Below are positions 1 through 50,960 of a DNA stretch of 50,960 bases, in pieces. The first letter of the stretch is position 1. Each line of letters starts with the position of its first letter. This stretch comes from an uncultured Bacteroidota bacterium (lineage in GTDB: Bacteria; Bacteroidota; Bacteroidia; JABEUT01): positions 1 through 50,960 of the forward strand of contig CAIPDV010000030.1 of NCBI GenBank assembly GCA_903863935.1, read 5' to 3'. The notes beneath the pieces are model-generated. The model did no database searches, had not been told where the DNA came from, and saw only the letters and a list, made by a program, of their open reading frames with translations. The position numbers and the translations under genes are program-made.

Positions 1-1
1 C

Positions 2-64
2 AATACCGATAAATCTGTTGTAATGTTAAAGGATTACAATATTCAGAAGGATAGTGTGGTGTAA
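2..64 (+). CDS. C-terminal tail of a gene entering from the left edge (partial, hypothetical)
   Basis: One forward frame is open from the window edge for 20 codons and stops with TAA at 62-64. The encoded tail (NTDKSVVMLKDYNIQKDSVV) has normal protein-like composition. It would be convergent with the membrane-protein gene that ends at 81. The stretch is too short to assign a family and could be a chance open frame; it is listed only because no other explanation for these bases is visible. Confidence 0.3.
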   Translation, partial: NTDKSVVMLKDYNIQKDSVV

Positions 65-80
65 TTGAAATAATTGGTTT

Positions 81-545
81 TTATTTTGTAGTATATATTG
101 CAATAAGCATTAAAAAAGTCATTATCAATGCGATTATTCCGACCATTATTGCAACAGAATAAGGGTTTGCAAAATTTACAGTCCAGCCTATACCTTCAAT
201 TCTTTTCGGAGGAAAAATCCTTTTATCCTCTGGGTTGTAATAAAACACGCCAGCTTTCCAGTTTTTAGGATCATCGTGCCATGTATTCATTAGTTCCTGG
301 TTTGGGTTTGGGGGTGAAGTGATTTTACGAATAGCCAATAAGCTTAAAATTCCTATTAGTATAGGAGGTATAGTCAAGCCAATATCTTTTGGAAAAGGAT
401 AAAGAAATTCGGAAACAATAAATAAAATATCCCCAATTATTAAAAGTAAAATTTTGTTGGTTTTGTTCTTGCTTCTTCCAAATACAGCTATGATAAGCGT
501 AATGGAAGCTAAAAAAGCGAGTGTATAAAGAAGTGGGTGAATCAT
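81..545 (-). CDS. DUF5808-type small membrane protein
   Basis: This encodes a 154-residue membrane protein with hydrophobic segments at about residues 5-22, 32-50, 58-72 and 130-150. Between the third and fourth lies a conserved-looking soluble stretch, WHDDPKNWKAG followed by FYYNPEDKRIF, PPKRIEGIGWTVNFANP. That pattern matches what I remember of the DUF5808 family, whose function is unknown. A TAnnTTTG element on the minus strand at 567-574 lies 21 bases upstream of the ATG. It is divergent from the TIR-associated pair and no partner gene is evident. I am fairly sure of the gene and moderately sure of the family name. Confidence 0.75.
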   Translation of the reverse strand: MIHPLLYTLAFLASITLIIAVFGRSKNKTNKILLLIIGDILFIVSEFLYPFPKDIGLTIPPILIGILSLLAIRKITSPPNPNQELMNTWHDDPKNWKAGVFYYNPEDKRIFPPKRIEGIGWTVNFANPYSVAIMVGIIALIMTFLMLIAIYTTK

Positions 546-566
546 TATAGAAGTAAATTACTACTT

Positions 567-574
567 CAAAAGTA
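567..574 (-). promoter_or_regulatory. Bacteroidota -7 element for the DUF5808 gene
   Basis: Read on the minus strand this is TACTTTTG, a full match to the Bacteroidota housekeeping -7 consensus TAnnTTTG, placed 21 bases before the ATG at 545. No clear -33 TTTG is visible. Confidence 0.45.
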
Positions 575-609
575 ACTAATTTCATGGAGAAAAAAACTAA
601 AATTATCCC

Positions 610-617
610 TATCTTTG
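610..617 (+). promoter_or_regulatory. -7 element abutting the start codon of the TIR-associated small gene
   Basis: TATCTTTG matches TAnnTTTG, and its last base lies only 4 bases before the ATG at 622. With the usual -7 placement, transcription would start at or next to the A of the ATG, giving a leaderless or nearly leaderless mRNA. The same geometry recurs at 35890-35897. Confidence 0.5.
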
Positions 618-621
618 CGGA

Positions 622-882
622 ATGAGTCAAAGTAAGAAATACAAAAAAAAGTCAACCGAAGGACAGATTAAAGAGCCTGCTGTAACTTATCAGCAAGATA
701 AGGGAAAGAGTGTTTCTTTTTTTAATTCTTTTGAAGAGGCCGAAGAAGATAATTACAAATGGCTGGCGTCCCTAACTGGTGAACAGCATCTGCAAAATGC
801 CCATGAACTTATGAAACGGATTTTTGCGGAGGACCTGAAAAAGAATCCTACGACAAGTACCAAGCTAATTATCTTGAAATAA
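622..882 (+). CDS. Small hypothetical protein coupled to a TIR/SEFIR protein
   Basis: This 86-residue protein has a basic, Lys-rich N-terminus (residues 1-17) and a predicted helical core (FFNSFEEAEEDNYKWLASLT, then EQHLQNAHELMKRIFAEDL). I recall short Bacteroidota proteins with this FNSFEE...LASLT layout standing upstream of nucleotidyltransferase-type toxin-antitoxin partners, but I cannot confirm that relation. Its stop codon overlaps the ATG of the TIR gene (TAATG at 880-884), a typical translational-coupling arrangement, so the two products are probably needed in fixed ratio. No catalytic motif is visible; an accessory, regulator or antitoxin-like role is inference. Confidence 0.6.
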   Translation: MSQSKKYKKKSTEGQIKEPAVTYQQDKGKSVSFFNSFEEAEEDNYKWLASLTGEQHLQNAHELMKRIFAEDLKKNPTTSTKLIILK

Positions 883-2177
883 TGAATATGGTGGCTGAAG
901 CAATAGAAACAGAAAAAAACCTAACTGTGTTTATTTCCTATTCTTGGGATAGTGCTGTACATAAAGAATGGGTGTTGAATCTAGCAAATAAACTTACCGC
1001 CGATGGAGGCATAAATGTTATAATTGATAGATATGATTTGAAAGTTGGAAAGCCTGCGACACACTTTATGGAAAAAGCTGTTGACAGGGTCGATAAAGTT
1101 TTGATGATAATGACTCCAAACTATAAGGAAAAGGCAGAGAATAGAAAAGGTGGAGTTGGTTATGAATATTCAATGGTAACTCAGGAACTATATGAAAAAC
1201 AAGATAGCGAAAAATTTATCCCTATACGGAGAAAAGCAACTAATGATGAATGTGCGCCAAAATTTCTAAAGTCTTATATTTCACACGATATGACAAATGA
1301 TGCAACATTTGATAAGGACTTTAAAGACCTTCTAAGAATCATCTATAATGAACCAGAAATTAAGAGACCTCCATTAGGAAAGAAGCCCTCTTTTATTACA
1401 AAAAATATTGCAACCTCATTGATTGATGATAAGGCTAATTTTGACACCGATGCTAGGATAAATGGATATGCAAAATGGTCAATAGATATTCGTTTGACTT
1501 CTTTGTCCGATCAAAATGAATCCGAGCTATTCAAGCTTTTAACTTCAAATATTCTCACAGACAAAGAAACTCAATTTTCTTTACCTTATATTTTATTTAA
1601 TACTTATAAAACCAGTCACCATCCGGAAATTATTTATGATAGTGAACTTCACTCCAATAATTTGTCTGGAAATAAAGAGCAGGAAAAACTAAAAATTGAG
1701 ACAGGATTAATTCATTATGAATATTCAGAATATAGTAGTCTTAACTCTGTTCTACTTAATCTATCACAGCCCTTTTTAACCTTATTTTATTTATTAGTAA
1801 TCATTAATACAATCCATGAACAATTAAAAAAAGCTGTTGAAATTTCGATTGATATAAAATTTAGTTCTGATAAAAAAGCTTTATTGTCAAGTCAACTTTC
1901 TCCCTTTAAATATCCTAAAATATACAGTTGGCAAACTATGGAAATTCCTGATGGTAAAGCTCAGCTTTCTGTCAATCTTTCTTCGATAACGAAAAATAAC
2001 GTATTTAAGTTATTTGATAGAATTTACGGATTATTTGTAGCAGAAAACCCTAAATCATCACATCCATTTGTAGCCTTAGATAGAGAGAGTTTTGATTTAT
2101 TTACAAATGAATATATAGAAACAAAATCTTCCACAATATCATTCGGACGTAACGTAAGCAAAAACAGCTATGATTAA
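882..2177 (+). CDS. TIR/SEFIR-domain protein, candidate defence effector
   Basis: The 431-residue product opens with a TIR/SEFIR-like domain (about residues 13-155): VFISYSWDS at strand A/loop, VIIDRYDL, VLMIMTPNY, then GGVGYEYSMVTQEL with Glu95 near the place of the TIR catalytic glutamate, and KFIPI. Bacterial TIR domains commonly hydrolyse NAD+ or make signalling nucleotides in anti-phage systems; that is family knowledge and is not shown here. Residues about 185-431 form an unrecognised C-terminal domain that might sense the trigger. The gene is clearly AT-rich, begins within the stop codon of the upstream small gene, and ends 16 bases from convergent rarA. SEFIR versus TIR cannot be settled by eye. 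Confidence 0.8.
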   Translation: MNMVAEAIETEKNLTVFISYSWDSAVHKEWVLNLANKLTADGGINVIIDRYDLKVGKPATHFMEKAVDRVDKVLMIMTPNYKEKAENRKGGVGYEYSMVTQELYEKQDSEKFIPIRRKATNDECAPKFLKSYISHDMTNDATFDKDFKDLLRIIYNEPEIKRPPLGKKPSFITKNIATSLIDDKANFDTDARINGYAKWSIDIRLTSLSDQNESELFKLLTSNILTDKETQFSLPYILFNTYKTSHHPEIIYDSELHSNNLSGNKEQEKLKIETGLIHYEYSEYSSLNSVLLNLSQPFLTLFYLLVIINTIHEQLKKAVEISIDIKFSSDKKALLSSQLSPFKYPKIYSWQTMEIPDGKAQLSVNLSSITKNNVFKLFDRIYGLFVAENPKSSHPFVALDRESFDLFTNEYIETKSSTISFGRNVSKNSYD

Positions 2178-2193
2178 TCTACTTTAATCCAAC

Positions 2194-3471
2194 TCAATAC
2201 TTATAAAACTTCCCCCACGTCTTCTCCAAATATTTTCTAAATTCCTCCTCCTTCGCATTTTTACCGGGTTCATAAAACATGGTTCCTCTCAATTCTTCCG
2301 GCAGAAAATCTTGGACTACAAAATTGCCTTCATACGAGTGCGCGTATTTATACTCCTTACCATAATCCAATTCTTTCATCAGCTTGGTGGGTGCATTACG
2401 CAAGTGAAGTGGTACTCCTAAGTGAGAAGTTTCAGCGGCCTTTGACATAGCCGCACCAATAGCGGCAACCGCACTATTACTCTTTGGCGAACAAGCAAGA
2501 TATATAGCAGTCTGTGATAAAACAATTTGTGCTTCCGGCATCCCTATAGAGTTGACAGCCTGAAAGCAATTATTAGCCATTAATAAGGCATTTGGGTTTG
2601 CATTCCCAATATCTTCCGAAGCAAGAATTACTAATCTCCGTGCAATAAATAAAATGTCTTCACCACCTGTTAACATTCTAGCCAACCAATAAACCGCCGC
2701 ATTAGGGTCACCTCCTCGGATTGATTTAATAAAAGCAGAAATAATATCATAATGGTATTCTCCTTTTTTATCGTAAAGTGGAATTACCTGTTGTGCTACT
2801 TTTATTACCGCATCATCAGTTACAACAACAGTGGTATCAGTTGAGGACATTACAACAGCTTCAAAAAGATTCAGCAGTTTGCGTGCATCACCTCCCGAAA
2901 GCCTCATCAGGGCTTGGGTTTCCTTTAATTCAATTTTTTTGGTTTTCAGAATTACATCCTCTTTCATAGCTCTTTCAAGCATTTCCAAGAGGTCTTCCTT
3001 CTCCAGAAGTTTTAAAACATAAACCTGCGAACGTGACAGGAGTGCCGATATCACCTCAAACGAGGGGTTCTCGGTAGTGGCACCAATCAATGTTATATCA
3101 CCCCGTTCAACCGCACCCAACAAAGCATCTTGTTGTGATTTGCTGAACCGGTGTATTTCATCAATGAACAAAATGGGTGTTCCTGCAAAAAGGCCTTTAT
3201 TCTTGGCTCCTTCAATTACTTCCCTTATATCCTTTACTCCGGAAGAAATGGCGCTTAATTGGAAAAACTCCCGCTGAAGTTCATTCGCTATAATTTGTGC
3301 AAGCGTCGTTTTCCCAACCCCGGGTGGTCCCCAAAGTATTATAGATGGCAAAGTTCCGGACGCAATCAGCTTTCTTAAAATGCTTCCTTCACCCACCAAA
3401 TGCTTTTGTCCCATATACTCATTCAGGGTATGTGGGCGCATTCGTTCAGCTAATGGGCGGTTTTCGTTCAT
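2194..3471 (-). CDS. rarA: Replication-associated recombination protein A (RarA/MgsA AAA+ ATPase)
   Basis: This AAA+ ATPase of the clamp-loader-like RarA family acts at stalled replication forks. From the chosen start it is 425 residues, usual for the family. It carries the N-terminal RPLAERMRPHTLNEYMGQ signature, Walker A GPPGVGKT at residues 48-55, Walker B LFIDEIHR, sensor 1 GATTENPSFE and the C-terminal MgsA tetramerisation region. The frame is open to a TTG at 3525 whose codon overlaps the upstream lipoprotein stop (TTGA), adding 18 residues. I chose the ATG at 3471 because family members start just before the PLAERMRP motif. The TTG overlap may still mean the two genes are co-transcribed. 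Confidence 0.95.
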   Translation of the reverse strand: MNENRPLAERMRPHTLNEYMGQKHLVGEGSILRKLIASGTLPSIILWGPPGVGKTTLAQIIANELQREFFQLSAISSGVKDIREVIEGAKNKGLFAGTPILFIDEIHRFSKSQQDALLGAVERGDITLIGATTENPSFEVISALLSRSQVYVLKLLEKEDLLEMLERAMKEDVILKTKKIELKETQALMRLSGGDARKLLNLFEAVVMSSTDTTVVVTDDAVIKVAQQVIPLYDKKGEYHYDIISAFIKSIRGGDPNAAVYWLARMLTGGEDILFIARRLVILASEDIGNANPNALLMANNCFQAVNSIGMPEAQIVLSQTAIYLACSPKSNSAVAAIGAAMSKAAETSHLGVPLHLRNAPTKLMKELDYGKEYKYAHSYEGNFVVQDFLPEELRGTMFYEPGKNAKEEEFRKYLEKTWGKFYKY

Positions 3472-3521
3472 TGAGGTTTTGGAATAAAACAAAGATAGTG
3501 CAGAAAGGTCTCCTGTCAATA

Positions 3522-4052
3522 TCAATGTTTCCCGGCAGCTTCCTTTTTGAATATGTTTTCAGTTCTTGATATATCCCGGAATGCAACATATTTGCCGGTA
3601 CTTCCAAACATGGGTCTGTTTAATTTATCAATGATTTCCTGCTTGGTACTCTTACGCACAATATCAAGGTAACTGATATAAAACTTTTTTGTGTTAGCAT
3701 CTATACTCACCTCACCCAAAACTGAGAAATGCGGATATTTTCCTTCTTTTACATTGGTTTTTAGGATATACAGGCATATGTTTTTATTGCTATCATCTAC
3801 CATTTTATCCTCAATGGTGTACCATCTTCTCTCATCGTTAGGGTGTAGCACACTATCGTCCAACGTTAGGGTTTCTACCATCACATCATTGCCCTTGAAT
3901 TGAACAATTTCAGATTTATTGCCGGTTACACTGCATACCCAAGACCCTTCCTCAGAGGCGGAACGGTTGCAGGAGACAAAAATTCCAACCATTAAAATGA
4001 ATAAAATGTAAATTCCAGTTTTTTTAGATTTTATAACGCTAGTTTTTTGCAT
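3522..4052 (-). CDS. Hypothetical lipoprotein upstream of rarA
   Basis: This 176-residue protein has a basic N-terminus and a hydrophobic stretch (YILFILMVGIFV) ending in a lipobox-like FVSC. It is therefore probably a lipoprotein, with Cys as mature residue 1. The remainder is soluble, has no motif I recognise, and ends basic. The ATG at 4052 is preferred to an in-frame GTG two codons upstream. Its stop overlaps a possible TTG start of rarA, so the pair may share a transcript. Function unknown. Confidence 0.75.
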   Translation of the reverse strand: MQKTSVIKSKKTGIYILFILMVGIFVSCNRSASEEGSWVCSVTGNKSEIVQFKGNDVMVETLTLDDSVLHPNDERRWYTIEDKMVDDSNKNICLYILKTNVKEGKYPHFSVLGEVSIDANTKKFYISYLDIVRKSTKQEIIDKLNRPMFGSTGKYVAFRDISRTENIFKKEAAGKH

Positions 4053-4170
4053 AAACACCCTTATTGTATATTTTTAATAGGCTAAAAGTAACATATTTTC
4101 AATATCCTCTTATAAAGGCACATTAACATATTTTAACAGCCTCAAATCCTTTCTATCTTTAGCCGTAGAG

Positions 4171-4178
4171 TAAATTTG
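4171..4178 (+). promoter_or_regulatory. -7 element for the moxR-bat operon
   Basis: TAAATTTG matches TAnnTTTG, 21 bases before the moxR ATG at 4200. It is the only good match in the 147-base gap, and the downstream genes follow with tiny gaps or overlaps, so it is the likely main promoter of the operon. A clear -33 element is not visible. Confidence 0.45.
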
Positions 4179-4199
4179 TGCCATCTAAATAAATGAACT

Positions 4200-5186
4200 A
4201 TGGCAGATATAAAAGAACTTAACGAACGAATTCAGAAAGAGAGTGCCTTTGTCGATCTGATGAACCTTGAGATGGAAAAGGTAATAGTTGGTCAAAAATA
4301 TTTGATTGAGAGGCTTTTGGTTGGATTGTTATCCAATGGGCATATTTTGCTTGAAGGCGTACCTGGATTGGCTAAAACATTGGCAATTAAAACTTTAGCT
4401 TCAACCATAGATGCAAGTTTTAGCCGTGTGCAATTCACCCCTGACCTTTTACCTGCCGATTTGATTGGTACTTTAATATATAATCAGAAGAGAGAAGAAT
4501 TCACCGTTCGTAAAGGTCCTTTGTTTGCTAACTTTATTTTGGCGGATGAAATAAACCGTGCACCTGCCAAAGTGCAAAGTGCGCTTTTAGAAGCTATGCA
4601 AGAAAGGCAAGTTACCATTGGAGACACTACTTATCCTTTACCTGAACCGTTTTTAGTGCTTGCCACTCAAAACCCGATTGAACAGGAAGGTACATATATG
4701 TTGCCCGAAGCACAAGTGGACAGGTTTATGTTGAAAGTTGTAATTACCTATCCACAAAAAGGTGACGAACAAAAGATCATTCGCCAAAACCTGGCGGCCG
4801 ATTTTCCAAAAGCTCAGCAAATATTAAAACCTGCTGATATCCTGAATGCGCGTAAGCTGGTGAAGGATGTTTATATGGATGGAAAAATTGAAAATTATAT
4901 ACTTGATATAGTATTCGCAACGCGCAATCCTAAAGATTTTAAACTCGATAAATTTGCTCCGCTTATAAGCTACGGTGGCTCTCCACGTGCGAGTATCAGT
5001 ATGGCGTTTGCAGCCAAAGCATATGCATTTATCAAGCGCAGAGGCTATGTAATTCCGGAGGATGTTCGTGCCATTTGTCATGATGTATTAAGGCATCGTA
5101 TCGGATTGACCTACGAGGCCGAAGCAGAAAACATTACCACCGAAAATATTATTACAGAAATACTGAATACAGTTGAGGTACCTTAA
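4200..5186 (+). CDS. moxR: MoxR-family AAA+ ATPase
   Basis: At 328 residues this is a full-length MoxR ATPase: Walker A GVPGLAKT at residues 53-60, Walker B FILADEINR (Asp116/Glu117), then ATQNPIEQEGTY and the arginine-finger/lid region. MoxR proteins act as chaperone-like ATPases working with von Willebrand factor A (VWA) domain proteins. Here the gene heads a run of a DUF58 protein and two VWA membrane proteins, the classic aerotolerance (Bat) layout of Bacteroidota. The following gene begins 20 bases downstream, so they are co-transcribed. The specific substrate is not known from sequence. Confidence 0.95.
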   Translation: MADIKELNERIQKESAFVDLMNLEMEKVIVGQKYLIERLLVGLLSNGHILLEGVPGLAKTLAIKTLASTIDASFSRVQFTPDLLPADLIGTLIYNQKREEFTVRKGPLFANFILADEINRAPAKVQSALLEAMQERQVTIGDTTYPLPEPFLVLATQNPIEQEGTYMLPEAQVDRFMLKVVITYPQKGDEQKIIRQNLAADFPKAQQILKPADILNARKLVKDVYMDGKIENYILDIVFATRNPKDFKLDKFAPLISYGGSPRASISMAFAAKAYAFIKRRGYVIPEDVRAICHDVLRHRIGLTYEAEAENITTENIITEILNTVEVP

Positions 5187-5206
5187 TCTAACCAGGTAGA
5201 AAGCGG

Positions 5207-6076
5207 ATGGACACGACAGAGCTGATCAAGAAAGTTAGAAGGATAGAAATAAAAACGCGGGGTATCACCCAATCTCTTTTCTCAGGAGAATACCACAGTG
5301 CTTTTAAGGGTCGCGGTATGTCTTTCAGTGAAGTAAGGGAATACCAAATGGGCGATGATATTCGCACAATAGACTGGAATGTTACAGCTCGGTTCAATCA
5401 CCCTTATGTAAAGATATTTGAAGAGGAGCGGGAGCTTACCCTTATTCTTTTAGTAGATGTCAGCGGCTCGGAATATTTTGGTTCGCGCAAGCAACTGAAA
5501 GAAGATATGATTACCGAATTGTGCGCTGTACTTGCATTTTCGGGCCTGCAGAACAACGATAAAATCGGAGTCATATTTTTTACCGACATCATTGAAAAGT
5601 TTATTCCTCCCAAAAAAGGGAAACCTCATATTCTTCGAATCATACGTGAACTGATAGAATTTGAGCCCAAAAATAAAAAGACAGATATTACGGTAGCCCT
5701 GAAATATCTGACAAATGCCATTAAAAAAAGAAGTATTGCATTCATGATATCAGATTTTATGGGTGGCGATTTTACAGATGCCATGAAAATAGCATCACGT
5801 AAACATGACCTTATTGCAATGCGGATTTATGATAAACGGGAAAAAGAATTGCCAAATATGGGCCTCCTCAAAACAAGGGATCCGGAATCGGATAAAATTA
5901 TTTGGATGAATACTTCCAATAAAAAAGTAAGGATGGCTTATGGAGAAGCGATAAGAAGAGAGGAGAAAAGAATAAATGATATTTTCACAAGAACAGGTGT
6001 TGATGCGGTGAGTATTGCTACTGATGAATCATACATGGCTCCGCTATCAAATTTATTTAAACGGAGAAGCAAGTGA
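5207..6076 (+). CDS. DUF58 domain protein (MoxR partner)
   Basis: This is a 289-residue soluble protein. The N-terminal half has the DUF58 signature (SAFKGRGMSFSEVREYQMGD, then DDIRTIDWNVTAR). It is followed by a VWA-like fold with the MIDAS-type motif DVSGS at residues 84-88. DUF58 proteins are regularly encoded next to MoxR ATPases and are presumed adaptors or substrates. Its stop TGA overlaps the next gene's ATG (TGATG at 6074-6078), indicating translational coupling. The first clear ATG is used as start, with no competing upstream ATG. Confidence 0.93.
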   Translation: MDTTELIKKVRRIEIKTRGITQSLFSGEYHSAFKGRGMSFSEVREYQMGDDIRTIDWNVTARFNHPYVKIFEEERELTLILLVDVSGSEYFGSRKQLKEDMITELCAVLAFSGLQNNDKIGVIFFTDIIEKFIPPKKGKPHILRIIRELIEFEPKNKKTDITVALKYLTNAIKKRSIAFMISDFMGGDFTDAMKIASRKHDLIAMRIYDKREKELPNMGLLKTRDPESDKIIWMNTSNKKVRMAYGEAIRREEKRINDIFTRTGVDAVSIATDESYMAPLSNLFKRRSK

Positions 6077-7092
6077 TGAGAAGTAAGTTCATTCATACCA
6101 TCTACTTTTTTGCAGCTCTGATTTTTTCAGGTGTTACTGTTTATGCTCAAGATGTGCAGGTAACTGCCCGGATTGATAGTACATCTATCCTAATAGGTAA
6201 TCAAACGCAACTGCGTCTTATTGCTGCCTATGACGTAAAGAACGGAGAACCAAAAATTCTATGGCCAAATATTAGTGACTCAATTATCTCGAAAATAGAA
6301 GTCATCAGCAAATCAAATATTAAAACAGTAATTGTTGATAGCAATCATCCAACCGTAAGGCAACAAATTCAGGATATTATTATTTCTGGCTATGATTCGG
6401 GATATTATGCCATTCCCCCCTTCAGTTTTGTAGTCAATGGTGATACTGGGCACCCTAAATTAACCGAAGCAATGATGCTTCAGGTCATGACAGTGCACGT
6501 AGATACTTCCAAAGCATACAAGGATATCAAAGGTCCTATGCAGGTAAGATTTTCATGGATGGATTACTTGAATTATATTTTACTTGGCTTGGTTGGACTT
6601 GTATTGATCGCAGTGTTGATATGGTTTATTGTAAAGTCATCAAAAAAGAAAGGCGCGGTTGTCATAATTGAGAAACCTAAAGTTATTATCCCGCCACATG
6701 TTAAAGCTTTGGAGGACCTTGAAAAACTTTCTTTGAAAAAACTTTGGCAAGAAGGGAAAATAAAAGAATATTACACCGGAATCACGGATATTTTAAGAGA
6801 ATATCTCTATGGCAGGTATGGGATAAGTGCCCAGGAAATGACTTCGGATGAGATAATGCAGGCTTTGAAAAGAAAGGATATTGATGAAGCCATGAAAGCC
6901 AAGCTAAGGGAAATTTTGGTATTAGCCGATCTTGTAAAATTTGCTAAAGAGAACCCAGTACCTGAAGACCATCAGTTTTGCTTTAATACATCAATTGATT
7001 TTGTAAAAGAAACGGCCCCTATAATTGAAAAGGATAGTGCCTCAAAAAGTGCCGAAGTCCAGGATACTCAAACTAATACTTTGACGACATGA
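6076..7092 (+). CDS. Membrane protein of the bat operon (BatD/DUF4381-like region)
   Basis: The product (338 residues from the ATG at 6076; an in-frame GTG precedes it directly) has a signal peptide ending near VYAQ and an extracytoplasmic beta-rich domain of about 130 residues. One transmembrane helix follows at about 163-188 (YILLGLVGLVLIAVLIWFIV), then a cytoplasmic helical tail that includes EYYTGITDILREYLYGRYGI. This layout is common between DUF58 and batA in Bacteroidota operons and resembles a short BatD. Its end overlaps batA (ATGA at 7089-7092). It is probably a scaffold for the VWA proteins; that role is inferred from context. Confidence 0.8.
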   Translation: MRSKFIHTIYFFAALIFSGVTVYAQDVQVTARIDSTSILIGNQTQLRLIAAYDVKNGEPKILWPNISDSIISKIEVISKSNIKTVIVDSNHPTVRQQIQDIIISGYDSGYYAIPPFSFVVNGDTGHPKLTEAMMLQVMTVHVDTSKAYKDIKGPMQVRFSWMDYLNYILLGLVGLVLIAVLIWFIVKSSKKKGAVVIIEKPKVIIPPHVKALEDLEKLSLKKLWQEGKIKEYYTGITDILREYLYGRYGISAQEMTSDEIMQALKRKDIDEAMKAKLREILVLADLVKFAKENPVPEDHQFCFNTSIDFVKETAPIIEKDSASKSAEVQDTQTNTLTT

Positions 7093-8114
7093 TGGACTAC
7101 TTTAATACTATCCAGTTCGATTATCTGTGGGTGCTTTGGTTCCTGTTGAGTATACCTGTGCTTACTGTTTTTTATATTTTCAAGCATAATTCTGTTACCG
7201 ATGAAGTAATACTTCCAACCCCTTTCATGCAGGCGGCACGCCCGAAAGTATCTTACAAAACAATTTTGAAACATGTATTTTTTGGAATAAGAATGATTGT
7301 ACTTGCTCTGCTAATACTTATTATGGCAAGGCCGCAATCTACATTAAGCTGGAAAAATGTGACTAAAGAGGGTATTGATATAATAATCACTCTTGATATT
7401 TCGAGCAGTATGCTTTCAAAGGATTTTAGTCCAAATCGCATTGAAGCTGCAAAGCAAGTTGCGTCTAAATTCATTGATTCCAGACCCGAAGATAAAATTG
7501 GGTTGGTGATATTCAGTGGTTCTGCACTTACCGAAAGCCCTCTTACTACAGCACATTCGGTAATTAAAAATTTATTCAATGATATCCGGATTGACAAACC
7601 GAGTCAGCGCCCGCTTGATGATATGACTGCCATTGGTGATGGCCTTGCAACGGCAGTTAATAGGTTGAATGGAGACAATAATAAAAGTAAAGTAGTCATA
7701 CTTTTAACCGATGGCGTAAATAATGCAGGTTCCGTTGCGCCTCTTACTGCTGCCGATATTGCAAAAGTTTATGGAGTTCGGGTATATACCATTGGTGTGG
7801 GAACAAAAGGAACCGCCATGGGGCCGGGACAAATTATTGGTGACCAATACCAGTATGTACCTCAGCCTGTAGAAATAGATGAGAACCTGTTGCAGCAGAT
7901 TGCGGAGAAAACTGGGGGGAAATATTTCAGGGCTACAGATAATGAAAGTTTACAAAAAATCTATTCGGAAATTGATAAAATGGAGAAGTCAAAAATTGAG
8001 GTGAAGAATTTTACTGAACGTCCGGAAGAGTTCCTTCCTTTGGCTGTAATTGCAGGTTTTTTGTTGCTGCTTGAATTAGTTTTCAGAAATACCTTATTAA
8101 GATCAATACCTTGA
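7089..8114 (+). CDS. batA: BatA, VWA-domain membrane protein
   Basis: This 341-residue protein has two N-terminal hydrophobic segments (about 14-31 and 66-80), a von Willebrand factor A domain with an intact MIDAS motif DISSS at residues 103-107, and a C-terminal transmembrane helix near 315-332. The order N-terminal helices, VWA, C-terminal helix is that of BatA/BatB. Bat proteins are linked with aerotolerance and envelope stress in Bacteroides and Leptospira, but their molecular action is unsettled. The start overlaps the preceding stop; a second ATG follows immediately at 7092. The next gene begins 2 bases after its stop. Confidence 0.92.
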   Translation: MMDYFNTIQFDYLWVLWFLLSIPVLTVFYIFKHNSVTDEVILPTPFMQAARPKVSYKTILKHVFFGIRMIVLALLILIMARPQSTLSWKNVTKEGIDIIITLDISSSMLSKDFSPNRIEAAKQVASKFIDSRPEDKIGLVIFSGSALTESPLTTAHSVIKNLFNDIRIDKPSQRPLDDMTAIGDGLATAVNRLNGDNNKSKVVILLTDGVNNAGSVAPLTAADIAKVYGVRVYTIGVGTKGTAMGPGQIIGDQYQYVPQPVEIDENLLQQIAEKTGGKYFRATDNESLQKIYSEIDKMEKSKIEVKNFTERPEEFLPLAVIAGFLLLLELVFRNTLLRSIP

Positions 8115-8115
8115 T

Positions 8116-9174
8116 ATGATAGAGTTCGCACATAAACAGTTTTTCTATGCTTTGGCAGTTTTGCCAATGCTAGTTGCTGTGTATTTGTTATCGCTCTATT
8201 TGCGTAAAAAAGCAATCGACCGGTTTGGTGAAACGAGTCTATTTAAACGCCTGACTAAAGAGAGCTCATTATCAAAGAAAAATCTGAAATTTATTTTGGC
8301 TTTAATTTCTTTAACCTTTGTAATTTTTGCAATGATAGACCCGGAAACCGGTGCTCACATGGAGAATGTGAATACGAGTGGTTCTGATATTGTAATTACG
8401 CTGGATGTTTCAAATAGTATGAATGCGCAGGATATTCAGCCTAGCCGTTTGGAAAGGTCTAAAGAAGCGATTCAGCAGCTGATCAATAAACTACATGGCG
8501 ACCGTATAGGTATTGTAATATTTGCAGGGCAATCAGTTGTTCAGCTTCCCATTACTACGGATTATAATTCTGCGAAACTGTTTCTTTCTGAGATCAGGTC
8601 AGATTTAATACCAACTCAGGGTACTGCAATTGGAGGTGCTCTTGTTCGGTCGGTAAATCTTTTAATGGATGAATCTGACAGTAATTTTTCCAAAAGGAGT
8701 AAATCAATTATCCTGATAACAGACGGTGAAAATTTTGAGGATGATGCGGTAGAGGCTGCAAAGGAGGCTGCAAACAAGGGCATAGTTATTCATACGGTTG
8801 GTATCGGTTCGCCGGAAGGCGTTCCAATACCTGTCTCATCTAACGGAAAGGACAATAGCTTTAAAAAAGATAAAGACGGAAGTACCGTTATAACGAAATT
8901 AAATATTAATCTTTTGCAGCAAATTGCAATGAATGCTGGCGGAATATGTGTTCGTGCTACGTCATCGGATGTTGGATTAGATAGAATTGCAGAGCAGATT
9001 GCAAAAATGAAAAAAGAGAAAATTACTATAAAGCGATACAGGGATTATAATGAACATTTTATACCATTTATATTCATCGCCTTTATACTGCTTACTATCG
9101 ACATTTTTGTAACAGAGAAAAAAACAAAATGGTACAGACAATTAAACTTATTTGGAAAATCAGATGAGAAATAG
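8116..9174 (+). CDS. batB: BatB, VWA-domain membrane protein
   Basis: This 352-residue paralogue of the upstream protein has N-terminal hydrophobic segments (about 10-28 and 58-74), a VWA domain with MIDAS motif DVSNS at residues 97-101, and a C-terminal hydrophobic helix (FIPFIFIAFILLTIDIFV). The adjacent batA/batB pair with the same topology is typical and may form a heteromeric membrane complex; this is inferred. The batC ATG at 9164 lies inside the end of this gene. Confidence 0.92.
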   Translation: MIEFAHKQFFYALAVLPMLVAVYLLSLYLRKKAIDRFGETSLFKRLTKESSLSKKNLKFILALISLTFVIFAMIDPETGAHMENVNTSGSDIVITLDVSNSMNAQDIQPSRLERSKEAIQQLINKLHGDRIGIVIFAGQSVVQLPITTDYNSAKLFLSEIRSDLIPTQGTAIGGALVRSVNLLMDESDSNFSKRSKSIILITDGENFEDDAVEAAKEAANKGIVIHTVGIGSPEGVPIPVSSNGKDNSFKKDKDGSTVITKLNINLLQQIAMNAGGICVRATSSDVGLDRIAEQIAKMKKEKITIKRYRDYNEHFIPFIFIAFILLTIDIFVTEKKTKWYRQLNLFGKSDEK

Positions 9175-9766
9175 GTTGAACATATTAATTCTATTTAGTT
9201 GCGTTTTCACCGGGCCAGCCGTAATATTTGCACAACAAGGGAATCTTCATATCCGGAATGGTAACAAGGCTTATGCAAATAGTGATTATAAAACAGCTGC
9301 CGATGAATATCAGCAGGCTTTGAATGATAAATCAGCTGAACTGAAAGCGAAATTCAATATTGGCGACGCATACTACCGCCAGGGGCAATATGATCAGGCT
9401 ATAGAGCAGTATCAAAGTGCTTTAGCTCTTACAAAAGATGAGATTCTAACGGCTCATGCGTATCACAATATTGGTAATTCGTACCTTGCTAAAAAAAAAT
9501 ACGAGGAAAGCATTAAAGCCTTCAAGAATGCTTTGAAAGCGAATTGTAAGGATGAAGATACGCGCTATAATCTTGCTTATGCAGAGGCTATGGCTAATCC
9601 AAAAAAGCAGCAACAGCAACAACAGCAGCAAAAGCCCCAGCAGCAACAATCTGATATAAATAAGCAAAATGCCAAGCAAATTCTCGATGCGTTGGAAAAT
9701 GATGAAAAAAACAAGAACAAACAAAAACAACCTGTGCAAAAAAAGCAGATTGAAAAAGATTGGTAA
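9164..9766 (+). CDS. batC: BatC, secreted TPR protein with a polyglutamine tract
   Basis: From the ATG at 9164 (an in-frame TTG at 9152 also exists) the product is 200 residues. It has a signal peptide ending near VIFAQ, three tetratricopeptide-like repeats (GNKAYANSDYKTAADEYQQAL, AKFNIGDAYYRQGQYDQAIEQYQ and AYHNIGNSYLAKKKYEESIKAFK) and a low-complexity tail. The tail holds a Gln-rich run encoded by mixed CAG/CAA codons at about 9608-9650, followed by Lys/Gln/Asn. BatC is the usual periplasmic TPR partner of BatB. Its end overlaps the frame of batD by several bases. Confidence 0.9.
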   Translation: MRNRLNILILFSCVFTGPAVIFAQQGNLHIRNGNKAYANSDYKTAADEYQQALNDKSAELKAKFNIGDAYYRQGQYDQAIEQYQSALALTKDEILTAHAYHNIGNSYLAKKKYEESIKAFKNALKANCKDEDTRYNLAYAEAMANPKKQQQQQQQQKPQQQQSDINKQNAKQILDALENDEKNKNKQKQPVQKKQIEKDW

Positions 9767-9768
9767 AG

Positions 9769-11598
9769 ATGTATAAATGGAGAATTAAAATAGCGTTTGT
9801 ATTTTTGCTTTTATTAGGAGGCTTTGTTTCGTTTGTGAATGCGCAAACTCTTACAGCAGGTGCTTCCCCAACCTCTGTTGTTGTTGGGCAGGAAGTGCAG
9901 GTTGAATTTACAGTAAATGCAGAAGGAACCGGATTTACACCTCCGGATTTTAAAGGATTCTCAGTTGTTGGAAGTGGTACCGGCGGAGGCTGGAGTGGAG
10001 GAAGTGGGGGAAGCGGGACAGTTACACATACGTTTATCTATTTTCTCGTAGCAAAATCGGAAGGAACATTTACAATAGAACCGGCAAGCATTAAATGTAA
10101 CGGAAAAACTATTACTTCGAATAAGCTTACTATTAAGGTTAGCAAAGGAGCTTCGGCCCAGCCGGCGCAATCTCAAACCCAGACACAAGCCCCTCAGGGA
10201 AACAGCAACAGTGCCGGACAAGGTACAGTAGACAAAAAGAACTTCTTTATTAGAATTGTTCCAAGCAAAACGAAAGCATATGTAGGAGAGGAAATAGCGT
10301 CAACCCTTAAAGTTTACTATAGGGTTCAGCACGAAGGTGGCCAGTTGCAGGAACCCCCTGATTACTCCGGATTTTATACGGAGGATATTCCTCAAAACCA
10401 AAAAAGCCAGGTAACAACAACCAGGGAAACCATAAATGGACTCCAATATAATGTAGATGCTTTTCCTCAAAAAATATTATTCCCTCAGCACTCGGGCAAG
10501 TTGAAAATAGGTGGCTGTACTGCTCAATTTATTGTTGACGAGGCAGTGCGTGAAGCATTACCTTTTGGTGGATATATAACAACATACGAAAGAGTTCCTG
10601 TTGTTACAAAAAGTGAACCTGTTACAATTGAAATATTGCCGCTACCCAAAACAGAGAAGCGATTTTCCGGTGCTGTGGGCGAAATAACATTGAAGAGTGA
10701 ACTGGATAAAGAGAAAGTAAAGGCAAATGAGGCAATAAATCTCACCATAACTTTTTCCGGCTCAGGTAATCTTAAACTGCTCGATACATTACCACTGCAA
10801 TTTCCACCTGACTTTGATAAATATGACCCTAAAGTAACCGACCATCTTACGGTTACTTCAGCAGGAGTTTCCGGGTCTCGCTCATTCAATTATTTGCTGA
10901 TTCCACGTCATCCGGGCAATTATAAAATACCTGCGGTTGAGTTTACATATTTCAATGCAAAGAATAAGGAATATGTTACACTTTCCCTGCCTGAATATAA
11001 TATTGACGTTAGTAAAGGCGATAACAATTCATCCTCTGTTACGGTATCCGGTCCGGTAAACAAGGAGGACGTAAAAACGTTAGGCTCAGATATACGTTAC
11101 ATTCATCCCGGGCATGAATCGTTTTATCAATCCGATAGTTTTTTTCTGTATTCATTTCCTTTCTTCGCTGCAATAATTGTGCCATTATTGATGTTTGCAG
11201 GTTTTGTTATTGCGAGGAGAAGATATATGGAACTACACAAAGATACAGTAGAGTTAAAGAAAAGAGGTGCAACAAAAATGGCTAAAAAAAGGCTGAAGAC
11301 AGCACAAAAGAATATTGCTTCGGGTAACAAAGAAATATTTTATGCTGAGTTACTGAAAGCACTTAATGGATATTTCAGCGATAAATTCACAATTCCCTTG
11401 GCCGATCTGTCACGTGATACTATAGCCTCGAATCTTGCACAAAAAAATGTAAAAGATGAAACATTGCAAATGGTAAATAAAACGTTAGATGATTGTGAAT
11501 TTGCAAGGTATGCGCCCGGAGCACTAACCGGAAATCTGGAAGAGGTATACACTTCGGCTGTAAAACTTATAACACTTTTGGAAGATGAAATTTCGTAG
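9769..11598 (+). CDS. batD: BatD, oxygen-tolerance membrane protein
   Basis: The product is 609 residues from the ATG at 9769; an in-frame TTG at 9760 lies within batC. It has a signal peptide (to about FVNAQ), repeated Ig-like beta domains opening with LTAGASPTSVVVGQEVQVEF, a Gln/Ser-rich linker near residues 135-155, a transmembrane helix about 465-485, and a cytoplasmic helical tail with LLKALNGYFSDKF. That is the BatD (oxygen-tolerance) family architecture. It overlaps batE by 14 bases. It probably organises the Bat complex from the periplasmic side; this is inference. Confidence 0.93.
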   Translation: MYKWRIKIAFVFLLLLGGFVSFVNAQTLTAGASPTSVVVGQEVQVEFTVNAEGTGFTPPDFKGFSVVGSGTGGGWSGGSGGSGTVTHTFIYFLVAKSEGTFTIEPASIKCNGKTITSNKLTIKVSKGASAQPAQSQTQTQAPQGNSNSAGQGTVDKKNFFIRIVPSKTKAYVGEEIASTLKVYYRVQHEGGQLQEPPDYSGFYTEDIPQNQKSQVTTTRETINGLQYNVDAFPQKILFPQHSGKLKIGGCTAQFIVDEAVREALPFGGYITTYERVPVVTKSEPVTIEILPLPKTEKRFSGAVGEITLKSELDKEKVKANEAINLTITFSGSGNLKLLDTLPLQFPPDFDKYDPKVTDHLTVTSAGVSGSRSFNYLLIPRHPGNYKIPAVEFTYFNAKNKEYVTLSLPEYNIDVSKGDNNSSSVTVSGPVNKEDVKTLGSDIRYIHPGHESFYQSDSFFLYSFPFFAAIIVPLLMFAGFVIARRRYMELHKDTVELKKRGATKMAKKRLKTAQKNIASGNKEIFYAELLKALNGYFSDKFTIPLADLSRDTIASNLAQKNVKDETLQMVNKTLDDCEFARYAPGALTGNLEEVYTSAVKLITLLEDEIS

Positions 11599-12367
11599 TT
11601 CATATTTGGTATTTAGTATAATGTTTTGTTTAGGATTAGTAAATCCGGCAAAAATTTTTGCTGCAAAGCAAGCAGAGTATATACCAATGGATAGTGGTAA
11701 TGAAGAATATATTAAAGGCAATTTTTCGAAAGCATTGGTATATTACCAAAGGTTCATTAATAATGGTATAGAATCAGCACAGGCATTTTATAACATTGGC
11801 AATTGTTATTATAAACTGAATGAGTTCCCGAAAGCAATCCTCTTTTATGAGAAGGCAGAAAAGCTTGCTCCGGGGGATGCGGATATTCAATATAATCTTC
11901 AAATGGCCAATCAAAAGATTACGGATAAGTTACCGGCAGAAGTACCTATGTTTTTAACTACTGGTTGGAGAAAATTTGTAAACAAGTTTACAGAAAAGCA
12001 ATGGGCATTAGTTTGCGTATGGCTACTATGCGGCAGCTTGATGTTGTTCGGCTTATACCTTTATTTTTCTCAATTATTTTTGAAGCAGTTAAGTTTTTGG
12101 ACGGCTTGTGTGGTGTTTATTTTTTGTTTGTTTACTTTTTATTTGGCCAACAAACAGTATGATTCTTTAAACTCCCATGATACTGCTATAGTAATGGCGG
12201 CAACAGTTACAGTGAAAGGAGCTCCCGAAGATAAGGCTACGGCTTTATTTGTAATTCATGAAGGTACCAAAGTTGCAATTGTGAAAAACGAAGGCGATTG
12301 GACGGAAGTAAAACTTCCGAATGGTAATGAGGGATGGCTTATTAGTACAGATATTAGTGCCATCTGA
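11585..12367 (+). CDS. batE: BatE, TPR plus SH3-like protein
   Basis: This 260-residue protein has a signal peptide, two TPR-like repeats (AFYNIGNCYYKLNEFPKAIL region), and two hydrophobic segments (about 139-160 and 167-188). A C-terminal bacterial SH3-like domain ends VKNEGDWTEVKLPNGNEGWL. TPR + membrane + SH3 is the BatE layout, and it is the last gene of the operon. The ATG lies inside the end of batD, so its translation is probably coupled. A further 90 bases separate it from rmuC. Confidence 0.9.
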   Translation: MKFRSSYLVFSIMFCLGLVNPAKIFAAKQAEYIPMDSGNEEYIKGNFSKALVYYQRFINNGIESAQAFYNIGNCYYKLNEFPKAILFYEKAEKLAPGDADIQYNLQMANQKITDKLPAEVPMFLTTGWRKFVNKFTEKQWALVCVWLLCGSLMLFGLYLYFSQLFLKQLSFWTACVVFIFCLFTFYLANKQYDSLNSHDTAIVMAATVTVKGAPEDKATALFVIHEGTKVAIVKNEGDWTEVKLPNGNEGWLISTDISAI

Positions 12368-12457
12368 CAGTTTTTTCAAAAAGATTTTCTTACTTTGCAG
12401 AAGCCTTAAATCTTTTGGGCAAATTGGTGCTGTAATAAACAAAGTAATAATAGTGTT

Positions 12458-13774
12458 ATGCTTTTAGGTCTTTTTATCGGATTAGTAATTGGAATAGTTG
12501 TAGGATATTTGTTTTTAAAAACTACAGTTCTTAAACACAGTATCCCAAATACTGATATTGAGCAACGATATGTCAGCAAAGAATTGTATCAGAATACATT
12601 AGACCGTTTAAAAGAAAAGGAAGCAAGTTTTGGGGATTCAACAGGTAAAATAATTGAACTTACAACCCAACTTGCAACTTTAGAAGCTGAAAAGAAGAAT
12701 CAGGCCGAAAAGTTGAATACCCTGAAGCTTGATATGGAGAATCTGCATAACCAATCCAGAGAGCAATTCAGGAATCTGGCTAATGAAATTTTGGAAGAAA
12801 AGAGCCAGAAGTTCACGAACCAAAACAAGGAAAACATTGATGCAATAATGACTCCTTTGAGAGAAAGAATAAAAGAGTTTCAGGAAAAAGTAGAAAACGT
12901 TTATAAAATTGAATCAACTGAGCGGAATACGTTAAAAGGTGAGATAACAACTCTTGTAAGTCTGAACAAAATGATAAGTGAACAGGCCAATAATTTAGCC
13001 AATGCTTTAAAAGGAGATACTAAAAAACAGGGCAATTGGGGTGAAGTAGTTCTTGAAAGAATACTTGAAAGATCAGGACTAGAAAAGGACAGGGAATATA
13101 AAATACAATACAGTTTACAAAACGCTGAAGGCAGCCGCTTACAACCCGATGTGGTAGTTTTTCTGCCGAATAATAAGCATATTATTATTGACTCAAAAGT
13201 GTCGCTCACTGCTTACGAGTCCTTTATTAATGCTTCAACAGAGGAAGAAAAGAAACAGTACTTGCTTCGGCATTTAGTTTCCGTTAAAAAGCACATAGAT
13301 GAATTAAGTAAAAAGGATTATCAAAATCTTGTAGATATAAATACCCTTGATTTTGTGTTGCTGTTTATACCAATCGAATCATCATTCAGCATTGCATTGC
13401 AATCTGATAATGAATTGTTTAATTATGCACTTGATAAGAAGATTGTAATTGTGAGCCCTACTACATTATTAACAGCCCTTTATACGGTTGCAACATTATG
13501 GAAGCAGGAAAAGCAAGCCAAAAATGTAATTGAAATAGCCGAGGAAAGCGGTAAACTCTATGATAAGTTTCATGGTTTGATTGAGGATTTGTTAGATGTC
13601 GGGAAAAAGATGAATGCTGCCAAAGTAAGTTATGAAGAAGCTATGAAAAAAGCCACCAGTGGCCCAGGAAATATTGTAAAACGCATTGAAAATATTAAGA
13701 AACTGGGAGCCAAAGCATCTAAATCATTAGAGTCTATTTCTACAGATTTGGTGAATAAAGCACAGGAAGAGTAA
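12458..13774 (+). CDS. rmuC: DNA recombination protein RmuC
   Basis: This 438-residue RmuC family protein has an N-terminal membrane anchor (LLGLFIGLVIGIVVGYLFL) and a long coiled coil at about residues 45-190. The RmuC nuclease-like domain follows, with NWGEVVLERILERSGL, EGSRLQPDVVVFLPN, IIIDSKVSL and the C-terminal GPGNIVKRIENIKKLGAKASKSL motif. E. coli RmuC limits inversions at short repeats. A weak TACTTTG-like sequence lies at about 12391 upstream. It probably has its own transcript after the bat operon. Confidence 0.95.
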   Translation: MLLGLFIGLVIGIVVGYLFLKTTVLKHSIPNTDIEQRYVSKELYQNTLDRLKEKEASFGDSTGKIIELTTQLATLEAEKKNQAEKLNTLKLDMENLHNQSREQFRNLANEILEEKSQKFTNQNKENIDAIMTPLRERIKEFQEKVENVYKIESTERNTLKGEITTLVSLNKMISEQANNLANALKGDTKKQGNWGEVVLERILERSGLEKDREYKIQYSLQNAEGSRLQPDVVVFLPNNKHIIIDSKVSLTAYESFINASTEEEKKQYLLRHLVSVKKHIDELSKKDYQNLVDINTLDFVLLFIPIESSFSIALQSDNELFNYALDKKIVIVSPTTLLTALYTVATLWKQEKQAKNVIEIAEESGKLYDKFHGLIEDLLDVGKKMNAAKVSYEEAMKKATSGPGNIVKRIENIKKLGAKASKSLESISTDLVNKAQEE

Positions 13775-13802
13775 AAATATCGGGTTTGAGCCTTAATTAG
13801 CC

Positions 13803-13810
13803 TATATTTG
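13803..13810 (+). promoter_or_regulatory. -7 element for the GWxTD gene
   Basis: TATATTTG matches TAnnTTTG and lies 17 bases before the ATG at 13828. A TTTG at 13785-13788 could serve as a -33 box, but at 14 bases the spacing is short. Confidence 0.45.
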
Positions 13811-13827
13811 CACTACTAATATCAGTG

Positions 13828-15105
13828 ATGAAAACAGCAGGAAAAAGATTATTAACAGCTATTGTCGCAATAACCCTTTTTTCTTTTTTAGGTTGTTATA
13901 CTTCCAGCCGTGTAAGCAACGATAATATTGCGGATATGTATAAAACGGATCTGCACACATTGCATCCCGAATTTACTCTCCTTCACATAAATGATTCCAT
14001 ATCTGAGCTCTATTTTAAAATAAATGAAAGTGAGTTGTTGTATGAGCGCAAAACGCTTGCCGATAGTTTTGCTGCATCCGTTAAAATTTACTGTAGGGTA
14101 ACGCTGAATTACGAATCTCCATTAGTTTTAGACAGTGCCTCAACGGTGTTGAATTTTCAAAGTGCAACTAATAATAAAAAGGAATTTGCAGTAGGTACAA
14201 TTCCCTTAAAACTGAACCGGGGAGCTAAATATTTAATTACTATTGGAACATTTGATCTAATGAGCAAACGAAAGGAGATTTCATATATTGAAGCAAATAA
14301 ATCCGACTATTTAGGGAAACAGAATTTTTTAGTTCGTGATGAGGCAAGCGGCCATATTTTTTTCTCGAACACGTTTGATACAAATGCTAAGATCGCAATA
14401 CAATTTTTCCATCCGTTAACAAAAATAAAAGTAAAATTTTATCGTAATAAATTCCCGATTGCTGCACCGCCATTCAGTGCTGATGATTACGGGTCAGGAC
14501 AACTTGTTCCGGATTCGACTTTTACTATAATCCAAAGGAACGGGATTTTTCCTATAGTACTTAAGGCCAAAGGTATGTATCATTTAATGGCTGATTCGAA
14601 TGATATTTCCGGGATTACTCTTTACCGTTTTGATGACGGCTATCCAGATGTCACCGAGGCGTATCAAATGATTGCTCCGCTCAGGTACATTTCTTCGAAT
14701 GAAGAATTTGAAAAGTTAACCACATCAAAAACTCCAAAGCAAGCGGTTGATAATTTCTGGCTAACAGCTGCCGGAGGTAGCAAGGATAGGGCAAGAGAAC
14801 TTATCAAAGCCTATTATAACCGGATACAGGATGCCAATCGCTATTTCACATCTTTCGAGGAGGGTTGGAAAACCGACAGGGGAATGATATATTTGATTTT
14901 TGGTGTGCCAAATTATATTTACCGTACCTCAGCAGGAGAAACCTGGACTTATGGTGAAGAAAGAAATTACATGGCACTTACTTTCACATTCGTAAAACTG
15001 GAAAACCCATTTACAGATAACGATTATGCTTTGCAGCGTTCTGCTAATTATCGTAACCTGTGGTACAACTCAGTTGACCTTTGGAGAGAAGGTAGGGTAT
15101 ATTAA
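13828..15105 (+). CDS. GWxTD domain-containing lipoprotein
   Basis: The ATG at 13828 (directly after an in-frame GTG) gives a 425-residue protein with a lipobox (SFLGC) after a hydrophobic leader. The C-terminal third holds the GWxTD signature: FTSFEEGWKTDRGMIYLIFG, then GVPNYIYRTSAGETWTYGEE. GWxTD proteins are common in Bacteroidota and Acidobacteriota, and their function is unknown. The central part looks beta-rich. It is convergent with clpB, with 49 bases between the stops and no obvious terminator. Confidence 0.88.
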   Translation: MKTAGKRLLTAIVAITLFSFLGCYTSSRVSNDNIADMYKTDLHTLHPEFTLLHINDSISELYFKINESELLYERKTLADSFAASVKIYCRVTLNYESPLVLDSASTVLNFQSATNNKKEFAVGTIPLKLNRGAKYLITIGTFDLMSKRKEISYIEANKSDYLGKQNFLVRDEASGHIFFSNTFDTNAKIAIQFFHPLTKIKVKFYRNKFPIAAPPFSADDYGSGQLVPDSTFTIIQRNGIFPIVLKAKGMYHLMADSNDISGITLYRFDDGYPDVTEAYQMIAPLRYISSNEEFEKLTTSKTPKQAVDNFWLTAAGGSKDRARELIKAYYNRIQDANRYFTSFEEGWKTDRGMIYLIFGVPNYIYRTSAGETWTYGEERNYMALTFTFVKLENPFTDNDYALQRSANYRNLWYNSVDLWREGRVY

Positions 15106-15154
15106 GTTACGCTTTTGAGCTCACCACCTTCTTCTTATCCGTTTCAATCGGTTT

Positions 15155-17740
15155 TCAGAAAACCACATTGTCATCGAACACATCCATTACAATATCTGTA
15201 TTGCGTTCAATTTTGCCGGATAACAATTCTTTCGAAAGTTCATTCAGCACTTTTTTCTGAATAAGCCTTTTAATGGGTCTTGCGCCATATGAAGGGTCAA
15301 ACCCTGTGGCGGCAAGCCATTGAATAGCTTCATCGGTTGCAGTGAGGCGGATATTTTCTTCCAGCAATTTATTTACAAGCCCGCTGAATTGCATTTTAAC
15401 AATTGCATTGATATCCTTTTTTGTAAGCGGAGAGAACATTATCACTTCATCAATCCGGTTCAGGAATTCAGGGCGGAGGGTACGTCTTAGTAGTTCAAAT
15501 ACCTGTTCCTTCGTTGCTTCAAATACTCTTTCTTTATTACCTTTTTCAAGCTTCTCATAATTTCCCTGAATAATATCGGAGCCAATATTTGAGGTCATGA
15601 TAATAATGGTGTTTTTAAAATTCACCACACGTCCTTTGCTGTCTGTGAGCCTTCCATCATCAAGCACTTGCAGCAGAATATTGAATACATCTGGATTCGC
15701 TTTTTCAATTTCATCAAGCAGCACAACAGAATATGGTCTGCGTCTTACGGCTTCTGTAAGTTGTCCGCCTTCATCATATCCTACATAGCCCGGAGGAGCA
15801 CCAATAAGGCGCGATACACTATGCTTTTCCTGGTATTCGCTCATATCAATCCGTACCATATTGTTCTCGCTATTGAACAGGTATTCAGCCAATGCTTTTG
15901 CAACCTCGGTTTTACCAACCCCTGTAGTTCCCATAAATATAAAAGAACCCAACGGACGTTTGGTATCCTGCAAGCCTGCACGGCTGCGGCGGATAGCATC
16001 GGCAACAGCTTCAATGGCTTCGTTCTGTCCAATAACCCGTTTGTGCAATTCATCTTCCAGTAAAAGAAGTTTGTCTTTTTCGCCCTGAAGCATCTTATTG
16101 ACAGGTATGCCTGTCCAGCGTGAAACCACACGGGCAATATCTTCACGGTCCACTTCTTCTTTCAGCATTTGTGAACCTTTAGCCTTAATAGCATCCCATT
16201 TCTTTTCCATTTCTGCCAGCCTTTCCTCCGCTTCTTTTATTTTTCCGTACCGTATTTCGGCCACCTTGCCAAAATCACTTACCCGTTCAGCCTGTTCTGC
16301 TTCCAGTTTAAGATTTTCAATGTCTTTACGTATTTTGTGAATGGAGTTAACCACTTCTTTTTCCGAGGTCCATTGGGCTTTCAGGTCAGAACGCTTGTCG
16401 CTCAGTTCGGCTATTTCACGGTTAAGCTGGTTAAGTTTGTCCTTATCATTTTCGCGTTTTATAGCCTCACGTTCAATTTCCAATTGGCGTATCTTTCTTT
16501 CCGCTTCATCTAAATCAGCAGGAACAGAATTTATTTCCATTCTAAGTTTAGATGCAGCTTCATCAATAAGGTCAATCGCTTTATCAGGGAGGAAACGGTC
16601 ACTTATGTAACGTTGTGAAAGTTCAACAGCTGCAATGATGGATTCATCTTTAATACGCACTTTGTGATGACTTTCATATTTTTCTTTAATGCCGCGCAAA
16701 ATTGAAATGGCATCTTCTTCGCTTGGTTCATCCACCATCACCTTTTGAAAACGGCGTTCTAAAGCTTTATCTTTTTCAAAATATTTTTGATATTCGTTTA
16801 ACGTAGTTGCACCAATGGCGCGGAGTTGTCCTTTGGCAAGAGCCGGTTTCAAAATATTTGCAGCATCCATTGCTCCTTCACCGCCACCTGCGCCAACAAG
16901 TGTATGTATCTCATCAATGAACAGGATTACTTCATCCGATGAAGTAACTTCCTTAACTACGGCTTTCAGCCTTTCCTCAAACTCACCTTTATACTTTGCA
17001 CCTGCGATCAAAGCAGCCATATCAAGGGCGAAAATCCTTTTGGTTTTTAAGTTTTCCGGCACATCACCATTATTAATGCGCTGTGCGAGCCCTTCGGCAA
17101 TGGCAGTTTTACCTACCCCCGGTTCCCCTACTAATATTGGATTGTTCTTTGTCCTGCGGGAAAGTATTTGCAACACCCTGCGTATCTCTTCATCTCTGCC
17201 AATAACAGGATCAAGCTTACCGGCTTGTGCCATTGCATTTAAATCAATGGCATATTTATTTAGGGCATTGTATGTTTCTTCCTGGCCCGAACTGGTTACG
17301 GTGCTTCCTTTTCGTAATTCCAATATTCCTTTTTTAAGATCGGTCTCGGTAATACCGCTGTCTTTCATTAATTGGGAAATAGTGTCTTTGGTTGTAATAA
17401 TACCAAGCAGAAGATGTTCAATGGAAACATATTCATCTTTAAATTCCTTAATGAAGTTAGATGCCTTTGCAATTACCTGTTGAGATTCATTCGACAAATA
17501 TTGTCCGGCAGTGCCATCGGTTTTAGGGTATCGTTCAACAATCTTATCCAGCGCTTGTCTGAAAACAGGTATGTTGACGTTTAGTTTCTTAAAAAGAAAA
17601 GGAGTTACGTTTTGATCCACCTCTAAAATTCCTTTCAGAATGTGTCCGGTTTCTATTGCAGGACTGCCATTACCTACTGCCATTAACTGTGCTTGTTGTA
17701 TGGCTTCCTGCGATTTTAATGTGAAATTATTTAGATTCAT
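15155..17740 (-). CDS. clpB: ATP-dependent chaperone ClpB
   Basis: At 861 residues this is full-length ClpB. It has an N-domain with two Clp repeats, a first AAA+ module (Walker A GEPGVGKT; VILFIDEIHTLVGAGG), the long coiled-coil middle domain (about residues 400-530) that distinguishes ClpB from ClpA/C, and a second AAA+ module (Walker A GTTGVGKT; LIGAPPGYVGYDEGG; SVVLLDEIEKA). With DnaK it disaggregates heat-damaged proteins. No heat-shock promoter or CIRCE element is evident in the 126 bases separating it from the next gene upstream. Confidence 0.98.
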   Translation of the reverse strand: MNLNNFTLKSQEAIQQAQLMAVGNGSPAIETGHILKGILEVDQNVTPFLFKKLNVNIPVFRQALDKIVERYPKTDGTAGQYLSNESQQVIAKASNFIKEFKDEYVSIEHLLLGIITTKDTISQLMKDSGITETDLKKGILELRKGSTVTSSGQEETYNALNKYAIDLNAMAQAGKLDPVIGRDEEIRRVLQILSRRTKNNPILVGEPGVGKTAIAEGLAQRINNGDVPENLKTKRIFALDMAALIAGAKYKGEFEERLKAVVKEVTSSDEVILFIDEIHTLVGAGGGEGAMDAANILKPALAKGQLRAIGATTLNEYQKYFEKDKALERRFQKVMVDEPSEEDAISILRGIKEKYESHHKVRIKDESIIAAVELSQRYISDRFLPDKAIDLIDEAASKLRMEINSVPADLDEAERKIRQLEIEREAIKRENDKDKLNQLNREIAELSDKRSDLKAQWTSEKEVVNSIHKIRKDIENLKLEAEQAERVSDFGKVAEIRYGKIKEAEERLAEMEKKWDAIKAKGSQMLKEEVDREDIARVVSRWTGIPVNKMLQGEKDKLLLLEDELHKRVIGQNEAIEAVADAIRRSRAGLQDTKRPLGSFIFMGTTGVGKTEVAKALAEYLFNSENNMVRIDMSEYQEKHSVSRLIGAPPGYVGYDEGGQLTEAVRRRPYSVVLLDEIEKANPDVFNILLQVLDDGRLTDSKGRVVNFKNTIIIMTSNIGSDIIQGNYEKLEKGNKERVFEATKEQVFELLRRTLRPEFLNRIDEVIMFSPLTKKDINAIVKMQFSGLVNKLLEENIRLTATDEAIQWLAATGFDPSYGARPIKRLIQKKVLNELSKELLSGKIERNTDIVMDVFDDNVVF

Positions 17741-17866
17741 AATGTGTATATTCTAATAGTACTCTATCAAATACCGTTCCAAAGAATGTCAATGGTAATT
17801 TTGGCAGTAATATGTACCCTTTATAACCTATCCCTAAACAGGGGGAAAGTTAAGGAATGAGTATAA

Positions 17867-19816
17867 TTATCTCTGAATGAGTAGCTTTTGGAAGTAGGTT
17901 TTGCCATCGGTAGTGGCAACCTGGATTATATAGAATCCAGCCGGAAGTGAAGCGGTATTTATGGTGCTTCCCATAAAATTATTGTTTGTCAGCCATTCCC
18001 TGCCATCGGCAGTATAAATCTTCAATGTTGTGTTGGCTGGCATAGGAATGCTTAAGGTAACCTTTTCACGTGCAGGGTTAGGATATATAGCCAAGGCTTG
18101 AATTTCAGGTTGCTGTTCCTGAGAGTTAAGAATAGGTGAATGTGAATTTTTTGTCCCGAATACAGGGCGCATCATCATTGATCCAGGATAACTGCCAGGT
18201 GTCCATCCGGAACCTACATTATAGTATATCTGGTTATGGTGGTCGGTATTATAATCATAGCCTATGTTGAGTGAATCGCCATAGGTTTGAACCCACCCCA
18301 CATAAAAGGTTCCGCTGATAGCAGAGTCGTGAGAAAAATGATATGGGTAGAAAGTAAAACCATTTAACGAATCATGGTACCTGGCATTCATTGAATCGAC
18401 AAACTGTGGATTGTAAATTTTGTCGTCCTCGAATTTAAGTGTGCCAGGTGAACCGCCCACGCCTGTATTATCCCAAAGTGCAAGCCTGAAAGAATAGTTC
18501 CCTTGATTGACAAAAATATAATTGAAGTCGAGGTCAAGCCCACGCAGAGTATCAGGATGGTTTAACGTAAACTGGTATGCAAGATACATTGGAGCGGTCC
18601 CATTTATAAAGTAAGCCGCTTCAGCAGTTCCGTCATCATATGCATAGTAGTCCGAAAATTTTTGGTCGTAACGAAGCGTGTCATTGTGGCGGTCAAAATC
18701 TCCAATGGCAGATAAACTATGGGTAATGGTAATATCCGTTGGTTTGGTTAAAGGCGTGTAACTGAAATTTGATTTGATAGGTACTATTACTTGAGGTGTG
18801 TATTTATTGCAGCCGCTATCGAAGTAGGGGTAAATATTTTTATTTCCACCTGAATAAGTCGAAACAGGAGTTGTGTTAATAGAATAATTATATAAAGTGT
18901 TTATGGCATTCGATATGCCGGGATAGTTGTTATTCCGCTCCTGCAAGTACATTGATGTTTTCAAATCATTCTGTGTAAATTGCTCCCAGGGCATTGCTTC
19001 ATAATTTGCAAGCAAAGAAGGTGATTCATACATGAAGGAAACATCGTATTGTGCTGTATCATTCCATGAACGGTTTTTATTCAAATACACCTCATCAATA
19101 TTCCACTGGTCAACATTGGCAGAAGTACAGGCGTAGTTTTTGAAACGGAACTGGAAATTATGATCGAAAATATTAATTTTTACTCCATTATAATGAATGG
19201 TATCAACCATTTTGATCATTACTAAATGCATACCTGTATCTGTTAAGCTTGGGGTATAACCAAGATGATACCAAACAGTTGTCCATGGGGTGCTGCTGGT
19301 TCTGAACTGGAGTAATAAGGTATCATTTGCTTTTGGAGCATATCCTTTTCCACCTGCCTGGTAATAAAAACTAAGCCATACCGAATCGAAGTTTCCCTTG
19401 GGGCAGCCTGCAAATAAATCAATGGGGCGGGAAGTGAGTGAGTCAGCGGCGTAAGAAGCACCGACAGGGCAATTTTTATTATAAGGTTGGCCTTCACTGT
19501 TAACTCCATCTAGGGTTGCAACCCCTAATGTATGTGGGCAGGTTGGATAGGTATTATTTATGAAAGCTGCGTTGTCCATCCAAAGAGAATCAAAAGGATA
19601 AGGGCCGGGTTTTGAAAAATCATCCAAAAAAGGGAGTTTAGCCATAATAGAATCTGAAATTAACCTCCATGAATTTGAATGCATCCGTTTTGCTTCTTTG
19701 GTATATCTAACAAGCACTGGGTTGCATTTTAAGGGCACCAAATGCTCCTGAGCAGAAAGTAATGAAAAATGAAAAATAAAAAGTGCAAAATAGAAAAGAA
19801 TTCTCTTGAATTTCAT
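17867..19816 (-). CDS. T9SS type A sorting-domain protein
   Basis: This 649-residue secreted protein has a signal peptide ending near LLSAQ and a large beta-rich body without a catalytic motif I recognise. A C-terminal sorting domain begins near IYPNPAREKVTLSI and ends GFYIIQVATTDGKTYFQKLL. That tail is the Por-secretion type A signal, so the protein is probably exported by the type IX system and attached to the surface. A central LGVATLDGVNSEGQPYN stretch resembles carbohydrate-binding or adhesin-like secreted proteins of gliding bacteria. The substrate is unknown. Confidence 0.88.
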   Translation of the reverse strand: MKFKRILFYFALFIFHFSLLSAQEHLVPLKCNPVLVRYTKEAKRMHSNSWRLISDSIMAKLPFLDDFSKPGPYPFDSLWMDNAAFINNTYPTCPHTLGVATLDGVNSEGQPYNKNCPVGASYAADSLTSRPIDLFAGCPKGNFDSVWLSFYYQAGGKGYAPKANDTLLLQFRTSSTPWTTVWYHLGYTPSLTDTGMHLVMIKMVDTIHYNGVKINIFDHNFQFRFKNYACTSANVDQWNIDEVYLNKNRSWNDTAQYDVSFMYESPSLLANYEAMPWEQFTQNDLKTSMYLQERNNNYPGISNAINTLYNYSINTTPVSTYSGGNKNIYPYFDSGCNKYTPQVIVPIKSNFSYTPLTKPTDITITHSLSAIGDFDRHNDTLRYDQKFSDYYAYDDGTAEAAYFINGTAPMYLAYQFTLNHPDTLRGLDLDFNYIFVNQGNYSFRLALWDNTGVGGSPGTLKFEDDKIYNPQFVDSMNARYHDSLNGFTFYPYHFSHDSAISGTFYVGWVQTYGDSLNIGYDYNTDHHNQIYYNVGSGWTPGSYPGSMMMRPVFGTKNSHSPILNSQEQQPEIQALAIYPNPAREKVTLSIPMPANTTLKIYTADGREWLTNNNFMGSTINTASLPAGFYIIQVATTDGKTYFQKLLIQR

Positions 19817-19948
19817 AACATAAATAAAAAGTAAAATTTCGCCATTAAAATGTTTTATGTTCTTACTCTTCTTTTGTGGTTTTAAGCCAGATGCCTTATT
19901 TGGTGATGCTAATATAACGTTTAATTTTCAATAAAATTGTTTATCAGC

Positions 19949-20515
19949 TTATAGGGTATCATCGGTAACCCCTTTTGCAACGTCTAAATCGATAACCGAA
20001 CCCTTCTGAATTTTGGTTCCAGCTTCAATAGGTTTGCCTTTGAATGTTTGTTTTAAAACTACTCCAGGTGCAGGGTCTAGTTTGTATGTAACCTTCCCGA
20101 TTTTCAGTCCGGCATTATCAAGCAGGTTTTTGGCCTGTCGAAATGATTGGTCAACCAGTTTTGGCATTTCTACCTGTGGTGGTAATACAGAAGTAACATA
20201 AAGATAGATATTTCTTCCTTTTTTTACGTGAGCACCTGCATAGGGGTTCTGATTAAAAACAAGGCCGGGTGGGGAGTCTTCAACATATACAGAATCAATA
20301 ACTATATACTTTAAATCAAGGCTTTTCAATTGCTTTTCGGTGGCTGCCAAGGTTGTTTTGCTCAAATTGGGAAGGGTAATATATTCCCCGTGCCGGGTAT
20401 AGCTGGATAGATAGTATACAGCACCTGTAAAAAATAAGATCACTACCAAAATAGCCAGAGCCAAGTGCTTAAAAAAAGTCTTACTTTTTAAAAATGGGCC
20501 CAGATTTTTTAACAT
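19949..20515 (-). CDS. PASTA-domain membrane protein
   Basis: This 188-residue protein has a cytoplasmic N-terminus, one transmembrane helix (LALAILVVILFFTGAVYYLSS, about 19-39) and two PASTA domains at about residues 45-112 and 113-182 (VFNQNPYAGAHVKKGRNIYLYV; VLKQTFKGKPIEAGTKIQKGS). PASTA domains bind peptidoglycan or muropeptides in other bacteria. In Bacteroidota such a stand-alone gene is often beside ddl, as here. The ligase gene ends 2 bases before its start, so they form an operon with the ligase first. No kinase domain is present. Confidence 0.9.
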   Translation of the reverse strand: MLKNLGPFLKSKTFFKHLALAILVVILFFTGAVYYLSSYTRHGEYITLPNLSKTTLAATEKQLKSLDLKYIVIDSVYVEDSPPGLVFNQNPYAGAHVKKGRNIYLYVTSVLPPQVEMPKLVDQSFRQAKNLLDNAGLKIGKVTYKLDPAPGVVLKQTFKGKPIEAGTKIQKGSVIDLDVAKGVTDDTL

Positions 20516-20516
20516 G

Positions 20517-23243
20517 CTATGCCTTTTTAAGTTTTAATGCTTTTTGCCTTTCAAAGCCATATTGCAGGATATTATCAATGAATTGATAGGGGGTATATCC
20601 GTTAATTGCGGTTTGGTGAAATATGCAGGTTGCAGGTGTCATTCCGGGAAGCGAATTTACTTCAATAAAGATAACTTCCGCTTTTCCATCCTGAAAAATT
20701 CTCACAAATGCATCAATACGGGCATAGCCTTCAATGTTTAAAAGCTTTGCTGCCTTCAGAAAATCTGCTTTTACCACATCCGATATTTTTTGCCTTAATT
20801 TAGGGTCTGTAGCGTAGCGGGCAGGCGTAATATTCTGCCCTTCTCCGGCTAAAAACTTTTCTTCTAAGGATAATACGGCTCCTTCAGATAAAGCCTCAGA
20901 GGCTTCAAAAATTTCGTATTCTTTTCCTTTATTGGTATAATGCGTTAGCATTCCACCTGTTATTTCTAAAAATCGCGATGCGCCCTTTTTGCTTATCAAC
21001 TCCTCCGCTAAAAATGCTTTTTTGATGGGGAATTCTTCATTCGGACGTATTTTTAGAAGCTCAGTTGCTTTCCTGTCCTTCTCAGGTTTATCGCGGAAAA
21101 TTAGTTTGGTATAGGCATCAAATTCCTGTTGAGATACTACTTTCCTTACCGCTGAACTGCAACCATCATCAATTGGTTTGGCTATAAAAGGAGTACCAAG
21201 TTTTTTTACAAGATTGGCGTATACTGCGTGTTTGTTTTTCTCATTACAATCTTCCTTTGGCACAATCATGTCATCTGCAACCAGCAAGCCATTTTCTCTA
21301 AGGATACGGTCGGTTTCATATTTATTGATCGTGATTGCCGATGTGTTTACAGATGAACCATTGTAAGGCAGCCCAACCCGTTCCAATTCTTTTTGAACAG
21401 TTCCATCTTCACCAGGCCTTCCATGAAGTGCAATGAATACTCCATCCACTTCTTTAGCCAATTGTTCGTAGGTTAATTTTCTTGGGGGAAGCAGGCTTTT
21501 CCCTGTTGCATATTTTCCGGTAATAGCTTTACAGTTTTCCTGTATTTTTTTAATGAAAGGATGAATCTTAAAGTTCAGGATCTTTTCTTTTATATCATCT
21601 GCATTATCTTTCAGCAGAACATTAATTGGTATAGTATAAAGACTGTGTCCGGCAGAATCGCCCATCAAAAAAACAGGCAGTGGCTCATACTTTGCCGAGG
21701 ATGCAAGCTTTTCATAAATATTTCTTCCACTTTCAACTGAGATATGTCTTTCGGATGAATAGCCACCCAGGATAACCGCAATTTTTATTTTAGAAGAAGA
21801 AGCATTTTTTTGTTTATCCAGCATTTCATCCATCTCATTTAACAGCCTTGCATAGGGAGGAAAATGCATGGAAGATATAAGCCTTTGCTGAATAGAGGTA
21901 TGAATAATAAACGTAAGAAACTTGGATGGATTAAGCCCGATTTCGGCAGCCTGGTGAAAAAAGAAAGAGGAAGGCAACATGCCCGAAGTAGTGTTGGGAT
22001 CATTCAAAAACACTTTTCCTTTCGGAGAAATAAATCCATCTATGCGGGCATATACATTAAAACTCATATCGGAAAACAGCTTGCAACAGGCTTCGGATAT
22101 GGATTTTATCTGTTTTTCGGGAAGATCAATAGGTGTTATTTTCCTTGAAAGCCCAGGCAAATATTTGGAGCGGTAATCAAAAATATTTTGTCCTTTGCGA
22201 ATTTCGGTCGGTGGTAAAGCAATGGGGTGGCCACTTTCATCCTGTATTACAATGCAGGAAAATTCTTTGCCATCAAGAAATTTTTCAATGAGCACTTCAC
22301 TTTCGCCGTCGAAAGCTTCTAATAAAATATCTTCTTTCGATTTTTTAAAGATGGAATTAATAGTTGCTAATAGCTCTTCCGGATGGAGAATTACAGTTGA
22401 ATCTTTTTTATGCCTGCCCGAACCAACTGGGGCGGGATTTAACGTCAATGGAAATCCAATATCCTCGCGGATATCCGACATATCACGTATGAGGTTTTTT
22501 TGTTCATCTTTAGTGTAAGAGTTCCATTCGGCCTGAGTGATCTTCTGCATGAAAAAGCTTTTCAGAATAGCCTTTTCGAAGGAAGCAAAATCTGCTTTAC
22601 TAAGAACGGTAGCACCGATAGAAGACCCTTGGTGAGATGGTTTAATAACACAGGGTATTCCTATCTTCTTTTTTATTTCTGTATGTATCTTTTTAAGAGT
22701 TGCTTCCGAAATATGTTCTCTTTTTAAAGTTAAATATTCGGGTGTGGCAAAGCCATAGCTTTTCATCCATTGCCTTTGCAGGGCTTTATCCATACCTATG
22801 GCAGAAGATAATATTCCTGAGCCTGAATAGGGTATTTTCAAAAAATCAAAGAGGCCTTGTATACTGCCATCTTCTCCACCGGCACCGTGCAGGCAGAGAA
22901 AGGCAAAGTCAATATGTTGTTTTAAATCCTCTGCTTTTATATGCGTGCCAATTTTATCCAACATCTCTCTATGCACTTTGGAATCATTTATAGATTCAGC
23001 ATAAACCTGGAAATTGTTGGGGGAGGAGGGAAGGTACTCCACCGGTGGATAAAAATCACGGATGCTTCCTTTGTAAATATATTTCCAATCGAGCAGAACG
23101 AAATTCCCAAAACTGTCAACAAAAATAGGGATTGCCTCAAACAGGGATTTGTCTAGGTTATCATATACAGTTCTGCCGCCTGCAAATGATACTTCCCGTT
23201 CCCGTGAAATACCACCAAAAAATATTCCGATCCTCAACTTCAT
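20517..23243 (-). CDS. Tandem (double-domain) D-alanine--D-alanine ligase-like protein
   Basis: The 908-residue product holds two complete Ddl-like ATP-grasp ligases in one chain. Unit 1 (residues 1 to about 465) begins RIGIFFGGISREREVSF and has KPSHQGSSIGA, the loop FDYRSKYLPG and DPNTTSGMLP. Unit 2 begins at Lys485 (KIKIAVILGGYSSERHISVE) and has KPIDDGCSSAV, EEKFLAGEGQNITPA and IEVNSLPGMTP. Ordinary Ddl is 310-370 residues with one unit. In unit 2 the serine loop and the Tyr-bearing omega loop differ from the canonical pattern; in unit 1 the metal-site motif reads N-D-P-N rather than N-E-x-N. A shared role in peptidoglycan precursor synthesis is likely, but the specificity of each half is uncertain. 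Confidence 0.88.
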   Translation of the reverse strand: MKLRIGIFFGGISREREVSFAGGRTVYDNLDKSLFEAIPIFVDSFGNFVLLDWKYIYKGSIRDFYPPVEYLPSSPNNFQVYAESINDSKVHREMLDKIGTHIKAEDLKQHIDFAFLCLHGAGGEDGSIQGLFDFLKIPYSGSGILSSAIGMDKALQRQWMKSYGFATPEYLTLKREHISEATLKKIHTEIKKKIGIPCVIKPSHQGSSIGATVLSKADFASFEKAILKSFFMQKITQAEWNSYTKDEQKNLIRDMSDIREDIGFPLTLNPAPVGSGRHKKDSTVILHPEELLATINSIFKKSKEDILLEAFDGESEVLIEKFLDGKEFSCIVIQDESGHPIALPPTEIRKGQNIFDYRSKYLPGLSRKITPIDLPEKQIKSISEACCKLFSDMSFNVYARIDGFISPKGKVFLNDPNTTSGMLPSSFFFHQAAEIGLNPSKFLTFIIHTSIQQRLISSMHFPPYARLLNEMDEMLDKQKNASSSKIKIAVILGGYSSERHISVESGRNIYEKLASSAKYEPLPVFLMGDSAGHSLYTIPINVLLKDNADDIKEKILNFKIHPFIKKIQENCKAITGKYATGKSLLPPRKLTYEQLAKEVDGVFIALHGRPGEDGTVQKELERVGLPYNGSSVNTSAITINKYETDRILRENGLLVADDMIVPKEDCNEKNKHAVYANLVKKLGTPFIAKPIDDGCSSAVRKVVSQQEFDAYTKLIFRDKPEKDRKATELLKIRPNEEFPIKKAFLAEELISKKGASRFLEITGGMLTHYTNKGKEYEIFEASEALSEGAVLSLEEKFLAGEGQNITPARYATDPKLRQKISDVVKADFLKAAKLLNIEGYARIDAFVRIFQDGKAEVIFIEVNSLPGMTPATCIFHQTAINGYTPYQFIDNILQYGFERQKALKLKKA

Positions 23244-23266
23244 TAGTGCCTGTTTTCTAAAAGTTG

Positions 23267-23274
23267 CAAATATA
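23267..23274 (-). promoter_or_regulatory. -7 element for the tandem ligase gene
   Basis: On the minus strand the sequence is TATATTTG, a full TAnnTTTG match, 23 bases before the ATG at 23243. It probably drives the ligase-PASTA operon. No -33 box is clear. Confidence 0.45.
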
Positions 23275-23389
23275 TAGGTTTAGAAAGAAGAACTAGGAGC
23301 TATGAACTATAAACTATGAACGGCAGGATGTTTATTCAATATTTGAAGCTCAGTTGGTTCTCAAAAGCGCAACAGGCTAAAAAAATTAC

Positions 23390-23397
23390 TAATTTTG
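23390..23397 (+). promoter_or_regulatory. -7 element for rnpB
   Basis: TAATTTTG matches TAnnTTTG. Its last base lies 7 bases before the predicted 5' end of RNase P RNA at 23404, the spacing expected for a -7 box. Confidence 0.6.
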
Positions 23398-23403
23398 CAC
23401 TTA

Positions 23404-23791
23404 GCAGGTCGTTCTATCGTGCTGACTGTAAAAGGTTGGTAAGGAAAGTCCGGACAACAATGAGCATCCCACCCCTGGAATACAGGGGGCGTCCCGCAAT
23501 AACTGCGGGATGACGGAAAGTGTCACAGGAAATAACCGTCCGCTTAGGTGGATAAGGGTGAAAACGCGAGGTAAGAGCTCACGATATTGCAGGGTAACTT
23601 GCAATAGGGAAAAACCCCGGGAGTTGCAAAACCAAATAAGCCAGGGTTTGAGGGTGGCTCGCCCGACTTGGTGGGTAGGTTGCAGGATTTTGCAGCAATG
23701 CGAAACCTTCCCGACGTTACAGTCGGGAGAGATAAATGATAGAATCGCCCTTAGTCATAAGGAGTAGACAGAATCCGGCTTACAGACCTGC
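23404..23791 (+). ncRNA. rnpB: RNase P RNA (catalytic subunit)
   Basis: This is the catalytic RNA that trims tRNA 5' leaders, about 388 nt. The ends pair (GCAGGTC at 23404-23410 with GACCTGC at 23785-23791), and the conserved core GGTAAGGAAAGTCCGGAC appears near 23437-23454. Further signature parts are ACAGGAAATAACCG, GGTAAGAGCTCAC, CAATAGGGAAAAACCCC, and the 3' conserved ATGATAGAATCGCCCTTAGTCATA...GACAGAATCCGGCTTACAGACC. A T-run follows directly. Protein frames across it are spurious. Confidence 0.97.
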
Positions 23792-23798
23792 TTTTTTT
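23785..23798 (+). terminator. rnpB 3' end and T-run
   Basis: The 3' strand of the terminal helix is followed at once by seven T residues (23792-23798). Termination would use either the pairing of the RNA ends or an unseen local hairpin. The stop codon of the convergent T9SS gene (23797-23799) lies within this run. Confidence 0.5.
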
Positions 23799-25173
23799 AT
23801 TTAGTCACAATCATTTTACGGGTACCCTTAAAATTATCAGTGGTTATAGTATATGTGTATTCACCAGGAGCTAATGGTTGGCTATAATTCATTTGATGCG
23901 TTCCCGCTATCTGCGCTCCTAAGTTTTGAGTGAAAAGTTTTTTCCCGGTTATATCATAAACCTCAAATGTTACATATTTACTTGTTCGTGGAATAGTATA
24001 TAAAATGGTGGTTTGTGTGTTGTATGGATTCGGGAAGTTGGTGAATGAATTAGAAGATAGAATCGCAGGTTTGGTGGTATCCGATTTATATAACATCAGT
24101 TTGTAAATAGTATTTCCGCTTGCATAAAAAAGAGAATCGCCAAATTTACGGAAGCGATTTATATAGGGCAGTGGTTGTGTTTTGGGGATTGAAGGAATAG
24201 CAAAATTACTGTCGATGTTCCACGTACTGCCTCCATCAATAGTTTTATAAGAAAGCCCTGTCCAGCCACCAATCCATCCAACCGTATCATTAATAAACCC
24301 ACACCCTTCTTCATCATAATTATCAATGAAAGGATGTTCGGTCCATGTTTTGCCCCCATCTGTGGTTTTAACAAAGTAAGTTTTGTAAATGCCTCTTTGT
24401 GCAAAATTGCCGGTATATTCAATGCTACCATAACCAACATTCCTCGACGGAAAAAATATTTTCCAAACATGGTCTGTATCGTTGCGGGTAGAGGCATAAA
24501 CTGTTTGCCATGTTACACCTCCATCTACGGTATGCAAAATAACAGAGTTCCCTCCATTCTGTCCGGTAACAAATCCCGTGTCCTTACTCCAAAACCATCC
24601 ATCAATAAGCCCAACTGAAGCGTAGGGACTCATGTCAGTAGTTTTCCAAGTTTTACCTGCATTTATAGTTTTTGCCAATACAGCAGGGCCATTATATCTA
24701 CCATAAGCATAAACAACAGAATCTGTAACAACTGAAATGCCACATATACCTTTCGGTCTCGGGTAAGGAAAATTAACCGGAGTCAATGTTTTTCCTCCAT
24801 CATTGGTATAATACATTGGGTTTGTATCATTGCCTCCAAATGCAAGGCAAATGTCACCAATAAACCCATGGATTGAATCAATAAAACCAACACAACGCAG
24901 ATAGTCATTCATGCTATCATGCACTAATTGCCAGCTAACTCCGCCATTTCTTGTTTCATAAACTTTAGCAAGTGTAACACCACTCGGAAAGTTTGGAACA
25001 AGTGGGTCAACCGCCCAACCCTGATTAGGGTTAATAAAATAAACATCGTCAAACCGATTGGGTGTTGTAGGTGTATTGGGATAAACGAACCAATTATACT
25101 GACTAATTAGATTTCCGGATATACAACAAAGCAATCCGCAAGTGAATACTATTTTTTTCAAGAAACCCCTCAT
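23797..25173 (-). CDS. T9SS-sorted YCF48/BNR-like propeller protein
   Basis: The product is 458 residues from the ATG at 25173. It has a signal peptide (KKIVFTCGLLCCISGNLISQ) and repeated blades of the photosystem-II assembly YCF48/sialidase BNR type: TRNGGVSWQLVH, TNDGGKTLTPVN, TINAGKTWKTTD, TVDGGVTWQTVY, TTDGGKTWTEHP and TIDGGSTWNIDS. It ends in a T9SS sorting domain (NFPNPYNTQTTILYTI to the C-terminus). It is therefore probably a secreted beta-propeller. A TTG four codons upstream is in frame, but it lies inside the -7 element, so the ATG is preferred. Its end touches the rnpB T-run. Confidence 0.9.
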   Translation of the reverse strand: MRGFLKKIVFTCGLLCCISGNLISQYNWFVYPNTPTTPNRFDDVYFINPNQGWAVDPLVPNFPSGVTLAKVYETRNGGVSWQLVHDSMNDYLRCVGFIDSIHGFIGDICLAFGGNDTNPMYYTNDGGKTLTPVNFPYPRPKGICGISVVTDSVVYAYGRYNGPAVLAKTINAGKTWKTTDMSPYASVGLIDGWFWSKDTGFVTGQNGGNSVILHTVDGGVTWQTVYASTRNDTDHVWKIFFPSRNVGYGSIEYTGNFAQRGIYKTYFVKTTDGGKTWTEHPFIDNYDEEGCGFINDTVGWIGGWTGLSYKTIDGGSTWNIDSNFAIPSIPKTQPLPYINRFRKFGDSLFYASGNTIYKLMLYKSDTTKPAILSSNSFTNFPNPYNTQTTILYTIPRTSKYVTFEVYDITGKKLFTQNLGAQIAGTHQMNYSQPLAPGEYTYTITTDNFKGTRKMIVTK

Positions 25174-25182
25174 TATTAAATA

Positions 25183-25190
25183 CAAATATA
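25183..25190 (-). promoter_or_regulatory. -7 element for the YCF48/BNR protein gene
   Basis: On the minus strand this is TATATTTG, a full TAnnTTTG match, 9 bases before the ATG at 25173. It overlaps the alternative TTG start, which argues against that start. Confidence 0.5.
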
Positions 25191-25223
25191 AGGGAATTAC
25201 AGCTACATAATCCTATTTTTCAA

Positions 25224-25231
25224 TATCTTTG
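25224..25231 (+). promoter_or_regulatory. -7 element for the T9SS gene at 25252
   Basis: TATCTTTG matches TAnnTTTG, 20 bases before the TTG start at 25252. It is divergent from the minus-strand element at 25183-25190, giving a compact two-way promoter region. Confidence 0.5.
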
Positions 25232-25251
25232 AATTATATAAACTTGCATAC

Positions 25252-26589
25252 TTGAAAAAATCGGTAGTAACTTTAATGCTATTTTTTCTATCTCTTCAGA
25301 TCCATTCCCAAGCATGGGTTCCTATTGGCATTGGAGTCAATGGTTATGTAAATACATTGTTTGTTTATGATTCAGTAATGTATGCGGGGGGAAGTTTTAC
25401 TTCACCGGGAAATAATATTGCACAATGGAATGGCTCAAACTGGGATAGCGTAAGTTCTGGTACGAATAATGAAGTTTATGCTTTTGGCAAGTATAAAGGT
25501 CTTATTTATGTGGGTGGTTGGTTCAGCAAAGCCGGAGGGCATTCTGCGGGAAGTATAGCAACTTGGAATGGGAAATCCTATGCGAATGCGGGGTTTGATG
25601 TAGAAGCAGGAAAATATAGCGCCGGAATAGTTGATGTAATATGCCAGTATGATAGTTTACTATATATCGGGGGGCAATTTGACTCAGTAGACCACAAGCG
25701 GCCTTCGGGGCTTGTCACCTGGAATGGAACTAAAACAGATTCGCTTAATACTTTTTATGGTGGCTGGTGGTCTAATGTTTCCATTTTAACAACATGTAAA
25801 AATCTCTTATTTATTGGTTTTGGGCCGGGATATAATGGGGGACAGTCCGTTGGAACATGGAATAATAAGACTGATAACGGATTAGGAAACGACTATTTCT
25901 GTACTGCATCATCTTCTGTCAACTTATATATGAATGCATTTTGCACAGTAGATAGTAATCTCTATTTAGGTGGGCATTTTTCATACTATTATCATAATAC
26001 TTTTTCCCAAAGAGATACGGTACATAATATTGCCATGTGGAACGGTACCACTTGGACAGCATTAGGAAAGAGAATACAAGGGACAGTAAATGCCTTGGTT
26101 TATTATAATAACCTACTTATTGCCGGAGGTAGTTTCGATAGTGCCGGAGGCATCGCAGTTAATAATATTGCCGCATGGAATGGTACATCATGGTCTGCTA
26201 TAGGGAACGGTGTAAACGGACCCGTATATGCGCTTGCTATATTTGATAGTGTGCTTTATGCGGGAGGAGATTTTTCTTCTCCGGGAAATGGCATAGCGAA
26301 GTTTGATGCTACATATAAAATTACACCCACAATAAATATAGACAGTGTTAATATATTCCCTAACCCGAATAAAGGGCAATTTACAGTTGTTTGTAATAAA
26401 TCTCTTATTTCAAATACCTCTGTGTCAATAGAAATTTATAATATCCTCGGCGAAAAAATTCTATATTCAAATTTAGTTAATTCAAATACCAATATTGATT
26501 TAGTAAAACAACCCGCTGGAATATATATATACAAAATATATACTTCGCAAGGTAACCTGATTAATCCTGGGAAATTAATAATTGAATAG
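25252..26589 (+). CDS. T9SS-sorted secreted repeat protein
   Basis: This 445-residue protein has a signal peptide (VVTLMLFFLSLQIHSQA) and about six recurring blades of the form YAGGSFTSPGNNIAQWNGSNW, YVGGWFSKAGGHSAGSIATW and IAGGSFDSAGGIAVNNIAAW, suggesting a delta-60/propeller-like fold. The C-terminal sorting domain begins IFPNPNKGQFTVVC. The frame starts with TTG: no in-frame ATG precedes the leader and the promoter lies 20 bases upstream, so a TTG start looks real. It is a probable surface or extracellular protein of unknown ligand. Confidence 0.87.
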   Translation: MKKSVVTLMLFFLSLQIHSQAWVPIGIGVNGYVNTLFVYDSVMYAGGSFTSPGNNIAQWNGSNWDSVSSGTNNEVYAFGKYKGLIYVGGWFSKAGGHSAGSIATWNGKSYANAGFDVEAGKYSAGIVDVICQYDSLLYIGGQFDSVDHKRPSGLVTWNGTKTDSLNTFYGGWWSNVSILTTCKNLLFIGFGPGYNGGQSVGTWNNKTDNGLGNDYFCTASSSVNLYMNAFCTVDSNLYLGGHFSYYYHNTFSQRDTVHNIAMWNGTTWTALGKRIQGTVNALVYYNNLLIAGGSFDSAGGIAVNNIAAWNGTSWSAIGNGVNGPVYALAIFDSVLYAGGDFSSPGNGIAKFDATYKITPTINIDSVNIFPNPNKGQFTVVCNKSLISNTSVSIEIYNILGEKILYSNLVNSNTNIDLVKQPAGIYIYKIYTSQGNLINPGKLIIE

Positions 26590-26610
26590 ATTTATCTTCG
26601 TGATTCGTTT

Positions 26611-27990
26611 TTATTTTGTCTCAATAGGTAGTATAACCGTAACCGTAGTATATTCATTTACTCTGCTGTCTATCCTCACTTCTCCCTTGTGGAGTTCAAT
26701 TATTTTTTGAGTTAAAGCAAGGCCAAGGCCATTACCGGGGAATGATTTTGCATTAGAGCCACGGTAAAACGGACGAATGATATTTTTCATTTCAGCGGGT
26801 GGAATCCCAATTCCTTTATCAGAAAATGAAATAATTATTTCATTGTTTTTTGATTCCAGGTTAACAATTACAGTTTTATCTTCGGAATATTTACAGCTAT
26901 TATTCATAATATTTACAAAAGATGTGCGCAACAGGTCATTACCCTGAATAACCAGTTTGCTGGAATCTTCCGGAATATTACTGTAGTTTTCTATCACCTT
27001 ATAATCGGGATGCTGATTTTGGAGGTCACTTTTAGCAAGCCAGAGCATTTCATCAATACGGATTGATTTTAGTTTCAATGATCCGGGTTGCATATTAGCC
27101 TCTGTAAGCTCTAATAAACCATTCATCATAACACGAAGGTTTTTTATATCTTCTAAAAGTGAACCGAGTGTTTTTTTATATTCTTCCGGGGTACGTTCGC
27201 TCATCATAGCCACTTCTATCTGAACCATCATCACCCCCAACGGTGTTCTTAATTCGTGCGATGCATTTGAAATAAAATCCCGTTTCATTTCAAAGGATTC
27301 TTCCAGTCGTTGAAGCATATCATTGAATTTGGTTGCAAGCCTGTCAATTTCATCTTTGCTTTTCCCAACCGGAAGCCTTAAATCGAGATTTGAGTCGGTA
27401 ATTTCCTCTACAAGGTCAATAATGTAATTAATTGGTGCAAGTAAATGTATTGGATAAAAATAGGCAGTAATAAAGGTTACAAGGATTGAAACTGTGCAAC
27501 AGAAAAAGATAACCCAGGCTAAAAAATACAATTTGTCGTATCCTGTCTGGTCGAATCCGGAAACATAAATAAAATAGTGGTCCGTTTTACCTGCATAATA
27601 TTCCCAAGCCGTTTGAATTTTATTCTGTTGGAATCGAAGTTCTTTATTAGCTAATATTTTAATAATTGTGTCTTTTGATAATATTGGAGCAGCTAATTCA
27701 TTGGGAAAACGATACACTTCTTTACCGGTATCGTCATAAATTGCAAGTAATATAACAGAACTAAAAGGACTGATGCGACTTTTATCGAGAATGCGCAGAA
27801 GGTTAGTATCAACCTCTTTTACATCTTTAGAGAAAAGTTTTCCTTCAGATAATGCTCTTGATTTAATTACCGAAAAGAATCTGTCTTCCCTGTCTTTAGA
27901 TGATATAAAGAAAATAGAGTTTGAAAATACTACAAGTATTATTGTAACGATGAGTGAAAAACGTACGGTAAGCCTTGTCCTAATTTGCAT
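26611..27990 (-). CDS. Sensor histidine kinase
   Basis: This 459-residue class I kinase has TM1 at about residues 11-29, an extracytoplasmic sensor of about 120 residues, TM2 at about 154-178, a HAMP linker, a HisKA domain with FISNASHELRTPLG (His245 as phosphoacceptor) and an ATPase domain with N-box NIMNNSCKYS, DKGIGIPP and GNGLGLALT. It overlaps the upstream response regulator gene by 11 bases, so they are one transcript and a cognate pair. The sensor region gives no ligand clue. Confidence 0.95.
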   Translation of the reverse strand: MQIRTRLTVRFSLIVTIILVVFSNSIFFISSKDREDRFFSVIKSRALSEGKLFSKDVKEVDTNLLRILDKSRISPFSSVILLAIYDDTGKEVYRFPNELAAPILSKDTIIKILANKELRFQQNKIQTAWEYYAGKTDHYFIYVSGFDQTGYDKLYFLAWVIFFCCTVSILVTFITAYFYPIHLLAPINYIIDLVEEITDSNLDLRLPVGKSKDEIDRLATKFNDMLQRLEESFEMKRDFISNASHELRTPLGVMMVQIEVAMMSERTPEEYKKTLGSLLEDIKNLRVMMNGLLELTEANMQPGSLKLKSIRIDEMLWLAKSDLQNQHPDYKVIENYSNIPEDSSKLVIQGNDLLRTSFVNIMNNSCKYSEDKTVIVNLESKNNEIIISFSDKGIGIPPAEMKNIIRPFYRGSNAKSFPGNGLGLALTQKIIELHKGEVRIDSRVNEYTTVTVILPIETK

Positions 27991-28681
27991 CGCTAACCTC
28001 TTTTAGAATGTAGCCCATTCCAACATAGGTATGTATAAGTTTAGGATAAGCGGGCAGGTCAATTTTTTTTCTGAGAAAATTAATGTAAACATCAATAACA
28101 TTGGTGCCCGTATCAAAACTTATTCCCCAAATTTTTTCCAGGAGCTCGTGCCTGCTTATAACTTTGTTTTTATGCAGTGCAAGGTATTGCAGCAGATTAA
28201 ATTCTTTTGCTGTCAATTCAATTTTTAAATTGGCTCGTTTAACTTCTTTTGAATCGGTATTTATTTCCAGGTTCCCTACCTTGATGATGTGTGATTCTTC
28301 TGCTATTGTTGGTTCTGAACGTATCAACACAGATTTAAGCCTTGCTAAAAGCTCACTGAAATCAAATGGTTTTACCAGGTAGTCATCGGTTCCGGTATCA
28401 AATCCTGCCAGTTTGTCTTCAATTTTGTTATGAGCCGAAAGCATCAATATTGGTTGCTTTGGCTTATTCTGACGTATTATTCGGCAAACCTCATATCCGT
28501 TTAATTTCGGCAGACTTATATCCAGCACAATTGCACTATAATTATTTTCAAGTGCCATTTCGGCACCCATTCTTCCATCTGAGGCTATATCAATGAGATA
28601 ATCATTTTCCTCAAGGCCCATTTTAACATAAACCGCCATTTTAGGCTCATCCTCTACTACTAATATATTGTGCTTTGTCAT
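27980..28681 (-). CDS. OmpR-family response regulator
   Basis: This 233-residue regulator has a receiver domain with acidic pocket VVEDEP (Asp11), phosphoacceptor Asp54 in IVLDISLPKLNGYE and conserved Lys103 in DDYLVKPFDF. A C-terminal winged-helix DNA-binding domain contains ELTAKEFNLLQYLALHKNKV, then VIDVYINFLRKKID. It stands first in the operon with the kinase and overlaps it. The target genes cannot be told from this window. Confidence 0.95.
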   Translation of the reverse strand: MTKHNILVVEDEPKMAVYVKMGLEENDYLIDIASDGRMGAEMALENNYSAIVLDISLPKLNGYEVCRIIRQNKPKQPILMLSAHNKIEDKLAGFDTGTDDYLVKPFDFSELLARLKSVLIRSEPTIAEESHIIKVGNLEINTDSKEVKRANLKIELTAKEFNLLQYLALHKNKVISRHELLEKIWGISFDTGTNVIDVYINFLRKKIDLPAYPKLIHTYVGMGYILKEVSDAN

Positions 28682-28704
28682 ACTGCAAATGTCACTATTT
28701 TATC

Positions 28705-28712
28705 CAAATATA
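28705..28712 (-). promoter_or_regulatory. -7 element for the two-component operon
   Basis: On the minus strand this is TATATTTG, a full TAnnTTTG match, 23 bases before the ATG at 28681. Confidence 0.45.
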
Positions 28713-28915
28713 CTCAAATTAGACTTCATTTAATGTTATTTTAATCTTTAGCGCACAGACTCAGAATAATATTGCATCGGATGCTGGATTTTAGTTCATT
28801 TAGAGATAGAGTAGAGTTTATAACTAGATTTATAAAATTTCCGGCATCCATTTTTTAATTGTCGTCTCAATTTTGCTCTTCGTTTCCGGAAGAAGTTGAA
28901 ATTCATATAAATAGT

Positions 28916-28923
28916 TATATTTG
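28916..28923 (+). promoter_or_regulatory. -7 element for the gene at 28944
   Basis: TATATTTG matches TAnnTTTG, 20 bases before the ATG at 28944. A TTG at 28896-28898, 17 bases upstream, could be the -33 box. The last base of the element is also the first base of an in-frame GTG, which argues against that GTG being the start. Confidence 0.5.
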
Positions 28924-28943
28924 TGGGGTTGATTCAACGCTGT

Positions 28944-29792
28944 ATGAGCCGTATTCTTGTTTTTTTTATTTTATTCATTTTTTCCCAAGCAAAGGCACAG
29001 GATACAATCGTTCTAAAGACGGGCGAAAAGATACTGGCAAAACACATTCATATTGGAACCAAACTACATTTTAGGGATTATACAATTAACCGCGGAAAGC
29101 GCGATTCAATTGACAAGGACAAGGTAGATTATGTAATTCATAAATCGGGCTGGAGAATACCAATGATTCCTCCATCTTGGTATTCACCAATTATCATTAT
29201 TCCGGGAATTGGAATGAGTGGCATTACCATGCAGTTTCATAATTATTTTAAAGATGAAGGAGCTAATATTATTACCCTATTCACTCCCGTATATAATTTA
29301 AGTGTTGATTATGGCGTTAATCAATTGTTTAGTGTAGGAGTTACCTCGGCATGGCAATACCTTAAAATTAATCCATCCATAAGTCACACATATACATACT
29401 ACGCTGCCTATGCATTAACTCAATTACCCAACGGATCTTTAGTGTATGCGGGTATTGATCCCAGAAGCATTACCATAACAGCTCCAAATTTCAACGCGGT
29501 AGAAACACTCACCAGGCTGAACATTGGCTGTAGATTGCTCTATCACATCCGAAACGATGATGTTAAGGATTTTTATATTGGTGCAGGAGCCGGATTTTCT
29601 TTCTGGAGTGATAAAAGTTCGCCAACAGGGTATTCTTCGCTTAATGGAAGTGTGCTTCCGAGTATTCATGCGATAATTGGTGAACGTAAGGATGTTAACA
29701 ATTTTTTCGGGTTCGAGATAGAGGGCGGAATTGGGACACCCTATTTTGCAAATGCCGGCATTTACTTTAAAATGAATACAAGGAAGAAATAG
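28944..29792 (+). CDS. Predicted outer-membrane beta-barrel protein, function unknown
   Basis: From the ATG at 28944 the product is 282 residues. It has a signal peptide (VFFILFIFSQAKAQ), a short beta-rich N-terminal region (DTIVLKTGEKILAKHIHIG) and alternating hydrophobic/polar strands with many Tyr and Gly, ending in Tyr-Phe-Lys-Met-Asn-rich sequence. That suggests a small outer-membrane barrel, inferred from pattern only. It lies alone between the divergent two-component operon and rpsO. A GTG seven codons upstream is rejected because of the promoter. Confidence 0.7.
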   Translation: MSRILVFFILFIFSQAKAQDTIVLKTGEKILAKHIHIGTKLHFRDYTINRGKRDSIDKDKVDYVIHKSGWRIPMIPPSWYSPIIIIPGIGMSGITMQFHNYFKDEGANIITLFTPVYNLSVDYGVNQLFSVGVTSAWQYLKINPSISHTYTYYAAYALTQLPNGSLVYAGIDPRSITITAPNFNAVETLTRLNIGCRLLYHIRNDDVKDFYIGAGAGFSFWSDKSSPTGYSSLNGSVLPSIHAIIGERKDVNNFFGFEIEGGIGTPYFANAGIYFKMNTRKK

Positions 29793-29801
29793 GGATTTGA
29801 G

Positions 29802-29828
29802 ATTTTCGGAGTCTCGAAACATTTTTTT
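29802..29828 (+). terminator. Weak hairpin plus T-run before rpsO
   Basis: A short imperfect stem (GAGA pairing with TCTC around 29803-29817) is followed by CGAAACA and seven T residues. It could end the upstream transcript just ahead of the rpsO promoter. The stem is short, so this is tentative. Confidence 0.3.
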
Positions 29829-29830
29829 CC

Positions 29831-29838
29831 TACCTTTG
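29831..29838 (+). promoter_or_regulatory. -7 element for rpsO
   Basis: TACCTTTG matches TAnnTTTG, 27 bases before the rpsO ATG at 29866. Confidence 0.55.
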
Positions 29839-29865
29839 CGCCCAATTATAAAAAATACAAGAAGA

Positions 29866-30135
29866 ATGTACTTAACAAAAGAAGCTAAAAAGCAGATATT
29901 CCGTGAACACGGAGGCGCTGAAACCGCAACTGGAACCTCTGAGTCTCAGATTGCTCTCTTTACTGTCCGTATCAATTTCCTTACCAAGCACCTCAAAGAA
30001 CATGCCAAAGATTTGGGTACAAAAAGATCGCTGGTAAATTTGGTAGGCAAACGTAAAGCTCTGTTAGAATACCTCAAAGCCAAAGATATTGCTCGTTACA
30101 GGGCACTTATCAAGAAGCTGGATATCCGCAGGTAG
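29866..30135 (+). CDS. rpsO: 30S ribosomal protein S15
   Basis: This 89-residue protein matches S15 throughout: TKEAKKQIFREHGG, TGTSESQIALFTVRINFLT, HLKEHAKDLGTKRSL and the C-terminal ALIKKLDIRR. It binds 16S rRNA early in assembly of the 30S platform. The frame extends upstream, but S15 begins at the ATG at 29866 (MYLTKE). The order rpsO-pnp, conserved in many bacteria, is kept, and the 127-base gap between them contains inverted repeats. Confidence 0.98.
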   Translation: MYLTKEAKKQIFREHGGAETATGTSESQIALFTVRINFLTKHLKEHAKDLGTKRSLVNLVGKRKALLEYLKAKDIARYRALIKKLDIRR

Positions 30136-30238
30136 TTCATAAAGTTTATAAAGGAAAAAGTTTATAAAGTCGGACTCATTCTTGACTTTATTTGACTTTA
30201 CCCATTATGAACATATCGAACTTTTACCTTTATGAACT
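30134..30238 (+). promoter_or_regulatory. Inverted-repeat region in the rpsO-pnp leader
   Basis: Nested AT-rich inverted repeats fill the gap: AGTTCATAAAG at 30134-30144 is complementary to CTTTATGAACT at 30228-30238, and ATAAAGTC at 30164-30171 to GACTTTAT at 30184-30191. The pnp leader could fold into a long stem. In E. coli the rpsO-pnp leader hairpin is cut by RNase III and mediates PNPase autoregulation; an analogous role here is only a guess. Confidence 0.45.
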
Positions 30239-30262
30239 TTACAAACTTTTAACTCATTTCAA

Positions 30263-32497
30263 ATGAATATAAAAAACATTAAAATCGCTCTTCCGGGAGA
30301 GGGAGACCGGTCTATTACTATAGAAACAGGTAAGTTAGCCAAACAAGCAGACGGAAGCGTAGTGGTGCGCATGGGCGACACCATGTTACTTGCTACCGTA
30401 GTATCTAATAAAGACGCTAAAGAAGGTATGGATTACCTTCCTTTATCGGTTGATTATCAAGAAAAATTTGCATCCTCAGGTCGTATTCCCGGAGGATTCT
30501 TCAAACGCGAAGCCCGTCCTTCGGAATATGAAATTTTAATTTCCCGTCTTATAGACAGGTCGTTACGTCCATTATTTCCGGATGATTACCATGCAGAAAT
30601 ACAAGTATTGGTATACTTAATCTCTGCCGATGGCAAGGTTATGCCCGATTCACTTGCCGGATTAGCAGCTTCAGCCGCAATAGCAGTTTCCGATATTCCG
30701 TTTAACGGGCCAATATCTGAAGTGCGTGTTGCTAAAATTGACGGTAAATTTGTAGTTAACCCAACCTTTGAAGAAGTAGAAAAAGCTACTATAGATATTA
30801 TTGTTGCCGGAACCCAGCATGACTTAAATATGGTGGAAGGCAAAATGAGCGAATGCAGCGAAGCCGAAATGATTGAAGCTTTGAAACTGGCTCATGACGT
30901 TATTAAAGACCATTGCAAAGCCCAGTTAGAATTGGCTGCTATGGTTGGAGCAACTGAAAAGCGCGAATACTCTCACGAAACCAACGATGAGTTTTTGAAA
31001 GAAAACATGCGCAAGCATTGCTACGAAAAGTTTTATGCAATTGCACACGAAGCTACTCCAAACAAAAGCTTACGCGGAGACAAGTTTGAAGCCGTTCGCG
31101 ATGAGTTTAAACTGACTCTTTCAGAAGAAGACAGAGAAGCAAAAGCAGGAATGATGAAACGTTACTTTTTCGAAATAGAAAAAGATGCCGTTCGCGATTG
31201 TATGTTGAATGAAAAGCACCGCCTCGATGGCCGTAAGGGCGACGAAATCCGTGCTATATGGAGTGAAGTAGGATATTTGCCAATGGCACATGGTTCTGCT
31301 ATCTTCACACGTGGCGAAACCCAATCACTCACCACCGTTACCCTCGGCAGCAAATTAGATGCCCAGTTGATTGACGGAGCTGTAATTGACGGAACAAACA
31401 ACTTCATGTTGCATTATAACTTCCCTCCATTCTCAACCGGCGAAGCGAAGATGATGCGCGGTACCGGTCGTCGTGAAATTGGGCACGGTAACCTGGCATT
31501 GCGTGCATTGAAAGGTGTTATGCCAAAAGAAAACCCGTATACCATACGTATTGTATCAGATATTTTAGAATCGAATGGTTCATCATCTATGGCAACTGTT
31601 TGCGCAGGATGTTTGGCTCTTATGGACGCAGGTATTCAAATTACCAAACCCGTTGCAGGTATTGCTATGGGATTAATTCAAGACCCTAAAACTAAAAAGT
31701 TTGCTATCCTTTCCGATATTCTTGGAGATGAAGATCACCTCGGTGATATGGACTTTAAAGTTACCGGAACCAAAGACGGCATCACCGCTTGCCAAATGGA
31801 TATTAAGATCGATGGCCTCTCCTACGAGATGCTTTCACAAGCATTGGATCAGGCTCGTAACGGACGCCTCCACATACTTGGCGAAATGGCTAAAACATTG
31901 GCCGGCCCTAATGCCGATTACAAACCACACGCTCCTAGAATAATCCAGTTGAAGATTCCTAAGGATATGATTGGTGCAGTAATAGGTCCTGGTGGTAAGG
32001 TGATACAAGGCATACAAGCCGACACCGGAGCCACTATTGTTATTGAAGAAAAAGACGGAATGGGTTATGTGGATATTTCCTCACCGAACAAAGAAGCTAT
32101 TGACGCCGCTTTAGCAAGGATTAAAGGAATTACCACTGTTCCTGAACCGGGCACAGAATACGAAGGAAAAGTAAAGAGCATTGTTGAATTCGGCGCATTT
32201 GTTGAATTCCTGCCTGGTCGTGAAGGACTACTCCATATATCTGAAGTAGACTGGAAACGCCTCGACAGCATGCAAGGCATATTTAACGAAGGTGACACTG
32301 TACGTGTGAAACTATTGGCTGTTGACCAAAAGACAGGCAAGTTCCGTTTATCACGCAAGGTGCTTTTGCCTCGCCCTGAAGGAATGCCAGAGCCTACCGA
32401 AGAAGAAAGTAACGGTGGCGGCGGTTTCCGCTCAGGTGGAGGTGACAGACGCGGCGGTGGCGACAGACGTCATGGTGGCGGAGGACACAGACGCTAG
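30263..32497 (+). CDS. pnp: Polyribonucleotide nucleotidyltransferase (PNPase)
   Basis: This 744-residue phosphorolytic 3'-5' exoribonuclease has two RNase PH domains (first with [20 protein letters not shown]; second with [13 protein letters not shown] and [17 protein letters not shown]), a KH domain with [17 protein letters not shown] and an S1 domain with [20 protein letters not shown]. The C-terminus has an unusual Gly/Arg/Asp tail (about residues 717-744, [20 protein letters not shown]), probably disordered and RNA-binding. It ends before a strong intrinsic terminator. Confidence 0.98.
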
Positions 32498-32521
32498 TCG
32501 CTCAATTAGTAATTATAAATT

Positions 32522-32547
32522 AACCCTTCTTCGGAAGGGTTTTTTTT
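32522..32547 (+). terminator. pnp intrinsic terminator
   Basis: A perfect 8-bp stem, AACCCTTC/GAAGGGTT, closes a TTCG tetraloop (UUCG in RNA) at 32522-32541 and runs into a continuous T tract ending at 32547. It lies 25 bases after the pnp stop. Confidence 0.9.
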
Positions 32548-32554
32548 GCATTCA

Positions 32555-32577
32555 CGTCATTGCGAGGCTCGGCGAAG
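32555..32577 (+). repeat. Dispersed 23-bp repeat, copy 1
   Basis: The sequence CGTCATTGCGAGGCTCGGCG plus AAG recurs exactly, inverted, at 35080-35102. CGTCATTGCGAG-type ends belong to dispersed palindromic repeats seen in many genomes. This copy appears to be a single half-element just after the pnp terminator. Confidence 0.75.
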
Positions 32578-32708
32578 TAAAAGCTATAACCCATACTTAA
32601 ATAAACCCGTGATACTTGTAACCTTTATACCCCGTTCTGTAATGCTTTAAAGCCGGGATAAAGGCAATTTTGCATCCTATAATTTATTAATCCTTAAAAC
32701 CTTATTTT

Positions 32709-33056
32709 ATGAAAATTACAAAAACATTAATGATAGCAGCCGGACTGGCTATTGGTGGATTGAATGTTTCCGCCCAAACTATGGATCCTGAACAAACAGC
32801 CCAAAAAGAAACTGCCGAAATAAAATCGAAAGTAACAGGAATTACTGCTAACGAGGAAAGCCAGATATTAGCAATTGAAAAGGATCACGCAATAAGCATA
32901 AGAGATGCCAAAAGCACTGTTGCAGATAAAGAAGCTCAGAAAAAACAATGCAAACAGTTATGCGAAAGCAGAGATACAAAAATTAAAGCCATCCTTACAG
33001 CCGACCAATACAAGCAATATCTGAAAGTAGAAAAATCTGAAAAGAAAAAAGTCTAA
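32709..33056 (+). CDS. Small periplasmic helical protein
   Basis: The 115-residue product has a signal peptide (LMIAAGLAIGGLNVSAQ) and an all-helical Lys/Glu-rich mature part with two Cys (KKQCKQLCESRD). The final LTADQYKQYL resembles the LTxxQ motif of Spy/CpxP-like periplasmic chaperones, but the protein is short and has one such motif. Bacteroidota carry many such small proteins of unknown function. The region between the two inverted 23-bp repeats starts just upstream. Confidence 0.75.
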   Translation: MKITKTLMIAAGLAIGGLNVSAQTMDPEQTAQKETAEIKSKVTGITANEESQILAIEKDHAISIRDAKSTVADKEAQKKQCKQLCESRDTKIKAILTADQYKQYLKVEKSEKKKV

Positions 33057-33082
33057 CCCCTCTCTTTCCGGTATAGCACGGG

Positions 33083-35014
33083 TTGTCGACTAATACAGTC
33101 AATGACGATTTTATTTTTGGGTTAGGTGTTTTCAACGATTCAATTTGTGTAGGTGGACAAAGCTTTTTTGAGTATAGCTCATCAAGTCATAAGTTTTTAA
33201 AATTAACTCCGCCAAGTTCGCAGATATGGAGTTTTTTTGCGTTGAATAAAGATACGTTATTACTTGGCAGAGATTCAGGAATTGAGATGTTTCAATGGTC
33301 AGAAAAAAAGCTGTTACCTCTCAACATAGGCAACAATGGGCACTCACATCCTGTAGTAGTATATCGTTTTATTCATGGCTCTGACGGCAATATTTGGGCT
33401 GCTGCTCAAAATGGCGTTTATGTTCTTAATACCAAAGGAGCTATTATTGATTATTATGGAAATACGAAGGAAGCAGACCATCAATTACCCTTCTCCGCCG
33501 TTTATGATATTCATGAAGATAGCACCGGTATATTCTGGTTTTGCACAGGAGGACAAGGCTTGTTCCGCTGGAACAAAAATAAAAACGAATTCCGGCAATT
33601 TACTTTTGCCGAAGGGCTTCCGGCTAGCGTAACCTATCGCATTGAGAAAGATAACTCCGGCAACCTCTGGATTAGTACCGATTACGGACTTACATTCCTG
33701 AATCCGCATAATTTTTCTATGATTAATTATGATATGTCAGATGGGCTTTCACAAAATGAATTTAACCGGGAATCTTCGTTTAAGGCTGCCGACGGCAGAT
33801 TATATTTTGGAAGTATTAATGGAGTAAACGCTTTTTATCCCCACGATTTTATAGAAGATACAACCTACCTCAATGTACCTTTGCAAATTATTTCATTTAA
33901 CAAATTTTCAAACAGTAAAAACAAGTTGCTCGATTTAACAACAGAGCTGACAACGAACCCGACTATCAACCTGAATCCTGACGACAGGTTTTTTAATCTG
34001 CAATTCATGCTTCTCGATTACAAAAACGGGAAGAAACGGTATGCCTATAAGATTGACGGCATAGATAAAGACTGGAACAACATTAACGAAAACTCCATTC
34101 GCATAAGCGGGTTGCCCTATGGCGAATTTACGTTGCATATAAAAGGGCGTACCGCCGCAGGAGCTTGGAGCAGAAATGAACTTGTTATACCTATACTAGT
34201 GTATACCCCATATTATCGCAAAGCCTGGTTCATTATTTCGTGCATTCTATTGCTCATCGCAATTATATATTTCATCATTTATTATCGGACAAGAAGATTG
34301 GAAATAGAAAAAACAAGGCTTGAAAAGGTTGTTTCTGAACGGACATTTGATCTTAAACTTTCATTGGATAAGCAACAAGGCTTGCTAAAGGAAAAAGATA
34401 CGTTGCTTAAAGAAATACACCACCGGGTAAAAAATAATCTGCAAGTGATTTCGAATCTTCTTGAAATGCAGAATGTGGGAATTGATGATGCACGGGCTAA
34501 AAGTGTAATTAAGGAAAGCCAGAACAGGGTACGTTCCATTGCACTTATTCACCAAAAACTTTATCAAAACGAAGATATATCTGCAATCGACTTAAATGAC
34601 TTTTCCAATGAATTGTTCAGCCAGGTAATGGGGCTTTTCCGCAAGCCCGGTCTAACTATCAATAAAAACTTTACCATTGGTAAATTGCTTATTGATATTG
34701 ATACCGCAGTTCCGCTGGGGCTAATTTTGAACGAATTATTTACCAACACTTTCAAGTATGCTTTTGCAGGAGATTCAGGATTAATTTCCCTTGGTTTTGA
34801 TGAATTGGGTGAAGGTAACTACCGCCTTACCTATAAGGATAACGGTAAAGGATTGCCTTTAGGGTTTGATATTTACAAAGCCAAGTCGGTAGGTCTGTGG
34901 CTGATTGTGAGCCTAAGCAGGCAATTAGGGGGTGAAGCCTATTATGAATTTGAGAATGGAAGCAAGTTCACTATTACATTTAAAGATACTGCCGCAAGAA
35001 AGAATATTGATTAA
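33083..35014 (+). pseudogene. 5'-truncated propeller-type sensor histidine kinase
   Basis: The 643-codon frame contains part of a two-component-regulator beta-propeller (about residues 1-230: GNIWAAAQNGVYVLN, DSTGIFWFCTGGQGLFRW, DNSGNLWISTDYGLTFL), a Y_Y_Y domain (about 290-370), a transmembrane helix about 375-399, a coiled segment, a HisKA_2 domain (LLKEIHHRVKNNLQVISNLL, His446/His447) and an ATPase domain ending GSKFTITF. Full-length relatives are far longer, with a signal peptide and about 14 blades. Here no leader exists and an in-frame TAG lies only 6 bases before the first usable TTG. This looks like a decayed or rearranged gene, though the remaining frame is intact. Confidence 0.7.
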
Positions 35015-35025
35015 GCGTTCTTGTT

Positions 35026-35102
35026 CGTCATGGCGAAGCCATCTTGCCGCTATATATGCTTGGCGATGGGATAGGGTTGCTTCGCCGAGCCTCGCAATGA
35101 CG
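35026..35102 (+). repeat. Palindromic dispersed element, copy 2
   Basis: The left arm CGTCATGGCGAAGC and right arm GCTTCGCC...ATGACG form an imperfect inverted repeat of about 77 bp. The right end, 35080-35102, is the exact reverse complement of copy 1 at 32555-32577. No transposase is linked. It resembles a REP/MITE-type element. Confidence 0.65.
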
Positions 35103-35852
35103 GTATTATTTATAAATAAATACTTTTTTATATTCGATATATATCTGAATTTGCCAAATAACAGCGGTGTAACAAGAAGGAACAGCGGAAATAACAGCAA
35201 AATAACAGGGGTATAAAAAGGTGCGTAAAAAATTAGTTGCTTGATATTCATCAGGTTAATTTTTGATTTTCTTGTTATTAACAAGCGAAAACAGCAATTT
35301 ATAGCGAAAACGTGTATAATCTTTTTCATTTTTGTTATAAACATCTTCAGCTGGTTTCAACATTGTATGGCTTAATTATGTTGTAAAAGTACAACATGAA
35401 AAAGCGGTTTCTGAAAAAGTCAATGACCGTTCGTTTAATTAGGAATTAATAATTAAGAATTAGGAATGAATAGCCACGCTAGTAGTTGATTCCATTAACG
35501 GGGGAAAGCTAAAGCCTAAACATAAAAAAAATAACTCACCTTATACCATGATAATAAACGGTTTGATGAATTTTAAGTTAATTTAAGAAATAAGGATATG
35601 ACCTATATCAGAAAAGAAAATGCCAAATGTGAGTTGTTGAAAATGGTTTTTGACTTTTTAACTCCATTTTCCCTGCACCTGTTTATGCACATTCAAATCA
35701 GATGCCTTAGTTACTGCCTTCTTTGACACACACATTTCATAAATCATCTTTGAAGCCATTATTTCATACCTGATCATTGAATTTTAAAGTAGAGCAAAAA
35801 TAAAAAAGGATATATGAATACATAAACAAGAAGTTCAATTCGTCAAATGGTA

Positions 35853-35879
35853 ATAACTCATAACTTATAACACATAACT
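35853..35879 (+). repeat. ATAACTCATAACTTATAAC repeat upstream of lolD
   Basis: This is an imperfect copy of the 27-base arms found at the end of the same gene (36548-36574 and 36604-36630). It lies just upstream of the lolD promoter. Confidence 0.6.
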
Positions 35880-35889
35880 GCATTTTGAC

Positions 35890-35897
35890 TACGTTTG
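35890..35897 (+). promoter_or_regulatory. -7 element abutting the lolD start
   Basis: TACGTTTG matches TAnnTTTG with 4 bases between its end and the ATG at 35902, the same geometry as at 610-617. It predicts a leaderless transcript. Confidence 0.45.
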
Positions 35898-35901
35898 TCT
35901 T

Positions 35902-36555
35902 ATGATAACTGCGAAAGGCATACATAAATATTACGGCAAATTACATGTTCTAAAGGGCATTGATCTGGAAGTAAGCAAGGGTGAAGTGGTGTCTATTGTT
36001 GGTACTTCCGGGGCGGGCAAAACCACACTGCTGCACATCCTTGGAACCCTTGACCGTGCCGACCATGGCAGTATTGAAATTAACAACACACCTATACATA
36101 CCCTTAAAGACCGCGAACTATCACGCTTCCGCAACAAACACATTGGCTTCGTATTCCAGTTTCATTATCTTTTACCGGAGTTTACAGCCATTGAGAATGT
36201 GTGCATACCAGGTTTCATTGCTAAAACTCCAACCAATGAGGTCCGCAAAAGGGCAGAAGAGTTGCTGGTGCTGTTGGGTCTGAAAGAAAGACTGGAGCAC
36301 AAACCTTCAGAGCTTTCAGGCGGAGAACAGCAGCGGGTAGCAGTAGCCAGGGCACTCATCAATAACCCATCGGTGGTTTTTGCCGATGAACCCTCTGGTA
36401 ACTTAGATTCGGCAAATGCCAGGGAACTGCATAAATTGTTCTTTCATTTGAGAGATACACTTTCACAAACCTTTGTAATAGCTACCCATAACGAAGAGCT
36501 TGCTGACATGGCCGACAGGAAGATCATCATGAAAGACGGACAAATTCAGTTATAA
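35902..36555 (+). CDS. lolD: LolD-type ABC transporter ATPase
   Basis: This 217-residue ATPase of the LolD/MacB family has Walker A GTSGAGKT at residues 34-41, the Q-loop region [18 protein letters not shown], the ABC signature [15 protein letters not shown] and Walker [13 protein letters not shown] followed by the H-loop IATHNEE. LolD drives release of lipoproteins from the inner membrane to LolA. No LolC/E permease gene is adjacent, which is common in Bacteroidota. The stop codon lies within a 27-base inverted-repeat arm. Confidence 0.88.
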
Positions 36556-36630
36556 GTTATGAGTTATAAGTTATAACCTTTAAGTCTTAACCCAATATGG
36601 ATAATAACTTATAACTCATAACTTATAACT
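36548..36630. terminator. Perfect 27-bp inverted repeat between convergent genes
   Basis: The left arm, 36548-36574, and right arm, 36604-36630, are exact reverse complements (AGTTATAAGTTATGAGTTAT onward) with a 29-base loop. The lolD stop lies in the left arm and the stop of the convergent gene lies in the right arm. It can form a stable hairpin on either strand, so a bidirectional terminator or mRNA 3' stabiliser is the likely role. There is no pure T-run. Confidence 0.7.
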
Positions 36631-37720
36631 ATTCAGTGGGGAGTTGCTTCGCGTTCCCGTCTTTATCTATAATGTAGAATATCTTTTTAGGTTTTGGAAT
36701 TACCTGTTCAGTTCGCAAAGTATATTTAACATCAATGGAATAAGATAATTGAACAACTGGTTCAGTTATTACCGGGTTAAGAATAATATCATAACTGTCA
36801 TAATCAACCTGATTGTAATACCTCGAAATTGGTTTGGTGGTTTCATTTACAAAAGGCTGGTCAGAAGGTTTTTTTCTTAGCGAAGCGAAAGAAGGCCTTG
36901 TAAATGCCGAGTAGCTGTAGTATCGGGTTTCAGGAAAAATAGTGGTAAAGTTGTCAGCCAATGTTTTTTTCAGGGTATCTAATTCAAAGCCTATCAGCTC
37001 ATATTGCCTCACCCGGGCTTTTACTTCCAACAGGCACTTGTAGCGCAAACTGTCAATCAGTTTTTGGGCATTAGGAAGGAAGTAATCCACTTTAACAAGG
37101 TCATATATCTCTGCGGCAGCAGCGGCAGTTATAATACCATCAAGTGCTGAAGACTTTTTAAAACGTATATAGATGTTTTTCTCAAGCTCAAACCCTTCAG
37201 GAACCTCGTTATATTTCTTACTGAATATCTTTTTGTCCGACTGATACCCATACTTGGGTACAAAGGAAATCATGTCTGTTTTAATGTCTGAGGTATCAAT
37301 ATTGAGCTTCTCCAGGTTCCGTTTAAACTCATTAATGGTACTGTTCATAGTCGAGTCTGTTGACTTAGCCGTTAACCCTACCTGAAGGATGTTAAAAACA
37401 GCTACATAATTGGTTGCTACAGCATTCATCAATCCATTTATTTTAATTGAAAAGGAGTTGTCGTCCGGAACGGCAGTAGTGGCAGGTTCCCTGTTAGGGA
37501 GATTGTTTTGCGGGTAATTGTACTGGTAATTGTTCATGTTAGCCGATACATTGTATTGGGTATTAGCCATGTCCCGGTTAGCATATTCTGCGTTCGACAA
37601 GGAAAGTGTTGAATTGCCGGCGGCAGGAGCTGCATATATATTGTTGCCAACGTTCTGGGCATTCAAATTGGCGGCAAAAAAGGCAAGTAAGCCGGTGAAA
37701 AGGATTTTGTTGATATTCAT
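36629..37720 (-). CDS. SIMPL (DUF541)-like secreted protein
   Basis: The 363-residue product has a signal peptide ending NLNAQ and an Asn/Gln/Tyr-rich N-terminal segment (residues 22-75). A SIMPL-like domain follows, including FSIKINGLMNAVATNYVAVF, LEKLNIDTSDIKTDMISFVP and a late stretch VVQLSYSIDVKYTL. SIMPL/DUF541 proteins are periplasmic or outer-membrane, of unclear function. The mature N-terminus QNVGNNIYAAPAAGNSTLSL resembles that of the divergently encoded protein at 38844. A near-consensus GATATTTG lies upstream. Confidence 0.65.
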   Translation of the reverse strand: MNINKILFTGLLAFFAANLNAQNVGNNIYAAPAAGNSTLSLSNAEYANRDMANTQYNVSANMNNYQYNYPQNNLPNREPATTAVPDDNSFSIKINGLMNAVATNYVAVFNILQVGLTAKSTDSTMNSTINEFKRNLEKLNIDTSDIKTDMISFVPKYGYQSDKKIFSKKYNEVPEGFELEKNIYIRFKKSSALDGIITAAAAAEIYDLVKVDYFLPNAQKLIDSLRYKCLLEVKARVRQYELIGFELDTLKKTLADNFTTIFPETRYYSYSAFTRPSFASLRKKPSDQPFVNETTKPISRYYNQVDYDSYDIILNPVITEPVVQLSYSIDVKYTLRTEQVIPKPKKIFYIIDKDGNAKQLPTE

Positions 37721-37873
37721 AAATCAGGTATTAAAAATTAGAAATAAAATGAATTGGGTCAAATATCAATCGGAGACATGGGTGAATCCAAATTTTTTTG
37801 ATGCACATCTATTGCAAAATATTTTTCAACTTTGCATAATGCTTATGTAAAGGAAAATAGCTACTAACCACCC

Positions 37874-37881
37874 TATATTTG
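37874..37881 (+). promoter_or_regulatory. -7 element for the two-gene unit at 37891
   Basis: TATATTTG matches TAnnTTTG, with 9 bases before the ATG at 37891. A very short leader is predicted. Confidence 0.5.
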
Positions 37882-37890
37882 TAATGCCGG

Positions 37891-38847
37891 ATGCATCCTG
37901 AAAGAATCTATTTTGAAAAACTGAAACAGGAGATATCTGGTAAGTACAGGGTTAAAAATCCGGGTATACCTGAAAATCTGAGTGAATGGAACGGAAAAGC
38001 CATTGAAGGTTTCCAGAATGATTTGCAACAAGAAGTTAAAAGCGCAATAAGTGTTAGATGGTTCTACAATCATATTAAAGCAGACAATGAAGACAAAATA
38101 CCCAGAACCGATGTTCTCGACCTGTTATGCAGATATGTGGGCTATTCCGGCTGGGCAGAGTTTATGGCTAAAAAGAAAGGGGATGGTCTTGAAGTTAGTG
38201 TGCCAGAGGTTAAAAATGAAAAGGGTACTAAAAAAATAAACCCTAAAATACTTATGATTCCTGCGTTTGTAATAGTCTTTTTATTTGCCGGTTGGATTAT
38301 CATCAATCGGTCGGGTGATAATTTATATAAGTTCTGCCTGGTTGATTCCGATACCCAGACTCCCATTAAAAACGCTAAAATTGAGATCAAACTATTTAAA
38401 GATAAAGAATCCCCACAAACAGTACTTTGCGATTCCAACGGGTGTTTTATATTGAATTCCCTACCGGGGAAGGTAAGGTTTGTTGTGAATGCTCAATATT
38501 ATCAGCCAGATACCATAACAAGAACGCTCCCCAACCATCCTATTTCAGAGTCCATAATGCTTAAACCTGACGACTATGCTTTGATGATAAGTATATTCTC
38601 CCATTCAGATGTTCAGGATTGGGAAAAGAGAAAGAAAGAACTTGAAGCCATGTTTACCGATGATGCAATGATTTTCCAGGTTGACCCAATAAATAAAAGA
38701 GCAATGGAAATATTTAATAAGGATGAATTTATTGGTAAGCTAACCGTACCGCTTTCCAGCTTAAAGAATATAGAAGTGACTGAGACGTGGTATAAAGGCA
38801 AGCAGATCTCAGGATTAAGATTTATTCAAAAAGAAGACACTAAATGA
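37891..38847 (+). CDS. Single-pass membrane protein with a carboxypeptidase-regulatory-like domain
   Basis: This 318-residue protein has three parts. Residues 1-93 are a cytoplasmic helical domain (SVRWFYNHIKADNEDKIPRT, then DVLDLLCRYVGYSGWAEF) that I remember heading many Bacteroidota membrane proteins without a defined role. One transmembrane helix follows at about 117-138. Residues 145-218 form an extracytoplasmic domain like the carboxypeptidase regulatory fold (LVDSDTQTPIKNAKIEIKLF, then CDSNGCFILNSLPGKVRFVV). The last 90 residues are an unidentified alpha/beta segment. The stop overlaps the next gene (ATGA at 38844-38847). It may be a transmembrane signalling protein. Confidence 0.7.
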   Translation: MHPERIYFEKLKQEISGKYRVKNPGIPENLSEWNGKAIEGFQNDLQQEVKSAISVRWFYNHIKADNEDKIPRTDVLDLLCRYVGYSGWAEFMAKKKGDGLEVSVPEVKNEKGTKKINPKILMIPAFVIVFLFAGWIIINRSGDNLYKFCLVDSDTQTPIKNAKIEIKLFKDKESPQTVLCDSNGCFILNSLPGKVRFVVNAQYYQPDTITRTLPNHPISESIMLKPDDYALMISIFSHSDVQDWEKRKKELEAMFTDDAMIFQVDPINKRAMEIFNKDEFIGKLTVPLSSLKNIEVTETWYKGKQISGLRFIQKEDTK

Positions 38848-39473
38848 CCATAAAACATTTCAATATGAAAAGCCTATTAATAATTATTGCCTTTCTTATT
38901 CCATTTTTAGGAATCGGGCAAAATGTTGGTATAAACACGCAATCAATGCCTGCACCGGCTGCTTCGAACACCAATCTTGACTTATCCGGCTATTCAGCTA
39001 TGGAGATGAGAACTACCTTTATGGCAAGTTCATTGAGTCAGCAACAAATAAATACCTTTCAGGAACGCAGCATTCAAAAATTGAAGGACTTTTATAATTA
39101 CCTTTCTATTATCTCAAACCCAAAATTCAATAAAAGGCTTAGAGAAAATTCAAAAAATCAGGCAAAGCAACTTTTTTATGGAACAGATTGTAAGGTTGAT
39201 GGAAAACTGGCAACAACCTATATAGATAGTTGCTTTAGCCTGGCAGGCGGGGTAGAGTGGAAGGCGACTGATATTATTGTAAAAAAAGATATGAGCCCGG
39301 ACGTGAGTGATACTTCAGCCGGTATGTATCATGGAGAATTGTCCTTTAAAGTTGTTGTAAATTCAATAGAATCAGGCACAAAGGTAGCCCAAATCATACT
39401 CTCAAAGAGCGAAAAAATGTTTGGAGAAACGAAGCGGGAAGTATGGTCCGTTTTTATTTGTTCGATAGAGTAA
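38844..39473 (+). CDS. Secreted hypothetical protein coupled to the upstream membrane protein
   Basis: This 209-residue protein has a signal peptide (SLLIIIAFLIPFLGIGQ). The mature sequence begins QNVGINTQSMPAPAASNTNL and continues helical, with Cys pairs near residues 113 and 128. No catalytic motif is recognised. Translation starts within the upstream stop (ATGA); a second ATG at 38865 is also possible. The mature N-terminus echoes that of the SIMPL-like protein, suggesting a shared partner or processing. Confidence 0.7.
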   Translation: MTIKHFNMKSLLIIIAFLIPFLGIGQNVGINTQSMPAPAASNTNLDLSGYSAMEMRTTFMASSLSQQQINTFQERSIQKLKDFYNYLSIISNPKFNKRLRENSKNQAKQLFYGTDCKVDGKLATTYIDSCFSLAGGVEWKATDIIVKKDMSPDVSDTSAGMYHGELSFKVVVNSIESGTKVAQIILSKSEKMFGETKREVWSVFICSIE

Positions 39474-39508
39474 AGTATTCTTATTTCTCTTGGAGAGGAG
39501 AAAATAAA

Positions 39509-39516
39509 TATATTTG
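39509..39516 (+). promoter_or_regulatory. -7 element for the tRNA pair
   Basis: TATATTTG matches TAnnTTTG, with a TTG at 39490-39492 sixteen bases upstream as a possible -33 box. It lies 33 bases before tRNA-Gly. Confidence 0.5.
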
Positions 39517-39549
39517 CAGCCCCAAAAGTTCATTTGATAGTTAAATAAT

Positions 39550-39622
39550 GCGAAAGTAGCTCAGTTGGTAGAGCGCAACCTTGCCAAGGTTGAGGTCGCG
39601 GGTTCGAGACCCGTCTTTCGCT
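39550..39622 (+). tRNA. tRNA-Gly (anticodon GCC)
   Basis: A 73-nt cloverleaf: acceptor GCGAAAG/CTTTCGC with discriminator T, D-arm AGCTCAGTTGGTAGAGC, anticodon GCC at 39583-39585 and T-arm GCGGGTTCGAGACCCGT. CCA is not encoded. Confidence 0.97.
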
Positions 39623-39703
39623 CTTTCGTCCGCCATTATGCATGTATGGCGGCCTATTAGTAACTTCTGAATGTATTCTTCAGTGTTACAAGTAGTTCTT
39701 TTT

Positions 39704-39788
39704 GCCCTGGTGGTGGAATTGGTAGACACGCAGGACTTAAAATCCTGTAAACATTGCGTTTGTGCGGGTTCAAGTCCCGCCCGGGGTA
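39704..39788 (+). tRNA. tRNA-Leu (anticodon UAA)
   Basis: An 85-nt class II tRNA: acceptor GCCCTGG/CCGGGGT with discriminator A, anticodon stem CAGGA/TCCTG, anticodon TAA at 39738-39740, a long variable arm and T-arm GCGGGTTCAAGTCCCGC. CCA is not encoded. Accessory genes begin downstream. Confidence 0.97.
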
Positions 39789-39849
39789 CTTTGGTAATCA
39801 AGACTTTAAGCACTAATCCCCAAACAGGGTGCGCCCCCTGAAAAACGCA

Positions 39850-39873
39850 GGTGTGCAATATTGGTGTGCAATA
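39850..39873 (+). repeat. Short direct repeat downstream of tRNA-Leu
   Basis: GGTGTGCAATA occurs twice with a 13-base period, at 39850-39860 and 39863-39873. It lies about 60 bases from tRNA-Leu, at the left edge of the accessory segment. It could be a recombinase site or chance. Confidence 0.4.
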
Positions 39874-40038
39874 ATTTCTTCATTTAGACTGCGATTTTCC
39901 CGAGTAAATCACTTCACGTGCCTTTTTACTTGTAACCTCATTTCAAAATATTCTTTCATCAAGAACAAACTTCATAAGTATAATATTTTCCTATCTTTAA
40001 CAGCCATATTATGCTATTGAGATAGTTAAAATAGAATT

Positions 40039-41067
40039 ATGGACTTTGACACAGTACTTAAACATCTTCAAGACTGGACAAACAAAGTTCCATTGGTGAT
40101 ACTTGGAAGCGGTGCATCTATCCCATTCAACCTGCCTTCAATGCGGACATTAGGCGATCATCTGAAAAAATCAATTTCATTTTCCGATTCTGATGACCAG
40201 CAACAATTTGATGAATTCATAACTCTTCTTGATAAGCATAAGGACTTGGAAGTAGCTCTGCATGAATTACACATCCGACAAAATGTTCTCAATGAGATTA
40301 TTCTCAAAACATGGGAATTAGTAAATAAACATGACCTTGATGCATACGACCAATTTATAAACAACAAAATCGAGTATCCGTTGGCAGAGTTGACAAAGTA
40401 TCTTATTTATCCAACAGAAAAGAAGCTATCAATAATTACAACTAATTATGATAGGCTTGCAGAATATGCTGCAAGTATTGCAGGGGCTTATATTTGTAAT
40501 GGCTTTGCTCAAAACTATTTGGGGCATTTTACAAATCAAATTCATCAAAATAATCTCAAAGGATTAAAGGGTTATAACGGACAAGTAAATATTTGGAAAG
40601 TTCATGGATCTTTAGACTGGTTCAAAACCCAACAAGAATATAATATTCAACTTCCATTACGACATACAATTCCAACCGATTTGAAGCCATCAATAGTAAC
40701 CCCGGGACTATCTAAATATTTTGAAACACAATTAGAACCTTTCAGAACAATTCTTACACAAGCCGATAGCGAAATTGAAAATGCAAATGGATTTTTATGT
40801 ATTGGTTATGGGTTCAACGATATTCATGTTCAGCCAAAACTGCTCACTCAAATTAAAGCCAACAAACCCATAATTGTAATAGCCAAGGAGATTACACCCA
40901 AAACAAAGAATGCAATCATAGATAATAATTGCAAATCGTATATTCTAATTGAAGAAGTAAACACAACCGACACTCGCCTCTATTCATCATTCCTCTCAAC
41001 ACCAATGATTATTCCTAATGTAAGTTACTGGACATTAGCAGAATATCTTAAACTTATTAAATCCTAA
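40039..41067 (+). CDS. SIR2-domain protein of a Sir2-HerA defence pair
   Basis: This 342-residue SIR2-like protein has the nucleotide-binding loop GSGAS at residues 23-27, TTNYDR at 134-139 (Asn136), KVHGSLDW with probable catalytic His189, and GYGFND at 256-261. In known bacterial Sir2-HerA systems the Sir2 subunit degrades NAD+ after phage sensing and assembles on a HerA hexamer. The HerA-type gene starts 4 bases after its stop. A near-consensus TATCTTTA lies at 39992-39999. Active-site residues look intact. AT-rich and following a tRNA gene, the pair was probably acquired. Confidence 0.88.
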   Translation: MDFDTVLKHLQDWTNKVPLVILGSGASIPFNLPSMRTLGDHLKKSISFSDSDDQQQFDEFITLLDKHKDLEVALHELHIRQNVLNEIILKTWELVNKHDLDAYDQFINNKIEYPLAELTKYLIYPTEKKLSIITTNYDRLAEYAASIAGAYICNGFAQNYLGHFTNQIHQNNLKGLKGYNGQVNIWKVHGSLDWFKTQQEYNIQLPLRHTIPTDLKPSIVTPGLSKYFETQLEPFRTILTQADSEIENANGFLCIGYGFNDIHVQPKLLTQIKANKPIIVIAKEITPKTKNAIIDNNCKSYILIEEVNTTDTRLYSSFLSTPMIIPNVSYWTLAEYLKLIKS

Positions 41068-41071
41068 TTAC

Positions 41072-44000
41072 ATGGCAATTTTCAAATTTGAAGATAAATC
41101 TTCCATAGGAACAGTTTTCAGTGTTGATACGGCCACACTAATTGTTAAAGTTGACGAACTAGAAAAGTTAAGAAAGCTACAGGTAAATCATTTGGTTGCA
41201 ATTAAAAGTTCAAAAGCGGGCCAGCACCTTATTGGTATTATTAATCGTATTACTCGAAAAGCTGCTGATGAAGAACAACCTACTGGAGATGATTTAGGAT
41301 TAAGTAATTTTCTTTTTACAGAGAATATTTTGAGAGTAAATTTAATTGGAACTTTGCTTGATAAACATGGGGAAAGAGAAAACGTATTTAAAAGAACACT
41401 TGATACTGTTCCTGAAATTGAAGCTCTTTGCTTTCCGATAGATGGAGAGAATATTACAAAGTTTATGCAGACAATTTCAACAAAGGAAAACTATAAAATA
41501 CCTCTTTCAATCGGTAAGTATTCAATAGATGAAAATGCCGAGGCATTTCTAGATGGAGATAAGCTTTTTCAAAGACATGCAGTAATTGTTGGCAGCACCG
41601 GTTCTGGAAAATCATGGTGTGTTGCAAAGTTTATAGAACAAATTGCAAATCTTCCAATGGCAAACTGCATATTATTTGATATTCATGGAGAATATAGCGG
41701 TAAAGGTTTTAAATCTGACGGGATTCAACATTTGCGAGTTGCAAATCCTTCAGACTTGGGAAAAGGTGGAAATCTTGCTAATAATGTTTTGATGTTACCT
41801 TATTGGCTACTTACTTATGAAGAAATGTTAGCTATGCTACTAGACAGAAGCGATAGCAATGCGCCGAACCAAGCAATGCTATTTTCAAAAACAGTTTTTA
41901 ATGAGAAATTGAAATATCTTGAATCTATAAAAGATACGGCGTTTAAAGATAACATCACTATTGACAGTCCAATCCCTTATAAAATTGAGAATATTTTGAG
42001 TGAACTTATTGCTCTTGATGAACAAATGGTTGAGGGGGCAAGGGCGGGAAGTGAAAAGCAAGGACCTTACAATGGCAAATTGACAAGATTTATACAACGA
42101 TTAGAAGCAAAGAGTCAAGACAAACGATTAGGCTTTTTGTTCCAAATTTCGGAGGATGAACTTCAATTGAATTGGATGAATGAATTGTGTTGTCGATTAA
42201 TGCAAGGTTCAGCTCTTAATGCTAAAAAGGCCGGAATTAAAATTATTGACTTTTCAGAAGTACCTTCAGACGTCCTCCCTCTAGTAATAGGGCTAGTAGC
42301 AAGGATTGTTTTCACAGTCCAACAATGGACAGCGAAAGAAAAACAGCACCCAATTTGTTTATTTTGTGATGAAGCACATTTATACATTCCGGAAAGGATG
42401 AACCAAGATGCTGCTTCTGAACTTGGCCTGAAAAGTTTTGAACGAATTGCCAAGGAAGGAAGAAAATACGGAGTAAGCCTTTTTGTGATTAGTCAAAGGC
42501 CTGCAGAAGTAAATAGAACAGTTTTAAGTCAATGTAATAACTTTATTTCATTGCGACTTACAAACGCGGAAGATCAAGCAGTAATTAAACGACTACTTCC
42601 CGACAATTTAGCAGGTCTTACAGAAGTATTACCTATACTTGATATTGGCGAGGCTTTGATTGTCGGTGATGCGTCACTACTTCCTACGGTACAGGGATTA
42701 GATTATGCTTATACTCTCAATGGCTGGATTAAAGGAGTGAATAGCAGCATTACCATACCGAGTTATGATATGGGCGGGGATGGAGATGTACATGGGCCTG
42801 ATGCTGATGTGGCAAGAGATGCCTACGGATTTACCTTGGATTACTATACTGGCGATTATCGTTCCATAGGTGCAAGTAATTTTGAAGCTACTGGCTTACC
42901 AATAACAAGCCTTTACAACGGCAATATTGCAGCTGCCGCATACGCAATTAAGCACCTTAAACCAGGTACTGTTGGTTGGGTATATGCCTATGATCAGTTG
43001 AACCGTTATCGGGGGCAAACAACATGGATTCACCCAGATAGGATGCTTGATAACTGGAGCACAGGACATACAAGCCCTGCAGCAGAAGAAAAAGTTAATT
43101 ACGATGAAAATGGAAATATTTTAACGTATATTCGCCATGGAAATACTGCAGTAGGACCCGAGGCCATGGACAGCTTAAATTATAACTATAAAAAAGGTAC
43201 AAACCAATTAACCAATGTTAGGGATGGTGTGCCTACCGGAAATTACCCAAATGACATAGATGATGAACCAAGCAAACGGAACTACCAATATAATGCCATA
43301 GGGCAACTCGCAAAAGACAGCAGTGGAGATTTGGATACCATTACCTGGAATGTTTACGGAAAGGTTAGAAAGATTGTGAAGCCATCTGCTCTTTTTGGTT
43401 ATAAGGACAGTATTGTTTTTGTATATGACCCCTTGGGCAACAGAATTAAAAAACTTACATACACATCCGTATATTGCCACCTTTGCGCTGCACCTCCTAA
43501 AGTGGATACCATAATATACTCAAGGGATGCCCAGGGAAACGTACTTGCAATGTATAACAGAAACATTGATACCGTTAAATTAAGCGAATGGGATTTGTAT
43601 GGCAGTAAGCGAATAGGAACTTTAGATACTGGTCTTATAATGTATCCTCCAGTTGCTACATCTTACACCAGTACAATTGACAGTACAACAATATATTACT
43701 TGGAAGGGCAAAAACAATATGAACTAACAAACCACTTAGGGAGTGTATTAGCAACAATAAATGACCGTAAACTGGCTGTGGACACAAATCATGATAGTTT
43801 TACTGATTATTATTTATCCAATACAATTCGTGCTGGGGACTACTATCCTGTAGGAATGCCTATTCCGGGTAGGAGGTTTCAGTTATTGCCCGATAGCGAA
43901 TATAAGTTCGGTTATCAAGGTTCTATGAAGGATAACGATATTTATGGGAAAGAAAATGCATTTACTACAAAAAATAGGGAGTTAGACGATAGGTTAGGAA

Positions 44001-44782
44001 GGTGGTGGAGCATTGACCCAAAGCCTCATCCCTCATGGAGTCCGTATGTGAGTATGAGTGATAACCCAATTTTTTTAAATGATGTAAATGGAGACACAAC
44101 AATTTATTACAGTAGTAAAGGAGTACGATTGTTTGATGCTACTGATGATGGTCTCGCGACAGCAATTACAATTATAGATGATAAGCATTTACTGGATTTT
44201 CAAGGTGAGTTAGCTCTTGACAAAGGGGTCAAGGATAAGAATGGAAAAAGTTGGCATTTAGAACAATTTTCGTTCCCAAACAAAAGATGGAGAACCTATG
44301 GAAAAACTTTTGATATAAATGGAATAAGAAAATTTTATAAGGATAATACAGTAGATAAAGTAAATAATACTGTAAAAGGTAACGATGGAAAAGAGGCCAC
44401 ATACCCCAAAGGTTTTTTCAATGAAGCAGCAGCTAATCTCTACATGGGAAGCGACGGGTTAATAAGACCTGCTGGAAAAAATGCAAAAGGTGATTTTTAT
44501 ACTTCCAAACCTGGCCCTAAAGAGGCAGGATTTGGAGATCCCGCTGGAGATATTCATACACACCCTAATGAAGATGAATATGATTGGACAAAATATTCCG
44601 CTTTTAGCCTGAATCCAAGCTATGAGGATAGCCATATTGCAAGTAGTAACGGGGATGTTGACGTAATTGCTGGTCGCTTAAATATAATAATTTACAATGG
44701 TCAAGGGATGCTTATTCGTGTCGACAGGAGAAGCCTAAAAGACAAACCAGGAGACCCACCAGGAAGTGTTGAAGTGAGGTAA
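41072..44782 (+). CDS. HerA-type ATPase fused in frame to an RHS core and C-terminal toxin-like domain
   Basis: This is a single 1,236-codon frame. Residues 1-538 are HerA-like: an N-terminal HAS-barrel-like region, Walker A GSTGSGKS at 174-181, FDIHGEYSG, Walker B LFCDEAHLYIP (Asp433/Glu434) and VISQRPAEVNRTVLSQCNNF, ending IGEALIVGDASLLP. From residue 539 the text becomes an RHS protein: VQGLDYAYTLNGWIKGVNS, YD-repeat-like NYDENGNIL, and core LDDRLGRWWSIDP to about 1006. The C-terminal domain, about 1007-1236, has HTH at 1162-1164 and SYED at 1183-1186, a JAB/MPN (DUF4329-like) pattern. HerA lacks its usual last tens of residues and RHS lacks its large N-terminal part. It may be a natural fusion, or a recombination or assembly junction. 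Confidence 0.85.
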   Translation: MAIFKFEDKSSIGTVFSVDTATLIVKVDELEKLRKLQVNHLVAIKSSKAGQHLIGIINRITRKAADEEQPTGDDLGLSNFLFTENILRVNLIGTLLDKHGERENVFKRTLDTVPEIEALCFPIDGENITKFMQTISTKENYKIPLSIGKYSIDENAEAFLDGDKLFQRHAVIVGSTGSGKSWCVAKFIEQIANLPMANCILFDIHGEYSGKGFKSDGIQHLRVANPSDLGKGGNLANNVLMLPYWLLTYEEMLAMLLDRSDSNAPNQAMLFSKTVFNEKLKYLESIKDTAFKDNITIDSPIPYKIENILSELIALDEQMVEGARAGSEKQGPYNGKLTRFIQRLEAKSQDKRLGFLFQISEDELQLNWMNELCCRLMQGSALNAKKAGIKIIDFSEVPSDVLPLVIGLVARIVFTVQQWTAKEKQHPICLFCDEAHLYIPERMNQDAASELGLKSFERIAKEGRKYGVSLFVISQRPAEVNRTVLSQCNNFISLRLTNAEDQAVIKRLLPDNLAGLTEVLPILDIGEALIVGDASLLPTVQGLDYAYTLNGWIKGVNSSITIPSYDMGGDGDVHGPDADVARDAYGFTLDYYTGDYRSIGASNFEATGLPITSLYNGNIAAAAYAIKHLKPGTVGWVYAYDQLNRYRGQTTWIHPDRMLDNWSTGHTSPAAEEKVNYDENGNILTYIRHGNTAVGPEAMDSLNYNYKKGTNQLTNVRDGVPTGNYPNDIDDEPSKRNYQYNAIGQLAKDSSGDLDTITWNVYGKVRKIVKPSALFGYKDSIVFVYDPLGNRIKKLTYTSVYCHLCAAPPKVDTIIYSRDAQGNVLAMYNRNIDTVKLSEWDLYGSKRIGTLDTGLIMYPPVATSYTSTIDSTTIYYLEGQKQYELTNHLGSVLATINDRKLAVDTNHDSFTDYYLSNTIRAGDYYPVGMPIPGRRFQLLPDSEYKFGYQGSMKDNDIYGKENAFTTKNRELDDRLGRWWSIDPKPHPSWSPYVSMSDNPIFLNDVNGDTTIYYSSKGVRLFDATDDGLATAITIIDDKHLLDFQGELALDKGVKDKNGKSWHLEQFSFPNKRWRTYGKTFDINGIRKFYKDNTVDKVNNTVKGNDGKEATYPKGFFNEAAANLYMGSDGLIRPAGKNAKGDFYTSKPGPKEAGFGDPAGDIHTHPNEDEYDWTKYSAFSLNPSYEDSHIASSNGDVDVIAGRLNIIIYNGQGMLIRVDRRSLKDKPGDPPGSVEVR

Positions 44783-44792
44783 TTTCAAATTA

Positions 44793-45371
44793 ATGGGAAT
44801 AAAAAAATTAAAGCCGAGTTTCATTTTATTTTTCTTAATTGCCGCATGTTCTAATATGAAGCAAGCTAAGGATGATCGCATGATAAATGAGGCTAAATGG
44901 TTTTATTATGAATCTAATTTTTATTTGGGTGAGGTTACACCATATTGGCGACCAAAAAACGTTGATATTTCTATGGACACACTTAGTAATATTTGTTTTA
45001 TTAATAATAACCTCACCTTGAAAGTGGATACAGTAATCCATTTTGGTGATACCACAGAAATAAATCTTGCTATTTGGGATGTTAAAAGGAATGTGGAATT
45101 TTATCCTTGCTGTAATTTTAATGGAATTCCCTTTCTAAACATATTTGGCTTCTATCCTAATGTAGATACTATTTCTTATTGGAGTAATAATGGGCTTAAT
45201 ATCAGGAAACGTTCAGTTAATAGGGAACAGTTTAGCGACACACTTGAAAAATTTGGAATTTATAAAAGGAAGAAATTGAGGAAGATTTTCAAGGATTTTA
45301 TTGTGGAGAATAAAGAAAGATTGAATCCTTGGCTTAAATCAGAAGCCAAAAAGAGGGGATATATTAAGTAA
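44793..45371 (+). CDS. Putative lipoprotein in immunity-gene position
   Basis: This 192-residue protein has a lipobox (FFLIAAC) after a short hydrophobic leader, then a soluble domain with a Cys pair (FYPCCNF) and a basic C-terminus (YKRKKLRKIFKDF). No family is recognised. It starts 10 bases after the RHS-toxin gene, exactly where polymorphic-toxin immunity genes lie. A periplasm-facing lipoprotein would suit a toxin acting in or entering through the periplasm. This role is inferred from position only. Confidence 0.65.
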   Translation: MGIKKLKPSFILFFLIAACSNMKQAKDDRMINEAKWFYYESNFYLGEVTPYWRPKNVDISMDTLSNICFINNNLTLKVDTVIHFGDTTEINLAIWDVKRNVEFYPCCNFNGIPFLNIFGFYPNVDTISYWSNNGLNIRKRSVNREQFSDTLEKFGIYKRKKLRKIFKDFIVENKERLNPWLKSEAKKRGYIK

Positions 45372-45575
45372 ACATTTGTATGCAATTAGGTTTGCGAGAA
45401 ATGTTTCAATGGATAATTATTTTTTTTAAGTAAAATGTTTATTATAGATAGTTGAATTTATATGTAAGAGAAATTAAATATACCATAGATAATTCTAACT
45501 GATTTTTTGACATTCTCACAAAAAGCGAAAACCTAAACATATATCTATAGAGCAATGATATAGTTTATTATTACA

Positions 45576-47684
45576 ATGAGAAAATTGCTTCCGCTAATAT
45601 TAGTTTCTATTTCCACAGTAACTTATGGGCAAATTACATTTTATTCCATTCCTAAAGATTCCGAATTAGTAGCCCGTGATTTAACCACAAATGTCGGCTC
45701 AATTACCATCAGCGGTAATGTAAATAATAAACAATCAGCTTTCGATTCCCTTTGTGTAAAGGTATACACTGACGATTTGATAAGCGATTCGATTTATCAA
45801 ACCTTAGTTTATTCAGGCAACGATGCACCTTTTAGTTTTTCGGTGCAAATTCCCGCCGAATTGGCAGAACATAAAGTGTTGGTTTACGGAATAAAAGACG
45901 GGGCCGAAGCACTTGATACAAGTATTTACGGCATTGTCTCGGGTGACGTTTACATAATAGAGGGTCAGTCCAACGCCCTTGCTCAAGGCCGCGATCATGA
46001 AAGCGCCAACGGAAATAAGAGCGAGTTCATCAGGGTATTTGGTAACAGCGATTCGAGCACAAAAGGCTTACTTAAGAATTTAAGGTGGTTTGAGGGACAG
46101 GGTGACGGAGGATTTAAAGAAAATGGACATGCAGGGCAATGGGGGCTCAGGGTAGCAAGATTGCTTGTTGAACGTGTTAAAATTCCGATTGCCATTTTTA
46201 ACGGGGCCTGCGGAGGCACCCCTATTAACTACTATGAACGCCCGCCAAATTATATTACGAAAGTCAACTCTAATTACGGACGCCTCTATTACCGACTATC
46301 TCTGTGCGGATTGCAAAATAATGTCCGTGCCATCTTTTGGTGCCAGGGCGAGACAGACGGATTAAATGGCACATCCACTTCACAATATATCGCCAGTTTC
46401 AATAACCTCTATAAATCTTGGAGGGAAGATTATCCTTCGATAGAAAAGACCTATATTTTCCAAACCAAGTCCGAGAAAATATACCCGTTAAATGGCTTGA
46501 TGGCAATCGAAGAAGCGCAAAGGGAGGTTACGACAAAAAATAAAGACATAGAAATTATTCCTACGTCAGGACTGAAAGCTGACAGATCAGGAACCCATTT
46601 TGTATACAAAGGCGGCTATGAAGAATTCGGAAACAGGTTATTTCGTTTGGTGGCACGTGATTTATACAAAGTTAAACCCGAACATAAAAAGGGAGTTGAT
46701 GCCCCCATGATACGGACCGCATATTTAGACGATTCCGTTACCTTGGTTATCGAAGAGAACACGAAAGCTTTGGTTCCTCATAATACCAAACTACCGATCA
46801 TGGGATTTGAGGTTGAAAATAGAGTTGGGGCAACTATTGATACAATAATGGTTAAGAAAAACAAAATAATGCTGTACCTTTCAAAATATCCCGGAGATAA
46901 AGCAACGGTATCTTATATAGGGCAACAGAAAATATCTGAAAATTGGCTGACTACTATTGACAGTATTGAAACCCTTTCTTTTTATAAGTACCCCATAACA
47001 ATTCCATCAACAAAATTATCTTCCGGAACAAGAAAATACCATCGGGCCGCACCAATTATAGCATCCAAACCTGCACCCACCCTGCCCCGTAGGAATCTCA
47101 GAACAGTTAATAAGCCGGTTTACGACAGTTGCTTCACAAATAAAGAGGACGCGAGAAACAGTTACATGAACGGTTTAAAGGACGGCAAGTGGATCGAATA
47201 CGCAGATGTGAATTTTAACAAAGTGACGGATACAAATGCACCCTATTACATCTTGACAGTTTACAGCGCCGGCAAACCTTGTAATATTTCACGCAGGTAT
47301 TTTAAGGATGGCAAACTAAGGGATGTATTCCGATTTAAAAATGGCTTGCCCAACGGAATAAAAACTTCCTTTTATGAAAGCGGAAAAATAAAAGATGAGA
47401 TTCCCTTTACCGATGGGAAAATTAACGGAGTTGCAAGAACATATTACGAAAACGGTCATTTAAAGGGTGAGACAGTCTATTTATTCGGTGTTGAAAACGG
47501 AACAGCCAGGAACTATTACGAAAACGGTACACTGCAAGGTAAGGCTACTTTTCAGTATGGAAAAATAAATGGAGTTGCAATAACTTATTATGAGAATGGT
47601 AAAGAGTGTTGTGAAATGTCATACGTTAACGGGACAGTCAGTTCTAAAATATCATACGATAAAAATGGACGCAGACTCAATTAG
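45576..47684 (+). CDS. Secreted SGNH (SASA-type) esterase with MORN-type repeats
   Basis: This 702-residue protein has a signal peptide (PLILVSISTVTYGQ) and a beta domain. A sialate O-acetylesterase/SASA-type SGNH hydrolase domain follows: IIEGQSNALAQG with nucleophile Ser132, GACGGTPINYYERP, FWCQGETDG, and Asp336/His341 in ADRSGTHFVYKGGYEEFGNR. After a linker come about five MORN-variant repeats (residues about 590-700: YYENGHLKGETVYLFGVENG, YYENGTLQGKATFQYGKING). The combination suggests deacetylation of surface or dietary glycans. No T9SS tail is present. The amine oxidase gene follows after 29 bases. Confidence 0.85.
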   Translation: MRKLLPLILVSISTVTYGQITFYSIPKDSELVARDLTTNVGSITISGNVNNKQSAFDSLCVKVYTDDLISDSIYQTLVYSGNDAPFSFSVQIPAELAEHKVLVYGIKDGAEALDTSIYGIVSGDVYIIEGQSNALAQGRDHESANGNKSEFIRVFGNSDSSTKGLLKNLRWFEGQGDGGFKENGHAGQWGLRVARLLVERVKIPIAIFNGACGGTPINYYERPPNYITKVNSNYGRLYYRLSLCGLQNNVRAIFWCQGETDGLNGTSTSQYIASFNNLYKSWREDYPSIEKTYIFQTKSEKIYPLNGLMAIEEAQREVTTKNKDIEIIPTSGLKADRSGTHFVYKGGYEEFGNRLFRLVARDLYKVKPEHKKGVDAPMIRTAYLDDSVTLVIEENTKALVPHNTKLPIMGFEVENRVGATIDTIMVKKNKIMLYLSKYPGDKATVSYIGQQKISENWLTTIDSIETLSFYKYPITIPSTKLSSGTRKYHRAAPIIASKPAPTLPRRNLRTVNKPVYDSCFTNKEDARNSYMNGLKDGKWIEYADVNFNKVTDTNAPYYILTVYSAGKPCNISRRYFKDGKLRDVFRFKNGLPNGIKTSFYESGKIKDEIPFTDGKINGVARTYYENGHLKGETVYLFGVENGTARNYYENGTLQGKATFQYGKINGVAITYYENGKECCEMSYVNGTVSSKISYDKNGRRLN

Positions 47685-47713
47685 TAATGAATAAATCAAA
47701 TGAAAGATAACCT

Positions 47714-49270
47714 ATGTCGCGTTCAATTTTTGCAAGACTGCACCGCAGATTCGGAACCCAAATTAGCGGCGTCGAAAAACATAATCACATTGCGAGGTTC
47801 GATCAGGAAATTGAAGAATTCACAAGGCATATTGTTGATAGGAACGAAATCAGCAAAATAATTAACCCGGAAACAGAGAATCAACCATCGGTTATTATTA
47901 TTGGTGCAGGATTTGCAGGTCTTTCCGCAGCATACTTTCTTTTAAAGCACAACGTTAAAGTTACACTCTTGGAGGCCAGAGAAAGAGTTGGGGGGCGTGT
48001 TCATAGCCTTCGTGATTTCGCAAATGGACAAACAATTGAAGGAGGCGCAGAGCTTATCGGAACAAACCACCGGCTTTGGGTTAAATTAGCCAAAGAGTTT
48101 GGATTTAGCATGAGCGTTGTAACCCAGGATGAGTTATTCAGTGGCGCAGGGCTTCATGAGCCGTTGGAAATAGGCGGTATAATTTATGATCATGAAGGTG
48201 CAAAGCGGTTATATGAATTAATGGATTTAGTATGTGAAAAGATGGTGGCTGATGCCAAGAATATTAATGCTAAACAACCCTGGCTAAGTGTGAACGCAGA
48301 AAATATTGATAAAAAATCACTTTCGGAGTGGTTGGATGAAAGAGTTGCGGAACTTGAGATTGAAATACCTATATCTTCTGATGAAAAGAAGAATCTTAGG
48401 AAAGCGCTCGATATGGAGTTCTCTAATAATAATGCGGTAAGCACCGAAAAACAGAGCATGCTTGGGATGCTTGCACTTGTTAAAGGGGGTGGCGGAAAAA
48501 CATACTGGTCAATGACGGAAGTATACCGATGCAGCCATGGTAACGATGCGCTTGCAAAAGAAATGTGTGATTTGATTATTCAGAAAAACGGTAATCAGGT
48601 TTTAACTCAAACCCCCGTTGATGAAATACTAATTGGTTCAGATAGAGTTTGTGTGAAAGATCAAAAAGGAAAAGAACATAATGCAGATTATTTGATTTTA
48701 GCTGTACCACCGTCGGTTTGGGGAAATTTTAAGAAGGTTAGCCCTGACGTACTGAATGAATATTCTTGTCAAATGGGATTGGCAATTAAATATTTGAGTT
48801 CAGTTAAAAGCCGTTTCTGGATAGAACAGGGAATTGCTCCGTCGGGGCTTGCTAATTCGATTGGCATGACATGGGAGGGTAGCGATAATCAGATATGTAA
48901 ACCTGAAAACGAATATGAACTTACCGTTTTTGCAGGAGCCAAATCCGCGCAGGATATAGTAAATATGTCTGATGCCAAACGCGATTTGTTTTATAAAGAT
49001 GAAATGAATAGAATTTATCCGGGCTATGACGAATATTTAATAAATAAAAAATTCATGAATTGGCCTAAGGAGCCTTGGACGGAGGCCGGTTATTCGTTCC
49101 CTAATACCGGAGAGGTTTGTACTAAAATCAAGAAGCTTAATGAGGGGTATAATGAAAGAATGTTTTTTGCCGGTGAACATACGTGCATGGCATTCGTAGG
49201 GTATATGGAAGGCGCACTTCAATCAGGAGCAAATGCCGCAAATAAAATTTTGGAGAAAATAAAGAAATGA
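47714..49270 (+). CDS. Flavin-containing amine oxidase family protein
   Basis: The 518-residue product has a Rossmann FAD-binding motif at residues 60-90 (VIIIGAGFAGLSAAYFLLKH then LLEARERVGGRV; GAGFAG at 64-69, Glu88 for ribose) and the family's C-terminal FAD-contact region (FFAGEHTCMAFVGYMEGALQ then SGANAANKIL). An extra 55-residue N-terminal segment precedes the domain, without an obvious signal peptide. It probably oxidises an amine or desaturates a substrate; which one cannot be told. It is likely co-transcribed with the upstream esterase. Confidence 0.9.
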   Translation: MSRSIFARLHRRFGTQISGVEKHNHIARFDQEIEEFTRHIVDRNEISKIINPETENQPSVIIIGAGFAGLSAAYFLLKHNVKVTLLEARERVGGRVHSLRDFANGQTIEGGAELIGTNHRLWVKLAKEFGFSMSVVTQDELFSGAGLHEPLEIGGIIYDHEGAKRLYELMDLVCEKMVADAKNINAKQPWLSVNAENIDKKSLSEWLDERVAELEIEIPISSDEKKNLRKALDMEFSNNNAVSTEKQSMLGMLALVKGGGGKTYWSMTEVYRCSHGNDALAKEMCDLIIQKNGNQVLTQTPVDEILIGSDRVCVKDQKGKEHNADYLILAVPPSVWGNFKKVSPDVLNEYSCQMGLAIKYLSSVKSRFWIEQGIAPSGLANSIGMTWEGSDNQICKPENEYELTVFAGAKSAQDIVNMSDAKRDLFYKDEMNRIYPGYDEYLINKKFMNWPKEPWTEAGYSFPNTGEVCTKIKKLNEGYNERMFFAGEHTCMAFVGYMEGALQSGANAANKILEKIKK

Positions 49271-49364
49271 AGTTAATCTACTTTTGGCTGCAACATCGGT
49301 GCTTGATTTTGCTTCCTTTTATTTGATTCTTTCCGTAACGTCTTGACCACTGGATTATTTTTAA

Positions 49365-50960
49365 TTATTTAACCAATATTACCTTACGATTGAATGTATC
49401 ATTTCCGATTGATATGTGAATAAAGTAAACACCATTGGCTTCATTACTGAGGTTAATTAATTTTGAGAACTTACCACTTATACCCTCCTTGCACTCGGAG
49501 ATAACCTGTCCGAGTTCATCGGTAATTTTAAATGTCAAGCCGGCACCTTCTTTTGTCTCAACGGTAAGTGTAAAAGTGCCCGTGTTTGGATTCGGATAGA
49601 TGCTTATTATTGAGGAATTGTTTGTTGAATTAATTCCCGTCAGTAGTGACACAACTACGCAAATACTGTCCTTACATCCATTGTTATCAATAACCATGCA
49701 ACAATAAGTCCCGAAACATTGGTTACCTATCGAATCAGTAGTTTGATTATTTGGCGACCAAAGGTAGGTGTAGGGTGGTGTCCCTCCCGTTGGAGTAGCT
49801 TTTGCAGTTCCATCGCATGGACCGTGGTCTGACGTAGAAGATTGCAAAAGGCCAAGGGGAGATGAAGGCTCGGTAATCGTCACGGACATGGTCGCACTGC
49901 ATCCATGATTATCGGTGGCAGTAATTGTATAACTACCTGCACTTAGATTTGATGCTATAAGATTTGTTCCGCCGCTTGGTGACCACGCATAAGTATAAGG
50001 TGATGTACCTCCAGTAGCTGCATTAGCTATAGCACTTCCTGTTCCGCCATTACAGGCAATATTATTTTGCGAAGCAATAGTAATTGAAGTAACAGCAATA
50101 GGTTGAGTAATCGCTACAGTTGCGGTTGCAGTGCATCCGTAATTATCGGTGACAGTGATAGTATAACTACCAGCACTTAAGTTCAACGCCGCGAGGTTTG
50201 TTCCGCCGTTTGGAGTCCAGCTATAAGTATATGGAGCTGTGCCTCCCGTTGCAGGGTTGGCTGTAGCGGTTCCTGTTCCACCGCTACAAGCAATATTATT
50301 TTGTGAAGCAATCGTAATGGAAGGTGTAGTGGCAGGTTGAGTAATCGTTACAGATGCGGTTCCAGTACATCCATGATTATCAGTGACCATAATAGTATAA
50401 CTACCGGAGCTCAAATTCGATGCTGCAAGGTTAGTTCCACCGCTTGGAGTCCAATTATAGGTATATGGAGACATGCCTCCGATTGCAGGGTTAGCAGTAG
50501 CACTTCCTGTTCCGCCTTTGCAGGCAATATTATTTTGTGATGCAATCGTAATAGAGGGAGCAGAAGCCGGTTGAGTAATTGTCACAGATGCGGTTGCGGT
50601 GCACCCATGATTATCTGTTGTGGTAATTGTATAACTGCCAGCGCTCAAATTAGAAGCAATAAGATTTGTTCCGCCCGTTGGGGTCCAGCTATAGGTATAA
50701 GGGGATGTACCTCCCGTCGCTGAATTGGAAATTACCTCGCCAGTTCCTCCATTACATTGTACATCCGTATGACTTGAAATACCAATAGCGAGAGTCGATG
50801 TAGGCTGGGTAATATTAATTGAAGCGGTTGCACTACACCCGTTGTTATCTTGAACACTAACAGAATAAGTTCCTGCACTCAGACTGCTCACTGTAGCAGT
50901 AGTTGTAGAACTGCCATCTGACCAGTTGTAAGTATAAGGTGTAGAACCTCCTGATGGAGC
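49365..50960 (-). CDS. SprB-repeat T9SS protein (partial, continues past the right edge)
   Basis: The visible part is 531 codons. The frame stays open to the window edge, so the start lies outside. It consists of tandem SprB-type repeats (PYTYSWTPTGGTNL, SAGSYTITTTDNHGCTATASV, TITQP). These are followed by a variant repeat with four Cys (CDGTAKATPTGGTPPYTYLW, CFGTYCCMVIDNNGCKDSIC) and a T9SS type A sorting domain (SIYPNPNTGTFTLTVE to the C-terminus). SprB itself is the mobile gliding adhesin of Flavobacterium johnsoniae; this relative may be an adhesin. The 3' gap to the oxidase gene is 94 bases. Confidence 0.93.
   Translation of the reverse strand, partial: APSGGSTPYTYNWSDGSSTTTATVSSLSAGTYSVSVQDNNGCSATASINITQPTSTLAIGISSHTDVQCNGGTGEVISNSATGGTSPYTYSWTPTGGTNLIASNLSAGSYTITTTDNHGCTATASVTITQPASAPSITIASQNNIACKGGTGSATANPAIGGMSPYTYNWTPSGGTNLAASNLSSGSYTIMVTDNHGCTGTASVTITQPATTPSITIASQNNIACSGGTGTATANPATGGTAPYTYSWTPNGGTNLAALNLSAGSYTITVTDNYGCTATATVAITQPIAVTSITIASQNNIACNGGTGSAIANAATGGTSPYTYAWSPSGGTNLIASNLSAGSYTITATDNHGCSATMSVTITEPSSPLGLLQSSTSDHGPCDGTAKATPTGGTPPYTYLWSPNNQTTDSIGNQCFGTYCCMVIDNNGCKDSICVVVSLLTGINSTNNSSIISIYPNPNTGTFTLTVETKEGAGLTFKITDELGQVISECKEGISGKFSKLINLSNEANGVYFIHISIGNDTFNRKVILVK
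49870..50960 (-). repeat. 234-bp tandem repeats in the SprB-like gene
   Basis: The phrase CAATATTATTTT (plus strand) begins at 50057, 50291 and 50525, exactly 234 bases apart, and a diverged counterpart falls near 50759. Each unit encodes 78 residues, one SprB repeat. Central copies are close to identical at the DNA level. The array continues past the window. Confidence 0.9.

Follow-up and report, generated by a model that had tools for sequence, protein, structure and literature searches.

Among prokaryotic defence systems, the closest described counterpart of the locus considered here is Sir2-HerA, a two-gene anti-phage system. The C-terminal end of HerA has been characterised in other members of the family: in Sulfolobus it is a conserved brace that clasps the neighbouring subunit (PMC5715905), and HerA-DUF4297 possesses a C-terminal hook, mutations at the assembly interface of that system having impaired both complex formation and defence (PMC11291478). 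The second precedent comes from rhs loci. Orphan rhs tips are a known state of these loci and usually lack translation start signals, and in Salmonella a silent orphan tip was expressed upon fusion with the main rhs gene (PMC3967940). Here we describe a Bacteroidota genome in which a HerA gene of the Sir2-HerA kind and an orphan RHS tip meet within one open reading frame. We favour, as a reasonably probable explanation, a recent and one-off deletion or recombination that joined HerA to the tip.

The window, by which we mean the whole stretch of DNA analysed (50,960 nucleotides), is a complete contig (C30), one of 126 in a 3.76-Mb, 98.3% complete genome, and contains no ambiguous bases. Relatives place the genome in the Bacteroidota, a same-class genome (G014) matching a contig of Salibacter halophilus. 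On its forward strand, positions 41072-44782 form a single ORF of 1236 aa, open throughout and free of stops, frameshifts and Ns in the assembly, just as an initial annotation of the letters had described it. HerA accounts for residues 1-538/539, and the text changes to RHS at about base 42,686, where IGEALIVGDASLLPT (HerA text) is followed by VQGLDYAYTLNGWIKGVNS (RHS text). SIR2 ends 4 bp upstream of HerA, and the two genes match PADLOC models PDLC04087 and PDLC04105, which bears out the proposal of a SIR2-HerA operon; a SIR2 homologue likewise adjoins HerA in related loci. Coordinates of the relevant features are collected in Table 1.

Table 1. Features of the HerA-RHS locus and its upstream flank, in window coordinates.
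Feature	Position	Strand	Basis and remarks
tRNA-Gly(gcc)	39550..39623	+	ARAGORN
tRNA-Leu(taa)	39704..39789	+	ARAGORN; SIR2-HerA segment probably inserted here
SIR2, 342 aa, full length, HerA partner	40039..41067	+	PADLOC PDLC04087, 2.8e-123 over 4-340 of 343; Pfam SIR2_2
HerA core, 538-539 codons	41072..42685	+	Walker A GSTGSGKS, Walker B LFCDEAH, extends to LLP, without the conserved tail
HerA/RHS junction	42684..42688	+	Breakpoint to within a few bases, placed against HerA (L055-L058) and RHS relatives
5'-truncated RHS core, ~470 codons	42686..44095	+	Single copy in genome
Variable RHS C-terminal domain, HTHP...PSxxD	44096..44782	+	JAB-like (Tox-JAB) cargo by motif only; family name after PMC3482391
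192-aa lipoprotein, lipobox LIAAC	44793..45371	+	By position and lipobox probably the cognate immunity protein; features Imm65-like

The N-terminal part of the frame matches PDLC04105 at 2.6e-226, contains the Pfam domains DUF87 and HerA_C, and is 91-92% identical to its closest counterparts, four HerA proteins of other Bacteroidota (L055-L058). It is not a complete HerA, the model match ending at position 531 of 576 (from position 1). The initial annotation had the frame running to the normal late motif of HerA; that motif is indeed reached, but a normal protein extends 43-48 aa beyond it. In the 65 relatives whose 3' end is readable (54-92% identical), HerA stands alone without exception, and in every one of them the stop lies 43-48 aa past LLP[T/S]. 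The consensus of this tail among the relatives is R[VI]x[IV]xEPxxKPxSATxxFWxxWs...A...LRKQSk, and an alignment of 39 diverse HerA sequences contains nine invariant tail residues, including FW, another W and two prolines. In the window the conserved tail is wholly missing, some 44 residues and the stop codon having gone, and no second HerA tail was found elsewhere in the 98.3%-complete genome, the downstream DNA included.

Structural modelling of a relative suggests that HerA has lost its tail and nothing else. The model of L057, which is 91% identical to the window protein over the shared part, has a mean pLDDT of 82, and its alignment with solved HerA chains (Sir2-HerA, HerA-DUF4297 and archaeal) ends at residue 536-537, the equivalent of residue 537-538 of the window protein. 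Past the aligned core, the model shows a linker of low confidence and a pair of short helices; the stretch that includes the second helix is predicted with confidence. Judged by this model of L057, the core of the solved chains reaches the residue before the junction, and the break is placed at the structural boundary between core and tail. By analogy with other HerA systems, the missing tail may act as an inter-subunit clasp; since, according to one review, a Sir2-HerA structure showed no similar C-terminal hook (PMC12198126), the effect of tail loss here is one that we infer. Measured against its close relatives, HerA has a dN/dS of 0.03-0.05, the level also seen between the relatives themselves, and any loss of HerA function would therefore be recent.

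The RHS identity of the downstream text is likewise upheld: of the 395 genomes of the class, 104 have RHS proteins that align with it from 42,686 onward. It begins mid-core, at VQGLDYAYTL, and most of the relatives that contain this starting point are frames of 2,000-4,500 aa, in which a large amount of RHS text precedes it. The missing RHS 5' part had also been pointed out, and none is present upstream in the window. Nor was an RHS N-terminal half found elsewhere in the 98.3%-complete genome, in a search whose query lacks a positive control there; a second copy of the tip was likewise not found, nor was any DUF6443 domain scoring above its cut-off. A full-length RHS protein, with N-terminal half, complete shell and export signal, is thus not what the window encodes. 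It has the make-up of an orphan tip: a partial core, a variable C-terminal domain and a small gene downstream, with no 5' half of its own. RHS tips without a 5' half are frequent in the class, where they form frames of ~450-700 aa.

The C-terminal domain carries the motif HTHP...PSYED and has no Pfam match at E 10; its structure predicted from the single sequence (pLDDT 36) was discarded. A 2761-aa RHS frame (L172) ends in a 27%-identical domain that has the HTHP...PSxxD motif in common with it. The lipoprotein encoded next is, by its position and lipobox, the probable cognate immunity protein of the RHS tip, and no homologue of it was found. Together, the domain and the lipoprotein resemble the Tox-JAB-1/Imm65 pair, a likeness of motif only.

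Read at face value, the frame would link a carrier of polymorphic toxins with NAD+ depletion, and this was the idea put forward by the initial annotation, which named the lack of any homologous fusion and a clean HerA stop in relatives as observations that would count against it. Both were made: in the collections searched, the 68 related HerA loci among them, there is no other HerA-RHS fusion, and the readable relatives, 65 of 65, stop cleanly after the tail that is missing here. Frame-length surveys covered 395 genomes of the class and 395 of the phylum, with HerA present in 22 and 51, respectively; in both, this genome (G000) alone has a HerA frame longer than 750 aa. On plasmids, 669 records match the fused query, none covering 80% of it and none spanning both halves, and the HerA matches among those listed end at residue 539. 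The exact 24-base junction pattern is absent from the viral contigs searched. At least one independent genome of the same architecture was sought in every collection and found in none of them, and by these comparisons HerA-RHS is not a conserved fusion family. The continuous frame is thus confirmed, whereas the idea of a coupled system finds no support.

It is also very unlikely that the protein functions as a chimera, whether by HerA serving as the translational donor for an orphan RHS toxin or by a phage-triggered SIR2-HerA assembly that would carry an RHS toxin, in place of the lost tail, or release it inside the cell. Such a role would suit the open frame, the break at the HerA core/tail boundary, the intact SIR2 and ATPase motifs, the low dN/dS and the linked putative immunity lipoprotein, and in Salmonella orphan rhs toxins do come to be expressed by fusion, albeit with the main rhs gene (PMC3967940). 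However, no homologous fusion occurs in the collections searched; the tail that was lost is conserved in 65 of 65 relatives, from Bacteroidota to Proteobacteria; the RHS shell is without its first half and there is no secretion signal. Moreover, the probable immunity protein would be exported, leaving the cytosol unprotected.

A deletion or recombination scar, or else an assembly artefact, had been offered as alternatives from the outset, rightly so, as these are now the leading readings. The junction is known from one assembly alone, and an intact HerA gene could have been misjoined, near base 42,686, to an RHS gene from this strain or a different one. We regard such an assembly chimera as the main rival reading, though a somewhat improbable one: the assembly is a draft of 126 contigs, the same-genus genomes compared with it are mostly incomplete drafts, HerA and RHS genes both occupy hypervariable regions, the RHS genes of relatives often stop at contig ends, the join is absent from any second genome, and HerA, at the dN/dS given above, has not decayed. 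Yet the join contains no N or gap, the stretch around it (42500-42900) is single copy in the genome, and no repeat is common to both halves at the junction that might have confused an assembler. Furthermore, the HerA tail and the RHS 5' half were found on no other contig of an assembly that is 98.3% complete. The usual repeat-driven misjoin is accordingly disfavoured, both by the lack of a junction repeat and by the absence of the missing pieces from other contigs.

A random join between two co-oriented genes keeps the reading frame one time in three, so the continuity of this frame can be accounted for without selection. At the breakpoint there is neither an att repeat nor a transposon nor any long microhomology, and the flanking DNA examined at 68 related HerA loci, a possible source for a deletion, contains no RHS. 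With HerA and the RHS core taken together, the best GC3 change-point is at codon 525, close to the junction, with a shift from 0.23 to 0.34; with the whole frame, the best split lies elsewhere and is not significant, and GC3 consequently lends the junction weak support. A scan for promoters and terminators gave no excess over shuffled sequences. Counting against a scar, besides this lack of marks at the breakpoint, is the neatness of the break, which lies right at a domain boundary in a way not required of a random event.

Elsewhere in this genus, too, an RHS tip has come to lie next to a gene unrelated to it. In another member (G010), a 5'-truncated RHS tip follows directly after an lptG-like gene and is itself followed by the contig end (L171:9562-10095); this 3' fragment and part of the RHS in the window are 67% identical. 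The finding would suit insertion of an RHS tip-immunity cassette into the 3' end of HerA, the HerA tail being displaced or lost as in displaced RHS tips, an account that departs from a deletion or recombination scar in the order of events only. It is nevertheless the reading to which we give least credence, as the HerA tail was found neither downstream nor elsewhere, and there are no repeats at the cassette boundaries.

The operon itself appears to be a newcomer at this position. In the same genus, the tRNA-Gly/tRNA-Leu pair commonly lies directly after a lolD-like gene, and eight of the eight same-genus tRNA loci examined lack SIR2-HerA, the RHS and the window's downstream genes. In the closest relative (G005, same genus), a tyrosine integrase gene adjoins the pair (L163:8466-9197), which suggests a reused integration site. 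Because the same-genus loci are without the segment and an integrase is present in G005, the SIR2-HerA segment was probably inserted at the tRNA site, with tRNA-Leu as the putative attachment site; no att direct repeat or other useful repeat bounding the segment was found.

Several other observations concern this and related loci. Three of the four closest SIR2-HerA loci (L055, L056 and L058) have an N6/N4-type DNA methylase gene (632-671 aa) ~4 bp before SIR2, as exemplified by the gene that ends just upstream of SIR2 at L058:6949-8964, and L055 has a second copy, 53% identical, further upstream. This gene occurs in 4 of 68 related loci only and is absent from the window. Elsewhere on the contig, an ~83-bp palindromic element (36548-36630) belongs to a type that recurs at many intergenic sites, in either orientation, here and in other genomes of the genus, and a 270-400-bp element (35077-35470) is repeated on many contigs of this genome, its longer copies, among the matches listed, being confined to this genome. 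A 431-aa TIR/SEFIR-domain protein (882-2177) is possibly the product of another defence gene. A 908-aa frame (20517-23243) comprises two complete D-Ala-D-Ala ligase units in tandem, a sialic-acid-type esterase domain is fused to C-terminal MORN-variant repeats at 45576-47684, and the contig ends inside an SprB-like surface protein with 234-bp repeats (49365-50960).

Under the one-off deletion or recombination that we prefer, the starting point would have been a horizontally acquired SIR2-HerA operon beside the tRNA-Gly/tRNA-Leu pair. Recombination or deletion would then have brought the 3' end of the operon up against an orphan RHS 3' tip, composed of the truncated core, the variable C-terminal domain and the immunity lipoprotein, removing the last ~44 HerA residues with the stop codon and leaving the RHS 5' half absent. 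The join being in frame by chance, translation of HerA would continue into the tip. The HerA core should still fold, without the tail that clasps a neighbouring subunit in other HerA proteins, and would carry an open RHS fragment that could not close into a shell; the RHS cargo would gain a translation start and no export signal. With the tail gone and an unclosable fragment attached, the SIR2-HerA defence is probably weakened or dead. The open frame, the loss of the conserved tail and of the RHS 5' half, and the lack of any similar fusion are seen directly; we infer that the junction exists in the cell, as we do this order of events and their functional effect.

A frame of this kind, taken as it reads, would be listed as a defence-toxin architecture of a new kind, whereas comparison makes it a singleton in which both partners are truncated. 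If the junction is real, it would represent a clear case in which an unrelated gene has acquired an orphan RHS tip, and equally a natural deletion of the HerA tail whose effect on Sir2-HerA assembly is directly testable.

Set against described systems, the locus is like Sir2-HerA in its adjacent, full-length SIR2 and in a HerA with ATPase motifs and full core; it is unlike that system in that HerA, without its 44-aa tail and stop, runs into RHS, as it does in none of the relatives. The RHS half resembles the orphan (displaced) rhs-CT/rhsI tips in its partial core, variable C-terminal domain and linked immunity gene, and in having no 5' half or start of its own (PMC3967940). Whereas the silent tip of Salmonella is, when expressed, joined to the main rhs gene, the tip in the window abuts an unrelated defence gene, in a genome where no main rhs was found. 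With the RHS proteins that carry Tox-JAB-1 beside an Imm65 lipoprotein, the window shares a Bacteroidota RHS carrier, an HTH motif with a downstream S..D and a lipoprotein gene next to it (PMC3482391), but it has no profile match, the assignment consisting of these motifs and one 27%-identical homologue. What the window presents is a defence operon of a known kind, in which HerA is cut off where its core meets the tail and continues into an orphan RHS tip.
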